DNA of 64,000 bases from Planctomycetota bacterium (lineage in GTDB: Bacteria > Planctomycetota > MHYJ01 > JACQXL01 > JACQZI01). Both the position numbers and the translations under genes were made by a program. Within the stretch, counting starts at the first letter, position 1. Every line of letters starts with the position of its first letter. This document shows, one piece after another, positions 1 through 64,000 of this stretch. The stretch covers positions 62,001 through 126,000 of the forward strand of contig JACQZI010000005.1 of assembly GCA_016207825.1 (NCBI GenBank), read 5' to 3'. The notes beneath the pieces were generated by a model, which did no database searches, was not told the DNA's origin, and saw only the letters and a list, made by a program, of their open reading frames with translations.

Positions 1-206
1 GTGGGACCGACGTAGTATACAACGCTTCCTTTCAGGTCGAAAGGCAGTTTCGGGACGCGCTTTTCCTTGCCGGCGAGGATGATTTCGTCGTAGATGCGCT
101 TGTGGGCGGCATCGCGCGAGGTATAGATTACGCCGGAAAGGGTGATTTTATCTCCGGCGGATAAGCTATTAACCACGGCATCGGTAAGCGGTGTGGTTAT
201 TTTCAT
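1..206 (-). CDS. Fumarate hydratase class I, beta (C-terminal) subunit, N-terminal part only
   Basis: The reading frame starts with ATG at 206 and runs off the left edge, so only the first 68 residues are seen. They contain an opening of the type MKITTPLTDAVVNSL, then AGDKITLSGVIYTSRDAAHKR, which is the conserved start of the beta half of the Fe-S class I fumarases and tartrate dehydratases. The family interconverts fumarate and malate in the TCA cycle in the cytoplasm, with the 4Fe-4S cluster held by the alpha subunit, which would be encoded separately. The gene is read leftward, away from the tRNA at 478. Family assignment is firm. Fumarate rather than tartrate as substrate is inferred. Confidence 0.85.
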   Translation of the reverse strand, partial: MKITTPLTDAVVNSLSAGDKITLSGVIYTSRDAAHKRIYDEIILAGKEKRVPKLPFDLKGSVVYYVGP

Positions 207-322
207 ATATCAATATGGATTTTACTCCCCCGCTGATTTGCCGTCAAGAAAAATATATTGCCATCCCCTACCTGAAGGTTGGGATTCCCTATTAATCGGG
301 TATCCCCGAAACATAGTGGAGC

Positions 323-400
323 GGGACAAAGGCACTAAGGCACAAAAAAAAGAATCTAATTCTTAATTATATTTTTAGTGTCTTGGTGTCTTAGTGGCAA
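323..400. repeat. Dispersed CACAAAG/CTTTGTG-type inverted repeat
   Basis: An imperfect inverted repeat: GACAAAGGCACTAAGGCAC on the left mirrors GTGTCTTGGTGTCTTAGTG on the right around an A/T-rich loop. Related pieces (CACAGAGACACAGAG or CACAAAGGCACAAAG) occur at 5020-5098, 44843-44873, 46844-46872 and 48006-48032, always between genes. This looks like a low-complexity dispersed intergenic repeat and not a gene. Confidence 0.6.
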
Positions 401-421
401 GAATTCTATAAGAAAAATAAA

Positions 422-450
422 TTGACATACGCAAATAAACAATATATTCT
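422..450 (+). promoter_or_regulatory. Sigma-70 promoter of tRNA-Ala
   Basis: TTGACA at 422-427 and TATTCT at 445-450 are separated by 17 bp. The expected start of transcription is about 457, some 20 bases before the tRNA at 478. Confidence 0.65.
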
Positions 451-477
451 ATCACTTTAATTGATGCAAATTAGAAT

Positions 478-553
478 GGGGGTGTAGCTCAGCTGGGAGA
501 GCGTGTGAATGGCATTCACAAGGCCAGGGGTTCAATTCCCCTCACCTCCACCA
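478..553 (+). tRNA. tRNA-Ala (anticodon GGC)
   Basis: A full cloverleaf with acceptor arms GGGGGTG and CACCTCC, anticodon stem TGTGA/TCACA around the loop ATGGCAT (anticodon GGC, reads GCC), a T arm AGGGG-TTCAATT-CCCCT and a genomically encoded CCA at 551-553. Confidence 0.95.
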
Positions 554-561
554 AATACTGT

Positions 562-628
562 TAAAGGTTACAGGTTACGAGTTATAAGTTAATTCAACCT
601 GCAACTTAAAACCTATAACTTGTAACGC
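562..628. repeat. Palindromic GTTACAGGTTACGAGTT-type repeat
   Basis: A imperfect palindrome built from AGTTATAAGTT/AACTTGTAAC-like words. It ends directly at the start codon of the TatD gene. The same repeat family is found inside coding sequence at 53325-53400 and as a half copy at 52560-52596. Confidence 0.6.
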
Positions 629-629
629 C

Positions 630-2000
630 ATGTTAATAGACACACACGCCCATCTTGATTTTCCGGACTTCGATAAAGACCGCGATGACGTCATCCAGCA
701 CGCCAAGGAAGCCAATATCGGCTATATTATAAATATCGGAACCTCCATCGAATCCAGCCGTAAGGTAATAGCGCTTGCCGAACAATACGAAAACCTTTAC
801 GCGGCGGTGGGAATCCATCCGCACGAGGCACAAACCGTTAAAGAGGCTGATTATATCGAACTGGAAAAATTAGCCGCCAATCCCAAAGTGGTTGCCATAG
901 GCGAAATCGGGCTCGATTTCTACAAGGATAAAAGCCCACGCGATAAGCAGAAAGAGATTTTTACAAGGCAACTCCGAATTGCTAAGAAGGTTGCCAAACC
1001 CGTGGTCATCCATTCGAGGGAAGCTCACAATGAGACTTTAGAAATAATCAGAGCCGAGTTGGGGGAAAAGGCCAAAGGCGTAGCGCACTGCTTTTCCGGC
1101 TCCACGGAAACGGCAAGGGAATTCCTTGATTTAGGATTTTACATCTCGATTGCCGGGCCGGTGACATACCCGAACGCGGAGAAACTGCGCGCCGTGACCA
1201 AGACCATACCGGTCGAAAAGCTGCTTCTGGAAACGGATTGCCCGTTCCTCGCCCCGCAGTCCAGGCGCGGATTGCGCAACGAACCGGCTTATATCGTCCA
1301 CGCCCTTGAGGAATTCTCCAGAATCTACGGACTCTCCAAGGACGATATCGGGAGAATCACCACCCTTAACGCCATGGAATTATTCAAGCTCGCACCTTTG
1401 AGCGAAAAGAGCAAGATTGCTTATAATATCAGGAACTCGCTTTACCTTAATATTACCAACCGGTGCACCTCCAGCTGTATCTTCTGCGTGACCAAATTCA
1501 CCAACTATGTAAAGGGACATAATTTGCGGCTGGAAACGGAGCCAAGCGTAAAGGAAATAATCGACGCCATCGGCGATTCATCCAAATACAAGGAAGTGGT
1601 CTTCTGCGGATATGGCGAACCGACCATGCGGCTTGATGTGATAAAAGAAATCGCCAAGTACCTTAAGAAGAAAAACACCTATATACGCCTGAATACCAAT
1701 GGGCACGGCAACCTGATTAATAACCGCTCGATTGGGTCGGAGCTAAAAGGTCTGATTGACGCCATGTCCATAAGCCTCAATGCGGTTACTCCGGAGCAGT
1801 ATGTAAAAATCTGCCATCCCAAATTCGGTGCGGAAACTTTCTATAAGGTGCTGGAATTCATCAGGGAAGCCAAGCAATACATCCCAAGGATTGAAGTCAC
1901 CTGCGTATCCCACCCGGATGTGGATGTCCAGAAATGCCGCCAGATTGCCGGAGAGCTGGGAGTGGATTTCCGCGGAAGGATTTATAACGAAGTCGGATAG
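630..2000 (+). CDS. TatD-family hydrolase fused to a TatD-associated radical SAM protein
   Basis: Two enzymes in one chain of 456 residues. Residues 1 to about 255 are a TatD metal-dependent deoxyribonuclease: HAHLD at 6-10, EIGLDFY, HSRE, HCFSGS and LETDCPFLAP supply the usual metal ligands. Residues from about 265 form a radical SAM domain with the CxxxCxxC cluster motif at C279, C283 and C286, followed by GYGEPTMR, a SAM-binding type motif. Separate TatD and TatD-associated radical SAM genes are known as neighbours in many bacteria. Here they are a single ORF with no stop between them. TatD proteins act in DNA repair or degradation; the radical SAM reaction is not known. There is no Shine-Dalgarno site; a palindromic repeat abuts the ATG. 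Confidence 0.85.
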   Translation: MLIDTHAHLDFPDFDKDRDDVIQHAKEANIGYIINIGTSIESSRKVIALAEQYENLYAAVGIHPHEAQTVKEADYIELEKLAANPKVVAIGEIGLDFYKDKSPRDKQKEIFTRQLRIAKKVAKPVVIHSREAHNETLEIIRAELGEKAKGVAHCFSGSTETAREFLDLGFYISIAGPVTYPNAEKLRAVTKTIPVEKLLLETDCPFLAPQSRRGLRNEPAYIVHALEEFSRIYGLSKDDIGRITTLNAMELFKLAPLSEKSKIAYNIRNSLYLNITNRCTSSCIFCVTKFTNYVKGHNLRLETEPSVKEIIDAIGDSSKYKEVVFCGYGEPTMRLDVIKEIAKYLKKKNTYIRLNTNGHGNLINNRSIGSELKGLIDAMSISLNAVTPEQYVKICHPKFGAETFYKVLEFIREAKQYIPRIEVTCVSHPDVDVQKCRQIAGELGVDFRGRIYNEVG

Positions 2001-2100
2001 AAGATAGTTGTCAGCATATAGTTATTAGTCTCAATTCTTTTATACCCTGTTTTTAATTGACCCTCTGCTTTAATTTATGCATTATTAAGTGTAATCTGTA

Positions 2101-2184
2101 CACGGATTAAGCAGATTTTACGGATTATTTCTTTTCCCTTAAGAGATAAAACCCATCTGCTTAATCCGCTAAATCGGTGTACTA
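2101..2184. repeat. Dispersed CACGGATTAAGC...AAATCGGTGTACTAA repeat
   Basis: An imperfect inverted repeat of CGGATTAAGCAGATTTTACG type, ending in CTAAATCGGTGTACTAA. A second copy with the same end lies at 34221-34294. Both copies finish within 0 to 13 bases of a start codon, so they make up the 5' region of those genes. Confidence 0.6.
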
Positions 2185-2196
2185 AATTTACAGTCA

Positions 2197-2766
2197 ATGG
2201 CTGGAGATGCACACATAGAACTGATGATGCGCGTGAAGAACGGCGACAAATCCGCCTTCGAAGAGTTGTATCATCTATACAGCCAGCCTTTGGGCAATTT
2301 CTTCTACCGGATGAGTGGAAGCAAATCCATTGCCGAGGATTGCTTGCAGGAAGTCTTCTACAGGATATGGCTCTACCGGGAAAATTACCAGCCACAGGCC
2401 AAGGTCATAACCTACCTCTTCCACATAGCCAAAAACTACTGGATTAACGAGGGCAAAAAGCTCAGGCGCGTCATCCCTTTCACCACATTTGCGGGAAGCA
2501 GGGATGAAAACTCCGCGCCGGATTTCCCCGGAGACAAGACAGCGCCGGATGAGGAGGCAATGTCCAACGAAGTAAAAGATTCCATAAAGGAGGCGCTCAG
2601 GAAGCTCTCCGAAAAAGAGCGGATAGTCGTGGTGATGAGCATGTACCAGAAACTCCCATATTCCGAAATCGCGGAAATACTCGGCATCGCCGAGATAACG
2701 GTGAAAACCCGCATGACCAAGGCTCTGGAGAGATTGAAGAAACCACTCGGCAAATATTTACAATAA
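2197..2766 (+). CDS. ECF-type RNA polymerase sigma-70 factor
   Basis: A 189-residue extracytoplasmic-function sigma factor. Region 2 spans about residues 20 to 95 (FYRMSGSKSIAEDCLQEVFY followed by IWLYRENY), and region 4 is at about 128 to 180, with the helix-turn-helix YSEIAEILGIAEITVKTRM. The linker is rich in acidic residues and proline. The family directs RNA polymerase to a small set of promoters. No anti-sigma factor is adjacent, so the control of this one is not visible. The ATG at 2197 comes soon after a dispersed repeat and lacks a ribosome site; ATG at 2224 is an alternative. Confidence 0.85.
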   Translation: MAGDAHIELMMRVKNGDKSAFEELYHLYSQPLGNFFYRMSGSKSIAEDCLQEVFYRIWLYRENYQPQAKVITYLFHIAKNYWINEGKKLRRVIPFTTFAGSRDENSAPDFPGDKTAPDEEAMSNEVKDSIKEALRKLSEKERIVVVMSMYQKLPYSEIAEILGIAEITVKTRMTKALERLKKPLGKYLQ

Positions 2767-2771
2767 TATAT

Positions 2772-2800
2772 TTGATTCTGTCAGATAATTCCGATATATA
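2772..2800 (+). promoter_or_regulatory. Promoter of proS, near-leaderless
   Basis: TTGATT at 2772-2777 and TATATA at 2795-2800, 17 bp apart. The expected transcription start is about 2807, only a few bases before the proS ATG at 2811. Confidence 0.45.
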
Positions 2801-2810
2801 TAAATAACTT

Positions 2811-4523
2811 ATGAAATGGTCACAGGCGTTTATTCCAACCCTTAAAGAAGACCCCTCGGATGCGGAAACCATAAGCCACAAGCTGATGGTCCGCGCGGGG
2901 CTCGTCCGTAAGCTGGCCGCTGGGACATACACCTACCTGCCTTTAGGGCAGAAGGTTTTAAACAAGGTCATAAATATTGTCCGCGAGGAAATAGACCGGG
3001 CAGGCGCGCAGGAGCTCCTTATGCCGGCGATTCATCCCGTTGAACTCTGGGAGAAAACAGGACGACTGGCGCTTTTCGGCGATATCATCTATAAGGTAAA
3101 AGACCGGACGGATAAGATAAGCGTCCTTGGGCCGACCCACGAGGAAATTGTAACCGACCTCGTTGCCAACGAAATACGCTCTTACCGGCAGCTGCCGGTA
3201 ACGCTTTACCAGATACAGACAAAATTCCGCGATGAGATGCGCCCGCGCTTCGGCATCATCCGCTCCAAGGAATTCCTGATGATGGACGCCTACAGCTTTG
3301 ATACAACCAAGGAAGGTCTGGACAAAAGCTACCAGGCGATGTACGACGCCTATTGCCGGATATTCGACCGCTGCGGGGTGAAATACAGCATAGTCGAGGC
3401 GGAAAGCGGCCTGATGGGCGGCAATGTTTCCCACGAATTCATGACGCCTTCTGCCATGGGCGAGGATTTATTCGTCACCTGCCCGAAGTGCAATTACGGG
3501 GCAAACATCGTGCTGGCACCGGCCAACATGAAGATAACCAAAGACGCGACCATCACGCTTAAACCGATGTCAGAAATACTAACGCCCGGTAAAACTTCTA
3601 TAGAAGCGATAAGCGAGTTCCTCAAGGCAAAACCGGAAATGATGCTAAAAACACTTATCTGCATGGCAAACGGGAAACCGATTGCCGTCTTGTTAAGAGG
3701 CGACCACGAACTTAATGTTTATAAGCTCTCTCAACTGGTCGGCACGAATAATATCTCCATGGCGGATGTAGAAACAATACAAAAAGTCACCGGCGGACCG
3801 ATGGGATTTTCCGGGCCGGTCGGATTAAAGGGGATAGAAATCATCGCAGATAACGCGGTGCTTGGGATGAGGAACTTCGTGGCAGGCGCCAACAAGTTTG
3901 ATACGCATCTGGTGAATGTCAATCTAACCCGCGATTTCACTTTCTCCAAGGCGGCGGATATCCGGGTAGTCGCGGAAGGAGATTTGTGCCCGAAGTGCGG
4001 TGAAAAACTTACCATATCGCACGGGATAGAAATCGGGCATGTATTTAAGCTCGGCACTCGTTATTCGGAGGCGCTCTCGGCAAGCTTCCTGGATGAAAAA
4101 GGCAATCTACTGCCTGATATCATGGGCTGTTACGGAATCGGGGTTAACCGTATCATCGCCTCGTTCATCGAAAATTCCTATGACGAAAACGGTATCATTT
4201 GGTCAAACGAAATCGCACCGTATGACGTGGTTATTTCCTCCATCAATCCGGAAAAGGAAGAAATCGCCCGAATATCGCAGATGCTTTATACAAAGCTCGC
4301 GGCAAAGGGAGTGGATGTCCTGTGGGACGACCGCGACCTTTCAGCCGGGATTAAGTTCAAGGATGCGGATTTGATAGGGATTCCCATCCGCGTCACGGTC
4401 GGCAAATACGCGATAGAAAAACAAACTGTGGATATCAAGTTACGCAAGGAACTAAAACAGAAAGCGGTCCCGGTGGCAGACGCAGTGAACGAAACCATGC
4501 AACTCCTAAGCCCGATGGAGTGA
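2811..4523 (+). CDS. proS: Prolyl-tRNA synthetase, bacterial type
   Basis: A class II aminoacyl-tRNA synthetase of 570 residues, the usual size of the bacterial type with an editing insertion. It charges tRNA-Pro with proline in the cytoplasm. The catalytic core begins with the family signature near the N-terminus (MVRAGLVRKLAAGTYTYLPL). Motif 2 is seen in TKFRDEMRPRFGIIRSKEF. The editing (INS) domain occupies about residues 220 to 400, then motif 3 in IMGCYGIGVNRIIASFIE. The anticodon-binding domain follows from about 465 (PYDVVISSI ... VLWDDRDLSAGIKFKDADLIG). The gene stands alone on the plus strand. Confidence 0.97.
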   Translation: MKWSQAFIPTLKEDPSDAETISHKLMVRAGLVRKLAAGTYTYLPLGQKVLNKVINIVREEIDRAGAQELLMPAIHPVELWEKTGRLALFGDIIYKVKDRTDKISVLGPTHEEIVTDLVANEIRSYRQLPVTLYQIQTKFRDEMRPRFGIIRSKEFLMMDAYSFDTTKEGLDKSYQAMYDAYCRIFDRCGVKYSIVEAESGLMGGNVSHEFMTPSAMGEDLFVTCPKCNYGANIVLAPANMKITKDATITLKPMSEILTPGKTSIEAISEFLKAKPEMMLKTLICMANGKPIAVLLRGDHELNVYKLSQLVGTNNISMADVETIQKVTGGPMGFSGPVGLKGIEIIADNAVLGMRNFVAGANKFDTHLVNVNLTRDFTFSKAADIRVVAEGDLCPKCGEKLTISHGIEIGHVFKLGTRYSEALSASFLDEKGNLLPDIMGCYGIGVNRIIASFIENSYDENGIIWSNEIAPYDVVISSINPEKEEIARISQMLYTKLAAKGVDVLWDDRDLSAGIKFKDADLIGIPIRVTVGKYAIEKQTVDIKLRKELKQKAVPVADAVNETMQLLSPME

Positions 4524-4557
4524 CAAATCCGACATATCCTTTAAGCCTTAAGAATTT

Positions 4558-5004
4558 TTACGTCGGAATAAAATACTTTATATCAAGAATACTGCCGGTC
4601 CGTTTTTTGGGCTCGTTATAGACAGGAACCACGTTCATCCCGATTTTGATTTCTTCCAGGCGAGCCTCCCCTATTTTATGCAAGATTCCCCCGGTGATTC
4701 CCTTAAACGTGATAAATGCCACGATGATCGGTTCCAGTAAAGCCATGCCGTTCATATCCGTATAAGAGATGGTAAATGTCTGGATGGTCCCTTTTTTGGG
4801 AACGGGCTTCCATTTATCCAGTGTCTTAAAACAGCTTTCGCAGTATAATCTGGGAGGGAGGTAAAGCTTGCGGCATTTGGAGCAGACCGTACCCATAAGT
4901 TTTTCCTTGTCGCGTATTTCGCGGAAGAACCTTTCGCCGGCCAAGCCCGCGGTATAGATATATTCAACGGGCATATTGCCTTTCCAACGAATGAAATCGC
5001 TCAT
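4558..5004 (-). CDS. DUF35 Zn-ribbon/OB-fold protein, second of a pair
   Basis: 148 residues with a rubredoxin-like zinc ribbon at about 38 to 60 (VCSKCRKLYLPPRLYCESC) followed by an OB-fold (IQTFTISYTDMNG ... VVPVYNE). Proteins of this family usually bind acyl-CoA and partner a thiolase or HMG-CoA synthase-like enzyme encoded beside them. No thiolase is in view here: the next gene downstream is convergent proS. It is a diverged paralogue of the protein at 5103-5654, about 100 bp upstream, and the gap between them holds a dispersed repeat. An SD-like GGAG lies before the ATG. Confidence 0.75.
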   Translation of the reverse strand: MSDFIRWKGNMPVEYIYTAGLAGERFFREIRDKEKLMGTVCSKCRKLYLPPRLYCESCFKTLDKWKPVPKKGTIQTFTISYTDMNGMALLEPIIVAFITFKGITGGILHKIGEARLEEIKIGMNVVPVYNEPKKRTGSILDIKYFIPT

Positions 5005-5019
5005 AATTTACTCCTTTAT

Positions 5020-5098
5020 ATACACAAAAACACGGAATTAATACGAAAGCACAAAGGATTTACTCTTTCGTGCTATCGTTCCGCTAATTTCGCGGTTT
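5020..5098. repeat. Dispersed CACAAAG-type repeat between the two DUF35 genes
   Basis: Contains ACGAAAGCACAAAGG and the inverted CTTTCGTGC, plus CCGCTAATTTCGCGG, a short palindrome. It resembles the repeats at 323, 44843, 46844 and 48006. Confidence 0.45.
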
Positions 5099-5102
5099 CG
5101 GG

Positions 5103-5654
5103 TTAAACAGGCTTAAAATATTTTATATCCGTAATGGCGCCGGTACGCTGGGCTGGTTCTTTCCAGACGGCTTTGACGCGCAGGCCAACCCTGACCTTTC
5201 GCGGCTCGATTTCGCCCAGAAGGTGCATGATGCCCATTCCGGGAGAAGCGCCGTCTATCTCGACAACCGCCGGTATCTGCGGCTCAACCAGCCGTTTCAT
5301 ATTCCAGCTGATATAGCAGAGCGAAAACGTGTTGACCGTACCGGTATCCTGCAAAGGAATCCAATCCGAAGTAGGCTTGAAGCACCACTCGCAAAACATC
5401 CTCGGCGGGATAAGCACCCTGGAGCAATGCTGGCAACGGCGCGCCAAAAGCACGCCTTTTTTCAAGCCTTCCAGGTATCTGCCGATAGCCACGCCAGCAT
5501 CCCATTGGTATTCCAGGATAGGTTTAAAAGAAGTAAGGCAAAGGTTGCCTTCGGTAAAATCATCGTTTTTAAGAGCCATGCCCGGTTTTATCTTAAAAGA
5601 CTGGGGTTTTACCTGAACGACCTTTTTAACTTTCTGCACTCGTTTTTTTCTCAT
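5103..5654 (-). CDS. DUF35 Zn-ribbon/OB-fold protein, first of a pair
   Basis: 183 residues. A basic N-terminal tail (MRKKRVQKVKKVVQVK) precedes a helical hairpin (ILEYQWDAGVAIGRYLEGL), the zinc ribbon (ARRCQHCSRVLIPPRMFCEWC, about residues 75 to 97 including four Cys) and the OB-fold. The helical hairpin plus ribbon plus OB-fold is the full DUF35 arrangement. Its start codon overlaps the stop of the HD-GYP gene upstream (ATGA at 5654-5651), which points to translational coupling. The usual thiolase partner is missing locally, so its acyl-CoA role here is inferred. Confidence 0.75.
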   Translation of the reverse strand: MRKKRVQKVKKVVQVKPQSFKIKPGMALKNDDFTEGNLCLTSFKPILEYQWDAGVAIGRYLEGLKKGVLLARRCQHCSRVLIPPRMFCEWCFKPTSDWIPLQDTGTVNTFSLCYISWNMKRLVEPQIPAVVEIDGASPGMGIMHLLGEIEPRKVRVGLRVKAVWKEPAQRTGAITDIKYFKPV

Positions 5655-6733
5655 ACTAAAATATTTATTCTCCCTTTCCGATACATAGATAAAAACGCCT
5701 CGTTAACAAGAGGGTCGAACTGCTTGCCTGAAAGCAGTGAAATTTCTTTAATGGCATAATCCACATCCATTGCCTGGCGATAAGGACGGTCCATAGTCAT
5801 GGCATCAAAAGTATCTGCCAGGCAGATAATCCTGGAAAGGAGAGGGATCTCATCCCCTTTTAAGCCCTGGGGGTAACCGCCGCCATCGTATTGCTCGTGG
5901 TGGGCAAGGATAACCCGCGCCAGTGATTTGTTTATATTATAAATAATGTTGTATCCGATAATCGGATGCATGCGGATTGATTGCAGTTCCAGTTTGGTCA
6001 GGTTCGTATCCTTGGAAAGAAGCGTGTCTTTCAAGGTAACCTTGCCGATATCATGCAGGACCGCGGCCAGGCTCAAATCCTGTTTTTGGAGCTCGGTCAG
6101 TTTCATTTCATCGGCAATAATCATGCAGTATTCCTTGACTCTTAAAGAATGGCCGTGGGTATAGCGGTCGCGCTCTTCCAGAAACCTTATGCAAACCTCT
6201 GCCAGCTGGGTAAAGGCATAAGGATTCTCTCGGCGAAGCCCGATGGTAATCATATTGATTATCGGCTGAATGAGTTCAATATCGGACATGGCAAGTTTAC
6301 GGCTTCCGTTAGAGGCGATTTCCATCACGCCGAAGAACTCGCCGAAAACGACAAGCGGAATAGCCAGTATGGATTTTTTGCCGTTAGAGTTTTGTTTCCC
6401 GGCAACATTAGCCGAGATAAACTTTTCTTCTTCAGCGTAATACGGGTCGGAGGAAATGTCTTCGATAATAAGCGGCTTAAGATTAAACGCCGTTCGTCCG
6501 GCCACGCCTTTGCCTTTGGGTATCTTTATTTCACGGCGCAGTTCATCGGAACCCTTGCCCACGCTGCAGAAAGTATAAAGCTCTTCGGTATGCTCGTCAA
6601 TTTCAAAGAGGAGGCAGCTTTCCGCCTTGAGTATATTCAGGATGTTCTCGCACAACTCAAACAAATAACCGTGCTGGTCAATCCTGTCAATTTTATTAAG
6701 GACATCAAAAATAGGTTTTTCCGAAGGTTTCAT
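5651..6733 (-). CDS. GAF and HD-GYP domain protein, likely c-di-GMP phosphodiesterase
   Basis: 360 residues. A GAF sensor domain covers about 20 to 165 (ESCLLFEIDEHTEELYTF ... PLVVFGEFFGVMEIAS). The HD-GYP domain follows from about 180: HGHSLRVKEYC, the metal-binding HDIGK, the HHEQYDGGGYP signature, then DTFDAMTMDRPYR. The family hydrolyses cyclic di-GMP in the cytoplasm; all its key residues are present. No membrane segment or receiver domain is seen, so the input is presumably a small molecule bound by GAF. It is co-transcribed with the HU-like gene upstream (8-bp gap) and the DUF35 pair downstream. Confidence 0.88.
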   Translation of the reverse strand: MKPSEKPIFDVLNKIDRIDQHGYLFELCENILNILKAESCLLFEIDEHTEELYTFCSVGKGSDELRREIKIPKGKGVAGRTAFNLKPLIIEDISSDPYYAEEEKFISANVAGKQNSNGKKSILAIPLVVFGEFFGVMEIASNGSRKLAMSDIELIQPIINMITIGLRRENPYAFTQLAEVCIRFLEERDRYTHGHSLRVKEYCMIIADEMKLTELQKQDLSLAAVLHDIGKVTLKDTLLSKDTNLTKLELQSIRMHPIIGYNIIYNINKSLARVILAHHEQYDGGGYPQGLKGDEIPLLSRIICLADTFDAMTMDRPYRQAMDVDYAIKEISLLSGKQFDPLVNEAFLSMYRKGRINILV

Positions 6734-6740
6734 ATTTTAA

Positions 6741-7031
6741 TTACACTATTTTCTGATACATCATGGTACCGGGCTTAAAGGTAACCACTTTTCGTTTCGG
6801 GAGCATGACCGGTTCGCCGGTGCGCGGGTTGCGCGCCTGACGGGGTTTCCTTATCTTAACCAGAAACACACCGAAGTTTCTCAATTCCAGCCGGCCTTTT
6901 TCCGCAAGGATATCGATGATGGCATCAAACGTTCCCTGGACGATTTTCAAAACATCGGTTTGGGGCATATGCTGCTGCTTGGCGATGCGTAAAGCGATAT
7001 GCCTTTTGGTAACAGCATCTTTTTTAGCCAT
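6741..7031 (-). CDS. HU/IHF-family DNA-binding protein
   Basis: 96 residues covering the whole fold: the helical N-terminus (ALRIAKQQHMPQTDVLKIVQ), the FGVF strand, the beta-arm with RNPRTGEPVMLPKRK and the closing VVTFKPG. The RNPRTGE arm is the DNA-intercalating part of the family. It bends and compacts DNA. A clear ribosome site (AAAGGAG) precedes the ATG. It sits between chaN-like and HD-GYP genes in one leftward operon. Confidence 0.92.
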   Translation of the reverse strand: MAKKDAVTKRHIALRIAKQQHMPQTDVLKIVQGTFDAIIDILAEKGRLELRNFGVFLVKIRKPRQARNPRTGEPVMLPKRKVVTFKPGTMMYQKIV

Positions 7032-7050
7032 AGATTTACTCCTTTCTTGA

Positions 7051-8361
7051 TTATTCCGGTTTTACTTTAATCTTTTTCTCTTCACCACCACGGATGACAG
7101 TCAGCTCAATTTCATCACCTGCTTTTTTCTCCATCATTATCATTTTTAACTCGACTGCGGTGCTGGTTTTTTTGCCGTCAATCGCGATAATAATATCGCC
7201 AACCTCTAAACCGGCTTTTTCTCCAGGAGACCCGGGATTAACCTGAGCAATCTTCATTCCTTCCTTGTCATCGCCGGCCGGTTCAATCATCAAACCTATA
7301 GTGGGTGTTTTCTTATTCATATCAATCTGTTCGGTAAAATAAACGTAATCAGCCGGCGGGAGGTTGTTGGCCTTTAAACCCTTCTTGAAATCTGACAAGC
7401 CCTCAACGGAAACCAGCAGAATAGTCCGGAAAGCCATATTGGTCCTTTTTGCCATGCGTTCGGGTATGCCGAATTTATAAATTATATGGCCTCCCCCAAC
7501 GAATACGACCATCTGCCCCGGTTGGGACAGGACGTCGCTGTTGTCCCGAGGCTTTTTATCTTCTGTCCCATCGCCGCTATCGCTTTGGGGAGGTTGCTGC
7601 TGTGCGGATTTAAAATACTTGGCGATTGCATCCGCCATGCCATCTTCCCAGAGGCATTGTGCTTCGTAGAAGTTGTCCATATTCATCATCTTGCTGTGGT
7701 CGCCTTCCCCAAAAATGGAGTTGATATATTTCTTATGTGCTTCATTAGCAGTATCTATCGATTCCGGGATTTGTTTCTTTTCCTCATCGCTCAATCCTTT
7801 TAAGCCTTTCTGTGCGACCTTTCTGGTTATTTCTGCAGGAACATTCAGCGCGATTACCGGTAGTTTATTGGCTTTGGCAAACAAAACCGTCGGGCGGTAA
7901 AATTCCCATGGATACCCCCAACGTTCTTCATATTCCGTGTTTTTAAGCATATCTGTTTCTGTAATTTCATTCTTAAGATATGCGTTAAGGTCTTTCTGGT
8001 AAGGATGCTGGAACATTTCCAACCCCAAAACCATATCCTTGGATTTATCATATAGAGCTTTGAATACCTTTTCCTGGACCAGATGGTGGGAGACATCCAT
8101 ATGCATCTCGCCGATAAAAACAACCGGGACTTTGGAAATGTCCTTAACCATATCATCGAATGAAATAAATCCACCTTTTTTTATGTTCAGGATTTTATTC
8201 TTTACGTTCTCTGCCTTGCATGAATGAACCACCTGCATCCAGGGAGGAGCTTCCGGTGCTTTTTCCTTTGAAGGCTCTGCAGGTTTATCTTCACTATATG
8301 CCAGATTTAAAATAGCCGCTAACGAAAGAAATAAAGCCAAATACGCCAGTTTTTTTATCAT
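7051..8361 (-). CDS. ChaN-like (haem-binding, Tiki superfamily) protein with C-terminal PDZ domain
   Basis: 436 residues beginning with a signal peptide (KKLAYLALFLSLAAILNLAYS). Residues about 65 to 330 form the ChaN/Tiki domain: VFIGEMHMDVSHHLVQ, LGLEMFQHPYQ, ERWGYPWEFYRP and VVFVGGGHIIYKFGIPERM are the metal- or haem-binding motifs of the family. The last 90 residues are a PDZ domain (GLMIEPAGDDK ... GSPGEKAGLEVGDIIIAIDGK). Known ChaN is a lipoprotein linked to iron uptake, while other Tiki members are proteases. A fused PDZ domain makes a periplasmic protein-processing role plausible, but that is inference. It starts 3 bp after dapB ends. Confidence 0.8.
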   Translation of the reverse strand: MIKKLAYLALFLSLAAILNLAYSEDKPAEPSKEKAPEAPPWMQVVHSCKAENVKNKILNIKKGGFISFDDMVKDISKVPVVFIGEMHMDVSHHLVQEKVFKALYDKSKDMVLGLEMFQHPYQKDLNAYLKNEITETDMLKNTEYEERWGYPWEFYRPTVLFAKANKLPVIALNVPAEITRKVAQKGLKGLSDEEKKQIPESIDTANEAHKKYINSIFGEGDHSKMMNMDNFYEAQCLWEDGMADAIAKYFKSAQQQPPQSDSGDGTEDKKPRDNSDVLSQPGQMVVFVGGGHIIYKFGIPERMAKRTNMAFRTILLVSVEGLSDFKKGLKANNLPPADYVYFTEQIDMNKKTPTIGLMIEPAGDDKEGMKIAQVNPGSPGEKAGLEVGDIIIAIDGKKTSTAVELKMIMMEKKAGDEIELTVIRGGEEKKIKVKPE

Positions 8362-8363
8362 GC

Positions 8364-9107
8364 TTATTCACTCCTTAAAATATTGCTTAACGCATAAAAT
8401 CCGGCTTTTTTGCGGGCAAGGATAACAGCCGCTTTCAAAGCACCGTAAACGAATGCATCTCGGCTGTCTACTTTATGGGTTAGCTCAATTCTTTCTCCCG
8501 GAATAGCGAAGATTATTTTATGTTCTCCGACAACCTGTCCCACTCTTACCGAATGGATAGGCATACTTTTTCGTTTCAGGTCTTTAAGCAATGCTTGAGC
8601 CAGCTTAAGAGCAGTTCCGCTGGGTGCATCACGCTTGGCGCTATGGTGGGTTTCGATAATCTCAGCATTCACATTTTTACCAAAGCTTTTTATTGCCTCG
8701 CTTCCAAGCTGCCCTAAAAGACCGGCTCCCTGGCTGAAATTGGGGTTTAATAAAACCGGTATCAACTTTCCGGCATCTTTTATCTTTTTTAACTGCGCCG
8801 GATTAAAACCAGTCGTCCCGATTAACAACGCTATCCTATACTTTTTGCAAACATCAAGGCAATTCATTGTAGCGGAAGGTGTTGAAAAGTCAAGGATTAC
8901 GTCTGCTATTTTTCCGTTAACGGCATCCGTTATTAAAAGACGTTCGCGACTGTCAAAACCGGCTGTATTTCCAATATCTTTTCCTAACAATCGATGGCCC
9001 GGCTTTTCCAAGGCAATCGTAAGCTTAACGCCCGGCTGCTGAGAAGCCAAACCGGCAAGCCTTAATCCCATCTTGCCGCAAGCGCCGTTAATTCCTATTT
9101 TAATCAT
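8364..9107 (-). CDS. dapB: 4-hydroxy-tetrahydrodipicolinate reductase
   Basis: 247 residues, standard length. The nucleotide-binding GINGACGKMGLRLAGLA is at the N-terminus, and the catalytic signature ETHHSAKRDAPSGTALKLA at about 148 to 166 carries the His and Lys. It reduces hydroxytetrahydrodipicolinate with NAD(P)H in the diaminopimelate/lysine pathway. The partner dapA is present elsewhere in the window (26704-27579). The gene begins 33 bases after tRNA-Glu on the same strand, so it is probably read from the tRNA promoter. Confidence 0.95.
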   Translation of the reverse strand: MIKIGINGACGKMGLRLAGLASQQPGVKLTIALEKPGHRLLGKDIGNTAGFDSRERLLITDAVNGKIADVILDFSTPSATMNCLDVCKKYRIALLIGTTGFNPAQLKKIKDAGKLIPVLLNPNFSQGAGLLGQLGSEAIKSFGKNVNAEIIETHHSAKRDAPSGTALKLAQALLKDLKRKSMPIHSVRVGQVVGEHKIIFAIPGERIELTHKVDSRDAFVYGALKAAVILARKKAGFYALSNILRSE

Positions 9108-9139
9108 CGGTGACCCGCAAACTATTTTCCACTGTTTAA

Positions 9140-9212
9140 TACCCCCATGGGGATTTGAACCCCAGTCCCGAGACTGAGAATCTCGTATCCTTGGCCGCTA
9201 GACGATGGGGGC
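9140..9212 (-). tRNA. tRNA-Glu (anticodon CTC)
   Basis: Acceptor stem GCCCCCA/TGGGGGT, D arm GTCTAGCGGCCAAGG, anticodon stem CGAGA/TCTCG with the loop TTCTCAG (anticodon CTC) and T arm CTGGG-GTTCAAAT-CCCCA. CCA is not encoded. Confidence 0.93.
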
Positions 9213-9247
9213 TTCTTCTGTGCCCCGCTTAAGTAATAGAATGATAA

Positions 9248-9318
9248 CTGCCGGACTAGGATTCGAACCTAGATACACAGATCCAGAGTCTGCGGTCCTA
9301 CCGTTAGACGATCCGGCA
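9248..9318 (-). tRNA. tRNA-Gln (anticodon CTG)
   Basis: Acceptor stem TGCCGGA/TCCGGCA, anticodon stem GCAGA/TCTGT around the loop CTCTGGA (anticodon CTG), T arm CTAGG-TTCGAAT-CCTAG and discriminator G. CCA is not encoded. It lies 35 bases upstream of tRNA-Glu. Confidence 0.93.
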
Positions 9319-9337
9319 ATAGAGAAACAAGCCTTAA

Positions 9338-9366
9338 TTTATACAATTTTGCGGCAGATAAATCAA
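9338..9366 (-). promoter_or_regulatory. Promoter of the tRNA-Gln/tRNA-Glu/dapB operon
   Basis: On the minus strand TTGATT (9366-9361) and TATAAA (9343-9338) are 17 bp apart, 20 bases before tRNA-Gln. It is back to back with the promoter at 9379. Confidence 0.55.
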
Positions 9367-9378
9367 GATATTTTATAA

Positions 9379-9407
9379 TTGACCTTTTATGTATCTTGTT
9401 ATAGTAT
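9379..9407 (+). promoter_or_regulatory. Promoter of the amidotransferase gene
   Basis: TTGACC at 9379-9384 and TAGTAT at 9402-9407, 17 bp apart, with the ATG at 9439. Confidence 0.55.
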
Positions 9408-9438
9408 ATCAACTTAAAATAATACGGGGTTTTGCAAT

Positions 9439-10146
9439 ATGCTTATAGGGATTAACTGCGATATGGTTCATAAAAAAGATTCCGACTATTGCCAATTGCC
9501 GGAAAATTATTACCAGGCAGTGAGGCGTGCGGGAGGACTTCCGATTATCTTGCCTTCAATCACCGATAAAAAAACAATAACCGAATTGTTAGGCTTAATC
9601 GACGGGCTGGTTTTTTCCGGAGGGGATGATATCCACCCCGCGGTTTACGGAGAAAAAATATTGCCTAAAACAAACCTGATCCTGAAAGCGAAGCAACAGT
9701 TTGATTTCTCGCTGGTGCGGCAGGCTTGGCACAAACGTATTCCAACTCTCGGCATCTGTTACGGCGCACAACTTATGAATGTGGCTTTGGGCGGAAACCT
9801 TATCCAGGATATAAAACGCGACCTATCGCTTGGCTCGCACAGTTTCACAAAACACCGGCTATATATCCTAGAAACATCCCTTCTGTATAATATAATCCGA
9901 AAACCTTCTATCCATGTTAACAGCCTTCATCATCAAGCAATCAGGGAAATTGGTAAAAGCCTGCGGATAAGCGCGCGGTCTGATGACGGCTTGACAGAAG
10001 GAATAGAATCAAAACTGCCTGGCCACTTTTTTATCGGTGTGCAATGGCATCCAGAAAAGATAATGGATACGCCCGAATCAAAAAGCTTATTTAAGGAATT
10101 AATCCGGCAGGCAAAAATATATTCCGAGACCCAAAAGTGCGGCTAA
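9439..10146 (+). CDS. Class I glutamine amidotransferase, peptidase C26 (PuuD-like)
   Basis: 235 residues. The nucleophile Cys lies in GICYGAQLMNVALGG at about 107 to 121, preceded by the FSGGDDIHP motif, and the catalytic His-Glu pair is in GVQWHPE near 201. This is the gamma-glutamyl-GABA hydrolase branch of the class I amidotransferases, which cleave gamma-glutamyl amides. There is no putrescine pathway gene nearby to confirm the substrate, so the specific reaction is open. Monocistronic, convergent with the exported-protein gene at 10154. Confidence 0.85.
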   Translation: MLIGINCDMVHKKDSDYCQLPENYYQAVRRAGGLPIILPSITDKKTITELLGLIDGLVFSGGDDIHPAVYGEKILPKTNLILKAKQQFDFSLVRQAWHKRIPTLGICYGAQLMNVALGGNLIQDIKRDLSLGSHSFTKHRLYILETSLLYNIIRKPSIHVNSLHHQAIREIGKSLRISARSDDGLTEGIESKLPGHFFIGVQWHPEKIMDTPESKSLFKELIRQAKIYSETQKCG

Positions 10147-10153
10147 ACCAATA

Positions 10154-11380
10154 TCACCTCTCTTCTTCGTGCTTTTCTTCAGGCGGATTTTTAATTTTCT
10201 CAAAAACCTTTTGTAGTTGCGTCAGTTTCTCATCAAACTCTTCAGCCATATTTTCGTCATCGGATTCCATTATCTTCCAAAGGACAACAACATCCTGTAT
10301 AATCTCCGATATGGTCTTATATTTAATAAGACCGGGGTTAGAGGAAATATCCAAAAGCACCTTATTGAGGGCGTCCTTTTCCTTTTCAAACCAATCATGC
10401 CATTCTTCAGAATTAACGGACTTATTTTGCCCGATGATTTCCTTTTGGATAAACGCAAAGTGGTTTTCGATAATGCTAATCTGCTCAATAATAACTTTTT
10501 TATTACCCATTTCAATTCCCAGTTGAATAAATTCCGCCTCGAAATCTGTTTTTATCTTTTCTATAGTTTTGAGCACGAACTCATATTTATCGCTTGAAAC
10601 CCGCTCGCCTGCTGAAAGAGTCTTATCACATAATTCGGAAAGCATTTCAAGCTCTTGGACGAAAGCCCCGATAAAAACTTTACCTTTGAGTACACTATTA
10701 AACGCATTAAGAGGGTCAATCAACATGGTCCGGTCTGATATGGCTGAAAGTTCCTTATGGAATCCTATTAAGTACTCACGCCATGCGTTTTTATCAACCG
10801 TTTTTAATGTTATCTGGTTATGGAACGCTTCACTGATTGACTGAAAAACGGATTTTAAGGCATCGGCATTATCTCGGATGGCCTTTTCAGACTGCTTGAT
10901 TTCTTTTAACATATCATCGTCCGTCCCCCGACAAAGCTTTATTTCCTGTTTAAGCCCTTCGGGATTATCTCCAATTATCGCTTTCACTTCCTTGTATTGT
11001 TTCGCCGGATCAAAAGTAACCGTAATAACATAAGTGCCTGAATTCAATTTTCCCCGAAATGGGCCGAACTCCGCCTGATATACCCCTTTGTCAATTTTAT
11101 ATTTTTTCAGCTCGACCATTCTTTTATCGGTTTCTTGCCCGGAACAAGACGGAATATAATAAAAAAACAAAGTGATAACGGACGAATCCGGCAAATTTGT
11201 TTTACCATTTATTTTAACCAGGCTTTTTTGTTCAGTCTCATAATAAACAATCTCCGGCGTTCCTGATTTCAGGTAAAAACCCTGCTTTTCCGGAAGAAAT
11301 TCCTGCGATTCAGCCAGGAAATTATAACACGCCGATAAGATAACAACTAAGCAACTAATAATCATAATTACTCGCAACAT
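10154..11380 (-). CDS. Unrecognised lipoprotein with TNLP beta-domain and helical C-terminus
   Basis: 408 residues. The N-terminus is a lipoprotein signal (MLRVIMIISCLVVILSAC, lipobox LSAC). Residues about 45 to 130 form a beta-rich region containing KINGKTNLPDSSVITL and GTYVITVTFDP, and the rest is helical. The same TNLP region is seen in the product of the gene just upstream (GETNLPANTLLQVEL), so the two are diverged paralogues or share a domain. I do not recognise the family. It is the last gene of a leftward cluster headed by a GspK-like protein, 2 bp downstream of its paralogue, which suggests a role at the cell envelope. Confidence 0.7.
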   Translation of the reverse strand: MLRVIMIISCLVVILSACYNFLAESQEFLPEKQGFYLKSGTPEIVYYETEQKSLVKINGKTNLPDSSVITLFFYYIPSCSGQETDKRMVELKKYKIDKGVYQAEFGPFRGKLNSGTYVITVTFDPAKQYKEVKAIIGDNPEGLKQEIKLCRGTDDDMLKEIKQSEKAIRDNADALKSVFQSISEAFHNQITLKTVDKNAWREYLIGFHKELSAISDRTMLIDPLNAFNSVLKGKVFIGAFVQELEMLSELCDKTLSAGERVSSDKYEFVLKTIEKIKTDFEAEFIQLGIEMGNKKVIIEQISIIENHFAFIQKEIIGQNKSVNSEEWHDWFEKEKDALNKVLLDISSNPGLIKYKTISEIIQDVVVLWKIMESDDENMAEEFDEKLTQLQKVFEKIKNPPEEKHEEER

Positions 11381-11382
11381 AT

Positions 11383-12726
11383 TTATTTCAAAAGGAAGTC
11401 TTTTGTTTTCTGGTTAATGAAATTGATGAGTTCGTTAATATCCGCTTCTATTTTTTGGTTATCCGGATTTATCAGTTTTGAATCTAATTTATCTATCAGC
11501 ATCAAAGAAAACTCTATCGTATATGCTAATTGCTTATAACTTTCTTTCTTGGGATCCTTATCAGGCGGTATTTCCAGAAAGAGAGAAAGATCGGCATAGG
11601 TTTTCATTTCCAGTATTAATCCGTTGAGATATTTTACGAGCGCGAATTTAAAATCTGCCCAAGTTTCGTTTCCTTTTTCCTTATCTTTAAGGCATTTCCC
11701 GTAAACCGAGCCGGTTTCATATATCCGGGCAATAAGGTCACGGCTGATTCTCAACAAAACTTCGCTTTCAAGCAAATCTATTTGCTGAATCTTGCGTTCA
11801 TCAGATAATTTAAACGGCTCAACCAAATACGCCGGCAAAGGAATACCCTTCAGTACGTTTTTAGCATCAAAAGCCGCCCGGCGGTATCCCCGATAATAGT
11901 CCAGTATTTGATTAGTTGTCTGATAAATATTGGATGCTGTCCCGAAGCACACCCCTTCTTCTTTCAGGCTTGCAATCATTTTATTAATTTTAGCCAACCA
12001 TTCTTTTTCCCAAGCCAGCCAATCGTTTGAAAGCGCATCAAATATTTCCTCCTTGTTTTTAATACCGAATACCTTTTTTAGATTCTCTTCGATTGCACTA
12101 TCGCCCTGTTTCATTTTTTCTATATCGTATACCTTATCCATCAACTGCTGGTAAAGCTCCTTATGCTCGTTTATCAAACCGATAAAAGCAATTACCGATT
12201 TCTGCCTTATATTAGGGATGTTTGTAGACAAAACATTTATCAGGTGGTAATCACCCAGCTGATTAAGGGAATCTTCGGAAAAGTTTTCTGCGATCAGCAC
12301 ATCTTTAGGTTGGTCGGGGAAGAGTCTAATTTTAACCTCATAATATTCGGCATTAAAAGAAAGCTTAAAACCGGCAAACCGGACGAAATACTGCCCATCA
12401 TTATTTACGCTAACCTTTAGCATATCAATCAGTTGAACATTATCCGGCTGGTTAAGCAGTGAAATCCCGCCCTTCAATTCCACCTGCAACAAGGTGTTGG
12501 CCGGCAGGTTGGTTTCACCGCGCACAAAGATACTTTCGGCACCTTGTTCTTCAACCAATTGTGTTTCTGTTTTCAGAAACGCCTTTTTTTTATCCTCCTC
12601 GTCTTTCTTAAAATCTGCGATATCGGCTTCTTCAGCAAATAGCCGGCGTTGTTCATATAAAACCGCCGTTAAAACAACGGTTAAAACCAAAATCATATAA
12701 ATAAACAGAATGTTTTTATTCTTCAT
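11383..12726 (-). CDS. Unrecognised exported protein, paralogue of the 10154 product
   Basis: 447 residues with an uncleaved or cleaved N-terminal hydrophobic segment (ILFIYMILVLTVVLTAVLY), a beta domain at about 60 to 140 (FVRGETNLPANTLLQVEL, YEVKIRLFPDQP) and a long helical region ending in FINQKTKDFLLK. It shares the TNLP domain and overall plan with the next gene. Its ATG overlaps the stop of the GspK-like gene (ATGA at 12726-12723), so the two are translationally coupled. Function unknown; co-occurrence with a pseudopilin-like protein suggests a secretion or surface role, which is inference. Confidence 0.7.
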   Translation of the reverse strand: MKNKNILFIYMILVLTVVLTAVLYEQRRLFAEEADIADFKKDEEDKKKAFLKTETQLVEEQGAESIFVRGETNLPANTLLQVELKGGISLLNQPDNVQLIDMLKVSVNNDGQYFVRFAGFKLSFNAEYYEVKIRLFPDQPKDVLIAENFSEDSLNQLGDYHLINVLSTNIPNIRQKSVIAFIGLINEHKELYQQLMDKVYDIEKMKQGDSAIEENLKKVFGIKNKEEIFDALSNDWLAWEKEWLAKINKMIASLKEEGVCFGTASNIYQTTNQILDYYRGYRRAAFDAKNVLKGIPLPAYLVEPFKLSDERKIQQIDLLESEVLLRISRDLIARIYETGSVYGKCLKDKEKGNETWADFKFALVKYLNGLILEMKTYADLSLFLEIPPDKDPKKESYKQLAYTIEFSLMLIDKLDSKLINPDNQKIEADINELINFINQKTKDFLLK

Positions 12727-15700
12727 GGCAACACATAAGACTCACATATTTGCGGCGATGATTTTATAAAAGTTATGGATATATCATCAAAAACAGGGCT
12801 TGTCAAAAGCGGGCTCAACACATCGCCGCGCAATCCCCGGAAAATCACTTTGTATTTAACCGATTCGGAAGGGTTTTGTCTCCAAGGTATTTCAAACCTG
12901 GCTTTTTCGGGATCGGACATGATTTCTGAAATCGTGCTCCCCCTCTCATCGAAAAACTGTATCCCAATCGGCGCGGATGCTTGTTCCGCATCTGACGGGA
13001 AATAAGAGGTCCAGTCAACGCGGCATTTAATAAAGCCAGGATTATCTTTCTTCAATGCGTTTTCATCAGTATCGCCAATCTCTTTTGCCGCAACAAGAAT
13101 CCCCGGTATATCAACGGGACCGGAGGTAAAAACTCCTTCTTCCCTATAATAACGGCCTTCATGAAATTCTCCGAGTATAAACTCTTTCGCATCTGGCACA
13201 GTTCTATGTATCTGGATAGCAATCTCATCAAAGGTGGCATCCGCCGGAATATTCCAAAAAGGGGCATCGGCACGCTCCCCTAATCTAATCAGATTATCCC
13301 TTGAAAAATCAATATACTCGCTGATATAAGGTGGATATTTTTCCTGGCTTGTTCCAATATATTTTCCTATGTCCCGACCGTTAATGCAAAATGCGGTTAT
13401 ATCCGAAGGTGTCAATTTAGTTTCCCTTATCCTTCCTTCACCCTTGCACCGAGGACAAATAATTACGTTTGATAGCCAATCGATTTTTCCTTTACCGTTA
13501 CAATTCGGACAATTATAACTCCATATTCTAGGGGGAGGATTGGTATCCCATGCAATTCCTATATGAATCCACCCCTTCCCGCGGTTGGATTCCAAGGGGT
13601 TACTAAAAATATACTCAGCCACCTTATCGCCTTTTCTTTTATCCACATCCCACATCCAAATAGCCTGCGGACCAGGAGAAAACCTTAATCCTTTCCATCC
13701 ACGGGGCTGGTAATTCGAAGGAATCAAAAACAGGCTGAAAAGGTTCTGCGTTTCATCACTTTTTGATAAACTAAAGATAATCTGCGGCTTGGCTGATTTG
13801 GCAAAATAAGCCGGTTTTACCCAAAAACTAACCGTCCCGCGAAACCGTTTTTCCCCAAATAAATTACGGTGAATAAAAGCATCAACCAGATTATTTTCCG
13901 CTTTATACGAAGGACACGACATCAATTCTGAATATATTCCATCAGGATAAAGCAAACCGGCCGTAGCATTTTCCGCGGCAAATAGAGACTTCTCTTCATT
14001 GTCAAATACCGAAACTCCCGTTCCTTCAACGGCAGACGGGTTTCCCGCACTGTAATCCGCTTTTAAAGTGCCGTCAAAATGATTCCGGAAAGTAAGCAAC
14101 TCGTTGCGTTCCTTGTTGCGGGAGCGGTTTTGGGTCGTCGCACGCATAATCTGCCCATCAGCAACACACTGTTCCTGGTAATCACCGATATCGGGCTCCG
14201 GGTAAAGCTGCAAGGTTTTATTATGGTGCGTGAACTCATTTTTTCCGGAGCGGGAAATCACCCCATGCGAAAAATCTTGCTGGGTAGTTTCGTAATGGTT
14301 TTCGAATAATTTAACCACCTGCCGTATTTTCTGCAATCCGGTAACATTAAAATCGCCTTCTCCTTTCTCCGCACTCTCTATCGGGTTTGCAACAGACCTT
14401 ATAACAATCCCTGTTGATTCTATTTCAAAATAACCTTGGGGCTGGAAGCAAAATTCTGTTGTATAAACATTTAAATCTGATTTATCGATAACCCGTAAAA
14501 CTAATTCATTGGGATTAAAATCATTAAGCATAGTGTTAGGATTCGCACTGGCTTTGATAAGATCCGCTTTTGCCCGGGCTATTTCGTATTCTTCCGAACT
14601 TTCGATTGAACCAAAAACACCTTCTTCCAACAAACGGTCGCAAAACCTGTTAAAATCCGTCCATGAAAAGAAAGGCCGCACCTGCCGTTCCTTCATAATC
14701 AATTCAGCCAGCCTGGAGGTTAATTTATAATCAATGCCCGCTTCTTTAATTACCCCTATTTTAAGGCCTTCCCCCGCCTCATAATTGAATTTATCAAGAG
14801 GCTCTCCCTCTTCATCGGATAATTCCGGATTAACAACACCTGACTGGGCAATATAAGACCCGTTAAGACCCAATAAAACAGCCATTAATACAGGTTTTGG
14901 GGCTGTGTTGATATTTACCGGAACCCTCGGCTCTGTTTCCAACAGGCCGGGATTTAACCGGCTGATTCCGGTAATATTCTCGCCATGCTTCGGCTGACCC
15001 AAGCGTTTAGAAAATGGTTTTGGTTTTATCACCTTTATGTTAGGCTGTCCCCAAACAGTAATATACGGCTCTATCCTGCGGTATTCTTTTTCCGTAAGCA
15101 TTTCTTTTAATTCTTCTTTTATGGAAAATGATTTATTGGAAAGTTTCTCCCTGCCGGCAAAAATCCGGTCGCCTAATTCGCTGTCTACATCAAGGATTTT
15201 TCCCAGGTTATTTAACAGCTGAAGAAACCCTTCACCCCGCCCGTTTATATATATCTGACCGCTTGTATCGATGATTTTTAAAACATATAAATCACTGACA
15301 TCACCTTCAAGGCGCGGAATGATGCCCGAACACCCGATAGTTTTACCCTGTATTTTCTGGGTTTTGCCCGAGGCAAAAGAAGGAGCTAACGCCAGTTCGC
15401 CCGGGCATTCAATAATATCAAGCTGCTTGTTTTTATTCTGATCCTCTTCCTTGTCGAGCTGATTGTTATGATTATAATCCTCTCCCCAGTAAAACCACGG
15501 GGTATTGTTATCATTGATAAAATAAACATAAGGATTGTTTTGGAATTCTATAAGAGCTCTTTCGATACCCGCCTGTGCCAAGAATTTAGCCCTGAACTGG
15601 TCGATATAAGCAGAGTGGCTAACCCCCTGGACACGGTTTAATATCCAAAAGACCACCATCATCAAGCCTAGAACCACCAAAAACCCTAGCAATAAGACAA

Positions 15701-15758
15701 CGGATTGTCCTTTCTCTTTTGAATTCTGTCCGGCAAACCGGCGGATTGATAAATTCAT
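12723..15758 (-). CDS. Giant GspK-like pseudopilin/general secretion protein with C-terminal extension
   Basis: 1011 residues. The N-terminus has a short basic leader (KEKGQS) and a hydrophobic helix (VVLLLGFLVVLGLMMVVF) followed by FLAQAGIERALIEF, as in GspK/PilX-type pseudopilins. Residues about 140 to 400 contain the GspK-like helix-hairpin regions (NINTAPKPVLMAVLLGL, FFSWTDFNRFCDRLLEEGVF). GspK is about 330 residues, so some 600 extra residues remain. They include a concanavalin/LamG-like stretch (GTVSFWVKPAYF) and a DnaJ-like zinc motif (CPNCNGKGKIDW ... CPRCKGEGRI). The family caps type II pseudopili at the inner membrane. No other Gsp genes are in view. Confidence 0.7.
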   Translation of the reverse strand: MNLSIRRFAGQNSKEKGQSVVLLLGFLVVLGLMMVVFWILNRVQGVSHSAYIDQFRAKFLAQAGIERALIEFQNNPYVYFINDNNTPWFYWGEDYNHNNQLDKEEDQNKNKQLDIIECPGELALAPSFASGKTQKIQGKTIGCSGIIPRLEGDVSDLYVLKIIDTSGQIYINGRGEGFLQLLNNLGKILDVDSELGDRIFAGREKLSNKSFSIKEELKEMLTEKEYRRIEPYITVWGQPNIKVIKPKPFSKRLGQPKHGENITGISRLNPGLLETEPRVPVNINTAPKPVLMAVLLGLNGSYIAQSGVVNPELSDEEGEPLDKFNYEAGEGLKIGVIKEAGIDYKLTSRLAELIMKERQVRPFFSWTDFNRFCDRLLEEGVFGSIESSEEYEIARAKADLIKASANPNTMLNDFNPNELVLRVIDKSDLNVYTTEFCFQPQGYFEIESTGIVIRSVANPIESAEKGEGDFNVTGLQKIRQVVKLFENHYETTQQDFSHGVISRSGKNEFTHHNKTLQLYPEPDIGDYQEQCVADGQIMRATTQNRSRNKERNELLTFRNHFDGTLKADYSAGNPSAVEGTGVSVFDNEEKSLFAAENATAGLLYPDGIYSELMSCPSYKAENNLVDAFIHRNLFGEKRFRGTVSFWVKPAYFAKSAKPQIIFSLSKSDETQNLFSLFLIPSNYQPRGWKGLRFSPGPQAIWMWDVDKRKGDKVAEYIFSNPLESNRGKGWIHIGIAWDTNPPPRIWSYNCPNCNGKGKIDWLSNVIICPRCKGEGRIRETKLTPSDITAFCINGRDIGKYIGTSQEKYPPYISEYIDFSRDNLIRLGERADAPFWNIPADATFDEIAIQIHRTVPDAKEFILGEFHEGRYYREEGVFTSGPVDIPGILVAAKEIGDTDENALKKDNPGFIKCRVDWTSYFPSDAEQASAPIGIQFFDERGSTISEIMSDPEKARFEIPWRQNPSESVKYKVIFRGLRGDVLSPLLTSPVFDDISITFIKSSPQICESYVLP

Positions 15759-15810
15759 AAATCTGACAAAGTGAAAATGTCTAATTGCTCAAAACCGCAA
15801 TTTTAAATCA

Positions 15811-17178
15811 TTACCATTTCGGAGGGGGCTCTCGAACCGCAAAAACATATCCGTCAGCAGTCCCTAAATATATGATTGATTCATTCGGGTCAACGGCCCT
15901 GAAAGGAAAATCTCGAAGCGAATATTTATCAAGAATATCGCCTTTTTCTATATCAAGGGAATATAAAGTAATATCGTCCTTGCCCAGGATATAAACACCA
16001 GCCAAACCGAACAACATATACTTTTTGCCATCGGCGAATTTCCATCTTAATTTATAAGAGCCGGCTAAATCCGGTGCGTTAACCAGAAGGCTGTAAAAAT
16101 CTTCTTTCTTATCAGTCCTGAAGAAAAGCGTTTTCTCGATAATTACATCCGCTCCCTTAACAATACGTCTGGCGCCTATGTAAGGAGTCGAAGATATTGG
16201 CAATCCCGTTTCGTATTTCCACCTGAGCGTCCCTGTATTACGGTCAATCGCATACATAGCATAATCCGTGCTGCCCACATAAATAATATCGCCGTCTATC
16301 AATATATCAGACCTGATTGCCTGCTCGGTCTTATAATCCCAGATTTTTGCGCCTGTATCCGCGTTAAAGGCATAAACCTTGCCGTTATCACAGGCAAAAT
16401 ATATGGCAGGGCTTTCGTAATAAATATGGCTGACAACGGAACCGTCTAATTTCAACCAGTCGCGTTCGAATTTCTTGCTGACGTCAAAGTAATATACCCG
16501 GTCAAAATCAATTGAACTTATATAAACAATAGTGCCGGAAGCGGTCGGCCCGCCTTTTGGGACAAAATCCAGCCTCTTTCGCCATAACACATCGCCGCTC
16601 CAACGGTCTAAACAATACAATAATCCCTCGGAAATATAATACGCCACATCCTGGCTATATATGCTTTTAAGCACTTCATTAGCACTGCGCAAGCTTTCTT
16701 TTAATCCGTTAATTTTATTCTCATCGCGATCTGAAGAAATCTCTGCATCATCCAGTTGCTTTTTCAGATCTCTAATACGGACCTTTAGCGACTCCTGCTT
16801 TTGAGAAAGGCCTGTTATGTCGCAAGGAGGGAAATTAAGAGGCGTGGCCAGATTAAGCACCCATTGCGGTCGACCGATATCTGTGGTGAATGCCCTAAGT
16901 TTAGCTTTATCTGTTTCAATATAAAGCATTGTCCCGATAAGAGTTATGTTCTTGATGCCCTCATCGGAAGTAGTAGCTTCCCATAATATATCCTTAAAAG
17001 GAAGCGTGCCGGTAATGATTTCCCGGTAGTGTTTAATACGCTCGATACGTTTCTGGACAACGACCCCATTATTATCCGGGATCTTTTCCCCGTTTGTGTT
17101 TTGAACACGGCAACTGTTGAAAAGCAGTAACAATCCCAAGAAAACCGTTACAAATAAAAACCATTTCTTCTTTTGCAT
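15811..17178 (-). CDS. PQQ-like beta-propeller lipoprotein
   Basis: 455 residues. A lipoprotein-like signal (KWFLFVTVFLGLLLLFNSC) is followed by a coiled coil at about 125 to 175 (QESLKVRIRDLKKQLDDAE) and then propeller repeats: YCLDRWSGDVLWRKRL, YAFNADTGAKIWDYK, YAIDRNTGTLRWKYE and YSLDIEKGDILDKYSL. This repeat type is shared by BamB and quinoprotein dehydrogenases. There are no catalytic residues of a dehydrogenase that I can see, so a scaffold role is more likely. The coiled coil interrupting the propeller is unusual. The gene sits between topA and the GspK-like gene on the same strand. Confidence 0.78.
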   Translation of the reverse strand: MQKKKWFLFVTVFLGLLLLFNSCRVQNTNGEKIPDNNGVVVQKRIERIKHYREIITGTLPFKDILWEATTSDEGIKNITLIGTMLYIETDKAKLRAFTTDIGRPQWVLNLATPLNFPPCDITGLSQKQESLKVRIRDLKKQLDDAEISSDRDENKINGLKESLRSANEVLKSIYSQDVAYYISEGLLYCLDRWSGDVLWRKRLDFVPKGGPTASGTIVYISSIDFDRVYYFDVSKKFERDWLKLDGSVVSHIYYESPAIYFACDNGKVYAFNADTGAKIWDYKTEQAIRSDILIDGDIIYVGSTDYAMYAIDRNTGTLRWKYETGLPISSTPYIGARRIVKGADVIIEKTLFFRTDKKEDFYSLLVNAPDLAGSYKLRWKFADGKKYMLFGLAGVYILGKDDITLYSLDIEKGDILDKYSLRDFPFRAVDPNESIIYLGTADGYVFAVREPPPKW

Positions 17179-17228
17179 ACAACAATAATATACCTCAATC
17201 CTTCCCTATATGCAAATAATTTTGTGCT

Positions 17229-19358
17229 CTATTCGCCTATCGTTTCCTTTTCCGGCTCAACCGCCGGTTCGGCCTGCTTTTTCAATGATTTCGTAGTCTT
17301 GCATTCCGGATAGCCTGAACAGGCCATAAAACGCCAGCCTTTGCGGCTGCGTTTTATCACCATCGGCTTACCGCATTTCTCGCAAACTTCTCCTGTAGAC
17401 TGGGTTTCAACCTTGGGTTTAAGAGATACAATGTTCTTACATTCAGGATATCCCGAACAGGCAAGAAACTTGCCGAAACGCCCCCACCGTTCAACCAACG
17501 GTTTTCCGCATTTATCGCATTTTTCGCCGGTTGCACTTTCTTTGCCCTTCGACGATGCCATTTCCAAAGTCGCCTTTTCCAGGTCACGTTTGAACAGCCT
17601 GTAAAAAGCCTTCAGCAAAGAAATCCAATCTGAACGCTCTTCTTCTATCGCGTCCAGCCTCTTTTCCATCTGAGAAGTAAACTTTGTGTTAAGAATATCC
17701 GTAAAATAAGGAATCAGCTTTTCGGTCACGAGTATCCCCAATTCGGTCGCCACCAGTTGCCTCCCGGCTTTTTGGACATAGCCCCTGTCCTGGATGGTGG
17801 AAATAATCGGGGCGTAAGTGGATGGCCGTCCGATGCCGAATTTCTCCAGCGCCTTAACCAGGCTCGCCTCGTTATAACGCGGCGACGGCTGGGTAAAGTT
17901 GGCAGCCGGGAAAAGCTTCATCAATAAAACCTTTTCGCCGCCTTTCATTTCCGGGAGAAGCTGCTCCTCAGGTTCGTATAATGCCAGGAAACCTTTTGAA
18001 ACCAATCGCCTTTCGTCCACCCTGAAAACGCATTTATTTACATCCATCTTATCAGCCGTTGGCTGGGCTTCCCCGGAAATAATATTCACATCAAGCGGCA
18101 ACGGCTTCTTTAAAGCCGCTTCTATCTCGATTGTCTTATTTCTCCAATGGCCCGGCTTCATCTGGGTGGCGACAAACCGCTTCCAGATAAGATTATAAAG
18201 CTTGTATTGCTCCGGCGTCAGGTATCCTTTTATCTCAGAAGGCATTTGACTGACATAAGTCGGCCGGATAGCCTCGTGCGCATCCTGCGCGCCCTTACGC
18301 GATTTATAATGGCGCGGCGTTTTAAAGACCTCGCTTTTGCCGTATTTCTTGGAGATAAAATCACGGCATTCCTTGATGGCAATCTCGCTGACCCTGACCG
18401 CATCGGTCCTCATATAGGTAATCAGCGCCACCGGCTCGCCTTCGATATCCACGCCTTCATAAAGCTGCTGGGCGACTATCATGGTTTTCTTGGTGGAAAA
18501 TCCCATTTGCGTCGAGGCCTGCTGCTGCAGGGTGCTCGTGATAAAAGGAGGTGGCGGCTGTTGATTATTCTCCCGCTCCCTGATATTCGCAACCTTAAAA
18601 TCTGTCGCCTCAAGAGCGCTGACTAAATTCCTTGCGTTGGCTTCATTCGGGATAAAAACCTCGGTTGAATCATCAGAGGGACTCCCGACCTGCTTATCGT
18701 CTATTTTATAAAGAGCTGCCTCAAAAGGCTTCTCATCATCTTCTTTTATCTTAAAATCTCCGCTGATTTTCCAGTATTCCTGCGGCTTGAAATCGCCTAT
18801 TTCCTTTTCCCGCTCGACCAGCAATCTGACCGCCACGGATTGGACACGACCCGCAGAAAGCCCGCGTGCAACCTTGCGCCAGAGGAGCGGCGAAAGCTTG
18901 TAGCCGACAATCCTGTCCAGGAAACGCCTGGCCTGCTGGGCATTGACCAGGCTCATGGAAATTTGGCGTGTTTTCTTAAAGGCATCCAAAACCGCCTGGG
19001 GCGTAATTTCGTTAAAAGTAACGCGTTCCACCCTCTCCGGCGCCAGCTCCAGCCCTTCCATCAAATGCCAGGCAATCGCCTCGCCCTCGCGGTCCGGGTC
19101 GGTCGCCAGGTAAACCTTATCCACCTCGGCGAGCGAACTTCTCAATTCGCTTATTACCTTATCGCGCGATTCCATCAGCTGGTATTTCGGCTTAAAATCC
19201 TTCTTTATATTTATCCCAAAGCCCTTCTTCGGAAGGTCGCGGATATGGCCGTAGGACGCCTTGATTTCAAAGTTATCGCCCAATATCTTGGAAAGCGTTT
19301 TTACCTTTGCAGGAGACTCAACGATGACCAAAGATTTCTTTTTGCTGCTTTTCTTCAT
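17229..19358 (-). CDS. topA: DNA topoisomerase I (type IA)
   Basis: 709 residues. Toprim domain first (SLVIVESPAKVKTLSKILG; the acidic motif ATDPDREGEAIAWH near residue 85), then the type IA core with the active-site tyrosine in ALITYMRTDAVRVSE at about 310. Two C-terminal zinc ribbons follow (CDKCGKPLVERWGRFGKFLA and CEKCGKPMVIKRSRKGWRFM, each closed by CSGYPEC). It relaxes negative supercoils. E. coli TopA is 865 residues with more zinc repeats, but this shorter form with two is common. Its ATG overlaps the end of the OsmC gene by 4 bp. Confidence 0.97.
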   Translation of the reverse strand: MKKSSKKKSLVIVESPAKVKTLSKILGDNFEIKASYGHIRDLPKKGFGINIKKDFKPKYQLMESRDKVISELRSSLAEVDKVYLATDPDREGEAIAWHLMEGLELAPERVERVTFNEITPQAVLDAFKKTRQISMSLVNAQQARRFLDRIVGYKLSPLLWRKVARGLSAGRVQSVAVRLLVEREKEIGDFKPQEYWKISGDFKIKEDDEKPFEAALYKIDDKQVGSPSDDSTEVFIPNEANARNLVSALEATDFKVANIRERENNQQPPPPFITSTLQQQASTQMGFSTKKTMIVAQQLYEGVDIEGEPVALITYMRTDAVRVSEIAIKECRDFISKKYGKSEVFKTPRHYKSRKGAQDAHEAIRPTYVSQMPSEIKGYLTPEQYKLYNLIWKRFVATQMKPGHWRNKTIEIEAALKKPLPLDVNIISGEAQPTADKMDVNKCVFRVDERRLVSKGFLALYEPEEQLLPEMKGGEKVLLMKLFPAANFTQPSPRYNEASLVKALEKFGIGRPSTYAPIISTIQDRGYVQKAGRQLVATELGILVTEKLIPYFTDILNTKFTSQMEKRLDAIEEERSDWISLLKAFYRLFKRDLEKATLEMASSKGKESATGEKCDKCGKPLVERWGRFGKFLACSGYPECKNIVSLKPKVETQSTGEVCEKCGKPMVIKRSRKGWRFMACSGYPECKTTKSLKKQAEPAVEPEKETIGE

Positions 19359-19744
19359 ATTATTATATTAATCTCCGGCGTTTGCATTATCGTATTATGA
19401 ACCATACACTTTTCCGCCTGCTCATGCAAACCTTTCTTATGTTCTTCCGGACAGCCGCCGGGCAAAGATATCGTCGCGTCAATCATATCAATCCTGGCAG
19501 GCGGATTGGTTGATTTTGCCCAAGTCATGGACACCTTCATCCCTTCATAAGGAATCTTGTGCTTTTGGCAATACCAGACGGCATAAACGCCAATGCACGT
19601 CCCAAGTGAAGCGATGAAAAGCTCGGGAGGGGTCGGTCCCTCGTCCTTGCCGCCCTGCTCTTTAGGCTGGTCAACAATGATATTATGGCCGCGGACGGAT
19701 ACATCAAACCTAATCCCGCCTTTGTAACTGACATTCATTTCCAT
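19355..19744 (-). CDS. OsmC-family protein
   Basis: 129 residues with the OsmC/Ohr fold order: N-terminal strands (FDVSVRGHNIIVDQP), then the conserved TPPELFIASLGTCIGVYAVW with one Cys on the central helix, and the closing MVHNTIMQTPEI. The second Cys that classical Ohr/OsmC peroxidases carry in a CP motif is replaced by HNTI, though there is a nearby second Cys in WYCQKH. A hydroperoxide-reducing role is therefore uncertain. It is the first gene of the topA transcription unit. Confidence 0.82.
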   Translation of the reverse strand: MEMNVSYKGGIRFDVSVRGHNIIVDQPKEQGGKDEGPTPPELFIASLGTCIGVYAVWYCQKHKIPYEGMKVSMTWAKSTNPPARIDMIDATISLPGGCPEEHKKGLHEQAEKCMVHNTIMQTPEINIII

Positions 19745-19831
19745 AATCAGAAGACCTTTCTTATAGTAAGCAGATTAATCCGTGTATCCTTCGGACACTC
19801 CGCGTCCTCAGGACGCACCGCAAACTATCTT

Positions 19832-20896
19832 TTACTTTCTATACTTCCTTAAAGCCTCCAGCGCACGTTTCATATCATCCGGCAAATCCGCGCAGAACGA
19901 CATTATATTGCCGCTTAGCGGATGTTGGAACATTATTTTATAAGCATGTAACGCCTGCCGGTCAAGTAATATCTCATTTAATAAATTATCGTCGGATTCC
20001 TTTTTGAGTTCCTCCGTCAGTAAATCGCCTATGGAAAGCTTTGCACTGCCTCCGTAAGTGGTGTCACCGACTATCGGGTGTCCGATAGAAGCCAGATGAA
20101 CCCGTATCTGGTGGGTCCGGCCAGTTTTGGGCGCGACCTTGACAAAGGTAAATCCCTTAAAGCGCTCCTGGACCTCGTAATGGGAAACAGCCTCTCGGCC
20201 TTCGCCTTTCTTGGCAACCGCCATTTTCTCCTTATGGAATTTATGGCGCGACATTGGCTTGTCTATAATATCCGAATCCATCTTTACCTCACCTTCCACG
20301 ATTGCCAGATATTCCTTCTTAATAGTCCGCTTGGCGAACTGCTTCCCCAGCGACATATGCGCCCGCGCGGTCTTGGCGGCAAGCATGATGCCGCTCGTAT
20401 TCTTATCCAGCCGGTGGACAATGCCCGGGCGGTAAATGGATTCATCGCTTGGCTTTTTTTTCCCTCCGACGATTCGCTCGAAATCCACGGCGGAAGGCAA
20501 AACCCCGCAATGGCCCAGCAATGCGTTGGCAAGCGTGCCCGACCAATGCCCGCCTGCCGGATGAACGACCATATTCGGGGGCTTGTTGACGATAATCATA
20601 TCTTCATCCTCGTGGATGATGGTAAGCGGGATAGATTCCGGCACCATCTGCGGCTTGATGAGGCGCGGAACGGAAAGCGTGATATTATCTCCCACATGGA
20701 GCTCGTAAGAAGGCTTGGAAGTTTTCCCGTTCACTTTGACTAAGCCATCCTTGATAAAACGCTGGATGAGGTTCCTGGAATATTCCTTCAGGCGCTTGGT
20801 AATGTAGACATCCAGACGGTAATCTTCCAGCATCGCCTTCTGGATGGAGAACTGCAAGTCGAACAAATTATTCTTATCTATAATGATTGGTTTCAT
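19832..20896 (-). CDS. rluD: RluA/RluD-family 23S rRNA pseudouridine synthase
   Basis: 354 residues from ATG 20896. An S4 RNA-binding domain is at about 20 to 80 (DVYITKRLKEYSRNLIQRFI). The catalytic Asp lies in GIVHRLDKNTSGIMLAAKT near residue 165, and the conserved PKTGRTHQIRVHLASIGHPI follows. The family converts uridines of 23S rRNA (RluD: helix 69) to pseudouridine. A longer frame opens at a TTG at 20935, but that TTG is itself part of a good -35 box, so the start at 20896 is preferred. This leaves about 5 bases of leader. Confidence 0.9.
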   Translation of the reverse strand: MKPIIIDKNNLFDLQFSIQKAMLEDYRLDVYITKRLKEYSRNLIQRFIKDGLVKVNGKTSKPSYELHVGDNITLSVPRLIKPQMVPESIPLTIIHEDEDMIIVNKPPNMVVHPAGGHWSGTLANALLGHCGVLPSAVDFERIVGGKKKPSDESIYRPGIVHRLDKNTSGIMLAAKTARAHMSLGKQFAKRTIKKEYLAIVEGEVKMDSDIIDKPMSRHKFHKEKMAVAKKGEGREAVSHYEVQERFKGFTFVKVAPKTGRTHQIRVHLASIGHPIVGDTTYGGSAKLSIGDLLTEELKKESDDNLLNEILLDRQALHAYKIMFQHPLSGNIMSFCADLPDDMKRALEALRKYRK

Positions 20897-20907
20897 AGCG
20901 TTCAAGA

Positions 20908-20935
20908 ATTTAACACAACCGCTTGCTGGGGTCAA
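20908..20935 (-). promoter_or_regulatory. Promoter of rluD, near-leaderless
   Basis: Minus-strand TTGACC (20935-20930) and TTAAAT (20913-20908), 16 bp apart; predicted start about 20901, ATG at 20896. From here to 21171 I see no gene, only A/T-rich sequence and a GGGGGGTA...CCCCCC inverted run near 21138. Confidence 0.5.
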
Positions 20936-21171
20936 GAATTAATTCGTTATGACTTTAGCACTGATGTTACATTAATGTATATAAAGAGAAAGAAACAAGC
21001 GTAAACTAAACGCCCCTCATTCGCCTAATCTACGGTGCTTTTCACTTCAATCTTGACAAAGCGGTTTTTGATGATTCAGTAGAATACAATATAATACACT
21101 TTCAGCCTTAAAGAATAAATATATTCGTTTTCGCTCAGGGGGGTACTGCCCCCCACCCCTTAATTACATCC

Positions 21172-21479
21172 CCCCGGCCTATAAGATACTTCTCCCCGGT
21201 CTATAATCTACCTCTCCCCGGCCTATAATATACATGCCCCCGGTCTACAATCTACCTCTCCCCGGTCCATAGTATACAGGTCCTCGGCCTATAATATTTA
21301 TCTCCCCCGTCTATAGTATACATGCCCCCCTCCTATAATATTCTTCTCCCCCATCCATAATACTTATTCCCCCGGTCTATGATATACTTCTCTCCCGCCT
21401 ATAAGATACCTCTCCCCGGCCTACAATATACTTCTCCCCGGTCTACAGTATACATCTCCCCCGTCTATAATATACATGG
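21172..21479. repeat. Array A: fourteen tandem 22-bp units with a CTATAATATAC core
   Basis: Fourteen units follow one another with an exact 22-bp period and no indels. Each starts with a C-run (CCCCGG in most), has a TATAATATA-like core and a pyrimidine-rich end (CTTCT or CATCT). Units differ from each other by 2 to 8 bases, mostly transitions, so the array is old yet keeps its register. There are no spacers, so this is not CRISPR. The 22-bp length is about two helical turns, as in plasmid iterons. It lies between the divergent promoters of rluD and the Zn-ribbon membrane gene at 21689. Confidence 0.93.
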
Positions 21480-21652
21480 GCCGGGTGGATAAAGTTAATG
21501 AGGAGTAATTTAAAAACAGTTAATAGGGACAGCCTTATATGTCAACAAAATTAAGGGTTTTGAGGCGTGGGATGTCCCTATAGTCCGAATCTGTCCCCAG
21601 TGCCCAACCGCTCAATGGGTTTTCCTCGCGTGACTTTTAATCCGCTTATAAT

Positions 21653-21681
21653 TTGCAGCCATAGCGGATAAATGTTATATT
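21653..21681 (+). promoter_or_regulatory. Promoter of the Zn-ribbon membrane protein gene, leaderless
   Basis: TTGCAG at 21653-21658 and TATATT at 21676-21681, 17 bp apart; expected start about 21688, next to the ATG at 21689. Confidence 0.45.
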
Positions 21682-21688
21682 GCCAATT

Positions 21689-22252
21689 ATGGTTAAGGAA
21701 ACCACCGACAAAGGCCGTCTGTGCGAAGTTTGCTTTAAGCCGTTTCCTTTCCAGGCTATCCGCATGGCCGGCGCACGGGATCTCTGTCCGGAATGCCTTT
21801 GGCGCACAAAAAAGCAAGAAGAAAACGCCCGGGTGGAGAAATCGCCCAAACCGGAAAGGAAAGAAATCAGCGTTGAGCACGATAAATTTCTTTCTTCACG
21901 AACTCTCTTCCGAATTCTTTTTAATCTATTACGGTTGGCGATTCTGATTTCCACAATGCTCTTTATGGATGCCATGGGCGATTTCCGCGGGTATTTCGAG
22001 GGACTGCTAATTTCTGATTTTGTGTGCCTTTTGGTTTATCGCCTGAAAACCCATGACAATTTTCCAGTAATAGAGACAATTATTTCCGCCGTGACGATTG
22101 TCAGCACGATTGCCACCATCACCGATGGCGAATCGTTTTTCCTGGTTTTTGGGTTTGTCTTCACCCTGCTTTTTAAAGTCGCTTATTACCGGATGCTTTA
22201 TCTCATGAAAAAACAGCGTGCAAGTAAAACACATGAGACACTCTACCCATAA
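21689..22252 (+). CDS. Small membrane protein with N-terminal zinc ribbon, unrecognised
   Basis: 187 residues from ATG 21689; an upstream in-frame TTG at 21680 lies inside the -10 box and is unlikely to be used. The N-terminus holds two CxxC knuckles (CEVCFKPF and CPECLWRT) about 20 residues apart. After a charged linker come three to four membrane helices (ILFNLLRLAILISTMLFM, LLISDFVCLLVY, IISAVTIVSTIATI, FFLVFGFVFTLLFKV) and a basic tail. I know no function. It is monocistronic, and CACRTG hexamers cluster at its 3' end (22230, 22255, 22267, 22278). Confidence 0.65.
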   Translation: MVKETTDKGRLCEVCFKPFPFQAIRMAGARDLCPECLWRTKKQEENARVEKSPKPERKEISVEHDKFLSSRTLFRILFNLLRLAILISTMLFMDAMGDFRGYFEGLLISDFVCLLVYRLKTHDNFPVIETIISAVTIVSTIATITDGESFFLVFGFVFTLLFKVAYYRMLYLMKKQRASKTHETLYP

Positions 22253-22334
22253 AACACATGGCCTGACACGTGAGCAACACGTGGGACACTTTTGCCAATT
22301 CCAATAAAATCAACGTGCTGCTAATGAATTATTC

Positions 22335-22362
22335 TTGACACAAAATACTCCTTTCATATAAT
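22335..22362 (+). promoter_or_regulatory. Promoter of the TPR lipoprotein gene
   Basis: TTGACA at 22335-22340 and TATAAT at 22357-22362, both perfect matches, 16 bp apart. The predicted start of transcription is about 22369, giving a 225-nt leader. Confidence 0.75.
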
Positions 22363-22368
22363 AAGCGA

Positions 22369-22593
22369 TAAGTAATATGCTCTAAAAGCTGCACGTGCCA
22401 ATCCAGAGTTTAGTGCCCATAAAGAAAATTGATTTATAACATCTGGTAAATAAAGCGGAACGTATCCAATAGGCATCTCGAGAGGGGAAGTGGAGTCCCG
22501 GCCCATGGCGTCGGGGAGGTAACAGGAGTATTCCACGATAGCCCCAACCTGTTTCCATGGCCAAATGCGGTACACAAATAAAGGAGAAAACAA
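22369..22593 (+). promoter_or_regulatory. Long, possibly structured 5' leader of the TPR lipoprotein gene
   Basis: The leader between the strong promoter and the ATG has no ORF with a ribosome site. Its second half (22501-22563) can fold: GGCCCATGG pairs with CCATGGCC, AACAGG with CCTGTT, and GGGG with CCCC in an order that would form a pseudoknot, with GGAGTATTCC as a small hairpin. It matches no riboswitch class that I recognise. It may be a regulatory RNA or simply a repeat. Confidence 0.35.
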
Positions 22594-23211
22594 ATGCGAA
22601 ACGCAGGTAAATCTCTTTCAGTGGGAAAAAGGTTCTTATTAGGCGTGATTTCGTTAGCAGGGTTGATTTCCTGTGGAAACAATGGCGATGCTCGTGCTTT
22701 CAACTACGAAGGAACGGAAAAATTCAACGCAGCGTTTTATGCAGAAGCCATTTACCTATTCAATAGGGCCATTGAAATAGATCCCAAGCTTTCAGAAGCG
22801 TATACCAATCGCGCCATGGCAAAATGCGCATTGGAGGAATACGAGAGTGCTCTGGAAGACTGGAAAATTTACCTTACCCTTGAAAAAGAAATCTATATAA
22901 TACACAAGAGTGAATACGAGCATGCCAAAGAAATGGTGGAGAATATGAAAAGCGACCCGAAGTCATTTTATTATCGGCGCGCCGATAAAGAATGGAATAG
23001 CAACAAGCTTAATGAAGCATTGGCTGATTTCACTAAAGTGCTTGAACTTGATCCCGAAGACGCCGAGGTTTACATCAAAAGAGGTTCGATAAAGGAAACA
23101 ATGGGTGATTTTCCGGGCGCAGTTGAAGATTACGAAGAATCCATCAGATTAAGACCGGAATATGAAAAAGACATTAGGCGGTTGATTGACCGGGTTAAAG
23201 AAAAGTGGTAG
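22594..23211 (+). CDS. TPR-repeat lipoprotein
   Basis: 205 residues. A lipoprotein signal (FLLGVISLAGLISC, lipobox LISC) is followed by two blocks of tetratricopeptide repeats: FYAEAIYLFNRAIEIDPKLS and YTNRAMAKCALEEYESALED in the first, KLNEALADFTKVLELDPEDA and YIKRGSIKETMGDFPGAVED in the second. TPRs mediate protein contacts; the protein is presumably anchored in the cell envelope facing the periplasm. A clear ribosome site (AAAGGAG) precedes the ATG at 8 bp, in contrast to its leaderless neighbours. Partner unknown. Confidence 0.8.
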   Translation: MRNAGKSLSVGKRFLLGVISLAGLISCGNNGDARAFNYEGTEKFNAAFYAEAIYLFNRAIEIDPKLSEAYTNRAMAKCALEEYESALEDWKIYLTLEKEIYIIHKSEYEHAKEMVENMKSDPKSFYYRRADKEWNSNKLNEALADFTKVLELDPEDAEVYIKRGSIKETMGDFPGAVEDYEESIRLRPEYEKDIRRLIDRVKEKW

Positions 23212-23312
23212 AAATCGCTTTAAAAGCCCTGCCCGCTCCGTTAGTTCGCTTCACATTCGTTCGCGGTCTCTTCAAGGGCACGTGGGGAAGCTAACGGCAA
23301 ATCAGCATCCCC

Positions 23313-25001
23313 CTACACCTCCAACCGTTCAATGGATTTCAGTCCATACCTCAGAGGAAAATATGCCGCGGCAACGCCTATTACGGTGATTAAGCCGGTT
23401 GTTACCATCCGCCAGAAATACAAATCGTGCCTGCCTAAATATCTGAATGAATGATATAAATGCGATGGAGCGGCTTGTATGAATACAATCGATAAAACAA
23501 ATATCATGCTTAAAACCAGGGTCAGTGTCCCGCCGAAGCCGGCAACCATCTTGGAAGGATTATCTTCCTTAAGATTCGGGTATATCGCGCCGAAGCCGAC
23601 CGCCAGTCCTGAAAGACCCAGGCATATAATAAAAACCGTATACGCCTGCATTATCGTATCATAAAGCGAAATCCTCAACATCTGGTTAGAGACAAACATC
23701 AGGCTCTCGCTTATCACCAAAGAACTTATCAGGGCAAGCAGGAATTTCCCGTAGACAATGGTTCGCCGGGTAATCGGCGCCATGCCGATGACCCAAAACC
23801 TTTGGCCTTCCAGACTCAACTGCGGATAGACGAAACGCGTGGTAAAGGTCGCCATGGTCAGGCTGGTTGCCATGAGATTGAGGAACGATATCAGGAACTG
23901 CCAGAACCTTTCCGTAGTCGGCAGATACGGAAGATTCCTTAAGTTGACGAAATATACGCCCAAGAGGCCGAAGAAGATAAGCGATTGCGACCACTGGACA
24001 GGGTCGCGTAATAACGATTTTATATCCTTGATTATTATTTCCCTTAAAGGCCTCGGCAGTAAAAAGAGACATATCCCCCCTAAGAAATCCACCCATGTGC
24101 TAACCGGATATTTCTTATCGCTCCGTGATGATTGCATCCGCGAATAGCCCGTAAGATAATACCGGCGGACAAATGCCGTCAAGAGGAACACGATAAAAAG
24201 AGACTGCGCGAGGATAAACAGGAAAAAGAAACTTATCCCGTGCAAGTCCGCCCTTGACGAGGACATCACCCCCTGCACCAGCCAGTAACTGGGGAGAAGC
24301 GGGTTCTGGGCAAAGGAGAACTTGCTTAAGAACTCCTCCATCCAGCGCACGGTAAAGGTCAACGCGGTTCCGCGCAGTTCTATAAGAGTGCTTATCAAAA
24401 CCATGGCTAAGCCTATTGTCGCGGCAACGGCGACAAGGACAATCTGCCTTTTACGGCGCGGCATGTAGGTGGCAATCATCATGGAGATAAATATGCCCAT
24501 CCCGGCCGGGATAAAGAGATAAATGATGATAAAGATAACGCTCAAAGGATAAAAGGAAAAAGGCAATCCCCGGTGGATTCCGTAAGCAAAAAGGAACGGG
24601 GTCACCAGAAAAAGGAACGCCCACGATGAAAAGCTCAGTGATTCCATTAACTTGTAACCGAACAAACTGCCGTTGCTTAAAGGGAAAGGTATCAGGAATT
24701 CGGTTTCCCTGGCTTTATAAAGGCCGGAAAAGCTGATGATGGCGTTGCTGACGACAAGCATAAGTGTCAAAGCAAGGAATAATAGCCCGAAAAGATATTC
24801 AGTAAGGAAATCTATCCCGACATCCGGAAAGGTGGAAAGGAAAACGTATCCCCTGGTAAAAACAGCATACAGGCCGAACCAGAAACTAACTGTTGCCAGG
24901 AATATAACGATAATCTTAAGCTTGGATTCCCGGAACAAGCCGAGCAGGCGGTTTTTCAATCCCCAGAATTTGGTCTGGGCTAATGCCGTAAAATTATTCA
25001 T
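23313..25001 (-). CDS. ABC-2 type exporter permease
   Basis: 562 residues with about 11 to 12 membrane helices, for example IVIFLATVSFWFGLYAVF, LLFLALTLMLVVSNAIIS, WAFLFLVTPFLFAYGI and LVLSMIFVLSIVFIQAA. The conserved element YKARETEFLIPFPLSNGSLF after the third helix and the WVIGMAPITRRTIVYGKF element are typical of ABC-2 permeases that carry several domains in one chain. It pairs with the ATPase 23 bp upstream. Substrate unknown. Confidence 0.85.
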   Translation of the reverse strand: MNNFTALAQTKFWGLKNRLLGLFRESKLKIIVIFLATVSFWFGLYAVFTRGYVFLSTFPDVGIDFLTEYLFGLLFLALTLMLVVSNAIISFSGLYKARETEFLIPFPLSNGSLFGYKLMESLSFSSWAFLFLVTPFLFAYGIHRGLPFSFYPLSVIFIIIYLFIPAGMGIFISMMIATYMPRRKRQIVLVAVAATIGLAMVLISTLIELRGTALTFTVRWMEEFLSKFSFAQNPLLPSYWLVQGVMSSSRADLHGISFFFLFILAQSLFIVFLLTAFVRRYYLTGYSRMQSSRSDKKYPVSTWVDFLGGICLFLLPRPLREIIIKDIKSLLRDPVQWSQSLIFFGLLGVYFVNLRNLPYLPTTERFWQFLISFLNLMATSLTMATFTTRFVYPQLSLEGQRFWVIGMAPITRRTIVYGKFLLALISSLVISESLMFVSNQMLRISLYDTIMQAYTVFIICLGLSGLAVGFGAIYPNLKEDNPSKMVAGFGGTLTLVLSMIFVLSIVFIQAAPSHLYHSFRYLGRHDLYFWRMVTTGLITVIGVAAAYFPLRYGLKSIERLEV

Positions 25002-25024
25002 CTATTTTTTAATCCTTACGTTCT

Positions 25025-25807
25025 TTAGTCTGCCTTTGAGCAGTTTTGTGTCAGCGCCATGAAGACATCCTCCAAATCTCCCGCCTGCGCCCAAGCTTCG
25101 GTGGGCAGGCCTTCCTGCTTGGCGCGCGCTTTAAGTTCCTGCAATGTCCCTACGGTAAGCAATTGCCCCCTATTAATTATGCCGATGCGATCGGCGGTTT
25201 CCTCCGCCACGGAAAGAAGATGGGTCGACATGAATATCGTCCGCCCGTTTTCTTTTACTTCCTTACGGAATAAATCCTTGACGAGCTTGATGCTTGCCGG
25301 GTCTAAACCGACCAAAGGCTCATCCACCACAATCAATCCGCCCCGGGCGGGCTGGTGCAGGAAACTCGCGGAAATTATCAGGCGCTGTTTCATGCCCAAG
25401 GAATAAGTTTCCGTCAGCTGGTCGATATACTCGCCCATCTCGAACATGGCGACATATTTATCCAGCGCCTGCTTGAAGACGTCTTTTTCCATCTTATAAA
25501 CATGGCCGACGAACTTGAGGAACTCCCTGCCGGAAAGCTTGTCATAAACAAACGGCTGGTCAGGAATATAAGCGAGCATCTTTTTGGCTTCGAGGTATTC
25601 TTTCTGGCGATGGATATTATGCCCGTAGATACTGACAGAGCCAAACGTGGGCTTAAGGAGCCCGACCATCATCTTGACCGTGGTGGTCTTGCCGGCGCCG
25701 TTCGGGCCGATAAAGGCGAAAAGCTCGCCATACGGTATTTCCAGGTTAAGGTTAAAAACGGCAATTTTGTCTCCGTAATGCTTGGTTAAGTTTTCAAGTT
25801 TTATCAT
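25025..25807 (-). CDS. ABC transporter ATP-binding protein
   Basis: 260 residues. Walker A GPNGAGKTT (about 33 to 41), Q-loop IPDQPFVYDKL, signature YSLGMKQRL, Walker B GLIVVDEPLVGLDP and the H-loop STHLLSVAEE. It powers the ABC-2 permease encoded directly downstream. The C-terminus carries EGLPTEAWAQAGD, which is encoded by a GC-rich palindrome at 25083-25110 of a type that recurs in two other genes of the window. The insertion is beyond the ATPase core and should be tolerated. Confidence 0.92.
   Translation of the reverse strand: MIKLENLTKHYGDKIAVFNLNLEIPYGELFAFIGPNGAGKTTTVKMMVGLLKPTFGSVSIYGHNIHRQKEYLEAKKMLAYIPDQPFVYDKLSGREFLKFVGHVYKMEKDVFKQALDKYVAMFEMGEYIDQLTETYSLGMKQRLIISASFLHQPARGGLIVVDEPLVGLDPASIKLVKDLFRKEVKENGRTIFMSTHLLSVAEETADRIGIINRGQLLTVGTLQELKARAKQEGLPTEAWAQAGDLEDVFMALTQNCSKAD
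25083..25110. repeat. Palindromic repeat inside the ABC ATPase gene
   Basis: GCCTGCGCCC and GGGCAGGC pair around AAGCTTCGGT. The minus-strand translation is GLPTEAWAQAG. Related palindromes give GLPAEAPAQAG in the sigma gene at 47753-47784 and lie in the GGDEF gene at 55329-55434. Confidence 0.7.
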
Positions 25808-25840
25808 ACTGCTCCTCGGCTTAACACAAACTCATTCCTT

Positions 25841-25872
25841 CATTGTCATTCCCGCGCAAGCGGGAATCCAGC
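25841..25872. repeat. ATTCCCGC...GCGGGAAT palindrome
   Basis: ATTCCCGC and GCGGGAAT pair around GCAA. A similar, decayed copy is at 59428-59477 (GGAATCCAG ... ACGGGAATGAC). It lies upstream of the ABC operon; no function is evident. Confidence 0.6.
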
Positions 25873-25944
25873 AATCCTGTTGGCAAAACTGGATACCTGC
25901 TTTCACAAGTATGACTATCTAATAAGATACCACATCATTTACTC

Positions 25945-26694
25945 TTAGTTTTGCTCCCTCAAGAAATATATGCCCGGACCGATGAGTTCTTCTTTTAGCA
26001 CACGGCCGTCCGGTGTAATCCAGGCGGTCGGCTTAAATCCTTTATAATCCAGAACAACCTCATAAACATCATATTCCTTGTTTTGCCATTCCATTTTAGA
26101 CATGGATTCGACCACCGCACGGACGCGCTCGACCGCACCGTTTATCGGATTAACCATGGTAATAGTCCATTCCTTGCCCACGCTTAAAGCAGGCATGGAA
26201 ATAAAAGGCGAAAAGCCGTTGGAGAGTGTCGCATTGGATGTATTTTCATAACGGCTGGTCTTGGTCTGGGCGCCGTCAAATACCGTGACGACCATATCGT
26301 TGCCTTCGGCCTTGCCGCTGATTTTATAATTGATGACGGATGACTTTATGAAAAACTCGAAAGAGTCCGGCTGGTATTTCGGGTTAACCAGGGTATAACC
26401 GCTTATTTTGATTCTTTCGTTGAGGACAAATGAACTGATATTTATTTCCGAGTTGTTTGATATTTTATGATAGCCATCTTCCCGGAGTTCGATATCGGTA
26501 ATTGAAAATCCGACCTTTTTATTAAGAAAATAAATACCCATCCGCGTTTGGGTAATGGCTGATTTATTCTTAAGGAATGTCTCATAAGAAGGATTAGAAA
26601 GAATTGGCAAGCCGGGAATAACCTCCTTGCTTATATAAAGGAAAGTCATTATTCCCCAGAAGACAACGATAAAGAAAGAAAACAGTTTGCCCAT
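25945..26694 (-). CDS. Unrecognised membrane-anchored periplasmic protein
   Basis: 249 residues. One N-terminal hydrophobic segment (LFSFFIVVFWGIMTFLYIS) followed by a beta-rich domain with features such as RMGIYFLNKKVGFSITDIEL and GKEWTITMVNPINGAVE, ending TAWITPDGRVLKEELIG. The order (GYTLVNPKYQPDSFEFFIKS, then DVYEVVLDYKGFKPTAWITP) recalls lipoprotein-like substrate-binding proteins that sense modified envelope polymers, but I cannot name the family. It lies between dapA (9 bp upstream) and the ABC operon, so it may be co-transcribed with dapA. Confidence 0.6.
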   Translation of the reverse strand: MGKLFSFFIVVFWGIMTFLYISKEVIPGLPILSNPSYETFLKNKSAITQTRMGIYFLNKKVGFSITDIELREDGYHKISNNSEINISSFVLNERIKISGYTLVNPKYQPDSFEFFIKSSVINYKISGKAEGNDMVVTVFDGAQTKTSRYENTSNATLSNGFSPFISMPALSVGKEWTITMVNPINGAVERVRAVVESMSKMEWQNKEYDVYEVVLDYKGFKPTAWITPDGRVLKEELIGPGIYFLREQN

Positions 26695-26703
26695 TTACCG
26701 ATA

Positions 26704-27579
26704 CTAACTTTTATATTTCCTTAAAACGGATTTCAGCTTGCGGAGGTTTTCCCTGGCAAGAGGGACTAGCGGCAGGCGCACTTCGTTGTTTATCTTGCCG
26801 GCAAGCGCCAGGGCGGTTTTTACCGGGACAGGATTGGATTCCAGAAATAGCGCCTTGGAAAGCGGTAATAAATACTCATGCACCTTCGCCGCTTCTTTGA
26901 AATTCCCCTGGATGCACAAATTGACTAAAAGAACAACTTCATCCGGCATGATATTAGCAAGCACGGAAATGACGCCTTTCGCACCAAGCTCCATCATCTG
27001 GCAGGTAAGCGAATCTTCTCCAGAAAGGATGGTAATATCAGACAAGTGCCTCAGGCGTTTTATTTCTTCCATATCGCTTATCGCTTCCTTAACGGCAACG
27101 ATGTTTTTAAGTTTGCTCAAGCGTGCAATGGTTTCCGGCTTTATGGAAACGACGGTCCGCGAAGGAACATTATAAAGAATAAGCGGGACCTTCGGCACGC
27201 TTTGGGAAATGGCTTTAAAGTGCTGGAACATTCCTTCCTGGGAAGGCTTGTTGTAATAAGGAACGACCACAAGCGCCCCATCAACACCAAGCGAGGCAGC
27301 AGTTTTGGTAAAAGCAATGCTTCGAAAAGTATCGTTCGTGCCGGTGTAAGCGATTACAGGAACCCTGCCTTTACAACGCCTGATGGTTGTTTTTATGACG
27401 GATATTTTTTCTTCCCCGGAAAGAGTACACGACTCACCGGTCGTGGCGCAGACAACAATGCCGTTAATCCCGCATCTTATCTGGAAATCCACGAGTTCGA
27501 TAAGCCTGGGAAAATCAATCTTCCCCCTTCTAAAAGGTGTAACCAGAGCGACAAAAGCACCTTCAAACATATTTTTCAT
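26704..27579 (-). CDS. dapA: 4-hydroxy-tetrahydrodipicolinate synthase
   Basis: 291 residues, normal length. GAFVALVTPF at the N-terminus, the pyruvate-binding CATTGESCTLS at about 43 to 53, LYNVPSRTVV with the catalytic Tyr at about 135, and the Schiff-base Lys in IVAVKEAISD at about 163. It condenses pyruvate with aspartate semialdehyde at the entry of the DAP/lysine pathway. dapB is far away at 8364, so the pathway is not in one operon. A promoter candidate lies directly upstream. Confidence 0.95.
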   Translation of the reverse strand: MKNMFEGAFVALVTPFRRGKIDFPRLIELVDFQIRCGINGIVVCATTGESCTLSGEEKISVIKTTIRRCKGRVPVIAYTGTNDTFRSIAFTKTAASLGVDGALVVVPYYNKPSQEGMFQHFKAISQSVPKVPLILYNVPSRTVVSIKPETIARLSKLKNIVAVKEAISDMEEIKRLRHLSDITILSGEDSLTCQMMELGAKGVISVLANIMPDEVVLLVNLCIQGNFKEAAKVHEYLLPLSKALFLESNPVPVKTALALAGKINNEVRLPLVPLARENLRKLKSVLRKYKS

Positions 27580-27593
27580 TTATTCGGCTATTT

Positions 27594-27622
27594 AGTTTAA
27601 TAATAATACCCTGAAATGGCAA
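27594..27622 (-). promoter_or_regulatory. Promoter candidate of dapA
   Basis: Minus-strand TTGCCA (27622-27617) and TAAACT (27599-27594), 17 bp apart, start predicted near 27587, 8 bp before the ATG at 27579. Confidence 0.35.
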
Positions 27623-27710
27623 GTAAAATAGGCGGGTAGTTTCCGCGTGAAGCGCCTAACCAGGCTACATCGAGGTAAATAATCCCGGTTAACTTTTTAG
27701 TATCATAATA

Positions 27711-27738
27711 TTGAAAAACTTTTATATATTTGTATATT
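27711..27738 (+). promoter_or_regulatory. Promoter of the FHA-GAF-cyclase gene, leaderless
   Basis: TTGAAA at 27711-27716 and TATATT at 27733-27738, 16 bp apart. The predicted start of transcription coincides with the ATG at 27746, and no ribosome site is present. Confidence 0.5.
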
Positions 27739-27745
27739 ATACGGT

Positions 27746-29446
27746 ATGCCTACATTAACCGTAAAACAGGGAATCAGGGTCATCAAGGAAGTAGTTATCA
27801 ATAAACCATCTTTCTCTATCGGCCGCCTACCAGAAAATGACCTGGAACTGGCGGATAACCTTGCTTCACGGCGCCATACTGAAATATTAAAACAGGGAAC
27901 CACTTATACGATTTATGATTTGGGAAGCGCCAACGGGACCTTCCTTAACAAAAAGAAAATAAAATCAGAACCTTTAAAAGACGGTGATGAAATCCAGATA
28001 GGAAACACCCTTATTATTTTTAAGGAGCAATCATCGTTTAACGTACCGGTCCCGCCCAAACCGCCCGTACCGCCGCCTAAACAGGGCAAAAGCAGTTTTG
28101 ACAGCGACGTCGTCAAGCATATAGGCGAGCTCTCGCTGGATTACCGGCTGAACGTGAAGGATATAATCGCCAGCGGGCAATCAATCGCCCAGGCAGCCAA
28201 GGCAACAGGAGAAAAATCCAAGGAAAGCGAGCGGTTTTTCATCCTGTATCATCTGGGCAGGGCCGTGGCAACGGCGGATACTCTCGATGAAGTGCTCGAA
28301 ATAGGGATGAGTTCCGTCTTTGACGTCATCAGCGCGGACCGCGGCACTATCATGATCCTAGATAAAGAAAGCGGAAAACTTGTTCCTAAATTAACTAAGC
28401 GGCGCCTTACCGATAAAGAAAAACAGGATAAAGCCGAAGGTAAACAAATAAAAGAACCGGAAGTTTACATAAGCTCTACCATTACCAATAAAGTGGTAAC
28501 CGACAAGGTTTCGCTTATTACATCCGATGCGGCGCATGACCCGCGTTTCCAATCCGGGCTTTCCATCGCACAGTTCAACATCCGCTCGGCGCTTTGCGTC
28601 CCCCTGTGGGAAAAGGAAGATGTCTTCGGCGTTATCTACGTGGATAATTTGATGAAAACGCATGCGTTTACCAATGACGACTTGGAGCTCCTGACTGCTA
28701 TCGCAAACCAGGTGGCCATCCGTATGAAACAGGATGAACTGCATAACAAGCTGCAGAAAGAAGCGCTGTTAAGAGGAAACCTGGAACGGTATCACTCACC
28801 CGACGTCGTGGAAATGATAATCAAGCAGTCAGGCGGCAAGGAAAATCCACTGGATGTAAAGGAAAGGGCGGTAACGATACTCTTTGCGGATATACAAAAC
28901 TTTACCACGCTTTCCGAGAAAATAACCCCGATACAACTGGCGGAAATGCTGAACGGATTCTTTGAAACAATAACTAAAATCATATTTGAATTCAAAGGAA
29001 GCGTAAACAAATTTATCGGCGATGCGGTATTGGCCACTTTTAACGCACCGATTGACCTGGAAAACCACCAGCTTAACGCCGTGAAAGCAAGTGTGAAAAT
29101 AATAGAGGCGGTCCAGGAACTACAGAAAAACGAACCTCCGGATGCGCCTAAATATAATGTCCGCTTGGGCGTCAATACGGGAACCGTGGTTGCCGGCAAC
29201 GTGGGCGCCAAAACACGAATTGAATATGCAGTCCTGGGCGATGTGGTTAATATCGCTTCCCGCCTTAACCAATATGCCGATTCTAACGAGGTAGCCATAG
29301 GAGAAAGCACTTATGAATGCGTAAAGAAGGACTTTGAGTTTGCCTGCGTGGGCGGAGTGAAACTTAAAGGAAAGGCAAAAGAAGTCCAGGTTTACAAAAT
29401 AAGCATTAAACCCGGTGATGTGCTGAAGTGCGAGCCACCCAAATAG
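27746..29446 (+). CDS. FHA-GAF-adenylate/guanylate cyclase protein
   Basis: 566 residues in three modules. An FHA domain at about 1 to 95 (FSIGRLPENDLELADNLASR, DLGSANGTFLNKKKI) binds phosphothreonine. A proline-rich linker (PVPPKPPVPPPK) leads to a GAF domain at about 170 to 335. The class III nucleotide cyclase domain is at about 375 to 550: TILFADIQNFTTLSEK supplies the first metal Asp, VNKFIGDAVLATFNAP the second, and AVLGDVVNIASRLNQYA the transition-state region. Metal-binding residues appear intact, so activity is likely, producing cAMP or cGMP. The combination suggests that a Ser/Thr kinase signal and a small ligand gate a cyclic nucleotide output. No kinase gene is in view. Confidence 0.88.
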   Translation: MPTLTVKQGIRVIKEVVINKPSFSIGRLPENDLELADNLASRRHTEILKQGTTYTIYDLGSANGTFLNKKKIKSEPLKDGDEIQIGNTLIIFKEQSSFNVPVPPKPPVPPPKQGKSSFDSDVVKHIGELSLDYRLNVKDIIASGQSIAQAAKATGEKSKESERFFILYHLGRAVATADTLDEVLEIGMSSVFDVISADRGTIMILDKESGKLVPKLTKRRLTDKEKQDKAEGKQIKEPEVYISSTITNKVVTDKVSLITSDAAHDPRFQSGLSIAQFNIRSALCVPLWEKEDVFGVIYVDNLMKTHAFTNDDLELLTAIANQVAIRMKQDELHNKLQKEALLRGNLERYHSPDVVEMIIKQSGGKENPLDVKERAVTILFADIQNFTTLSEKITPIQLAEMLNGFFETITKIIFEFKGSVNKFIGDAVLATFNAPIDLENHQLNAVKASVKIIEAVQELQKNEPPDAPKYNVRLGVNTGTVVAGNVGAKTRIEYAVLGDVVNIASRLNQYADSNEVAIGESTYECVKKDFEFACVGGVKLKGKAKEVQVYKISIKPGDVLKCEPPK

Positions 29447-29486
29447 CAATATATAAATTATATAACCCGATATAAATTATCCCGAT

Positions 29487-30659
29487 ATGAAAATTATTAT
29501 CCTCGGCTCTACAGGGTCAATCGGCCAAAACGCCGTGAAAGTCGTAACACATCTCAATAACCTAAATAAAAAAGGCGTGATTAAAGAAAAAGTTGAGGTT
29601 GCCGGATTGGTCGCAAATTCCAACTGGCCGCTTTTATTAAAACAGATAAAAACAGTCAAGCCGAAATCGGTTGCTTTGATTGACAAAAACGCCTCGGATG
29701 CCTTAGCAAGCCGCCTGAAACATTATCCCGTCAATATCTGCCAAACACGCGATGATATCCATAGAATGATAGGCGAACCTTCGGTTAATATGGTGCTGGT
29801 GGCAATTTCCGGAGCGGAAGCGCTCCCCTTTACGATGACCGCAATTAATGCCGGCAAAAACCTAGCGCTGGCTAATAAAGAAGTCCTGGTAATGGCCGGT
29901 GAAATAATCATTCCTTTAGCCAGTAAAAAAGGGATTACTATCTTGCCGGTAGATAGCGAACACAGCGCGGTTTTCCAGGCGCTTCATTGCGGAAATCACA
30001 GCGATATCAAACAAGTAATCCTTACGGCATCCGGAGGCCCTTTTTATAACCATAAAAAGCAGGCGCTTAATAAAATAACGCTGGAAGAGGCGCTAAAACA
30101 CCCTACGTGGAAAATGGGAGAAAAGATAACCATAGATTCGGCAACTCTGGTGAATAAAGCGCTGGAAATAATAGAGGCACACTGGCTTTTTAACCTTTCA
30201 GTCGGCCAGATAAAAGTAGTAATCCATCCTCAAAGTATCGTCCATTCCATGGTTGAATTCCGCGACGGCTCGATAATCGCGCAGATGGGCAAACCCGATA
30301 TGAAAACTCCGATACAATTCGCCCTGACTTACCCCGAACGGCTTCCGGCATCAAACGGAACAATCATAAATAATTGCCTGCCTGATCTGACGTTTTCCAA
30401 ACCGGATAAGGATAGATTCCCCGCTTTAAAGCTGGGCTATCAGGTCGTAGAAGAAGGCGGGACAAGCGGAGCGGTCCTCAATGCAGCAAACGAAGAAGCC
30501 GTGAAAATGTTCAGGGCAAGAAAGATACATTTTACCGATATAATTCCATTAGCCCAAAAAACGCTGAATAAGCATAAAATCATCGCTAACCCCACCATAA
30601 GGGATATCTGGGAAGCCGATGAATGGGCAAGAAAAGAAATAAGGAGGCATAAAAAATGA
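29487..30659 (+). CDS. dxr: 1-deoxy-D-xylulose 5-phosphate reductoisomerase
   Basis: 390 residues. NADPH-binding ILGSTGSIGQNAVKVV at the N-terminus, ANKEVLVMAGE, the metal-binding PVDSEHSAVFQAL near residue 155 and ASGGPFY, HPTWKMGEKITIDSATL and PQSIVHSMVEF in order. It makes 2-C-methyl-D-erythritol 4-phosphate, the committed step of the MEP isoprenoid pathway. It overlaps rseP by 4 bp (ATGA), an arrangement seen in many bacteria where dxr and rseP are adjacent in the lipid/envelope cluster. Confidence 0.97.
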   Translation: MKIIILGSTGSIGQNAVKVVTHLNNLNKKGVIKEKVEVAGLVANSNWPLLLKQIKTVKPKSVALIDKNASDALASRLKHYPVNICQTRDDIHRMIGEPSVNMVLVAISGAEALPFTMTAINAGKNLALANKEVLVMAGEIIIPLASKKGITILPVDSEHSAVFQALHCGNHSDIKQVILTASGGPFYNHKKQALNKITLEEALKHPTWKMGEKITIDSATLVNKALEIIEAHWLFNLSVGQIKVVIHPQSIVHSMVEFRDGSIIAQMGKPDMKTPIQFALTYPERLPASNGTIINNCLPDLTFSKPDKDRFPALKLGYQVVEEGGTSGAVLNAANEEAVKMFRARKIHFTDIIPLAQKTLNKHKIIANPTIRDIWEADEWARKEIRRHKK

Positions 30660-32464
30660 TGTCAATATTCGGTCCTGTATTCACCGTTCTTATCGTAATG
30701 TTTGGCATAACAATTCTTATTTTCGTCCATGAATTGGGCCACTTTATAGTGGCAAAGCTTTCTAAAATAAAAGTGGAGGCATTTGCTATCGGCTTCGGAC
30801 CCAAAATAATCGGTTATACCCACAAAGATACGGAATACCGCATCTGCTTGATTCCGCTGGGCGGCTATGTAAAAATGGCCGGCGAAAGCTTTGCCGATAA
30901 GGAGAAAAAAGGCTCTCCTGATGAGTTTATCTCGAAGCCACCTTTTACACGCATAGGGGTTTTTGCCGCCGGGGCAACCATGAACTTGCTGTTTGCCATT
31001 CCGGCATGCATCATAATGTATCTTCTGGGCGTAAATTTCAGCTCCCCGCAAATCGGCTCAATCTCTCCGGGAAAATCAGAATGGAATTCGGGTTTGCAGG
31101 TAGGCGATACAATCCTTGAAATAAATAACCAGCCTGTTAAAACAATGGAAGATTATCGCAGGGCAGTATTGCGCTCACCTCTGGGCACCGAACTACGTGT
31201 CAAAGCACTGAGGGGTGAAGAAACAATCACTGCCACGGTAACAGCGCAGGGCAGCCAGGGCTTCGGCGCACTGCCTCTGGCAAACGTGGTCAAATATATC
31301 AGGAAAGGTTCGGCCGCGGAAAAAGGAGGCCTAAAACCACGAGATGAAATACTGGAAATCTCAGGCAAAGTCATTTATAGTAACAAACAAATGCTCCAAC
31401 TGGCAAGTGAAAAAAAGGACCAGCCCATTAATATAAAAATACGCCGACCCTCGCCCGATAATATCAATGTCTCGGCAGTTACAACGCTGACTCTAAAACC
31501 CGAAAGGTTTATGGACTCTTTATATGATATCGAGGCGGTCGAAAACATTCCTGCAGTTGTCGGCTCGGTAAAAAAAGAATCCCCGGCTGATATGGCAGGC
31601 TTAAAACCGGGCGATAAAATATTGTCTATAAACGATATGCCCGTACTTTCCTGGCATAAATTCAAGGAGATAGTCAACGCCCACAGCAATACCGAACTAT
31701 CTGTAAAAATATTGAGAAAAAAAGAAGAGTTCACGCTTAAGCTCACACCAAGGGCTGATTTTGACGGCTCAGGAGTGGTTGATATGATTTTTGCCTCAAG
31801 TAATGTTTTAGGAGAAATTCCAGCCGGCTCCCCCCTGGAATCCGCTGGCCTCAAACCGGATGATATAATCATCAAGGCTAACGATAAAGAAATTTCTGAT
31901 TTAACCGAACTGGACGAAATCGTCTGGGAAAGCAAAGGCAAGCTCATAAAGCTCCAGATAAAAAGAGGCGACGAAATAATTGAAACCTCTCTTGCACCAA
32001 AAGCAAAGGATCAGTGGCTATTAGGAATAGAGTTCAAACCGAAAAGCGTCCAGCAAAAATACGGATTCGGAGAAGCCATCATCAAAGGATTAAACGAATC
32101 GGTTGATTTGGTCGTCCTTACTTTCCAGCTAATAGGAAAACTGTTCAAAGGGGAAGAATCCACCAAGGGACTGGCCGGTCCGATAGGAATTTTCAGGTTT
32201 TCTTATATTGTCGTCCAGACAGAAGGTATTTCGTATTTCCTCTGGCTACTGGCTTTATTCAGCCTGAACCTAGCAATCCTAAATCTCTTGCCAATTCCGG
32301 TCTTGGACGGAGGCGGGATATTCCTGACATTAATAGAAAAAATGAAGGGAACGCCGGTTAGCGAAAAAGTACAGATGGTGGCGCAATATATCGGACTTTT
32401 TATCATCCTTTCTCTTGTATTTTTTGCGTTTTATAACGATATCGTTAATATCGTATTAGGATAA
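30656..32464 (+). CDS. rseP: RseP-type site-2 zinc metalloprotease with four PDZ domains
   Basis: 602 residues. The zinc motif HELGH is in the first membrane helix at about residue 26, and the second catalytic motif LNLLPIPVLDGG is near the C-terminus. Between them are four PDZ-like modules: IGSISPGKSEWNSGLQVGD, VKYIRKGSAAEKGGLKPRD, VGSVKKESPADMAGLKPGD and GEIPAGSPLESAGLKPDD, each with the GLxxxD element. E. coli RseP has two in about 450 residues, so this protein is longer and has two more. The family cuts transmembrane segments, such as anti-sigma factors, in the inner membrane. Confidence 0.93.
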   Translation: MMSIFGPVFTVLIVMFGITILIFVHELGHFIVAKLSKIKVEAFAIGFGPKIIGYTHKDTEYRICLIPLGGYVKMAGESFADKEKKGSPDEFISKPPFTRIGVFAAGATMNLLFAIPACIIMYLLGVNFSSPQIGSISPGKSEWNSGLQVGDTILEINNQPVKTMEDYRRAVLRSPLGTELRVKALRGEETITATVTAQGSQGFGALPLANVVKYIRKGSAAEKGGLKPRDEILEISGKVIYSNKQMLQLASEKKDQPINIKIRRPSPDNINVSAVTTLTLKPERFMDSLYDIEAVENIPAVVGSVKKESPADMAGLKPGDKILSINDMPVLSWHKFKEIVNAHSNTELSVKILRKKEEFTLKLTPRADFDGSGVVDMIFASSNVLGEIPAGSPLESAGLKPDDIIIKANDKEISDLTELDEIVWESKGKLIKLQIKRGDEIIETSLAPKAKDQWLLGIEFKPKSVQQKYGFGEAIIKGLNESVDLVVLTFQLIGKLFKGEESTKGLAGPIGIFRFSYIVVQTEGISYFLWLLALFSLNLAILNLLPIPVLDGGGIFLTLIEKMKGTPVSEKVQMVAQYIGLFIILSLVFFAFYNDIVNIVLG

Positions 32465-32469
32465 TTTAA

Positions 32470-32751
32470 ATGGCATCCGAAACCAAAAAGTGGCAAGGCT
32501 TTAAAGTGGAAAAAGTGATTGTGGATACCAATTCCTCCTATATCTATATGGGGACTTTGAAATCATACGATGATTGTTTCATCACACTTAATGATGTGGA
32601 TGTCCATGATAACCGCGAAAGCACATCCACCAAAGAACAGTATATAAACCAAACGAGGAAAAACGGAATACATAAAAACAGGAATGAAGTAATCATCCGT
32701 AAGGAGCAAATCGTTAGTTTTTCCCTTCTGGATGATGTAATCCCCTATTAA
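32470..32751 (+). CDS. Small conserved-looking protein, possible Sm-like fold
   Basis: 93 residues, 5 bp after rseP with no ribosome site. The sequence has an N-terminal basic helix (KKWQGFKVEKVIVDTN), then a strand pattern YIYMGTLKSYDDCFITLNDVD followed by a variable charged stretch and EVIIRKEQIVSFSLLDD. The strand-turn order (gT-L-x-x-y-d-d-x-h-i-t-L-x-x-V, then I-R-x-x-q-I-v-x-h) recalls the Sm/LSm fold of RNA-binding proteins. That is a guess from pattern only. It is probably co-translated with rseP and the transferase gene that follows 17 bp later. Confidence 0.6.
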   Translation: MASETKKWQGFKVEKVIVDTNSSYIYMGTLKSYDDCFITLNDVDVHDNRESTSTKEQYINQTRKNGIHKNRNEVIIRKEQIVSFSLLDDVIPY

Positions 32752-32768
32752 CAACAAACTCCGCAAAA

Positions 32769-34208
32769 ATGATCATAAAAAAGGAACAAAGGTATAAGGC
32801 TTTGCTCTTAATTGCCGATATACTGGGCATTTCCGCGGCGTATCTGGCAAGCCTGGCAATACGCTTCTATCTCTTTAAAGATTGGGATATTTTCAGGCAG
32901 GGCGACCCGCCTTTGGAAATCTACCTCAAAACGCTTCCTTATATCCTGATCATCTGGCTGGTTATCTTCCGCTTCAGCGGGGTATATGCTCTGGCACTCA
33001 AAGGTTCGGATGAAATAATCACCGTTTTTAAGGCCGTTTTATTCTGCGTGCTAATCTCGCTTTCTTTCCTTTTCTTCTACCGGGAATTTGAATATTCACG
33101 TGCAGTCCTGGCGTTTTTCGCCGTATTGGCGGCCATGGCTATCCTAACCTGCCGGATTATAATGCGCTGGTTGCAGGAAATCCTGCTCAAAAAATCCGGA
33201 AGTATCACCAACCTTATTATCATAGGTAATAATAGCGTCGGCAAACAACTGGCTGATGAGATTTCCGGATATTCATTCGGCTATAACCTCCTAGGCTTTA
33301 TCGGGACTGGAGATGAACCGCCCAAACATTTTAATTACCCTGTTTTGGGAAAACTAAAGGATATAGAAAAAATCATCGCGGAAAAAAATGTCCAGGAAAT
33401 TTGGATTGCGCTTACAGGCGCACCCAGGGAAAAACTGCTAAATCTCGTAGAAATATGCCTGAAAGCGAAAATATCCTGGAAAATGGTGCCTGACTTATAC
33501 GAAATCATGATGGATTGGGTAAAGGTGGATTCCCTAGGAGGCATCCCCTTAATCGGGATGCGCCGTTCAAATATAACCGGCTTAAACGCCCTGACCAAGC
33601 GGATTCTGGACCTCTTCTGTGCCGGGCTTCTCATTATCCTAACCTCACCGGTAATGCTCGTTTCCGCACTGCTTATCAAAATCACCTCTGCCGGGCCTGT
33701 TTTATTCATGCAGAAACGCATCGGGCATAACGGCAAACGCTTTGTCTTCCTGAAATTCCGCACCATGATGACGGATACCAGCCGCGCGATACACAAGGAT
33801 TTCACCAAGAAATGGATTGAAGGCACCATTGAAGAAGCGTCCGGGGAAAAGAAAACCGTGTATAAAATAAAACACGACCCGCGCGTTACCAAGATCGGAA
33901 AGTGGCTGAGGAAGCTGAGCATAGACGAACTGCCGCAATTATTTAACGTGATTAAAGGCGATATGAGCTTAATAGGTCCCCGCCCCGCACTCGCTTATGA
34001 GATAGAACACTACAAGGAATGGCACAAACGCCGCCTGGAAACCAAACCTGGAGTAACCGGACTTTGGCAGGTCAGTGGCCGTAATATGGTTTCCTTTGAC
34101 GAAATGGCAAAGCTCGACATATATTATATAGAAAACTGGTCTTTTGGATTAGACCTTAATATAATCATTAAAACTGTCTTTGTGGTTCTCTTTAAACGCG
34201 CGTATTAA
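32769..34208 (+). CDS. Undecaprenyl-phosphate sugar-1-phosphate transferase (WcaJ/PglC superfamily)
   Basis: 479 residues. Four N-terminal helices, a Rossmann-like CoA-binding domain (NLIIIGNNSVGKQLADEI) at about 150 to 260 and the C-terminal phosphoglycosyl transferase domain: ILDLFCAGLLIILTSPVML with the re-entrant helix, KFRTM, HDPRVTKIGKWLRKLSIDEL with the catalytic Asp-Glu (LSIDELPQL) and LIGPRPA, then PGVTGLWQVSGRN. It starts assembly of an exopolysaccharide or O-antigen unit on the lipid carrier at the inner membrane. No glycosyltransferases are adjacent, so the polymer is unknown. Confidence 0.92.
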   Translation: MIIKKEQRYKALLLIADILGISAAYLASLAIRFYLFKDWDIFRQGDPPLEIYLKTLPYILIIWLVIFRFSGVYALALKGSDEIITVFKAVLFCVLISLSFLFFYREFEYSRAVLAFFAVLAAMAILTCRIIMRWLQEILLKKSGSITNLIIIGNNSVGKQLADEISGYSFGYNLLGFIGTGDEPPKHFNYPVLGKLKDIEKIIAEKNVQEIWIALTGAPREKLLNLVEICLKAKISWKMVPDLYEIMMDWVKVDSLGGIPLIGMRRSNITGLNALTKRILDLFCAGLLIILTSPVMLVSALLIKITSAGPVLFMQKRIGHNGKRFVFLKFRTMMTDTSRAIHKDFTKKWIEGTIEEASGEKKTVYKIKHDPRVTKIGKWLRKLSIDELPQLFNVIKGDMSLIGPRPALAYEIEHYKEWHKRRLETKPGVTGLWQVSGRNMVSFDEMAKLDIYYIENWSFGLDLNIIIKTVFVVLFKRAY

Positions 34209-34220
34209 GAAAAATTTTGC

Positions 34221-34294
34221 ACACGGATTGAACTGATAAAGCTGATAATCCTTATATGATAAAAATCCGCCTAATCCACTAAATCGGTGTACTA
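34221..34294. repeat. Second copy of the CACGGATT...AAATCGGTGTACTAA repeat
   Basis: The same ends as 2101-2184 with a different interior. It ends one base before the ATG of the GTPase gene at 34295. Confidence 0.6.
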
Positions 34295-35293
34295 ATGAAA
34301 GAGCCCCAAACAATGCTTTACGCATTACCTATTACTCCCCCAGCAGAAGGCGGGATAAATATTATACACTTCATTGGTAAAGGTGTGAACAAAAAGATAT
34401 TGCCCTTCCTTAAGGGGAAAACCTCAATTATCAGGCCTAACAAACTCTATCTCGGGTATTTCGAGGATAAAGGCAAAATCATAGACGAAGTTATTATAAA
34501 CCTGATTCCTGCCAAACAAAGTTTAAGCGGGCTGGATACCGTGGAGATAAACTCACACGGCAGCGTTTTGGTAGCAGATAAGATAATCTCAGCACTTAAA
34601 AAGAGCGGGATTAAAATAATTACTACTCAGCAATTGCTGAAACTGGCCCTGAAGAATAGAAGGGTAAACTCCGTCCAAAAAGGCATTCTGGAATCGCTGT
34701 TGAGTGCAAAGACAGAACTGGCGTGCAGGTTCTTCCTGCAAAGGCTTGCCAAACCAAGCAAACAACCACCGGAATCAAAGCGGATGGAAAAACTGTTTAA
34801 CCATCCAAGGCGAATTGTTTTAGTCGGAAAGGCAAACAGCGGGAAATCTACACTCTTCAATGTGCTGGCAGGCCAAAAGCGGGTAATTGAGCATCCGACT
34901 CCCGGCACAACCCGTGATGTGGTGGAAGAAACAATCGCGATAAAAGGAATCCCGTTTGTGCTGGCGGATACCGCCGGTTGGTTAAAAGGTAATTCAATAA
35001 ACACAAAAAGAATATTCCGGAAAGGCGATATTATTATTTACATGGTAGACGGTTCCAAACGGCGTGAGAAGGCAGAAGAAACGGTTAACCACTTAGGGTT
35101 CACCGCCCTGAACCCAACACGGTTCAGGGAGAGGGCAACAATCTTAGCTATAAATAAGTGTGACTTGCCTAAGAGTGCGGATTTAGGCAGGCTAAAGATA
35201 AAGGCGTTATCGATTTCCGCATTAAAGAGGATTGGCATAGAACCCCTCACCCAAAAGATACTCTCCATTACAAAAAAACAACTCCTAATTTAA
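34295..35293 (+). CDS. Truncated MnmE-like GTPase
   Basis: 332 residues. About the first 115 resemble the tetrahydrofolate-binding TrmE_N domain (NKLYLGYFEDKGKIIDEVII; LSGLDTVEINSHGS, close to the GEDxVEIxCHGG motif of MnmE). A short helical part follows, then a GTPase domain at about 170 to 330: G1 GKANSGKST, G2 TPGTTRD, G3 DTAGW, G4 NKCD. MnmE is about 450 residues and ends in a helical domain with a catalytic FCIGK-type Cys. Here that tail is missing: the protein stops right after the G domain. It may not modify tRNA. A full mnmE may exist elsewhere. Confidence 0.75.
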   Translation: MKEPQTMLYALPITPPAEGGINIIHFIGKGVNKKILPFLKGKTSIIRPNKLYLGYFEDKGKIIDEVIINLIPAKQSLSGLDTVEINSHGSVLVADKIISALKKSGIKIITTQQLLKLALKNRRVNSVQKGILESLLSAKTELACRFFLQRLAKPSKQPPESKRMEKLFNHPRRIVLVGKANSGKSTLFNVLAGQKRVIEHPTPGTTRDVVEETIAIKGIPFVLADTAGWLKGNSINTKRIFRKGDIIIYMVDGSKRREKAEETVNHLGFTALNPTRFRERATILAINKCDLPKSADLGRLKIKALSISALKRIGIEPLTQKILSITKKQLLI

Positions 35294-35387
35294 CAGAATT
35301 AACCAGAAGGACCGATTCATCCCAACGACATCCACGTGCTTCTATCCTTTAAATAATCAGGTGTCCACAAAAGTAACGCATGTCGCG

Positions 35388-35424
35388 GAAGCTAAGCGAA
35401 GTGGAATTAACCTTAGCTTCTTTT
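35388..35424 (+). terminator. Possible terminator of the GTPase gene
   Basis: GAAGCTAAG (35388-35396) pairs with CTTAGCTTC (35412-35420), followed by TTTT. The 15-base loop is long, so this is a weak candidate. Confidence 0.35.
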
Positions 35425-35445
35425 ACTTATTACCGATTAACGAAA

Positions 35446-37449
35446 CTATTTAATCCGCGCCGGCATAATTACCAATGTATGTTCAGATAACTGCAATCTC
35501 TTCTGAAGAATAAAAGCGGTTTCATTATGCAGCATCGGATGATACCAGCGCTCCTGCTGGAAAACCAATTGCCCCGCGAAGAATGTCACGTGGGAAAATT
35601 CCTTGCTCAAATCCAGGCAGAGTTTTTCAAGTTCGGCCACCACGTCCGTGCCGACCGCCATCCGGTAATCCGCCGGCATGCCCTGCCCGTGCATCAGTTC
35701 GACATACTTTTTAAGGTCGTCCTCGGTCTGATTTTTAAGGCGCTCAATCATATCTTCGCCTTTGAAGATGCCGGAATCAACCGCGCCGACGGAAAGGAAA
35801 ACCACGTTCTTAAACTGGTTGGGGAATTCGCGGAAGGCCGCGAAGACGGTATGGATTCCCAGCCCGTTATATCCGCCCACCAAAACGGCCGCGGTCGGCT
35901 GGGTTTTATCTACCGCGCCGGGCAAAACTTCCGTTACCCTGGGCATACTGGAAAGATGCGTGTAAAGCATGGCGAGTTTTCTGCCCAGCGCCCGATAGTG
36001 CCGCCTGACCCAGAAGCAGAAAAGTATGATGGCTCCCGTAACCGCCAGCGTCAACCAGCCGCCTTCCGGGAATTTCTCGTAAACGGTCACACAAAGAATC
36101 GTTGAGCACATAGTCAAGCCGATGACGTGGATGGAAATCTTTCTCTTCCATCCGGCAGGGTCTTTGCGCCGGCTGAAATAAAAGCGGCACATGGAAAGCT
36201 CGGTCATGGAAAAAGTCAGGAAAACATTGATGCTGTACATGACGACGATCTGGCGGACATCGCCCTTGGTATAGAGAAGCGCGATAAGCGCCGCCCCACC
36301 CATCAACATTACCCCGTTCTGGATGGTCAGGCGGTCGGATAATGAAGCAAACTTGCGCGGCATCCAGGAATCCATCGCCATATTGGAAAGCACGCGCGGC
36401 CCATCCACGAAACCCGCTTGCGCCGCCACCACCAGAAGCGCGCCTTCGGAAACCAGGGTCAGCACCACGAAAATATAACCGAGCGGAATGACTTCAATAA
36501 ATCTCTCAACCAAAACGGCGTTCATGGTTTTTCCCTCAACCGCGCTGACATTCCAGAGGAGATAGCAGAACAAAAGACCGGAAGCGGTAAAGGCAAGCGA
36601 AATCGCCATATAGAGCATGGTCCGCTTGCCGGTTTGCACATGCGGCTCGCGCATTATCGCCAGCCCGTTGGAAACCGCTTCTATTCCCGTGTAAGTGCCG
36701 CCGCCCAGCGAATAGGCGTAAAGGAAAAGCGCAAACATACCGCCGATGCCGATTGTGGACAATCCGTTTGAAAATCCCTGCTGTGCCGTATCCAGCGTTG
36801 CCCCAAGCGACGGCGCCTTTACTAAGAACCCGACCGAAATCAGGATAAAATGCGTCACCACGAAAAGCATGAATATCGGCGTAAGGATAAGGATGGATTC
36901 CTTGACGCCCCGTAAGTTCAGGATAATCAGCACGAGTATAAAGAAAATCTCGACGAATATTTTATATGGGTGCCAGGCTATCGGCAGAAAGCTGAACAAA
37001 GCATCTCCCGAAGCGGCGATTGAAACAGTAATGGTCAGTATATAATCCACGAAAAGCGCGCAGCCGGAAACAAGGCCCGCCTTCTCCCCCAACAGTTTCG
37101 TGGCGACGACATAACCGCCTCCTCCGTGCGGGAAATGCTCGATGACGCGGCTGTAGGCAATGGCAATGACAAACACGGTCAGCGCCATTACCGCTGCCAG
37201 GATGATTGCCAGGTAAGTATGCGTCCCGAGCGTGCGGAAGGCCTCATCCGGTCCGTAGGCAGATGAAGAAAGCCCGTCCGCGCCCAGACCCACCCAAGCA
37301 AGGAGCGCAATCAGGGAAAGCCGGTGCAGGATGCCCTTATCCTTCAGATCACGAGGCGGGCCGATTAAGAAACGCTTCAGGCGCGCGCCAAAATCCGGTT
37401 CTTCTTGAGGGGTGTTAAGATTGGAGCCGTTGAGTGGATTGCCTTCCAT
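35446..37449 (-). CDS. kimA: KimA-type potassium transporter (APC superfamily)
   Basis: 667 residues with about 12 membrane helices and a soluble C-terminal domain of some 180 residues. The N-terminal motif LLAWVGLGADGLSSSAYGPDEAF is typical of KimA (formerly YdaO) and is a K+ site region, as is HGGGGYVVATKLLG. The C-terminal region (AAVLVGGYNGLGIHTVFAA) is the cytoplasmic domain. KimA imports K+ with high affinity and is inhibited by c-di-AMP in Bacillus. The ydaO riboswitch directly upstream gives strong support. A ribosome site (GGAGG) precedes the ATG. Confidence 0.9.
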   Translation of the reverse strand: MEGNPLNGSNLNTPQEEPDFGARLKRFLIGPPRDLKDKGILHRLSLIALLAWVGLGADGLSSSAYGPDEAFRTLGTHTYLAIILAAVMALTVFVIAIAYSRVIEHFPHGGGGYVVATKLLGEKAGLVSGCALFVDYILTITVSIAASGDALFSFLPIAWHPYKIFVEIFFILVLIILNLRGVKESILILTPIFMLFVVTHFILISVGFLVKAPSLGATLDTAQQGFSNGLSTIGIGGMFALFLYAYSLGGGTYTGIEAVSNGLAIMREPHVQTGKRTMLYMAISLAFTASGLLFCYLLWNVSAVEGKTMNAVLVERFIEVIPLGYIFVVLTLVSEGALLVVAAQAGFVDGPRVLSNMAMDSWMPRKFASLSDRLTIQNGVMLMGGAALIALLYTKGDVRQIVVMYSINVFLTFSMTELSMCRFYFSRRKDPAGWKRKISIHVIGLTMCSTILCVTVYEKFPEGGWLTLAVTGAIILFCFWVRRHYRALGRKLAMLYTHLSSMPRVTEVLPGAVDKTQPTAAVLVGGYNGLGIHTVFAAFREFPNQFKNVVFLSVGAVDSGIFKGEDMIERLKNQTEDDLKKYVELMHGQGMPADYRMAVGTDVVAELEKLCLDLSKEFSHVTFFAGQLVFQQERWYHPMLHNETAFILQKRLQLSEHTLVIMPARIK

Positions 37450-37544
37450 ACAGAACCTCCGTGGATAATCCCTATTAGAGAGTCGGGCCCTCCGGGATTT
37501 CCGGCACTCGTCCGAATGGACATTCGTCCGGGCGGGGGTTCTCT

Positions 37545-37755
37545 CCTTTAACGCCTACGGGGTTAGCTGACGGGCTCGGGCAAAAAGAGTTGCCCTACCC
37601 CGCACCTACTTTTGTAGATAAACTATCTTTTGCCTGATAGCCTTTCTTCCAAAAGTAAGTGCGGGGATTCGCCCCAATTACCTGCCCCCGATTAAATCGG
37701 GGTTCGGGCGGGTCGGTTCCCCCATTCCCCTACTATATAGGAGATTCGGCGATGG
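37545..37755 (-). ncRNA. ydaO-yuaA riboswitch (c-di-AMP sensing)
   Basis: Read on the minus strand, the leader has the class's conserved blocks in order: ATCGCCGAATCTCC, GGGGGAACC, TTGGGGCGAATCCC, TAGGGCAACTCTTT, CCCGAGCCCGTCAGC and TAACCCCGTAGGCGTT. The first and last pair to close the element (CGCC with GGCG). The position, 96 bases before a KimA-type transporter and about 10 bases after a strong promoter, is exactly where the class occurs. Binding of c-di-AMP is expected to turn off the K+ importer; the downstream GC-rich hairpins at 37480-37535 may be the expression platform. Confidence 0.93.
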
Positions 37756-37768
37756 GAATTTTACGCGT

Positions 37769-37797
37769 ATTATAAACCGCTATTACGCAAAAGTCAA
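37769..37797 (-). promoter_or_regulatory. Promoter of the ydaO-kimA transcript
   Basis: Minus-strand TTGACT (37797-37792) and TATAAT (37774-37769), 17 bp apart, predicted start about 37762 at the edge of the riboswitch. Confidence 0.8.
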
Positions 37798-37844
37798 TAA
37801 ATTGATAATGCCTAAAAGCAGGCTTAGCACCGGTGATTTCCACG

Positions 37845-39593
37845 CTAATTTAGCGGCAATTTTATGGTAAAGGTGCTTCCTTTATTGATTTCGCTCTGTA
37901 CGGAAACCTCGCCCTGATGCAGTTGGATGATATGCTTGACGATTGATAATCCCAGCCCGGTCCCGCCCATTTCCCTGGAGCGGGATTTATCCACCCGGTA
38001 AAATCTCTCGAATACCCGCGCCAAATCCTCTTGCGGTATGCCGATTCCATTATCTATACATTCTATCTTCAGCTTATCCAATTCGATTTCGGCTTTAAGC
38101 TCTATCTTACCTCCGCTGGGAGTATATTTAATCGCGTTATCAATAAGATTCCCTATCGCTTTGCTCATAAGGTCAGGGTCAAGAGGCGTTTCCGGAATGG
38201 AAGCATCAATATTCCTGGTAACAATATGCTGCTTGCCGGCAATAGCCGGCCGGTAGTTCTCAATCACCCTTTCGATAAGCTTGTTAATAGCGGTTGGTTT
38301 CAGGCGAATGATGCTCCCCATCGGGCGCGAAGATTCCAGGCGCGACAGCTCCAAGAGGTCTTCTACCAGGTTGGTTAACTGCTTGACATTGCGGTCGATG
38401 ATATTCAAGAACTCCGCGGCGCTTTGCTTATCCTCCATCCCGCCTTCTTTTAATGTTTCCACATAGCCTTTGATAAAAGTAAGCGGTGTCCTTAATTCAT
38501 GCGAGACATTGGCGACAAAATCCTTGCGCAACTGCTCAAAACGGTTTTGTTCCGTCACATCATAAATTACCAGCATAAAGTTATCAGGCAACGCGTTTAT
38601 AGGCGTGTAATACAGCCGCAATTGGCGGGCGTTAGGCGATACAATATCCATGGATGCAGAGCCTTTCATTGAACCGACCTGCCGGTTTTTAACAAACTTA
38701 ACAAGCTGTTCGTGGCGGACTGTTTCCCAGAGATGGGTATTCGCGGCTTTTTCTATGGTAAAATCCATTAGTTTACCCGCGGCGGCATTGGCAAATATGA
38801 TTTTCAACTCATCATCGAAAGCGATTATTCCCTCGGAGGTCGTGGAAAGGACGGTATTAAGCATATTGGATTTTTCCCTGATTTCAGAGAATTTCTGCCG
38901 GAGTTCGTCGCTCATTACGTTGATTGTCTTAGTAAGCGTCCCGATTTCGTCATTGGAGGCAATGGAAATCTGCTGGCTGAAATCCCCCTTGGCGATGGAT
39001 TCGGCAACCGCAGCCACTTTGTTGAGAGGCCGCGTGACTTTCCTGGTCAGCCAGAATCCCATTAAAACCGCAATAATAATCAGGATGCCGAACGTAATCC
39101 CTATTGTTCGATACATCTGGTTTGTCATATGGTTAATCTGGCTTAATGGCAGGGCTACACGGATTATTTTATCAGCAGGGGCGTTCGGTGTTAAAGGGAT
39201 TGCCAGATATATCATATCCAAAGAAAGGGTGTTGCTGAAACGAATTGCCTGTCCTTTGCCTGTCGCACGGGCGTTGATAATTTCCAGCCGGTCATTATGG
39301 TTTACCATCGTTTCCGGGTCTCTTTCGGAATCTGCCAGCACCTTGCCGTCCCTGTCAATGATGGTTATCCGTGTCCGGATGCTTTTTCCTAATTCAACCA
39401 TTCTTGATTCAAGCGAAGGAATGCTTACGTTTATTTCCTTGATTAAAGCGCTGGCCATTTGCGCGTTGTTATCGAGCTGCTGATTAATCTCCTGTATGTA
39501 AACTTCCTTAAACGACCCGATTGCGATAAGCGACATTACCGCCAGTGACAGGATAATCAGGATGAAATAAGTTAAAAACAGTTTACGGAACAA
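37845..39593 (-). CDS. phoR: PhoR-type sensor histidine kinase
   Basis: 582 residues. Two membrane helices flank a periplasmic loop of about 140 residues. The order is TM1 (LFLTYFILIILSLAVMSLI), periplasmic domain, TM2, HAMP (about 180 to 235: TRKVTRPLNKVAAVAESIA), PAS (about 250 to 350), HisKA with the phosphoacceptor in VANVSHELRTPLTFI, and HATPase with NLIDNAIKYTP, DNGIGIP and GGTGLGLSIVKHI. It is the last gene of the pst-pho operon and senses phosphate state, presumably through the Pst/PhoU complex. It is 35 bp downstream of phoB. Confidence 0.93.
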   Translation of the reverse strand: MFRKLFLTYFILIILSLAVMSLIAIGSFKEVYIQEINQQLDNNAQMASALIKEINVSIPSLESRMVELGKSIRTRITIIDRDGKVLADSERDPETMVNHNDRLEIINARATGKGQAIRFSNTLSLDMIYLAIPLTPNAPADKIIRVALPLSQINHMTNQMYRTIGITFGILIIIAVLMGFWLTRKVTRPLNKVAAVAESIAKGDFSQQISIASNDEIGTLTKTINVMSDELRQKFSEIREKSNMLNTVLSTTSEGIIAFDDELKIIFANAAAGKLMDFTIEKAANTHLWETVRHEQLVKFVKNRQVGSMKGSASMDIVSPNARQLRLYYTPINALPDNFMLVIYDVTEQNRFEQLRKDFVANVSHELRTPLTFIKGYVETLKEGGMEDKQSAAEFLNIIDRNVKQLTNLVEDLLELSRLESSRPMGSIIRLKPTAINKLIERVIENYRPAIAGKQHIVTRNIDASIPETPLDPDLMSKAIGNLIDNAIKYTPSGGKIELKAEIELDKLKIECIDNGIGIPQEDLARVFERFYRVDKSRSREMGGTGLGLSIVKHIIQLHQGEVSVQSEINKGSTFTIKLPLN

Positions 39594-39628
39594 AACGATA
39601 CTCCTTTAAGGGCCGGTTATTTTACACT

Positions 39629-40306
39629 TTATGAGGCGGTGAATTTATAACCAACGCTTCGGATTGTTTCTATCCGGCTTTTATATTTACCCATCTTCTT
39701 TCTTAGCGATGCGATATGTACATCTATGGTCCGGTCAATCACCATGGCGTCATCCCCGCGCCCGGCGGAAATAAGCTCGTCCCGCGATACGACTTTCCCC
39801 ATATTATTTGCCAGATGCCACAAGAGGTTGAATTCCGTATTGGTCAGGCTCAGGAGTTTGTCTTTTATGGCAACGGTTCTCCCGCTATAATCTATCACGA
39901 TATCTTCTATGGTTAATTGTTTCTTGGATTCGCTTTCCTTGAATCTTCTCAAGACCGCCTTGACGCGCGCCACCAGTTCCCGCGGGCTGAATGGCTTCGT
40001 GATGTAATCATCAGCCCCCAATTCCAATCCAACCACTTTATCCGTTTCCTGTGCCTTGGCCGTGAGCATGATAACGGGTATCTTTGAAGATTCGGCGCTT
40101 ATTTTGAGGCGTTTGCATACTTCTAATCCGTCCATTCCCGGCAACATAATATCCAGAAGTATTAAATCCGGTTTATGCTTGCGGATTATTTCCAGCCCCT
40201 GTATTCCGTCTTTGGCTCCGATGACCAGAAACCCTTCCTTGGAAAGATGGTGTTCAATCAGTTTAATCAGGTCTTTTTCGTCGTCAATGACTAATATTGT
40301 TTTCAT
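39629..40306 (-). CDS. phoB: PhoB-type response regulator
   Basis: 225 residues. Receiver domain with DDEKDLI at the N-terminus, the phosphoacceptor Asp in LILLDIMLPGMDG and Lys in DYITKPFS; OmpR-type winged helix at about 128 to 222 (LTNTEFNLLWHLANNMGKVVSR, TIDVHIASLRKKMG, IRSVGYKF). It is expected to bind the CTTAAC-type direct repeats seen upstream of pstS, the porin gene and the PiT gene. It overlaps phoU by 4 bp. Confidence 0.95.
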   Translation of the reverse strand: MKTILVIDDEKDLIKLIEHHLSKEGFLVIGAKDGIQGLEIIRKHKPDLILLDIMLPGMDGLEVCKRLKISAESSKIPVIMLTAKAQETDKVVGLELGADDYITKPFSPRELVARVKAVLRRFKESESKKQLTIEDIVIDYSGRTVAIKDKLLSLTNTEFNLLWHLANNMGKVVSRDELISAGRGDDAMVIDRTIDVHIASLRKKMGKYKSRIETIRSVGYKFTAS

Positions 40307-40974
40307 TTGCGCTTCTTTTCCTCATGATGATGCCGGACATCCCGTCCCTGCACCAGGTAAATAACCTCTTCGGCGATATTCGTGGCGTGGTCGCCCATCT
40401 TTTCCAGGTTCCTGGAAATAAGGATTAACGCCAGCGCCCGCTGGATACTCTGGGAATCTGATATCATATAAGTCAAAAGCTCCCTGAAAATCTGGTCCTT
40501 GAAGGCGTCTATTTTATCATCCGAATCAAGCACCTTCTGCGCCAAGGCGACATCTCTCTGGATAAAGGCGTTCAGGCTGTCCCGCACCGACTTCTGGACG
40601 ATATCCGCCATAATCGGCGTATCCACAAAAGGCTTTAACGGAGGATATTTTAATAAATAAACCGTATTCTGGCAAATATTAATCGCCTGGTCGGCAATCC
40701 GCTCCAGCTCGTCGTTAATCTTAGAAGCGGCGATGAGGAAACGCAAATCGCCGGCAACCGGCTGCATCCGGGCTATCAGCGTAATCACATCCTCGTCTAT
40801 TTCTATCTGGAGGGTGTTCACCTCTTTTTCCTTTTCCTGCGCCTCGGCGATAATCCGCTCATTGCGGTCGACCAGCGCCGTAATCGCTATTCGAATCATC
40901 GCCTCCGCCAAGGTTGCCATCCGGACGAGCTTTTCGTTGATGCTTTTTACTTCGTTATCAAAATGCCGTTTCAT
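40303..40974 (-). CDS. phoU: Phosphate transport regulator PhoU
   Basis: 223 residues, all helical, with the two PhoU three-helix repeats (MATLAEAMIRIAITALVDRN and IQRDVALAQKVLDSDDKIDA) and the acidic metal-binding motifs EKEVNTLQIEIDEDV and DELERIADQA. It links the Pst transporter to PhoR and dampens signalling when phosphate is plentiful. The C-terminus carries a His-rich tail (VRHHHEEKKRK). It starts just after arsC ends. Confidence 0.94.
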   Translation of the reverse strand: MKRHFDNEVKSINEKLVRMATLAEAMIRIAITALVDRNERIIAEAQEKEKEVNTLQIEIDEDVITLIARMQPVAGDLRFLIAASKINDELERIADQAINICQNTVYLLKYPPLKPFVDTPIMADIVQKSVRDSLNAFIQRDVALAQKVLDSDDKIDAFKDQIFRELLTYMISDSQSIQRALALILISRNLEKMGDHATNIAEEVIYLVQGRDVRHHHEEKKRK

Positions 40975-41406
40975 TTATTCGCCTCCTTTGTTGATGGAAT
41001 CTATCAAATTCCTGACGTTCTGTTCTATGATGTTGCGGACGGCCCGGAATTCGGCTATACTCTTGTCTTTCGGGTCCGGGATATCCCATTCAAGATACTT
41101 CTTTCCGGGCATAAAAGGGCAGACCTGCCCGAATGATTTTCCGTTCAGGCGGGCCTTCTCGCAACCCATGGAAACGATGTAATCAAACTCCTTATCTTTG
41201 AAAGCCTCAAAGCCTTTAGGCCGTTGCGCGGAGATATCTATGTTTTTCTCCTTCATCACTTCTATGGCAAAGGGTTCGACCCGTACTGCCGGCTTTGAGC
41301 CGGCGCTGTAAGCCTCAATCATGTTGTTCCCCAAAGCACGGGCAAACCCTTCCGACATCTGGCTTCGTGCTGAATTTCCGACACACAGAAATAAAATCTT
41401 TGTCAT
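40975..41406 (-). CDS. arsC: ArsC-type arsenate reductase / low-molecular-weight phosphatase family
   Basis: 143 residues from ATG 41406. A longer frame opens at 41484, but its first 26 residues lie in pstB read in another frame, while a GGGAGG site precedes 41406, so the shorter start is chosen. The CX5R loop CVGNSARSQMSEGFA is at about 8 to 22 and the acid loop is DIPDPKD. Two further Cys (MGCEKARL and QVCPF) match the redox pair of thioredoxin-coupled ArsC, though they are further apart than usual. An arsenate reductase within a phosphate operon makes sense, as Pst also takes up arsenate. A plain phosphatase cannot be excluded. Confidence 0.85.
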   Translation of the reverse strand: MTKILFLCVGNSARSQMSEGFARALGNNMIEAYSAGSKPAVRVEPFAIEVMKEKNIDISAQRPKGFEAFKDKEFDYIVSMGCEKARLNGKSFGQVCPFMPGKKYLEWDIPDPKDKSIAEFRAVRNIIEQNVRNLIDSINKGGE

Positions 41407-41407
41407 A

Positions 41408-42175
41408 TTATCCGAACCTCCCTGTAATATAATCTTCCGTCCGCTTATCTTTCGGCTTGGTGAATATTTGGTTGGTTTCGTCAAATTCCACCAGCTCGCC
41501 CAGCAAAAAGAATCCCGTATAATCGGAAATCCTTGCCGCCTGCTGCATGTTATGCGTTACGATAACGATTGTATACTCCTTTTTCAACTGATAAATAAGT
41601 TCTTCTATCTTGGCAGTGGAAATGGGGTCTAAGGCGGATGCCGGCTCGTCCATGAGTATTATTTCCGGCTTGATTGCCAGCGCGCGGGCAATGCACAGCC
41701 TCTGCTGCTGGCCGCCGGATAAATCAAAGGCGTTTTTATGGAGGACGTCTTTGACCTCATCCCATAACGCGGCATCGCGCAGGCTTTGCTCGACCCTTTC
41801 GGATAACTCCTTGTGCGATTTGGCCATCCCGTTAATCCTTAACCCGTAGGCGACATTCTCGAAAATAGTCTTGGGGAACGGATTTGATTTCTGGAAGACC
41901 ATGCCGATTTTGCGGCGCAGTTCCGTTACATCTATGTCGCAATTACACATATCTTTTCCGTCTATAATGATTCGTCCGTTACAGCCGCATCCTTTAATCA
42001 AATCGTTCATCCGGTTAAAGGTCCTTAAGAAAGTGCTTTTGCCGCACCCCGAAGGGCCGATTAACGCGGTCACTTTATTGGCTGCTATTTTGATATTGAT
42101 ATCATTCAGCGCCCTGACCTTGCCGTAATAAACATTAAGGCCGATTACTTCTATCTTGGGATTTTCGATTACCAT
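41408..42175 (-). CDS. pstB: Phosphate ABC transporter ATP-binding protein
   Basis: 255 residues from ATG 42175. The longer start at 42199 overlaps pstA by 31 bp, whereas a GGAG site 8 bp before 42175 and the ATGGTAA overlap with the pstA stop favour the shorter one. Walker [11 protein letters not shown]-loop [12 protein letters not shown], signature [16 protein letters not shown], Walker [13 protein letters not shown] and the closing H-loop are all present. It drives high-affinity phosphate import. Confidence 0.96.
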
Positions 42176-43026
42176 TTCTTGTTTCTCCTGAAGCGCCATC
42201 TGATGATAATGGCTAATAAACTCATTCCTAACACCAAAAGGATTAATACCAATGCCGTGCCGTATTGCAGGCTGATGCTCAATCCCGGAACCTGCGTGGA
42301 GATAACGTACAGATGATAAGGCAAAGCCATCACCTGGTCAAAAACTGATTCGGGCAGGTTCGGCAGGTAAAACGCCGCCGCGGTAAAAAGAATCGGCGCG
42401 GTCTCCCCGGCCGCCCGGCCGATGCCTAAGATTGTCCCGGTAAGAATGCCGGGCAGGGCGTAAGGAAGCACGCACCGCCGGATGGTCTGCCATTTGGTCG
42501 CCCCTAATGCCAGCGATGCCTCGCGGAACCCCTGCGGCACAGCCGTCAACGCCTCCTGCGTTGAAGCGATAATCACGGGCAATATCATTATGGATAAGGT
42601 TAACGCGCCGGCCAATATCGAGGCGCCTAATTTCAGCATGATAACAAAAAGCCCCAGCCCGAAAAGCCCGTAAACAATGGATGGAACCCCGGCAAGGTTT
42701 ACGATTGCCAGCTGGATAAGCCTGGTTAAAAGGTTCTGCCGGGCGTATTCCGTAAGATAAATCGCGGACATGATGCCGATAGGCAGGGCGATAATAACCG
42801 CCCCGGTTACCAAATAGAGCGTCCCGACGATTGCCGGGAATATCCCGCCCGCTTTCATCCCGTCGCGCGGCATATCCGTCAGGAATGTCCAGTTGATTGC
42901 CGGCAGGCCTTTAATAACAATCATCGCGACAATCAACACGACCGGCACGACCACGACCAGCGTGGCTAACAACAAGACGCCGAAGGCGATGCGCTGGGAA
43001 ACTTTCGGGCTTATTAACTTTCTCAT
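42169..43026 (-). CDS. pstA: Phosphate ABC transporter permease PstA
   Basis: 285 residues with six membrane helices ([38 protein letters not shown] and others) and the EAA-like loop [23 protein letters not shown]. It pairs with PstC, overlapping its stop by 4 bp. Confidence 0.95.
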
Positions 43027-43904
43027 TTCTTAATCCGCCTTATAAAGAAATCGCCGGTAAGGTTAATCATAAAAGTTATAATGAATAAAATAGCGCCGAT
43101 GGCAAAAAGGGCGAAATAATGGTCGCTCTGGTGCACGGTCTCGCCCATTTCCGCGGCGATTGTCGCGGTCATCGTCCGGACCGGTTTCAGGAAGTTAAAG
43201 CTCATGACCGCGGCGTTTCCGGTAACCATCATGACCGCCATGGTCTCGCCTATCACCCGGCCGAATCCGAGCATGACCGCGGCAACAATCCCGGATAACG
43301 CCGCCGGCACGCATACCTTTATAATCGTCTGCCATTTGGTCGCCCCCAGCGCCAGCGATGCCTCTTTATATGATTTGGGCACGGCGTTTAAGGCGTCTTC
43401 CGTAATGGAGACGATGGTTGGCATCGCCATAAAGGCGAGCATAATCGAGCCGGTTAAAGCCGTTAAGCCGGTATTAAGGTGAAATACGCTTTTCACCATA
43501 GGCACCAGCGTCACTATCCCGATAAATCCGAGGACGACCGATGGAATCGAGGCGAGTAATTCCACCAGCGGTTTCAATATCTCGCGCACCGCGGCGGGCG
43601 CCACCTCTCCGATATAAATGGCGCAGGCGATTCCCAAAGGAACGGAAATAACCATCGCGCCGATGGTTACCAGGAAAGAACCCATTATGAGGGGCAGGAT
43701 TCCGAACCGCGCCGGGTCGGAAATCGGATACCAGAACTTGCCGGTAATAAACTCGCCTAAGCCGGTTGTTTTAAACAACTGGCTTGATTCCTTGATAAGG
43801 AAAACAAATATCAGGCAGACGAAAAGAACGATTAACAGCCCGCTAATCAGGATGGATTTTTCAATAACGAATTCTTTTGCCTGCCTGAAAATGCCTGCCT
43901 TCAT
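43023..43904 (-). CDS. pstC: Phosphate ABC transporter permease PstC
   Basis: 293 residues with six membrane helices and the loop [23 protein letters not shown], nearly identical to that of PstA. It is 10 bp downstream of pstS and overlaps pstA (ATGA at 43026-43023). Confidence 0.95.
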   Translation of the reverse strand: MKAGIFRQAKEFVIEKSILISGLLIVLFVCLIFVFLIKESSQLFKTTGLGEFITGKFWYPISDPARFGILPLIMGSFLVTIGAMVISVPLGIACAIYIGEVAPAAVREILKPLVELLASIPSVVLGFIGIVTLVPMVKSVFHLNTGLTALTGSIMLAFMAMPTIVSITEDALNAVPKSYKEASLALGATKWQTIIKVCVPAALSGIVAAVMLGFGRVIGETMAVMMVTGNAAVMSFNFLKPVRTMTATIAAEMGETVHQSDHYFALFAIGAILFIITFMINLTGDFFIRRIKK

Positions 43905-43914
43905 AAAACCCTCT

Positions 43915-44799
43915 TCAGTTTATGGGAACAAAATCCAGCTTCTTCACGATTTCCTGCCCTTCGGCTGAACGCACAAAGTCCAGGAATGCCTTAGCCAGTC
44001 CTTGCGGTTCGCCTGCCGTATACATGAAAAGCGGGCGGGAAATCGGGTAAGAATTATTCTTGACCGTTTCCATGCTGGGCTTGACAAAAGGCCCGCCTTT
44101 TTGGGAAACCCCCAGCGCCTTTTGTTTATTGCTGACATAGCCTAATCCGTAATAGCCTATGGCGGATTGGTTCTGCGATACTTCATCCGCAATCGCCTGG
44201 GAAGAGGACATCAAAAGGGCGTTCGGTGCAAACTCCTCCGGCCCTTTCTCGTTGCCTTTTCTCAAAACATGCTCCTTAAAATACACGTGCGTCCCGGAAT
44301 TAACCTCGCGGGAGAGTATGGTAATGGACTGGCCATTCCCGCCGACATCTTTCCAGTTGGTGATTGTTCCCATAAAGATATCCCTCAACTGGTCTGTGGT
44401 TAATTGAGCAATTGGGTTAGAAGGATGGACGACCACGGCCAGCCCGTCAAGCCCGACGACAAACTCTGCCGGGTTTTTCCCTTTATCCTTTGCCTGTTGC
44501 TTTTCTTTATCCTTCATGGCGCGCGAGCACTGGGAAATATCGCAGGTGCCGTTGATTAAAGCGGCAATGCCTGTGCCCGAGCCGCCGCCGGTTACCGCCA
44601 CGCTTGTTTTAGAATGCTTTTTCATGAACGCCTCTGCCCATGCCTGGCCGAGATTGACCATGGTGTCCGAGCCTTTAATCTGGAGGCTTCCGGTTAATTC
44701 CGAGTTGCCGGCTGGGGTGTTGCTGGAAGGTGATGCTTCCCTGCCGCAACCCATAAGCACGCTGCACCCTATCACTATTAACCATATTAGGTTTCTCAT
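43915..44799 (-). CDS. pstS: Phosphate-binding lipoprotein PstS
   Basis: 294 residues from the second ATG, chosen because the AGGAGG site sits 9 bp before it but directly against the first (44808). Lipoprotein signal MRNLIWLIVIGCSVLMGC, then GSLQIKGSDTMVNLGQAWAE, VAVTGGGSGTGIAALINGTC with the phosphate-binding GSGTG loop, and ILSREVNSGTHVYFKE. It delivers phosphate to PstCAB in the periplasm. It heads the operon, downstream of two Pho boxes. Confidence 0.95.
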   Translation of the reverse strand: MRNLIWLIVIGCSVLMGCGREASPSSNTPAGNSELTGSLQIKGSDTMVNLGQAWAEAFMKKHSKTSVAVTGGGSGTGIAALINGTCDISQCSRAMKDKEKQQAKDKGKNPAEFVVGLDGLAVVVHPSNPIAQLTTDQLRDIFMGTITNWKDVGGNGQSITILSREVNSGTHVYFKEHVLRKGNEKGPEEFAPNALLMSSSQAIADEVSQNQSAIGYYGLGYVSNKQKALGVSQKGGPFVKPSMETVKNNSYPISRPLFMYTAGEPQGLAKAFLDFVRSAEGQEIVKKLDFVPIN

Positions 44800-44885
44800 G
44801 TTCTTCATCCTCCTATATCTTTGGTTTTCTTATAAAACAATCTCTGCGTTCTCTGTGTCTCTGTGGTGAATCTTAACATTCTTGT

Positions 44886-44924
44886 GTTAAGATTGTATTA
44901 AGAAGGCATGAATATCAGGTTAAG
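44886..44924 (-). promoter_or_regulatory. Second Pho-box cluster upstream of pstS
   Basis: On the minus strand three repeats, CTTAAC (44924-44919), CTTAAT (44902-44897) and CTTAAC (44891-44886), are 22 and 11 bp apart. No clear -10 follows, so it may be an auxiliary site. A CACAGAGACACAGAG repeat lies downstream at 44843-44873. Confidence 0.6.
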
Positions 44925-45003
44925 CCTCCCCGGACGGGATTCGGGATGGCGCCTCCTTAATAACCGTGTCGCGCGTAAAATATTACCTCCTTTCTTAAAT
45001 ATA

Positions 45004-45046
45004 ATTATAAACTAAGGCTGTTAAGGAAATATAAAGGAGAGGTTAA
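45004..45046 (-). promoter_or_regulatory. Pho-box promoter of the pst operon
   Basis: Minus-strand TTTAACC/TTAACC at 45046-45041 and TTAACA at 45024-45019, 22 bp apart, then TATAAT at 45009-45004 9 bp later. The layout and even the flanking bases (TTTATATTTCCTTAAC) match the porin promoter at 57199-57253. Confidence 0.75.
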
Positions 45047-45065
45047 AGTTGTGTAAGCCCAGAAT

Positions 45066-45839
45066 TTAAGATTTGAAAACCTGGATGTCCAGATAGAGCA
45101 AGGTATTTTCTAACACAAAATCCACCCTGGCCGCCAAGCCGTCCAGAAGGTATTCGCTTACTAATTGATTAGTTAAGGCGTTTTCGTCCGCAATGATGAA
45201 CGGGGCAAAGCCGTATTTAACTATCCTCGCTCCAGCCTGCCTGATGCGGTTTATCAGCCTTTGCCTGAATTCGCCTGCCCGCTCAGGTTGTGTGATTAAT
45301 ACCGGCCCGCCTTCTATTCCGTAATCACCGGGCTTGGTAAGCTTTAGGGCCTCCGGGTTTCCGGAGAGCCACCGCGCCGCAAACGGCGCTATTCCCCTAA
45401 TCTTATTGCCATACCCGGTAAAAGGCAGGCTTGTCCGCGCTATCTTTAAGGCGGATTGGTATGACTGGCTTTCTATGGATTCATTAAATCTTTTGTTTTC
45501 TTCCCCATCCACTTTTTCAAAAGCCTGCTCAATCTTGCCTTTATATTTGTTATAGCCAGCGGGCATATTGCTAATCATGCTATTAATAATACTCTCGTAT
45601 GTCCGGCCGCTCCTGGTGCGGTAATTCGGATTAAAGAACTCAATCTTGTCCTTGATATTATGATTCGCCATCTTTTGGGCGTAGTCTCCTAAGCCGGAAA
45701 TGGAATTCTTGATATTTTCCCCCATCTTCGTTCCGGCATTTAGCATAGATTGTTTCCATTTTTCCAGATACTCCGCGGGCGGCTCTGATGGTATATCCAC
45801 CTTCGCCTTAATCCTTGATATTACCTTTTCGTCTTCCAT
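45066..45839 (-). CDS. Island paralogue P1, unrecognised family
   Basis: 257 residues from ATG 45839 (a GGAGGGAGGG site precedes it; an upstream frame from 45881 overlaps the conserved element). It is soluble and mostly helical at first, with no signal peptide. It is a diverged homologue of the last 263 residues of the 52551-54308 protein: YRTRSGRTYESI against YRSKSGKTYDKM; FEKVDGEENKRF against FESVDGVTAKRF; the stretch ending GDYGIEGGPVLI against DTGIIGGPYRVC; and RLINRIRQAGARIV against ALMNRLVQAGMVIF. I know no function. It is read outward from the island, away from the restriction-modification genes. Confidence 0.65.
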   Translation of the reverse strand: MEDEKVISRIKAKVDIPSEPPAEYLEKWKQSMLNAGTKMGENIKNSISGLGDYAQKMANHNIKDKIEFFNPNYRTRSGRTYESIINSMISNMPAGYNKYKGKIEQAFEKVDGEENKRFNESIESQSYQSALKIARTSLPFTGYGNKIRGIAPFAARWLSGNPEALKLTKPGDYGIEGGPVLITQPERAGEFRQRLINRIRQAGARIVKYGFAPFIIADENALTNQLVSEYLLDGLAARVDFVLENTLLYLDIQVFKS

Positions 45840-45846
45840 ATCTTCA

Positions 45847-45895
45847 CCCTCCCTCCATAAGTACATGCAGGAGTGGGGCAAATGTCACAGGAAAA
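45847..45895 (-). promoter_or_regulatory. Conserved 46-nt element upstream of P1 (left copy)
   Basis: On the minus strand it reads TTTCCTGTGACATT then GCCCCACTCCTGC, ATGTACTTATGGAGGGAG. The plus-strand copy at 52145-52194 is identical except for one base in 46. The TGTGACATT and ATGTACTTAT blocks are about 17 bp apart, as -35 and -10 elements of an ECF promoter might be. It could also be an inverted repeat used in recombination. Confidence 0.7.
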
Positions 45896-45995
45896 ATTGA
45901 AATTAGATAAAAATTTCGCTCAAACTCAATATAAGCGGGTTTCAAGGTGCACCTAGGGGGAGGGGGGTAGATTCCGACACTGTTCTAAAAATCCA

Positions 45996-46281
45996 CCTCT
46001 CACGTGCCAAAAAAACGCCGTATACGTGCCAAAAAATTGCCTCTCACGTGCCAAAAAAATGCCTCAGACGTGCGAAAAATTTACCTCTGGCGTGCCAAAA
46101 AAAGGCCTCAGTCGTGCGAAAAATTTACCTCTCACGTGTTTAAAAAATGCCTTGGACGTGCTTAAAATTTGCCTCTGATGTGCCAAAAAAATGCCTTAGA
46201 TGTGCCAAAAACTCGCCTCTCATGTGCCAAAAAAACATCTCAGCTGTGCGAAAAATCCACCTCAGATGCGCGAAAAAATAT
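45996..46281. repeat. Array B: thirteen tandem 22-bp units with CACGTGCC and an A-tract
   Basis: Thirteen units with an exact 22-bp period: the GTG of each unit falls at 46004, 46026, 46048 and so on to 46246, then a variant at 46268. The typical unit is CCTCTCACGTGCC followed by five to seven A. Units differ at several positions but never in length. The A-tracts come every 22 bp, about two helical turns, so intrinsic curvature is likely. The array lies between P1's upstream element and the island's 3' end. Confidence 0.93.
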
Positions 46282-46367
46282 AGGTGGGGGAATTTTGAAA
46301 AATGTCAAAAACAACCAAAGCCACAGATTACAGTGCAAAGCCTCTTGTAGGGGCAGAATAATCTAAT

Positions 46368-46844
46368 TTATTTTATTCTGCCGAGTTTACGCCATCTGCT
46401 TAGCCAATTATGTGACCAGTAATATTTACCGGTTGCATCCCTGACAAAAGCGACATATTTATCAGAAGATAATTTTTCTTTTTCTTTCAGCTGGTCTTCA
46501 TCCATATAAAAGTCTTTAGATTTTCCCTCGGTTAATTCAACTTCTTTACTTAAATTCTGTGTTTCAACTAGATCATTTCCGCCTAAATTTTTAGGCTGTC
46601 GCAACCCCGCTTCTTTAAGTGTTACCGGTCTACGGCCTTTATTAACCACCAAAATCCTTATCATGTTTTTCCTTGTAATTGAGTTGGTAGGACTTGATTC
46701 ATACACCTGTTTAACACTAACTTTTATGCTTGCTTTATCCCTACGATATTCAAATATCTTAAAAACAGCTAATATTGTTGATAACGCAGCTCCCCAAATA
46801 GCTAATATTTCGATTAATTTTAATGAGTTTATAAAATCTTTCAT
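46368..46844 (-). CDS. Small membrane-anchored protein, unrecognised
   Basis: 158 residues. One N-terminal helix (LIEILAIWGAALSTILAVFK) and a globular domain with RRDKASIKVSVKQVYE, IRILVVNKGRRPVTLKEAGL and a hydrophilic tail. The pattern is common in accessory islands; I do not know a function. The gene follows the zinc-finger gene by 33 bp, with a CACAGAG repeat between them. Confidence 0.55.
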   Translation of the reverse strand: MKDFINSLKLIEILAIWGAALSTILAVFKIFEYRRDKASIKVSVKQVYESSPTNSITRKNMIRILVVNKGRRPVTLKEAGLRQPKNLGGNDLVETQNLSKEVELTEGKSKDFYMDEDQLKEKEKLSSDKYVAFVRDATGKYYWSHNWLSRWRKLGRIK

Positions 46845-46877
46845 CCGTGTTCTCTGTGTCCTCCGTGGTAAATATAT

Positions 46878-47384
46878 TTACACCCTATGAACCTGTTCAT
46901 TCTCCGTGATGTTAATCCATTCTTTGCAGACAAGCCAGCCGATTGCGTCATGCAGGTCATCCGAAGGCAGTTTGGACTTGGTTTCCAGTTCCGGCAAAGG
47001 CATGGGCTTGCCGTTTTCCGGCAGGTAGCTGTAAATCATATCGGCGTGTTTAACTATTTTTACAACGAATGGCGACGGCTTTTTGGCGGCGAAAGAGCCT
47101 TTTTTCAGGAGGGCAACCAGGTCTTCCTTTTTCTTCTGGAATTCCGGGGTCTTGCTGTATTCCTCGGTTACGGATGTCGCGTAAATATTCTCGTAATCCT
47201 TAAACGCCTGGCGGCATGGGGCGCAGTCAACCAAATGGCGCAGGACTTCTTCCCGCCTTTCCTTGCCGACAAAAGCGCTTTCGCCTGTGGCGAGGTCAAC
47301 GATATCCAGGCTGTATTGCTCGCATCCGCCTAACGGCGAGGCGGGTTCCGGGTTCAATCCTTGTTTAGCTTTTTTAGGTTCCAT
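46878..47384 (-). CDS. Zinc-finger (anti-sigma-like) and winged-helix protein
   Basis: 168 residues. The N-terminal part has a zinc-binding motif of the anti-sigma type, LRHLVDCAPCRQAFKDYENI (HxxxCxxC), preceded by a CEQY motif. The C-terminal part (about 110 to 165: MIYSYLPENGKPMPLPELET, then LPSDDLHDAIGWLVCKEW) looks like the DUF2582 winged helix. The gene overlaps the sigma-like gene by 31 bp and has its own ribosome site (AAGGAG), so it is likely its partner. Unlike classical anti-sigma factors it has no membrane helix. Confidence 0.6.
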   Translation of the reverse strand: MEPKKAKQGLNPEPASPLGGCEQYSLDIVDLATGESAFVGKERREEVLRHLVDCAPCRQAFKDYENIYATSVTEEYSKTPEFQKKKEDLVALLKKGSFAAKKPSPFVVKIVKHADMIYSYLPENGKPMPLPELETKSKLPSDDLHDAIGWLVCKEWINITENEQVHRV

Positions 47385-48004
47385 AAAATCTCGCTCCTTA
47401 TTGATTTTAATATTCTACAATATCGCATCCTTAATTGTCCAGATTTATTTGGCTCGCCCTTCTCATTAAACCTGAACTCATCGTATTCAAGTATAGCGGC
47501 ATAGGAATTATTTTGCTTTAATAAAAACAGTTTCCGGTCTAAGGATTCGAGCTTATTTATCGCCTGATTCATCAGCTTAATCATCATTTCTTTTTGCGGA
47601 TTATCACTGCTTGGTTCGGGTATCCGCGCCATCGGGTCTTCGGTAAAGGTTTCCAGGTATTCCTTATCAAGCCCGTGTTCCGCATGTCCATAACGGCGGT
47701 TTTCCGTAAAGGCGATTTTCTTGGCGATATCGAATATCCAGTTTTTGAATGAGCCTGCCTGCGCCGGTGCTTCGGCAGGCAGGCCAGGATATCTTGGCCC
47801 AAATTTATCGTTTTTTAGAAGCTTGCAGATGGTAAAGAAAGTGATTTGGATAAGGTCGTCAATAAAGGATTTATCCTTGTAGTTACTGTTATTAATGAGG
47901 ACGCCCCAGACGGGCTTGTAATAGCGGCCGACGAGGATATCCATCGCAGAATCGTTCCCGTCACCGTAGGAAAGGGCAAGCGTTTCGTCGGATTGAGTAC
48001 CCAT
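47354..48004 (-). CDS. ECF-like RNA polymerase sigma factor of the island
   Basis: 216 residues. Region 2 is recognisable at about 25 to 110: RYYKPVWGVLINNSNYKDKS, IDDLIQITFFTICKLL and FKNWIFDIAKKIAFTENRR. Region 4 is degenerate (AINKLESLDRKLFLLKQNNS, YAAILEYDEFRFNE ... LRMRYCRILKSIRSEI). An insert GPRYPGLPAEAPAQAGS between region 2.2 and 2.3 is encoded by a GC-rich palindrome at 47753-47784. It is the likely regulator of the conserved element upstream of P1 and P2, by location only. An anti-sigma-like gene overlaps it downstream. Confidence 0.65.
   Translation of the reverse strand: MGTQSDETLALSYGDGNDSAMDILVGRYYKPVWGVLINNSNYKDKSFIDDLIQITFFTICKLLKNDKFGPRYPGLPAEAPAQAGSFKNWIFDIAKKIAFTENRRYGHAEHGLDKEYLETFTEDPMARIPEPSSDNPQKEMMIKLMNQAINKLESLDRKLFLLKQNNSYAAILEYDEFRFNEKGEPNKSGQLRMRYCRILKSIRSEILWNLKKLNKD
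47753..47784. repeat. Palindromic repeat inside the sigma factor gene
   Basis: GCCTGCCTGC and GCAGGCAGGC pair around GCCGGTGCTTCG. It encodes GLPAEAPAQAG on the minus strand, in frame with the sigma factor. Confidence 0.75.
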
Positions 48005-48142
48005 ATTTTTTCACCACAAAGGCACAAAGAAAAACTATTTATCCTTGGACTTGTCCTGAGTTCCATCGAAGGGGTTTTCCGTATTATCCGAACCGGAGTC
48101 GGGTTTCTTGTCCGGGCTATCTTTGGTCTTATCGGTATCTGA

Positions 48143-48304
48143 TTAACCAAGAGAATCTTTTTTGGTGTTTTCCTTTGGTGCTTGAGCTTTTGGTGGTTCT
48201 GGCCTTGGAGTTTGAGGTCGGGTATTTACGCCCCCTTTTTTTATCATCCCTTCTTTAAGTAACCCGAATTTAATTGTTTCATCTTTCTTTTTGTCTTCTG
48301 TCAT
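48143..48304 (-). CDS. Small hydrophilic protein, 53 residues
   Basis: A ribosome site (GGAGGTG) in the end of the upstream gene precedes ATG 48304. The product starts MTEDKKKDETIKFGLLKEG, is basic and proline-rich (RPQTPRPEPPKAQAP) and ends at TAA 48145-48143. The same frame stays open for another 35 charged codons (SDTDKTKDSPDKK and so on) to a TAG near 48040, so the stop may be a nonsense mutation in a longer gene. Function unknown. Confidence 0.5.
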   Translation of the reverse strand: MTEDKKKDETIKFGLLKEGMIKKGGVNTRPQTPRPEPPKAQAPKENTKKDSLG

Positions 48305-48305
48305 T

Positions 48306-48938
48306 TTAATTCACCTCCATTTTAGTAATTTCAAGCCGCATATCCTCTTTATTTATGGGCAAGTATAAAACATTGATATTATACATTTCTTGAGCGGTAG
48401 AGTTTTTATATACTTTGACATCCGATAAGCAAATTTCATCGTTTTTGTCTGTGCTATCTGAATATGCTAAAACCCAACCTTCATACATAAGGTCGTTTTT
48501 TACATCTCTAATTACTACCCATCCAATTTCGGGTTGGTTCATAAGATTACTCCAGACGTCAGCTTCACCCATTTTATTGGATGCTTTTATAAAATGAGCA
48601 AAGCGATATAATATTTTATAAGTAATTGAATATGTAAATATAAAGCCCACGAAAATCGAAAGGATTGCTACTATAAAGATTTCAGTTAAATCTAAAGGAA
48701 TTGTCTTATTTAAAAGAGACTCTATAAATTTAAATTTAAGCTCGATGCCTGTTAGAGTTACAAGCTTTACGATGGGATAGTATAGCAAATAACAAATGAA
48801 GCCTAATAATAAAGAAAGAGAAAATAACTGATAACTTTTAAATTCTTTGTGTGGCACTAGTTTGTCAATTATAAATAATGATATTATACCCGGCATGAAG
48901 AGCAGGATAATTCTTAATGTAAATTCTGATAATTCCAT
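48306..48938 (-). CDS. Membrane protein resembling DUF6338
   Basis: 210 residues. Three N-terminal helices (LRIILLFMPGIISLFIIDKL, YQLFSLSLLLGFICYLLYY, EIFIVAILSIFVGFIFTYSI) then a cytosolic domain with WVVIRDVKNDLMYEGWVLAYS and EICLSDVKVY. The phrase YEGWVLAYS ... EICLSDVKVY is shared with DUF6338 proteins. The biochemical role is unknown to me. Such genes are frequent in accessory islands. Confidence 0.55.
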   Translation of the reverse strand: MELSEFTLRIILLFMPGIISLFIIDKLVPHKEFKSYQLFSLSLLLGFICYLLYYPIVKLVTLTGIELKFKFIESLLNKTIPLDLTEIFIVAILSIFVGFIFTYSITYKILYRFAHFIKASNKMGEADVWSNLMNQPEIGWVVIRDVKNDLMYEGWVLAYSDSTDKNDEICLSDVKVYKNSTAQEMYNINVLYLPINKEDMRLEITKMEVN

Positions 48939-48965
48939 AAAGCACCTTTCTTATAACAATAGGGC

Positions 48966-49289
48966 TTAGTTTCCGGTTTGTATATCTTCTTCAGACGCGG
49001 GTAATTTAGTCCACGCCGACTTTAGGGTTTGTATAACAAATTGAATAGAAACCCCGATTACAACTATGCTTGCTACAACAATATATTGTCTCCATAATTC
49101 GGGAAGTTTTTTCTCGTCACCCCAAAATGCTGCCATTAGAAGGTCCACACCGGCAGGAATCGAAAAATATGCCAGAAAAACGAGAACAGTATTGATAATA
49201 TTCCATGTTCGTTGTCGAAATAGCTGGATTATTACAAAGACAAATACGCCACCAATCCCTGCCATAATCCCTAACGCCGTTGTATCCAT
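48966..49289 (-). CDS. Small multi-pass membrane protein
   Basis: 107 residues with three predicted helices (IMAGIGGVFVFVIIQLF, INTVLVFLAYFSIPAGVDLL, YIVVASIVVIGVSIQFVIQ) and a polar C-terminus. Its start codon shares one base with the stop of the 49289-49534 gene, so they form a pair. No family recognised. Confidence 0.55.
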   Translation of the reverse strand: MDTTALGIMAGIGGVFVFVIIQLFRQRTWNIINTVLVFLAYFSIPAGVDLLMAAFWGDEKKLPELWRQYIVVASIVVIGVSIQFVIQTLKSAWTKLPASEEDIQTGN

Positions 49290-49534
49290 TATTTATCTAA
49301 TCCTTTAGCTTCGCTTCCAAGTATTGCTCCAAAAATTCCTCCGACTATTGCGCCGATTGGCCCCCCAATTGATGCGCCAAGAAGAGCCCCTCCGATAAGT
49401 CCTACAGCTGCTGAATTTTCTCCGCTTTTAGGTGAACCAAGAGGTTTCCTGCAATTGTAACAAGCATAAGAAGATGCCTTGCAATTGTCAGGAATTTCAT
49501 TTTGTCTGCCACATTTTGGGCATTGAATGTTCAC
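49289..49534 (-). CDS. Zinc-ribbon and glycine-zipper membrane protein
   Basis: 81 residues. The N-terminus is a zinc ribbon (CPKCGRQ ... YACYNCRK), and the C-terminus is a Gly-rich hydrophobic segment with repeated GxxxG (LIGGALLGASIGGPIGAIVG then GIFGAILG). Glycine zippers mediate helix packing and can form oligomers or pores. A role in membrane damage or stress response is a guess. It lies in the restriction-modification operon. Confidence 0.6.
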   Translation of the reverse strand: MNIQCPKCGRQNEIPDNCKASSYACYNCRKPLGSPKSGENSAAVGLIGGALLGASIGGPIGAIVGGIFGAILGSEAKGLDK

Positions 49535-49559
49535 GATATTATCCTTTTAATAATTATTT

Positions 49560-50516
49560 TTATAGCTTGACCAACCAATTACATAATGAATTAACCTGGA
49601 CCTGATTAGTTAAATTTGCGGCATTTGTTAATATCCCGTCTTTTAACTGTTCCCAAATTTCCGTAGACATTTTCTTTTCAATAGCCGCTCCGATAAAGAA
49701 TGTGTATAGACGAGGATTTATTTTGGAAAACGATTTCCTAATCCGTGACAATGCGGTATTGGCGGTTTTCCAGTGTTCATCTGCGCCGGCCGGGTCAATC
49801 CCGCCTTTTAATTCCCCGCAGGAAATATACATGCCGGGCTTTTTGTAGGCGACGGGAACTTTCCCATAATCACAATTTAACAGGCAAAAATCTATATTAT
49901 TTTTAACTACGGGCGGAGTCAGGTTGAAAAGGGCGGTTCTTTTCGCTCCTTTTCGTTTCCAGCTAATTCCTCTCAAGAACAATTCTATATCCGCGTCATC
50001 ATCGTTTGCTTTAACCCAGGTCTTGCTCTTGGAATTCAGCCAGTAATATGTGGTTTTGGTGATTGAAAGGGCAGAAATGATGGCGCGGGCGAATTTCCTC
50101 TGTCCGAGAACGCCTCCCACATTACGCATACTGCCGCCCAAGGTATCACCTTTGGTCAATAGAAACCTGTAAACCAGTTCTTCCACAAAATTTGCCCCGG
50201 CAGGTTCAAGGAAATTCTTCACTAACCCTTTTATTGCCTCGGTTTTATCGTTTTCCTCCAAATGACCGCTCGCTTTATCCGACACCCCGGCCGCGCATAA
50301 TAATGCGGAACGGATTTCCCTGATATTAAGCAGGTCTTTTGGAGTTTCAGCGGAAGAGGCAAATGATTTCAAGGAGCGGGCTTGTTCAATAAAAGGAGTG
50401 GCGCGCCGATTTCTTTCCAATGCCAGAGAGACAAAACCGGCCCGGGTGGCTTCATAAGTCGTAATCAACTTTTGACTGCCTGATAAATGTTTCAAATACG
50501 GTTTGCTTAACGGCAT
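49560..50516 (-). CDS. Type II restriction endonuclease of the BsoBI/AvaI type
   Basis: 318 residues from ATG 50516, whose A overlaps the methyltransferase stop (TAATG). A longer frame from 50543 lies inside that gene. The stretch SCGELKGGIDPAGADEHWKT carries the Glu-Lys of the PD-(D/E)xK active site and matches the signature of BsoBI and AvaI. NNIDFCLLNCDYG upstream would give the Asp. The known members cut CYCGRG; the specificity here is inferred from the family. The N-terminal helical part is also consistent. Confidence 0.85.
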   Translation of the reverse strand: MPLSKPYLKHLSGSQKLITTYEATRAGFVSLALERNRRATPFIEQARSLKSFASSAETPKDLLNIREIRSALLCAAGVSDKASGHLEENDKTEAIKGLVKNFLEPAGANFVEELVYRFLLTKGDTLGGSMRNVGGVLGQRKFARAIISALSITKTTYYWLNSKSKTWVKANDDDADIELFLRGISWKRKGAKRTALFNLTPPVVKNNIDFCLLNCDYGKVPVAYKKPGMYISCGELKGGIDPAGADEHWKTANTALSRIRKSFSKINPRLYTFFIGAAIEKKMSTEIWEQLKDGILTNAANLTNQVQVNSLCNWLVKL

Positions 50517-51988
50517 TAGGCTTTCCTCCATACATATATGCACTTTCGCAAGGAAACACGTCCGTGTTTGCCCATTTGCTGACTGCTGTTCCCTTTGCCA
50601 TTGGGTAATACCAAAATGTTTTCAATCCTAAACCCTAATTCCTCGGCGATTTTGGATAATATCGTATCCACCGATATGCTTACACCGGCATAGCGCACAT
50701 TGTCGTTGACCATAAACATTAAGCCGTTTGGTTTTAATACGCGTAAGCACTCGCTGATAACACAAGCCATTTCGTAGAAGTAACCGCGAATCATCCGCGG
50801 TATCCCCGAATTATTGAGGACCCCCATATTTTTCTGGTCATCTAAATACTTGAGTATAGATTGCAATAATTCCTGCCGGTCAGTTATTTCCATCGCCTGA
50901 GCCCATTTTGGATTGATGTGCAAGAGGTCTTTGGCGCGGTTCTCGACCGTGCAACTAAGCATTTGTTGCCTTAAATCCCGTATCTCATCTTCGGTCGTCC
51001 CGAGCATGGCTAATTCCAATGCGTATGTTCTGGTATAATCATACCGGTTGCAATATGGAGGAGAGGTAATAATCGCGTTGTATGTATTCTTGGGGAGTTC
51101 GGGCAGGACGTTTAAACAGGAGCCTTTAAAGTGATTAATATTCCCCTGCAGAGGCTTTTTGTCGAAAGAAAGGCTTAGGTTCCTTTCATAGATATCATTG
51201 ATAATCTCATTGATTTTAGAGGACGTTGCCTGGGTAAAAGTTGGAATATTTCCCTTATTAAATGCTTTGCCTCCCAGCTGGCGACCAGACCGTATATCCC
51301 AACGAAGACATTGTCCGTCTTTACGGGTATAACTAATTGATTCCAGGACGCATAATAACGCGAATTGCAGGATAATTTGTATTTTTGGCTCTTCCTTAGA
51401 TATCGACGCCAAATATTGTTCAATGGCATTAAGCGTATTTGGAGAATATGCCCCGTCCGTAATTTTTATTTTATTCAAAGGAATGGTTTTAGCCGACTTT
51501 GCCCATGGTTTCTCGTCGCTCCAGCGTTTAAGAATGGCTATGTCTTTAGAGGTTAGCCCGTTCCCTAAATACCGTTTTGCGGAAATAATCCGGTGACAAA
51601 AGGGAAGCAATTCGATTCCATCGGCATCTAATCCTGATTGGCTCGCGGCGAACAAAGCCGTGCCGCTTCCGGCAAACGGGTCAAGTATTTTACCGGAGAT
51701 ATGATATTTTGATAGCAGGTATTCCACTAAAGAAGCGGAGAAAGCCTCTTTGAATTTATACCAACGATAAGCTGGTCTTGTTTTATTAGCCTGAAAACTG
51801 ACATGTTGACGTGTTAAAACCGATTGAGATAAAAACTTACTGTGAAAATGCTGCGATAGGTTAGAATCAAGATTATTAATTTCTTGTATCGTATCAGGCT
51901 GTTTTAATGAGAAATTCGGAGTATATAAGGCGAGTTCTTCCTTAATTTTTAATGGTCGTTTAGACTTGGCTTTAAGTTTAGTCGTCAT
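50516..51988 (-). CDS. DNA methyltransferase (N4-cytosine or N6-adenine type)
   Basis: 490 residues from ATG 51988; an in-frame TTG at 52003 is also possible. The SAM-binding motif ILDPFAGSGTALFAASQSGL is near residue 103, and the catalytic TSPPYCNRYDYTRTY near residue 308. DPFAGSGT comes before TSPPY, the order opposite to that of beta-class enzymes. SPPY suggests N4-cytosine. It overlaps the BsoBI-type endonuclease and presumably protects CYCGRG-like sites. Last motif LMFMVNDNVRYAG is also visible. Confidence 0.9.
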   Translation of the reverse strand: MTTKLKAKSKRPLKIKEELALYTPNFSLKQPDTIQEINNLDSNLSQHFHSKFLSQSVLTRQHVSFQANKTRPAYRWYKFKEAFSASLVEYLLSKYHISGKILDPFAGSGTALFAASQSGLDADGIELLPFCHRIISAKRYLGNGLTSKDIAILKRWSDEKPWAKSAKTIPLNKIKITDGAYSPNTLNAIEQYLASISKEEPKIQIILQFALLCVLESISYTRKDGQCLRWDIRSGRQLGGKAFNKGNIPTFTQATSSKINEIINDIYERNLSLSFDKKPLQGNINHFKGSCLNVLPELPKNTYNAIITSPPYCNRYDYTRTYALELAMLGTTEDEIRDLRQQMLSCTVENRAKDLLHINPKWAQAMEITDRQELLQSILKYLDDQKNMGVLNNSGIPRMIRGYFYEMACVISECLRVLKPNGLMFMVNDNVRYAGVSISVDTILSKIAEELGFRIENILVLPNGKGNSSQQMGKHGRVSLRKCIYVWRKA

Positions 51989-52144
51989 ATAGTTGATATC
52001 CAAGTAATTCTAAAACACCTTATTAATGCCACCAATTATATCTTGTTTCCGGTGATAGTCAAGTGAAATCCCTTTTAGTGTTTGTTTTCCTTTTATCCAT
52101 TTCCGCCAATATAAATCGTAACTATTTTCACCATTTTCCAAAGA

Positions 52145-52194
52145 TTTCCTGTGACATTCGCCCCACTCCTGCATGTACTTATGGAGGGAGAGGG
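52145..52194 (+). promoter_or_regulatory. Conserved 46-nt element upstream of the P2 operon (right copy)
   Basis: Inverted copy of 45847-45895, identical over 46 bp except one base, just upstream of the P2 genes. In this copy the ATG of the element would open an 18-residue leader peptide that ends at a TAA inside the ribosome site of the 52234 gene. That short frame is probably incidental. The sequence from 52004 to 52144 holds nothing else that I can identify. Confidence 0.7.
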
Positions 52195-52233
52195 GAAGAA
52201 AACCCCTGAGACCCCTTCAAGGAGGATAAAGAT

Positions 52234-52554
52234 ATGAAAAGGAATGAACAAATAACGGATGAACCAAGAACCAATTGCAAGGAATGCCATAAACCGTTAC
52301 CGAACGGTAACAGCCTGGTTTCCCAAACCGCCCGAACCCTGGGCTATTGCCGGTATTGCTATCTGGGCAATTTTCCGCAAAGGAACCGGTCAAGAGGCCC
52401 GGCTTTGAGGTCAAGCTCTGGTGGCTTACTTTCCAGTTATGAACGGGTATTTCTGGAAAAGGCTGGGTTTAATACGGAACTGTGGTCTCCGGAATTCAGG
52501 GAAGAGATGCTGGATTACTGGAGAGCCAGAGAAAGGAAAGAGGTGAATGTATGA
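52234..52554 (+). CDS. Small Zn-ribbon protein of the P2 operon
   Basis: 106 residues with two CxxC knuckles (CKECHKPL and CRYCYLG), an Arg/Ser-rich linker and a helical tail ending YWRARERKEVNV. The ribosome site AAGGAGG precedes the ATG by 10 bp. It overlaps the protease gene (ATGA at 52551). The zinc ribbon hints at nucleic acid or protein binding; I know no family. Confidence 0.6.
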   Translation: MKRNEQITDEPRTNCKECHKPLPNGNSLVSQTARTLGYCRYCYLGNFPQRNRSRGPALRSSSGGLLSSYERVFLEKAGFNTELWSPEFREEMLDYWRARERKEVNV

Positions 52555-54308
52555 GAAACCAAGTTATAAGTTATAAGTTTCAAGTTATTAGGTTGCTCAT
52601 CCTGTTAGTTCTAGGAATTGCGTTAATAGGCTTAACGGCGCGGGCGACCAAGCCAATGGAGATGCCGCCGGATGTGATTATCATCAGGCCTATGGATAAG
52701 GCTAACAATCCTTATCAACGGGAATATGATGAAATGCTCAAACCTGTTGTCATGATTACGGCATTATCAGGCAGAGGAACTGGCGTAATCATTCCAGGTT
52801 CATTGGTTCATCAGTCCACCGGCTCATTAGCTAATGAACAATTGAACAATTCAACAAATGAACTATACATCTTAACAGCGGCTCATGTAGTCGGGAATTA
52901 TTCAACAGTTACCGTTACTGTTTACGCTCCTCTTTGTGAACTTAGTGCCTTTGTGGTGATGACTGATACAAATAAGGATCTTGCGCTTCTTAAAATACGA
53001 GATTGCTTCGCTAACGCTCGCAATGACAAAACGGCACGGTTGGCTCCAAGCGATTATACATATTATCTGTTTACCCCGGTGTATGTTGTCGGATGTTCAT
53101 TAGGCTTAAATCCCAGGCCATCCTCCGGCATTATCAGTTCCATTAGCGCCTTTGCTGTGGAGATTACCGCACCTGTATTACCAGGCAACTCAGGAGGTCC
53201 CGTCTATGATGCGGGCACGCATGAGTTAATCGGTATAGCCGTTTGGGTTCGGCTTTACGGAGACCAGCTTATTACCACAATGGCAGGTGTCGTCCCAATC
53301 TCGGAAATCTACGTTTTCCTTGAAAGTTACAAGTTACAGGTTACGAGTTTCGAGTTAGAAGATGAAACTTATAACTTGCAACCTGAAACTTATTTCTTAA
53401 CTGCCGATGAGCCGGTGATTGGTGATGTACACACTAATCAGGGAGACCGGCTTGTCAGCCTAACCAAAAGACCCCGCACCGCGATGGGTTCGGGGCTTAG
53501 AAGGGAGGTGAATAACATGGGAATCGTATCAAAAGTGGATCTATGGATACCAGCGAACGTGCCACCTTCTCCGGATATGGAACAGAAGTGGAATGACGTT
53601 TTGCAGACCGTTGCGACGCTCATTAATGACCGCCGCAATGCCAAGATACCCGATGAAGCGGCTTTCCAGAACAAGGTTGTGGAAGCCTCTAATCAGGCAT
53701 GGGCAAACGTAATCAGCTCTACCTATCGTTCCAAAAGTGGCAAGACCTACGACAAGATGAAGAACGCGCATGACGCAAACCTTCAGCAGTCGTATAACCA
53801 GTGGAACGAGAAGCTCAACCGGATGTTCGAGTCGGTTGACGGCGTCACCGCCAAGCGGTTCAAGGACATAGTTTCTTTTGCCAAGAAATTCTGGACAGAG
53901 ACCGTCGGCAAGGGCGTCTTAAGGCTGACCGGAGATAAGGTGCGCGGACAAGGGGCGGCGACCATTGCGACTTATTGGCTCACAGGCGAGCCGATGGCCG
54001 CAGGTATGGTGCGCCCCCAGGATACCGGGATAATCGGTGGTCCGTATCGGGTTTGCAGGATTGAACTCGTCCAGGCTCTGAAAGCAGCGCTGATGAACAG
54101 GCTGGTTCAGGCAGGCATGGTGATTTTCAATTCCCAACTCTCGATGCCGATAATCACCGAGGAAAACACGACTACCAATACGCTGATACAGGGTTTTATT
54201 GACCCGGCGTTAGGATTGGAATCGTTTACTCCCGGCGGCGCGTCTCACCTTGACTTTGTCAAGCAGGGCGCGTTACTCAAGCTTTCGCTCCAGGTATCGC
54301 AAGTGTAA
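52551..54308 (+). CDS. Secreted trypsin-like protease fused to island paralogue P2
   Basis: 585 residues from ATG 52551, after a GAGGTG site. A signal/anchor segment (LLILLVLGIALIGLTARA) leads to a trypsin-like domain: His in ILTAAHVVGN, Asp in DLALLKIRD and Ser in LPGNSGGPVYD. About residues 259 to 283 are encoded by a palindromic AGTTACAGGTTACGAG-type repeat. Then, at residue 323, an internal ATG (53517) stands behind a strong ribosome site (GGGAGGTG) and starts a 263-residue stretch homologous to P1. The last part may therefore also be made alone, as P1 is. The fusion could be caused by the repeat removing a stop. P2 function unknown. Confidence 0.75.
   Translation: MRNQVISYKFQVIRLLILLVLGIALIGLTARATKPMEMPPDVIIIRPMDKANNPYQREYDEMLKPVVMITALSGRGTGVIIPGSLVHQSTGSLANEQLNNSTNELYILTAAHVVGNYSTVTVTVYAPLCELSAFVVMTDTNKDLALLKIRDCFANARNDKTARLAPSDYTYYLFTPVYVVGCSLGLNPRPSSGIISSISAFAVEITAPVLPGNSGGPVYDAGTHELIGIAVWVRLYGDQLITTMAGVVPISEIYVFLESYKLQVTSFELEDETYNLQPETYFLTADEPVIGDVHTNQGDRLVSLTKRPRTAMGSGLRREVNNMGIVSKVDLWIPANVPPSPDMEQKWNDVLQTVATLINDRRNAKIPDEAAFQNKVVEASNQAWANVISSTYRSKSGKTYDKMKNAHDANLQQSYNQWNEKLNRMFESVDGVTAKRFKDIVSFAKKFWTETVGKGVLRLTGDKVRGQGAATIATYWLTGEPMAAGMVRPQDTGIIGGPYRVCRIELVQALKAALMNRLVQAGMVIFNSQLSMPIITEENTTTNTLIQGFIDPALGLESFTPGGASHLDFVKQGALLKLSLQVSQV
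53325..53400. repeat. Palindromic repeat inside the protease-P2 gene
   Basis: AGTTACAAGTTACAGGTTACG pattern on one side and AACTTATAACTTGCAACC on the other, the same family as 562-628. It is translated in frame between protease and P2 domains. A half copy at 52560-52596 encodes part of the signal region. Confidence 0.6.
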
Positions 54309-54320
54309 TGGACAGGTGAT

Positions 54321-54354
54321 GCCCCAATCTCTCTCGATTGGGGCTTTCGCCCTT
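54321..54354 (+). terminator. Terminator of the P2 operon
   Basis: GCCCCAATC (54321-54329) and GATTGGGGC (54336-54344) form a perfect 9-bp stem with a 6-base loop, followed by TTTCGCCCTTT. It lies 13 bp after the P2 stop. Confidence 0.75.
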
Positions 54355-54421
54355 TATTCATCTCTCTCCCGACGCTTGCGGTCGGGACGCTTCGCAACCG
54401 TCAGGGGCGGTTGCCTTTTTC

Positions 54422-55450
54422 TCACTGCGCGACCAGGATTTTATTCCGCCCGCTTTCTTTTGCCTGGTAAAGGTATTTGTCCGCTTCGTTTATCATGGAC
54501 GGCATGCTGTCCAGTTCGCTCGTCCATTTGCAGACCCCGCCGGAAATGGTCAGCTTGATATGTTCGCTTCCGATATTAAATTCATGCCCTTCAATAATCG
54601 CCCTTAACCGCTCGGCAAAGAGATGCGCCGCCCGCGTCCCCACACCGGGCAACAAGACCGCGAATTCCTCGCCGCCATAGCGCACCGATGTATCAACACC
54701 CCTGGCATTGCCTTTAATAATGGAAGCCATTTCCTGCAGTATCTTATCCCCGGCGCTGTGCCCGTAACAATCGTTGATTTGCTTAAAGTGGTCTATATCC
54801 AGTAATACCAAAGATAGCAATCCGCCGTATCTCCTGGTGCGCGCCAGTTCATCCTCAAATACCTCCTTGAAATAGCGCCGGTTATAAAGGCCGGTCAATT
54901 CATCCTTGCCGGCGATTTCCGAAAGGCGCGTATGCCGGCTTTTCAGGTTGTTAATCAATCTGCAGGAGGCTTCCAATAAATCCGTCTGGGTAACGATGCC
55001 GCTCAAGACGCCGTTTTCCATTACCGGCAGCCTTCTGATGTGGTGGCGGTGCATCAATTCAAGCGCCGCGGAGATGGGCTTATCCGGGCTTGAGAAAATA
55101 ATATGCTTGCTCATGACCTTGCCCAGTTCGGTGTGGAGGCTGCGCCCGCTGGCGACCTGCTTGACTATCGTGCTTTCGGAAACGATGCCCACGGGCTTAT
55201 CCCGGTTGGTGACAACCACGCAACCGATGTGGTTCCGGCGCATCAGGCAGCAGGCGTCATAAATAGTCTGGTAAGGGGAAAGCGTCAAGACCGCCTTGTT
55301 TATATACGGCCTTATCGTTTCCTCTTTCCTGCCTGCGTCGGTGCTTGCCTGTGTCCCGATGCCTGCCTGTGCTACGGCAGACAGGTCCATCGGGGCAGAC
55401 AGGCTTCGGCAGGCAGGCCTGCCCGCGGCAACGGTATTGTTTTCGGCCAT
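54422..55450 (-). CDS. CBS-domain diguanylate cyclase
   Basis: 342 residues from ATG 55450. A longer start at 55546 also has a ribosome site, but it would read through the 44-residue gene at 55456-55590. Two CBS domains at about 45 to 175 (VSESTIVKQVAS, HHIRRLPVMENGVLSGIVTQ) bind adenosyl ligands. The GGDEF domain follows: DELTGLYNRRYFKEV, LDIDHFKQINDCYGHSAGD and active-site RYGGEEFAVLLPG. The product is c-di-GMP. Residues about 8 to 40 are encoded by the palindromic repeat at 55329-55434, so the N-terminus is probably not structured. Confidence 0.87.
   Translation of the reverse strand: MAENNTVAAGRPACRSLSAPMDLSAVAQAGIGTQASTDAGRKEETIRPYINKAVLTLSPYQTIYDACCLMRRNHIGCVVVTNRDKPVGIVSESTIVKQVASGRSLHTELGKVMSKHIIFSSPDKPISAALELMHRHHIRRLPVMENGVLSGIVTQTDLLEASCRLINNLKSRHTRLSEIAGKDELTGLYNRRYFKEVFEDELARTRRYGGLLSLVLLDIDHFKQINDCYGHSAGDKILQEMASIIKGNARGVDTSVRYGGEEFAVLLPGVGTRAAHLFAERLRAIIEGHEFNIGSEHIKLTISGGVCKWTSELDSMPSMINEADKYLYQAKESGRNKILVAQ
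55329..55434. repeat. Cluster of GCCTGCC-type palindromes in the GGDEF gene
   Basis: Contains several interlocking palindromes, for example CTGCCTGTGCTACGGCAGACAG and CTTCGGCAGGCAGGC, related to those at 25083 and 47753. They encode the low-complexity N-terminus of the GGDEF protein. Confidence 0.6.
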
Positions 55451-55455
55451 CTGCG

Positions 55456-55590
55456 TTAATCCAGGCATTTTTCCACCAATCCCATTATGAACTCCGCGTT
55501 CGGGGACGGTTTTGGAAATACCTTCCAAAAGAAAAGGATTACGCATAATAACCCTCCTAACCCTAAAAATATCCCGCTTAATATATTCAT
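55456..55590 (-). CDS. Small single-pass membrane protein, 44 residues
   Basis: AGGAGG lies 7 bp before ATG 55590. The product is MNILSGIFLGLGGLLCVILF followed by FWKVFPKPSPNAEFIMGLVEKCLD: one membrane helix and a short polar tail. It ends at TAA 55458-55456, five bases before the preferred start of the GGDEF gene, an operon-like spacing. Function unknown. From 55591 to 55867 I see only palindromes such as CCCGACGTAACGTCGGG. Confidence 0.55.
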   Translation of the reverse strand: MNILSGIFLGLGGLLCVILFFWKVFPKPSPNAEFIMGLVEKCLD

Positions 55591-55867
55591 ATCTATCCTC
55601 CTATAATTGCGGCTGAAGAAGGCCTTCCGGCGCCGGGGGGTGAGTTCCGGCGGCCGGAATGAGCCTTCCCAGCGTAGGAAAGACGAAGACGCTCCCTACC
55701 AGGACTCCTGATAAATCGGGCGTCCCCGCAGTCTCCCGACGTAACGTCGGGGGACGGAGTGGGAGCTTTCTTTTATCTTCCCCTTTATGGATGTTCCCGT
55801 TTATATACATATTTATAATTACCGGGGATAATCCCGATATTAAATCGGGACCATCCGCCTTTTCCAT

Positions 55868-57040
55868 CTAAAACTTAGATGTAAATAACATAGAATACTG
55901 GTCGTTTTCCTGCTTAACCGCACCGGTAGGAATTTCCTCCGTATTGGTCGTAAATTCCGCCTTAAGGTGGGTGTTGCCGGATAAACGGTATCCGACTCCC
56001 GCGGATATCCGCTTATATTCGGTGGCGTTAACGCCGTTAAGCGAGGCAAAGATAGTGTCTTTATCAAACGCTATCATGCTGTAACGCGCGGCAACGTATA
56101 CTTTCGCGGTGGCGTTATAAAGGCCGTCCACGAAATAATAGGTGCCTTCACGGTCGGTTATCTGGACAATCGGGGCGGCTTTGTCGCTGCCGTCATCCTC
56201 GAACTGACCGTAAGCTACCCTGACATGGGCTTTGCTGTCGGAAAAAGCCGGCGCGCCGGGGCTTAAGCGGTTTTCCTTGCCCGGCTGGAAATCGTAGCGC
56301 AGGTCGATTTCCGTGATAGTCCGGCTCCAATGGGTTGCATTGGTCGGCCGTGACCCGAGTCCGGCGTATTTCACCTCGGCGTCCACCGCGGTGATTTCAC
56401 CGGAATCGTAATAACTGCCCGAAACGTAAAGTTCCGGTATCGGATTGGCGCCCAGCTTGAAGCATAACGCCTTTCCCTGCTGGTCATCCGCACCGGAGCC
56501 CGTATTCCCGTTAAAGAAGCTCAGCGACCATTTAATCGGCACGCCGAGGTTTTCTTTGTGCAGACTTTGAGAAAGTTCTAATCCCTCATCATAGCCGGCA
56601 ACTAATCCAGCGGAGTTGTTAATGACCACGCTTTCAACGGGATTGTCCGAGAAAGTCTCTTCACCGATATCCACCTTAACGCGGCCTATCTTAATAGCCG
56701 GATTAAAGGCGCTGTCTTTAAGAGAAGGCGCGAATTCGCTGAAAAGGTTTTTATACTGGATGTAAAAGTAATCCGGCGCGCCGACGGCGATATTGCTCAG
56801 GCTGAGCCTGGTCACAATGACCATATTTTCCTGCATCGTCCAGTTAAACCGGAGTTTGCAGTCAGGCGCTTGGAACGAGCCGTCCTTGTAGCTTCCGTTT
56901 TCTTCGGAATCCAGATAACCTATCGCGATGCGCGAACCCTTAAAATCCACGGTGGGCTTAAATTCATCCTGCGCGGAGACGCCAAGCGCCGTTGCTAACA
57001 GTAATCCAACCATTAATAAACCCAGGTATTTGTTTGCCAT
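55868..57040 (-). CDS. Phosphate-regulated outer-membrane porin (OprP/OprO-like)
   Basis: 390 residues from ATG 57040, chosen for its AAGGAGG site and signal peptide (MANKYLGLLMVGLLLATALG then VSAQ). A 5'-extended frame starts at a TTG at 57172. The mature part is an alternating-strand beta barrel of about 365 residues, typical of phosphate-selective porins, with RIAIGYLDSEENGSYKDG, IKIGRVKVDIGEETFSDN, WSLSFFNGNTGSGADDQQG and a C-terminal Phe in QYSMLFTSKF, the usual barrel end. A Pho-box promoter stands upstream, so phosphate (or phosphate-analogue) entry through the outer membrane is the likely role. Confidence 0.8.
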   Translation of the reverse strand: MANKYLGLLMVGLLLATALGVSAQDEFKPTVDFKGSRIAIGYLDSEENGSYKDGSFQAPDCKLRFNWTMQENMVIVTRLSLSNIAVGAPDYFYIQYKNLFSEFAPSLKDSAFNPAIKIGRVKVDIGEETFSDNPVESVVINNSAGLVAGYDEGLELSQSLHKENLGVPIKWSLSFFNGNTGSGADDQQGKALCFKLGANPIPELYVSGSYYDSGEITAVDAEVKYAGLGSRPTNATHWSRTITEIDLRYDFQPGKENRLSPGAPAFSDSKAHVRVAYGQFEDDGSDKAAPIVQITDREGTYYFVDGLYNATAKVYVAARYSMIAFDKDTIFASLNGVNATEYKRISAGVGYRLSGNTHLKAEFTTNTEEIPTGAVKQENDQYSMLFTSKF

Positions 57041-57097
57041 ACTTTCTTTCCTCCTTAGTATTTCATTAAGATTCTTTCCTACACAGGCCGCATTCCC

Positions 57098-57151
57098 GCC
57101 TGACCGGATGACCCCGTCCGAATGGATCGTCCGGGCGGACAGTCGGGCAGG
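57098..57151. repeat. GTCCGAATGGA...TCCGGGCGGAC palindrome in the porin leader
   Basis: GCCTGACCGGATGACC and CGTCCGAATGGATCGTCCGG. The same word CGTCCGAATGGACATTCGTC is in the kimA leader at 37508-37530. Nothing else is seen in the porin's untranslated region apart from the AAGGAGGTGAT near 57186. Confidence 0.5.
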
Positions 57152-57198
57152 TTCCCTTTTTGTTTCTTCCAATCTTTATCACCTCCTTTCTGGTTGCA

Positions 57199-57253
57199 AT
57201 TATAAAATAAGGAGGTTAAGGAAATATAAAAGTGCGGTTAAGTTTATGTTAAG
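57199..57253 (-). promoter_or_regulatory. Pho-box promoter of the porin gene
   Basis: Minus-strand CTTAAC at 57253-57248, 57242-57237 and 57220-57215 (11 and 22 bp apart), then TATAAT at 57204-57199 10 bp later. The predicted start is about 57192. A perfect AAGGAGGTGAT follows immediately. Confidence 0.8.
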
Positions 57254-57278
57254 GAAAGCAGGCTTCTATCGAACGTGA

Positions 57279-58295
57279 TTAGGAGAAGAGCATTACGAGC
57301 TTGGTGGTTAAGTAAGCGATTAAGGCACAGACAGGGAAAGTGAGTATCCAGGCCATAACCATCTGCCCGGAAACGCCCCAGCGAACGGCGCTCAAGCGCT
57401 TGGTCGCGCCGACGCCCATTATCGCCGTGTTAATCGTATGGGTCGTGGAAAGCGGTATGCCTAAGCGGGAAGCGACTTCGATAGTAATCGCGGCGCCTGT
57501 CTCGGCCGAAAAGCCGTGCACCGGTTCGAGCTTGGTCATCTTGAATCCCATTGTCTTCATTATCTTCCATCCGCCGAAAGCCGTGCCCAGCGCCATCATC
57601 AGGGCGCATATCAGGATAATCCAGAAAGGAACGCTGAAAGATTTGGAAAGGAAGGTTTCCATCGGGATAACCCCGCTTAAAGCCAGCGCAAGCGCGAATA
57701 CGCCGATGAATTTCTGCCCATCGTTTGTCCCATGGCTGAAGGCCATGAAGGCGGAGGAAAGTATCTGTGCCTTGCCGAATATCTTGATACCTTTGGAGCG
57801 CTCGATGCGCGCGAACAGGCGGTAGATTAAAAACATGATAATAAATCCCACTCCGAATCCGAGGAAAGTGGAAAAGACCAGCCCCAGCAAAACCTTTTTC
57901 CAGCCCGCCCAGACCAGGACCGAAACTCCCGCTTTGGCAAGCCCGGCGCCGGTCAGTCCGGCTATCAGGGCGTGTGATTCGCTGGTCGGCAGTCCGAAAA
58001 ACCAGGCGCCCGTGGAAAAGACTATTATGCCCAGCATCGCCGCGCCGATGGTGGTGAGGTCAATGATTGAAGGATCGACGATTCCCTTGCCGATGGTCGC
58101 CGCCACGGCCGTGCCGGCCAAAAGGACGCCCAACAGGTTAAACACCACGGTCATCGCCATCGCCTGCATGGGAGAAAGCACGCGGGTGGAAACGACCGTT
58201 GCCATGGCGTTAGGCGCGTCCGTCCAGCCGTTGACAAGCTCTCCCCAAAGCACCAGTAGTAAAACCACAATCAAACCAAATGAAATGCCGTCCAT
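57279..58295 (-). CDS. pit: PiT-family inorganic phosphate permease
   Basis: 338 residues with about ten membrane helices and both PiT signature repeats: ELVNGWTDAPNAMATVVSTRVLS at the N-terminus and AFSHGTNDGQKFIGVFALALALS in the second half, carrying the GxNDxxxx phosphate/cation motif, with an internal GTAFGGWKIMKTMG. It symports phosphate with H+ or Na+ as the low-affinity uptake system. It sits next to the Pho-regulated porin and has its own Pho box, which is unusual because PiT is often constitutive. Confidence 0.94.
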   Translation of the reverse strand: MDGISFGLIVVLLLVLWGELVNGWTDAPNAMATVVSTRVLSPMQAMAMTVVFNLLGVLLAGTAVAATIGKGIVDPSIIDLTTIGAAMLGIIVFSTGAWFFGLPTSESHALIAGLTGAGLAKAGVSVLVWAGWKKVLLGLVFSTFLGFGVGFIIMFLIYRLFARIERSKGIKIFGKAQILSSAFMAFSHGTNDGQKFIGVFALALALSGVIPMETFLSKSFSVPFWIILICALMMALGTAFGGWKIMKTMGFKMTKLEPVHGFSAETGAAITIEVASRLGIPLSTTHTINTAIMGVGATKRLSAVRWGVSGQMVMAWILTFPVCALIAYLTTKLVMLFS

Positions 58296-58358
58296 AATTA
58301 TCTTAATCCTTTCTCATCCGTCTTTTTCATTAATCTCTTTGTTTCTTTCATTGCCATT

Positions 58359-58402
58359 AGTATAAAAAATGCGTGTTAAGGAATTGTTAAGATTAGGTTA
58401 AA
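58359..58402 (-). promoter_or_regulatory. Pho-box promoter of the PiT gene
   Basis: Minus-strand TTTAAC (58402-58397), CTTAAC (58391-58386) and CTTAAC (58380-58375) at exact 11-bp steps, then TATACT (58364-58359) 10 bp later. Confidence 0.75.
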
Positions 58403-58487
58403 TATTAGTAAAGCTTCTCTATTAGTAATAGGCATTATTCTTTGTAACAAACAATTCCTCTTGATTCTGGATTGTGAAAATAGATTC

Positions 58488-58585
58488 CCACGCCTTTACA
58501 GGCGTGGTTCTTACGGTTTCAAGCTTCGCTTGTCCAGCAACTTTGTTGCTGGAAACGGCTTTCACCCCCGCCTTCACAGGCGGGG
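58488..58585. repeat. Three tandem hairpins, possible mobile-element end
   Basis: CCACGCC/GGCGTGG, CCAGCAAC/GTTGCTGG and CCCCGCC/GGCGGGG hairpins in a row, each with a short loop. Such rows occur at the ends of IS200/IS605-like elements, but no transposase is nearby. Confidence 0.5.
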
Positions 58586-58622
58586 AACTCCCGCTTTATT
58601 AGAAGGTCTGGTTTGTGATTAT

Positions 58623-58874
58623 ATGAAATACGAAAGATACGGGATAAAAAGCCTGTCTGCCCGGAAAAGGGAAAAGAAACCGGCTCCCGGACAGCTTGAC
58701 GAACTGATAAGTTTAAGCGGATAGTCCTTCATTCACAGCAAAGGCAAATCCAAGCAATGGGAAGCCCGCTGGAGCTTTAAAAAGATGTCCGAATGGGTAA
58801 AACAAAACTTACGGATAGAATTATCTTCCGAACATATCAGGCGATTGGTGATGAAGAGGCTGAAAGCGAACTAA
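58623..58874 (+). pseudogene. Small gene with in-frame amber stop, HTH-like end
   Basis: An 84-codon frame interrupted once by TAG at 58722-58724. The first part is MKYERYGIKSLSARKREKKP and the second ends in RWSFKKMSEWVKQNLRIELS then SEHIRRLVMKRLKAN, which looks like a winged helix of the kind found in IS630-like transposases or small regulators. The two parts have no frameshift between them. Either this is a dead gene or the TAG is read through. Function unknown. Confidence 0.5.
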
Positions 58875-59089
58875 TACCTTGACGGGTCGTTTTCGTCAAA
58901 GTTCATCAGATACCGGTCTATAAACCGATGGATATCCGACATATCCTGCCACAATGCCCTTAAGTGGCGCTTTTCATGATCGTATTTATTCGTCCAGGAA
59001 GGGTTCCAGTTAGTATCGTATCCGATGCAACCAACGGCATTTAGTGTAAACATCAGGCAGATGATACCGAATATTATTTTAATTTTCAT
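58871..59089 (-). CDS. Small lipoprotein, 72 residues
   Basis: Lipoprotein signal MKIKIIFGIICLMFTLNAVGC (lipobox AVGC) followed by a short polar tail with WQDMSDIHRFIDRYLMNFDE. A ribosome site (AAAAGGAGGCGG) precedes the ATG. It touches the end of the pseudogene by 4 bp on the opposite strand. Function unknown. Confidence 0.6.
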   Translation of the reverse strand: MKIKIIFGIICLMFTLNAVGCIGYDTNWNPSWTNKYDHEKRHLRALWQDMSDIHRFIDRYLMNFDENDPSRY

Positions 59090-59427
59090 AAACCGCCTCC
59101 TTTTATTGAACGATTGACTACCTATAATCTATATTTTAATTATGAATTGTCAAGAAATTTAACAACCGGATTTAGCTGATTTATCAGATTAATTAATCAG
59201 TTTAATCCTGTTGTTTATATGCCCCTATACTATTGATACTCATATAACTAATGTCCGCTTCTCTGGGTCATTCCTGCCCCGCTCCTCCCGTCCCGCAAAA
59301 AGGGACGGGATTCGGGGACACCCCTCTGGCGAGGACGCCCGATTATGCTGACGTAGGGGCAACCGATAATAGGGACCTTCGGCAGAATGGGGCGAAAGCC
59401 CGCCTGACCGGACGGGCAGGCAGGAAT

Positions 59428-59480
59428 CCAGGCTACTTGTAATCTTCTGGATTCGCGTTTACACGGGAATGACGGTGCCC
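59428..59480. repeat. GGAATCC...ACGGGAATGAC repeat region
   Basis: A decayed copy of the ATTCCCGC palindrome type at 25841. The whole stretch 59097-59513 holds no convincing gene: 59165-59215 has a CAGATTAATTAATCAG palindrome, and 59270-59430 is made of GC-rich inverted repeats such as CGTCCCGCAAAAAGGGACG. Confidence 0.5.
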
Positions 59481-59513
59481 GGGTTTTTGAACATCCTTTT
59501 ATGATTTGCTATA

Positions 59514-59924
59514 CTAAGAAAAATAAGCCTTAATGGCTTTGGCAATCTTTTCCATCCCGCCTTCGGGATAAGGGCGGGGAATCCATTCAAAGCGCAATCC
59601 GTCCCCCTTTTTGCGTGGGATGACGTGAATATGGAGATGCGGGATTACCTGCCCGGCGCACCGGTTATTATTAATAAGCAGATTATAGCCTTCCGCCCCG
59701 GTTCCTTTGGCCACCGCGCCGATGACTTTATGAGCGGTTTTCATGAATTCCGCCATGGCTTCAGGCGGAGCATCGAGAAACTCCGGGTAGTGTCCTTTGG
59801 AAATAACGAGCGTGTGCCCCGCGGCAACCGGATTGATATCAAGAATAGCCAAGGCGTTTTCGTCTTCGTATAATTTTGAGGAGGGGATCTCGCCCTTTAT
59901 GATTTTACAGAAGACGCAGTCCAT
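59514..59924 (-). CDS. HIT-family nucleotide hydrolase
   Basis: 136 residues. CVFCKIIKGEIPSSKLYEDEN at the N-terminus has two Cys of a zinc site, and the histidine triad HLHIHVIPR is near residue 97. The family splits nucleoside phosphoramidates and dinucleoside polyphosphates (HinT/PKCI branch). It is the last gene before the ribosomal operon end, separated from rplQ by 78 bp. Confidence 0.93.
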   Translation of the reverse strand: MDCVFCKIIKGEIPSSKLYEDENALAILDINPVAAGHTLVISKGHYPEFLDAPPEAMAEFMKTAHKVIGAVAKGTGAEGYNLLINNNRCAGQVIPHLHIHVIPRKKGDGLRFEWIPRPYPEGGMEKIAKAIKAYFS

Positions 59925-60002
59925 ATTTATTTATGAATATCCCCTTTCTCCCGCAGAAGCGGAATCAGGGGACGCTTGAATCTATTTACTTTAGTAGAAG
60001 CG

Positions 60003-60464
60003 CTATTTGCTGGTAGAGGCTACCTTTTTCTTTTCCTTCTTGCCTTTTTCCTTTTCGGCTTCCGGTCTGACAACGAGCTCTAAGATGGCGCGTTCGCCGT
60101 CATCGCCTAACCTGCGCGAAGCCCATTTGCCGGCTTTCTTCTCGCCTGACCAGCGGCTTCCGCCCAGGCGCATTATCCGGGTATAGCCGCCGTTCCGGTC
60201 TTTAAAGCGCGGTCCTATCTCCGCGAAGAGCTTCTTGACCATGGCTTTATCCTGAATATACGAAAGAACATAACGGTAATTGGACAGGGTCATAGTTTTT
60301 CCGCGGGTAATCAACTTTTCCGCCAGGTGGCGGAATTCCTTTGCCCGGTCAATCGTGGTAACGATTCTTTCGTGTTTAAACAAACTGCTGACAATATGGC
60401 GCGCCATCATATGGCGGTGGCTGGTCGTCACCCCCAGCTTCCTGCCTTTTTCTCCGTGCCTCAT
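60003..60464 (-). CDS. rplQ: 50S ribosomal protein L17
   Basis: 153 residues. The family core is at about 1 to 120: MRHGEKGRKLGVTTSHRHMM, LFKHERIVTTIDRAKEFRHL and IMRLGGSRWSGEKKAGKWAS (typical RxGDxAPMxxxEL replaced). It ends in a Lys-rich tail (EAEKEKGKKEKKKVASTSK). It follows rpoA by 3 bp, the conserved end of the alpha operon. Confidence 0.95.
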   Translation of the reverse strand: MRHGEKGRKLGVTTSHRHMMARHIVSSLFKHERIVTTIDRAKEFRHLAEKLITRGKTMTLSNYRYVLSYIQDKAMVKKLFAEIGPRFKDRNGGYTRIMRLGGSRWSGEKKAGKWASRRLGDDGERAILELVVRPEAEKEKGKKEKKKVASTSK

Positions 60465-60467
60465 TTC

Positions 60468-61487
60468 CTATTTACCTTTCTCGTTAAAAATAGTATTCAA
60501 ATCCATGCCGAGCGATAAGCCCAGTTCGGCCAGTTTCTTTTTGACTTCCTTAAGGGAAGTCTTCCCGAAGTTGCGGGTTTTCAAGAGTTCGATTTCCTGC
60601 TTGGTGACCAGGTCGCCGATGGTTTGGATTTTACCGTAGGTAAGGCATTTGGAAGACCGGACGGATAAATCGAGCTCGCTTACGGGCATGGCAAGCTTTT
60701 TCTTCAGTTCACCGCGGTATTCTTCCTTCTTGCGTTCTTCTTCTTCCTTTTTCTCGTCTATCTGCAATTCGCGCCCGATTTCCCAATACTGGACGAGCGG
60801 GTTTATATGTTTCCTGTATATTTTGGATGCCTGGACCAATGCCATTTCCGGCGTAATCGTGCCGTTCGACCAGATTTCCAAAGTCAGGCGGTCGTAATCG
60901 GTCACCTGTCCAACGCGGGTATTTTCCACCTTATAATTAACCTTGCTGATAGGGGAAAACACGGTATCAACCGGAACAAAGCCTATTTCCTGTTCGCCTA
61001 ATTCATTTTCTTCCGCGGTGACATAGCCCCTGCCCCTGCGTATATTAAGCTCCGCCGTAAAATCACGTTCTTCAACCAGCGTGGCGATGTGGAGATCCGG
61101 GTTCATTATTTCCACCATGGAATCCGCTTTGATATCCGCCGCGGTCACCGCGCCTTTGCGGCTTTTCACTTCTATCACGAGTTTTCTGGGCTCATCGGAG
61201 TTAAGCTTGATAACAAGCCTTTTGATGTTAAGGACGATATCGGTAACATCCTCCAAGACGCCTTCAATGGTGGTGAATTCATGGGGAACGTCCTTGATTC
61301 TTATCCCGGTAACGGAGGCGCCTTCTATCGAAGAAAGAAGAATACGCCGTAAACCGTTTCCGATGGTCACGCCGAATCCGCGTTCAAACGGTTCGATAAC
61401 AAACCGGCCGTAAGTGGCGGAAAGGGTTTTTTCATCGCAGATTACCCGATTGGGCAATTCAAATTCACGCCAGCGAGCTCTAATCAT
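60468..61487 (-). CDS. rpoA: DNA-directed RNA polymerase subunit alpha
   Basis: 339 residues. The N-terminal assembly domain (TLSATYGRFVIEPFERGFGV then TIGNGLRRILLSSIEGA) and the C-terminal domain with the UP-element/activator-binding helix-hairpin-helix (LTYGKIQTIGDLVTKQEIEL, RNFGKTSLKEVKKKLAE). A charged linker (EEERKKEEYRGELKKK) sits between them. Gene order is standard. Confidence 0.98.
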   Translation of the reverse strand: MIRARWREFELPNRVICDEKTLSATYGRFVIEPFERGFGVTIGNGLRRILLSSIEGASVTGIRIKDVPHEFTTIEGVLEDVTDIVLNIKRLVIKLNSDEPRKLVIEVKSRKGAVTAADIKADSMVEIMNPDLHIATLVEERDFTAELNIRRGRGYVTAEENELGEQEIGFVPVDTVFSPISKVNYKVENTRVGQVTDYDRLTLEIWSNGTITPEMALVQASKIYRKHINPLVQYWEIGRELQIDEKKEEEERKKEEYRGELKKKLAMPVSELDLSVRSSKCLTYGKIQTIGDLVTKQEIELLKTRNFGKTSLKEVKKKLAELGLSLGMDLNTIFNEKGK

Positions 61488-61499
61488 TTTTTTATTCTC

Positions 61500-62126
61500 C
61501 TATCTTGAACAAAATTCTACAACCATCTGTTCGTTAACAGGCGCCAGGATATCCGTACGTTTGGGCAATTGCGTTACCTGCAATTGCACCGGCTCTTCGG
61601 ATAACTTCAACCAGGATGGAATTTGCTCTTTATTAATCGTATCCATAAACGATTTGACTATTTTCATGCTCTTTTCCTTCGGTTTCGGCGTGATGATATC
61701 ACCGGCATTTACGCTCATGGAAGGAACCGAAGCGCGTCGCCCGTTTATACGGATATGCCCATGGAATATCAACTGCCTGGCTGCAGAACGTGACGGAGCC
61801 ATTTTCCCTAAGAAAATCGTATTATCCAGCCTTCGTTCCAAAATAACCAAAAGGTTCTCTCCGGTATTGCCGGTCTGCCTGGAGGCTTCCGTAAAATAAT
61901 GCTTGAATTGCTTTTCCGCAACCCCGTAAAGGCGTTTCACTTTCTGTTTTTCCCTAAGGTGTTTTCCATAATCGGTAAAACGCGGCCTTTTCGCGCCATG
62001 CTGGCCGGGTATTTGCGGATTTTTTTCCATCGCGCATTTTGCGGTATCACACCGATTGCCTTTCAAGAATAATTTAATGCCTTCGCGACGGCATATCCTG
62101 CAGTTTGCGCCACTTATTTTTGCCAT
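61500..62126 (-). CDS. rpsD: 30S ribosomal protein S4
   Basis: 208 residues with the zinc site near the N-terminus (NCRICRREGIKLFLKGNRC, then DTAKC), the S4 domain at about 100 to 165 (LERRLDNTIFLGKMAPSRSA, GHIRINGRRASVPSM) and the conserved core KRPRFTDYGKHLREKQKVKR. It primes 30S assembly. Confidence 0.97.
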   Translation of the reverse strand: MAKISGANCRICRREGIKLFLKGNRCDTAKCAMEKNPQIPGQHGAKRPRFTDYGKHLREKQKVKRLYGVAEKQFKHYFTEASRQTGNTGENLLVILERRLDNTIFLGKMAPSRSAARQLIFHGHIRINGRRASVPSMSVNAGDIITPKPKEKSMKIVKSFMDTINKEQIPSWLKLSEEPVQLQVTQLPKRTDILAPVNEQMVVEFCSR

Positions 62127-62217
62127 TTCTAATACTCCTTGCGCCCCCGCCTACGGCGGGGGGAGCTCCCTATCGTCCCGCAGAGCGTAGCGGAGCGGGG
62201 GAATTAAATAGTTTAGA

Positions 62218-62670
62218 TTATACCCTTCTCTTCTTGCGCGGGCGGCACCCGTTGTGCGGAAGAGGAGTCACATCTTCTATAGATTTAATGGTCAGTCCTG
62301 ATGCCTGGAGTGTCCTGATTGCCGAATCACGCCCCGCGCCCGGACCCTTTACCTTGACGTCAATTTCCTTGATGCCGAATTTCTTGGCTTTATCTGCGAC
62401 GCTGGCCGCGGCTTTCTGGGCGGCAAAAGGCGTGCTTTTCCTGGAGCCTTTATAGCCGATTGTCCCGGCAGAAGCCGAACAAAGCGTTGCACCGGTAATA
62501 TCGGTAATCGTGATAATCGTATTATTGAAAGTGGATTTAACGTGAGCCACGCCGTGGGCGACTTCCCGCTTAATTTTCTTCTTGGCCGGCTTTTTTTCCG
62601 GCACCCCGGTACCGCCCTTTTTCTTTTCTTCGGCGCTTCCGTCGATTACTTTCGCTTTTTGTGTTCTCAT
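62218..62670 (-). CDS. rpsK: 30S ribosomal protein S11
   Basis: 150 residues. The normal S11 body is at about 35 to 150 ([73 protein letters not shown]). About 30 extra N-terminal residues are basic and Lys/Gly-rich ([20 protein letters not shown]). Standard neighbours. Confidence 0.96.
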
Positions 62671-62698
62671 ATTATTATTTTCTCCGTCAATTGATTAT

Positions 62699-63082
62699 TT
62701 ATGTTTTAGCAAGAGACATCTTCTTGCCTGCTACCGTCTTACGAGGTCCCTTCCTGGTTCGGGCATTGGTCCGGGTGCGCTGCCCGCGGACGGGTAATCC
62801 CTTACGGTGCCTGAAACCGCGGTAACTGCCGATATCTTTCAAACGCTGGATATTCTGGCCGATCTGTCGCCGCAAAGCGCCTTCAACCACAAAATGCTTA
62901 TCAATGATATTATTAATGCGTCCGAGCTGGTCTTCGTTAAGGTTTTTCACCCTGATATTTTCATCGATATTAGCTTCCTTAAGGACTTTTTGCGAAAGGG
63001 TCTTGCCGATGCCGTAAATATACATTAAGCTGATTACCACTCTTTTATTTGCAGGAATTTCCACCCCAGCGATACGTGCCAT
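62699..63082 (-). CDS. rpsM: 30S ribosomal protein S13
   Basis: 127 residues: [20 protein letters not shown] at the start, the helix [18 protein letters not shown], and the basic tail with [18 protein letters not shown]. Part of the alpha operon. Confidence 0.97.
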
Positions 63083-63103
63083 ATAAGATAGCTCCTTTTC
63101 TTT

Positions 63104-63217
63104 TTATCCTTGTCTTTGTTTATGACGCGGATTCGAACAGATAACTCTGATTTTGCCTTTGCGCCGGATAATCTGGCAATTTTCACAAATACGCTTTACT
63201 GACGGTCTTACTTTCAT
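63104..63217 (-). CDS. rpmJ: 50S ribosomal protein L36
   Basis: 37 residues: [20 protein letters not shown] then [17 protein letters not shown]. The zinc ligands C11, C14, C27 and H32 are the C+ form of L36. It lies between infA and rpsM as in many bacteria. Confidence 0.96.
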
Positions 63218-63222
63218 GATTT

Positions 63223-63438
63223 TTATCCTCTGTAAACTATTCTGGCTTTATTCAAATCATAAGGGGATATTTCCAAAGTCACCCTATCCCCCGGAATAAT
63301 CTTTATAAAATTCATTCTTAACCTGCCGGCCACATGGGCTAAAACCGTGTGGCCACCTTTTATTTCCACTTTAAACATTGCATTTGGCAAAGATTCTTTT
63401 ACGATTCCCTCTGTCTTAATAAAATCTTCTTTTACCAT
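63223..63438 (-). CDS. infA: Translation initiation factor IF-1
   Basis: 71 residues, an OB fold with [39 protein letters not shown] and [19 protein letters not shown]. It is just upstream of rpmJ. Confidence 0.97.
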
Positions 63439-63442
63439 AGTC

Positions 63443-64000
63443 CTATTCTTTGGTCAGGATATCGTACCCCGAAGCCGTCACGGCAATCGAATGCTCGAAA
63501 TGAGCGCAGAGTTTGCGGTCACGCGTCACGACGGTCCATTTATTCTTAAGGGTTTCCACTTCCCAAGAACCCTCGTTCACCATCGGTTCAATCGCAATGA
63601 CAACGCCCGGCTTCAGGATTACATCTGCCTGCTCTTCGGGAGAAATCCGGTAATTGGGCACCTGAGGGTCTTCATGAAGCTCCGTACCGATTCCATGCCC
63701 GACATACTGACGCACTACCGAATACCCCTGGGATTCAACGAAATTCTGGATAGTTGCCGATATCTCAAAAAGATGCCTGCCCGGCACTATTTTATCAATC
63801 GCCATATCCAGGGCTTTTTTGGTTACCTCAATCAAACGCTTTGCCTTTTCCGAAATCTCCCCGGCCCCCATGGTAAATGCCGCGTCGGCATAATAATTCT
63901 TATAACGCACTCCCACGTCAACGCTGATGATATCGCCGGATTTTATCCTGCGGGAATCCGGTATCCCATGAACCAGTTCTTCGTTTATCGAAACACAGAT
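63443..64000 (-). CDS. map: Methionine aminopeptidase type I, C-terminal part
   Basis: At least 185 residues; the start lies beyond the right edge (the shorter frame from 63916 begins at an internal GTG). Visible metal ligands are the Asp in SVDVGV and the Asp in ADAAFTMG, the His in [14 protein letters not shown], the Glu in AIEPMVNEG and the last Glu in HFEHSIAVT. It removes the initiator Met from new proteins. It is 4 bp upstream of infA, the usual arrangement. Confidence 0.96.

Follow-up and report, generated by a model that had tools for sequence, protein, structure and literature searches.

A 64-kb stretch of DNA (hereafter, the window) from an uncultured groundwater member of the Planctomycetota (G000; 2.89 Mb in 42 contigs, with related Brocadiia MAGs) contains two paralogous genes of a family denoted P here, which face away from each other and belong to operons preceded by nearly identical 46-nt elements. 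What is this element, and what ties the two genes together? P1 (45066-45839, minus strand) encodes a 257-aa protein assigned to the family by protein matches in its own genome, and P2 (53517-54308, plus strand) occupies the end of a longer open frame. The match of P1 at C5:115547-116296 (30% identity, E 2.4e-27) confirms that P1 is homologous to the C-terminal part of the 52551-54308 frame, as the first-pass annotation had proposed.

This frame probably comprises two genes, a protease and P2, with no stop codon between them, because P2 has a Shine-Dalgarno sequence and an ATG of its own at 53517 (gggaggtgaataacATG); in the sister loci L068, L073, L078, L086 and L088, the protease and P are encoded in separate frames. 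The upstream part (52551-53516, plus strand), which runs into P2 without a stop, encodes a membrane-anchored trypsin-like protease (PF13365, 1e-15) in which the H, D and S motifs (TAAHVVG, DLALLKI and GNSGGP) can be read. Word-like repeats occur within the joint frame (window positions 52560-52590, 52798-52863 and 53325-53400; YKFQV..., SLVHQSTGSLANEQLNNSTNE and YKLQVTSFELEDETYNLQPETYF) and resemble small elements inserted in coding sequence; the second of these is also found in L095.

The two copies of the element (45849-45894 on the minus strand and 52145-52190 on the plus strand) are 46 nt long, identical at 45 of the 46 positions, inverted and 6250 nt apart, with no third copy in the 64-kb window and none in shuffled sequences. 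The annotation had both copies preceding P genes, and they do lie upstream of both P operons, but the arrangement differs: the minus copy ends 9 nt before the ATG of P1, whereas the plus copy lies 44 nt upstream of a gene for a small Cys-rich protein (52234-52554, plus strand; 106 aa) that begins the Cys-rich/protease/P2 operon, and not directly upstream of P2. In the layout of the element, a T-rich tract is followed by TGTNAC, ~20-24 nt of spacer, and TATGGAGGG, which leads into the start region. Two other identities were considered and rejected: the element has no Rfam match to a known RNA, and a coding remnant on the opposite strand (SLHKYMQEWGKCHRK) is contradicted by a stop in that frame in the L022 copy, as judged by reading.

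The P family turned out to be far larger than the pair in the window. Searches of the G000 genome yield 39 matches with P1 and 53 with P2; ~34 P genes are full-length or nearly so, and the remaining matches are 3'-end fragments. The family is present in six of the nine genomes from the host order (2 to ~30 copies in those besides G000) but was detected neither in the 14 genomes that represent the class outside this order nor in the 17 that represent the phylum outside this class; the named relatives come from Planctomycetota MAGs, Candidatus Brocadiia among them. P was not assignable to a known family, having no Pfam, NCBIfam or PHROG match and no PDB relative by sequence, and no member was found in viral contigs. 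The AlphaFold2 model of P2 is confident (pLDDT 88, pTM 0.69) and consists of long helical hairpins with N- and C-terminal strands; Foldseek finds no match to it at E < 0.001 in PDB or BFVD, and the best VIA-align score (Z 6.3) reflects the helical hairpins only, so that the fold search is not decisive. A dispersed repeat of ~370 bp (~18 copies, among them L080:3554-3976, L083:3025-3447, L102:3559-3984, L087:3215-3623 and L106:3241-3480) is fused in frame to differing 3' ends of P genes at the FTPGGASH codons. This pattern looks like the outcome of recombination that swapped the P bodies and left locus-specific tails behind.

The abundance of P genes bears directly on the initial reading of the locus as a composite defense or stress island, with P1 and P2 at its borders and an inducible outward output. 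Between the two genes, all on the minus strand, lie genes for a small membrane protein with no clear family (46368-46844), an anti-sigma-like protein (46878-47384), an ECF-like sigma factor (47354-48004), a DUF6338-like membrane protein identified by domain search (48306-48938), a BsoBI-type restriction endonuclease (49560-50543; PF09194, 3e-149) and a type II DNA methyltransferase (50516-52003; PADLOC MTase_II, 7e-159). The last two form a type II restriction-modification (R-M) system of the BsoBI type (49560-52003), exactly as annotated. The location of this pair between P1 and P2 fits a defense island, as does the presence of methyltransferase genes near a small number of further P loci (3 of the 282 flanking genes by motif, compared with 0 of 439 background genes; by eye, next to L153 and L095). 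However, the ~34 P loci almost always lack R-M genes; the equivalent interval of the sister locus on C10 (L078) is occupied by completely different genes, namely, cobalt/nickel transport and NikR-like ones (named by reading); in L024 and L096, nothing separates the sigma operon from the P operon; and PADLOC detects no system beyond R-M and generic protease matches. Copy number and context therefore largely refute the island reading, and we give it very little credence. The inner genes of the window, that is, the R-M pair and those for the DUF6338-like and small membrane proteins, look like cargo that lies outside the module.

What does recur, according to the neighbor profiles, is a pair of sigma and anti-sigma genes that diverges from an operon made up of the genes for the Cys-rich small protein (also found in the P operons of L024, L078, L095, L096, L151, L209 and L214), the trypsin-like protease and P. 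Many loci in G003 and G007, which represent other genera of the order, additionally encode a fibre-like decapeptide-repeat protein directly 3' of P (L149:4297-5307, L152:2151-3194, L158:9001-10095 and L215:4621-5763), which is found in none of the G000 P loci examined. Because the neighbors include a protease, a Cys-rich protein and, in the relatives, a fibre-like protein, the module might build or regulate something at the cell envelope, and an envelope- or fibre-associated role of P is our guess from this context.

The fibre-like partner also lends some color to the possibility that P genes are spread by a virus-like or transposon-like selfish element, of which the P loci would be units or remnants. 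Such an origin would be compatible with 2 to ~34 copies per genome in a single order, with recent duplicates (82-86% identity) and 3'-end fragments, and with the many copies located at contig ends. Yet the neighbor clusters show no recurrent gene for a transposase, an integrase or a phage structural protein; viral contigs, PHROGs and viral folds contain no match to P; and most P frames are intact, often with a terminator-like sequence behind them. Taken together, these observations make a selfish origin rather improbable. The repeats in the fibre-like proteins (AVTTDKIADG) do resemble those of phage tail fibres and are encoded directly downstream of P, but unlike in tail-fibre systems, the vicinity of P includes no other phage structural genes that would indicate a prophage or tailocin (PHROGs and neighbor clusters), the protease and sigma being the only PHROG matches of note, and the G000 loci examined lack the fibre gene altogether.

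The distribution of the element within the genome is more telling. Searches of the entire G000 genome with the element classes A, B and D (defined below) reveal nine clear places: two on C5, two in tandem at C7:101.6k, and one each at C27:65.5k, C10:135.8k, C17:78.3k, C17:22.3k and C23:171.3k. All nine lie on the coding strand in regions upstream of P operons, and these searches never found the element elsewhere in G000. A weight matrix derived from six sites assigns scores above the shuffle maximum of 13.5 to two sites outside the training set (28 bits for L090:2844 and 19 bits for L024:4769), both, again, upstream of P operons. Thus, to the question of whether the element is local or spread over the genome as in a regulon, the answer is a dispersed set of sites in front of P operons, and the impression that it is functional and conserved beyond the genes is borne out. 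The majority of the G000 P loci have no recognizable element, and the motif was not recognized in G003 and G007, so that, if a promoter, it is lineage-specific. At some P loci, promoter-like elements come in tandem pairs (L022:5590 and 5677; L089:3164 and ~3390); the L089 pair combines two classes (C and D), as if two sigma factors were in control.

The sigma genes show the same attachment to P. The window sigma gene is one of four related genes in G000, every one of them in a P locus (the window, L024, L078 and L096), and its matches to TIGR02937 (E 1e-5) and PRK12513 (1e-12) are both below the curated cut-offs. The anti-sigma-like protein, with a weakly zf-HC2-like N-terminus and a winged-helix-like C-terminus, is weak in domain search but strong by its recurrence next to sigma in the four G000 loci. 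The pair is found also in L200 and L215, where it is likewise divergent from the P operon; the anti-sigma-like protein has a Cys-containing N-terminus and, in the relatives, TPR. A sigma gene alone is present at the fifth G003:C3 locus. The suggestion that the sigma and anti-sigma genes belong with the P genes is well supported by these four loci and those in the relatives.

Pairwise comparison sorts the elements into four classes. Class A includes the elements of P1, P2, L022 and L023 (82-92% identity), class B those of L078, which has a sigma gene, and L090a (83%), class C those of L024, with a sigma gene, and L089a (73%; a weak grouping, p 0.02), and class D those of L096, with a sigma gene, and L089b (70%), whereas identity between classes is mostly 50-67%. 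In each class, the element of one sigma locus is joined by that of one or more P loci that lack a sigma gene. The class of an element follows the sigma gene rather than the P gene: the P gene on C10 is the closest to P2 (82-86% identity) but has a class B element and a sigma gene of its own, whereas P1, only ~30% identical to P2, shares class A with it. Although the pairings are few and were noticed post hoc, this structure suggests cognate sigma-promoter pairs with targets both in cis and in trans.

Accordingly worded as a model, the favored reading, which we consider probable, is that the 46-nt element is a promoter with a ribosome-binding leader that serves a dedicated ECF-type sigma factor, with P-family operons as the targets. 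The number of P genes, the distribution and classes of the element and the gene neighborhoods are observed; promoter activity, sigma-promoter pairing and the envelope role are inferred. The window sigma (47354-48004) would drive the class A elements upstream of P operons, and the sigma/anti-sigma pairs of the four P loci would each have a promoter class of their own, which would extend to one or two P loci devoid of a sigma gene. A single sigma would thus control both P1 and P2 in cis and, through the class A elements on C7 and C27, additional operons in trans. P1 and P2 belong to a large multicopy module that is specific to the order and seems to be governed by private sigma factors.

Could the element instead be mainly a unit of recombination or a mobile repeat, i.e. 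a gene-conversion tract or a small dispersed repeat that sits upstream of P as a piece of a copied module and is not a promoter? The abrupt 46-nt boundaries, the 45/46 identity despite ~30% identity of the proteins, the tandem copies at L022 and the fusion of different dispersed repeats to the ends of P genes are all in line with such an explanation. It is, however, at odds with the confinement of the element to P operons, always on the coding strand, with the correspondence between element classes and sigma loci, and with the retention of TGTNAC and TATGGAGGG-like blocks in diverged copies, and appears unlikely as the main explanation. A contribution of recent gene conversion or copying to the identity of the elements is nevertheless probable, because the identity spans the spacer, which is not demanded by a promoter alone.

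The promoter reading has a natural reference in ECF sigma/anti-sigma regulons. The window shares with these a sigma gene that overlaps the downstream anti-sigma-like gene, a divergent target operon and a conserved two-block promoter-like element, a motif common to the target operons of classes A-D. The differences are that four related sigmas each seem to own one promoter class and that all targets found belong to one gene family. Furthermore, no element lies directly upstream of any of the four sigma genes, so that autoregulation, in contrast to ECF regulons, is not seen.

A further component of many P loci is a tandem array, a feature absent from the first-pass annotation. Directly upstream of the P1 element (~45901-46300), ~14-16 imperfect units with a 22-bp period form alternating 44-bp pairs, and comparable arrays are found at window positions 21071-21550 and in L079, L099, L025, L074, L204 and L205. 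The arrays are typically 350-400 bp long (range 233-543; 10-26 units), with a unit that differs at each locus, and number dozens per genome in the host order, at other intergenic sites as well. The period is exactly 22 bp and does not drift: in 10 of 11 arrays, identity at lag 22 is 0.54-0.79 compared with 0.13-0.42 at neighboring lags; the eleventh repeats at 44. The array ends are often G/C-rich (GGGTAGGGGGGTA-like). Of the 32 P genes that could be tested, 13 have an array within 1 kb on the upstream side, compared with 1 of 31 on the downstream side. The share expected from the array density on the host contigs C5 and C7 (446 kb) is 2.2% (binomial 7e-14, or 2e-11 without two near-duplicates). 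For G003, where the density was taken from 380 kb, the upstream counts are 7 of 17 within 1 kb and 13 of 17 within 4.2 kb, with none downstream. On C5 and C7, about two-thirds of the arrays are not close to any P gene, and no arrays were detected in 449 kb of genomes that lack P (G004, G015, G036 and G024; same-order G004 contributes only 57 kb).

These arrays contain no spacer blocks (the longest run of near-random columns is 0-2 at period 22 or 44), which excludes guide arrays such as CRISPR or TIGR, and their dyad symmetry is, overall, not above that of shuffled sequences (5/44), which speaks against dyad operators. The arrays resemble plasmid iterons, which are likewise direct repeats of ~20-22 bp that keep phase with the helix and precede a gene, but differ in being chromosomal, present in dozens per genome and locus-specific in sequence, and in adjoining a gene with no Rep match. 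TIGR-Tas arrays (PMC12045711) are similar in that tandem arrays, some with alternating pairs, lie beside a gene and are fixed in sequence within a locus but different between loci; they differ in having spacer blocks and a Nop domain partner, whereas P has no Nop or Cas match in Pfam, the fold search without matches not being decisive on this point. Nothing relevant to the 22-bp arrays or the P module was found in the literature. As a tentative idea, a P gene and its upstream array could form the functional unit of an undescribed multicopy system, in which the P protein, or a regulator encoded in its operon, would recognize the array of its own locus, built of helically phased units of strictly 22 bp, such that loci are self-addressed and the arrays, together with the cognate sigmas, govern expression or exchange.

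With ~35 loci per 2.9-Mb genome for one uncharacterized family, private sigma factors and locus-specific arrays of fixed length, the P module points to an unrecognized surface, variation or self-recognition system in uncultured Planctomycetota. If the P products do recognize their arrays, an order of Planctomycetota would carry dozens of self-addressed loci.
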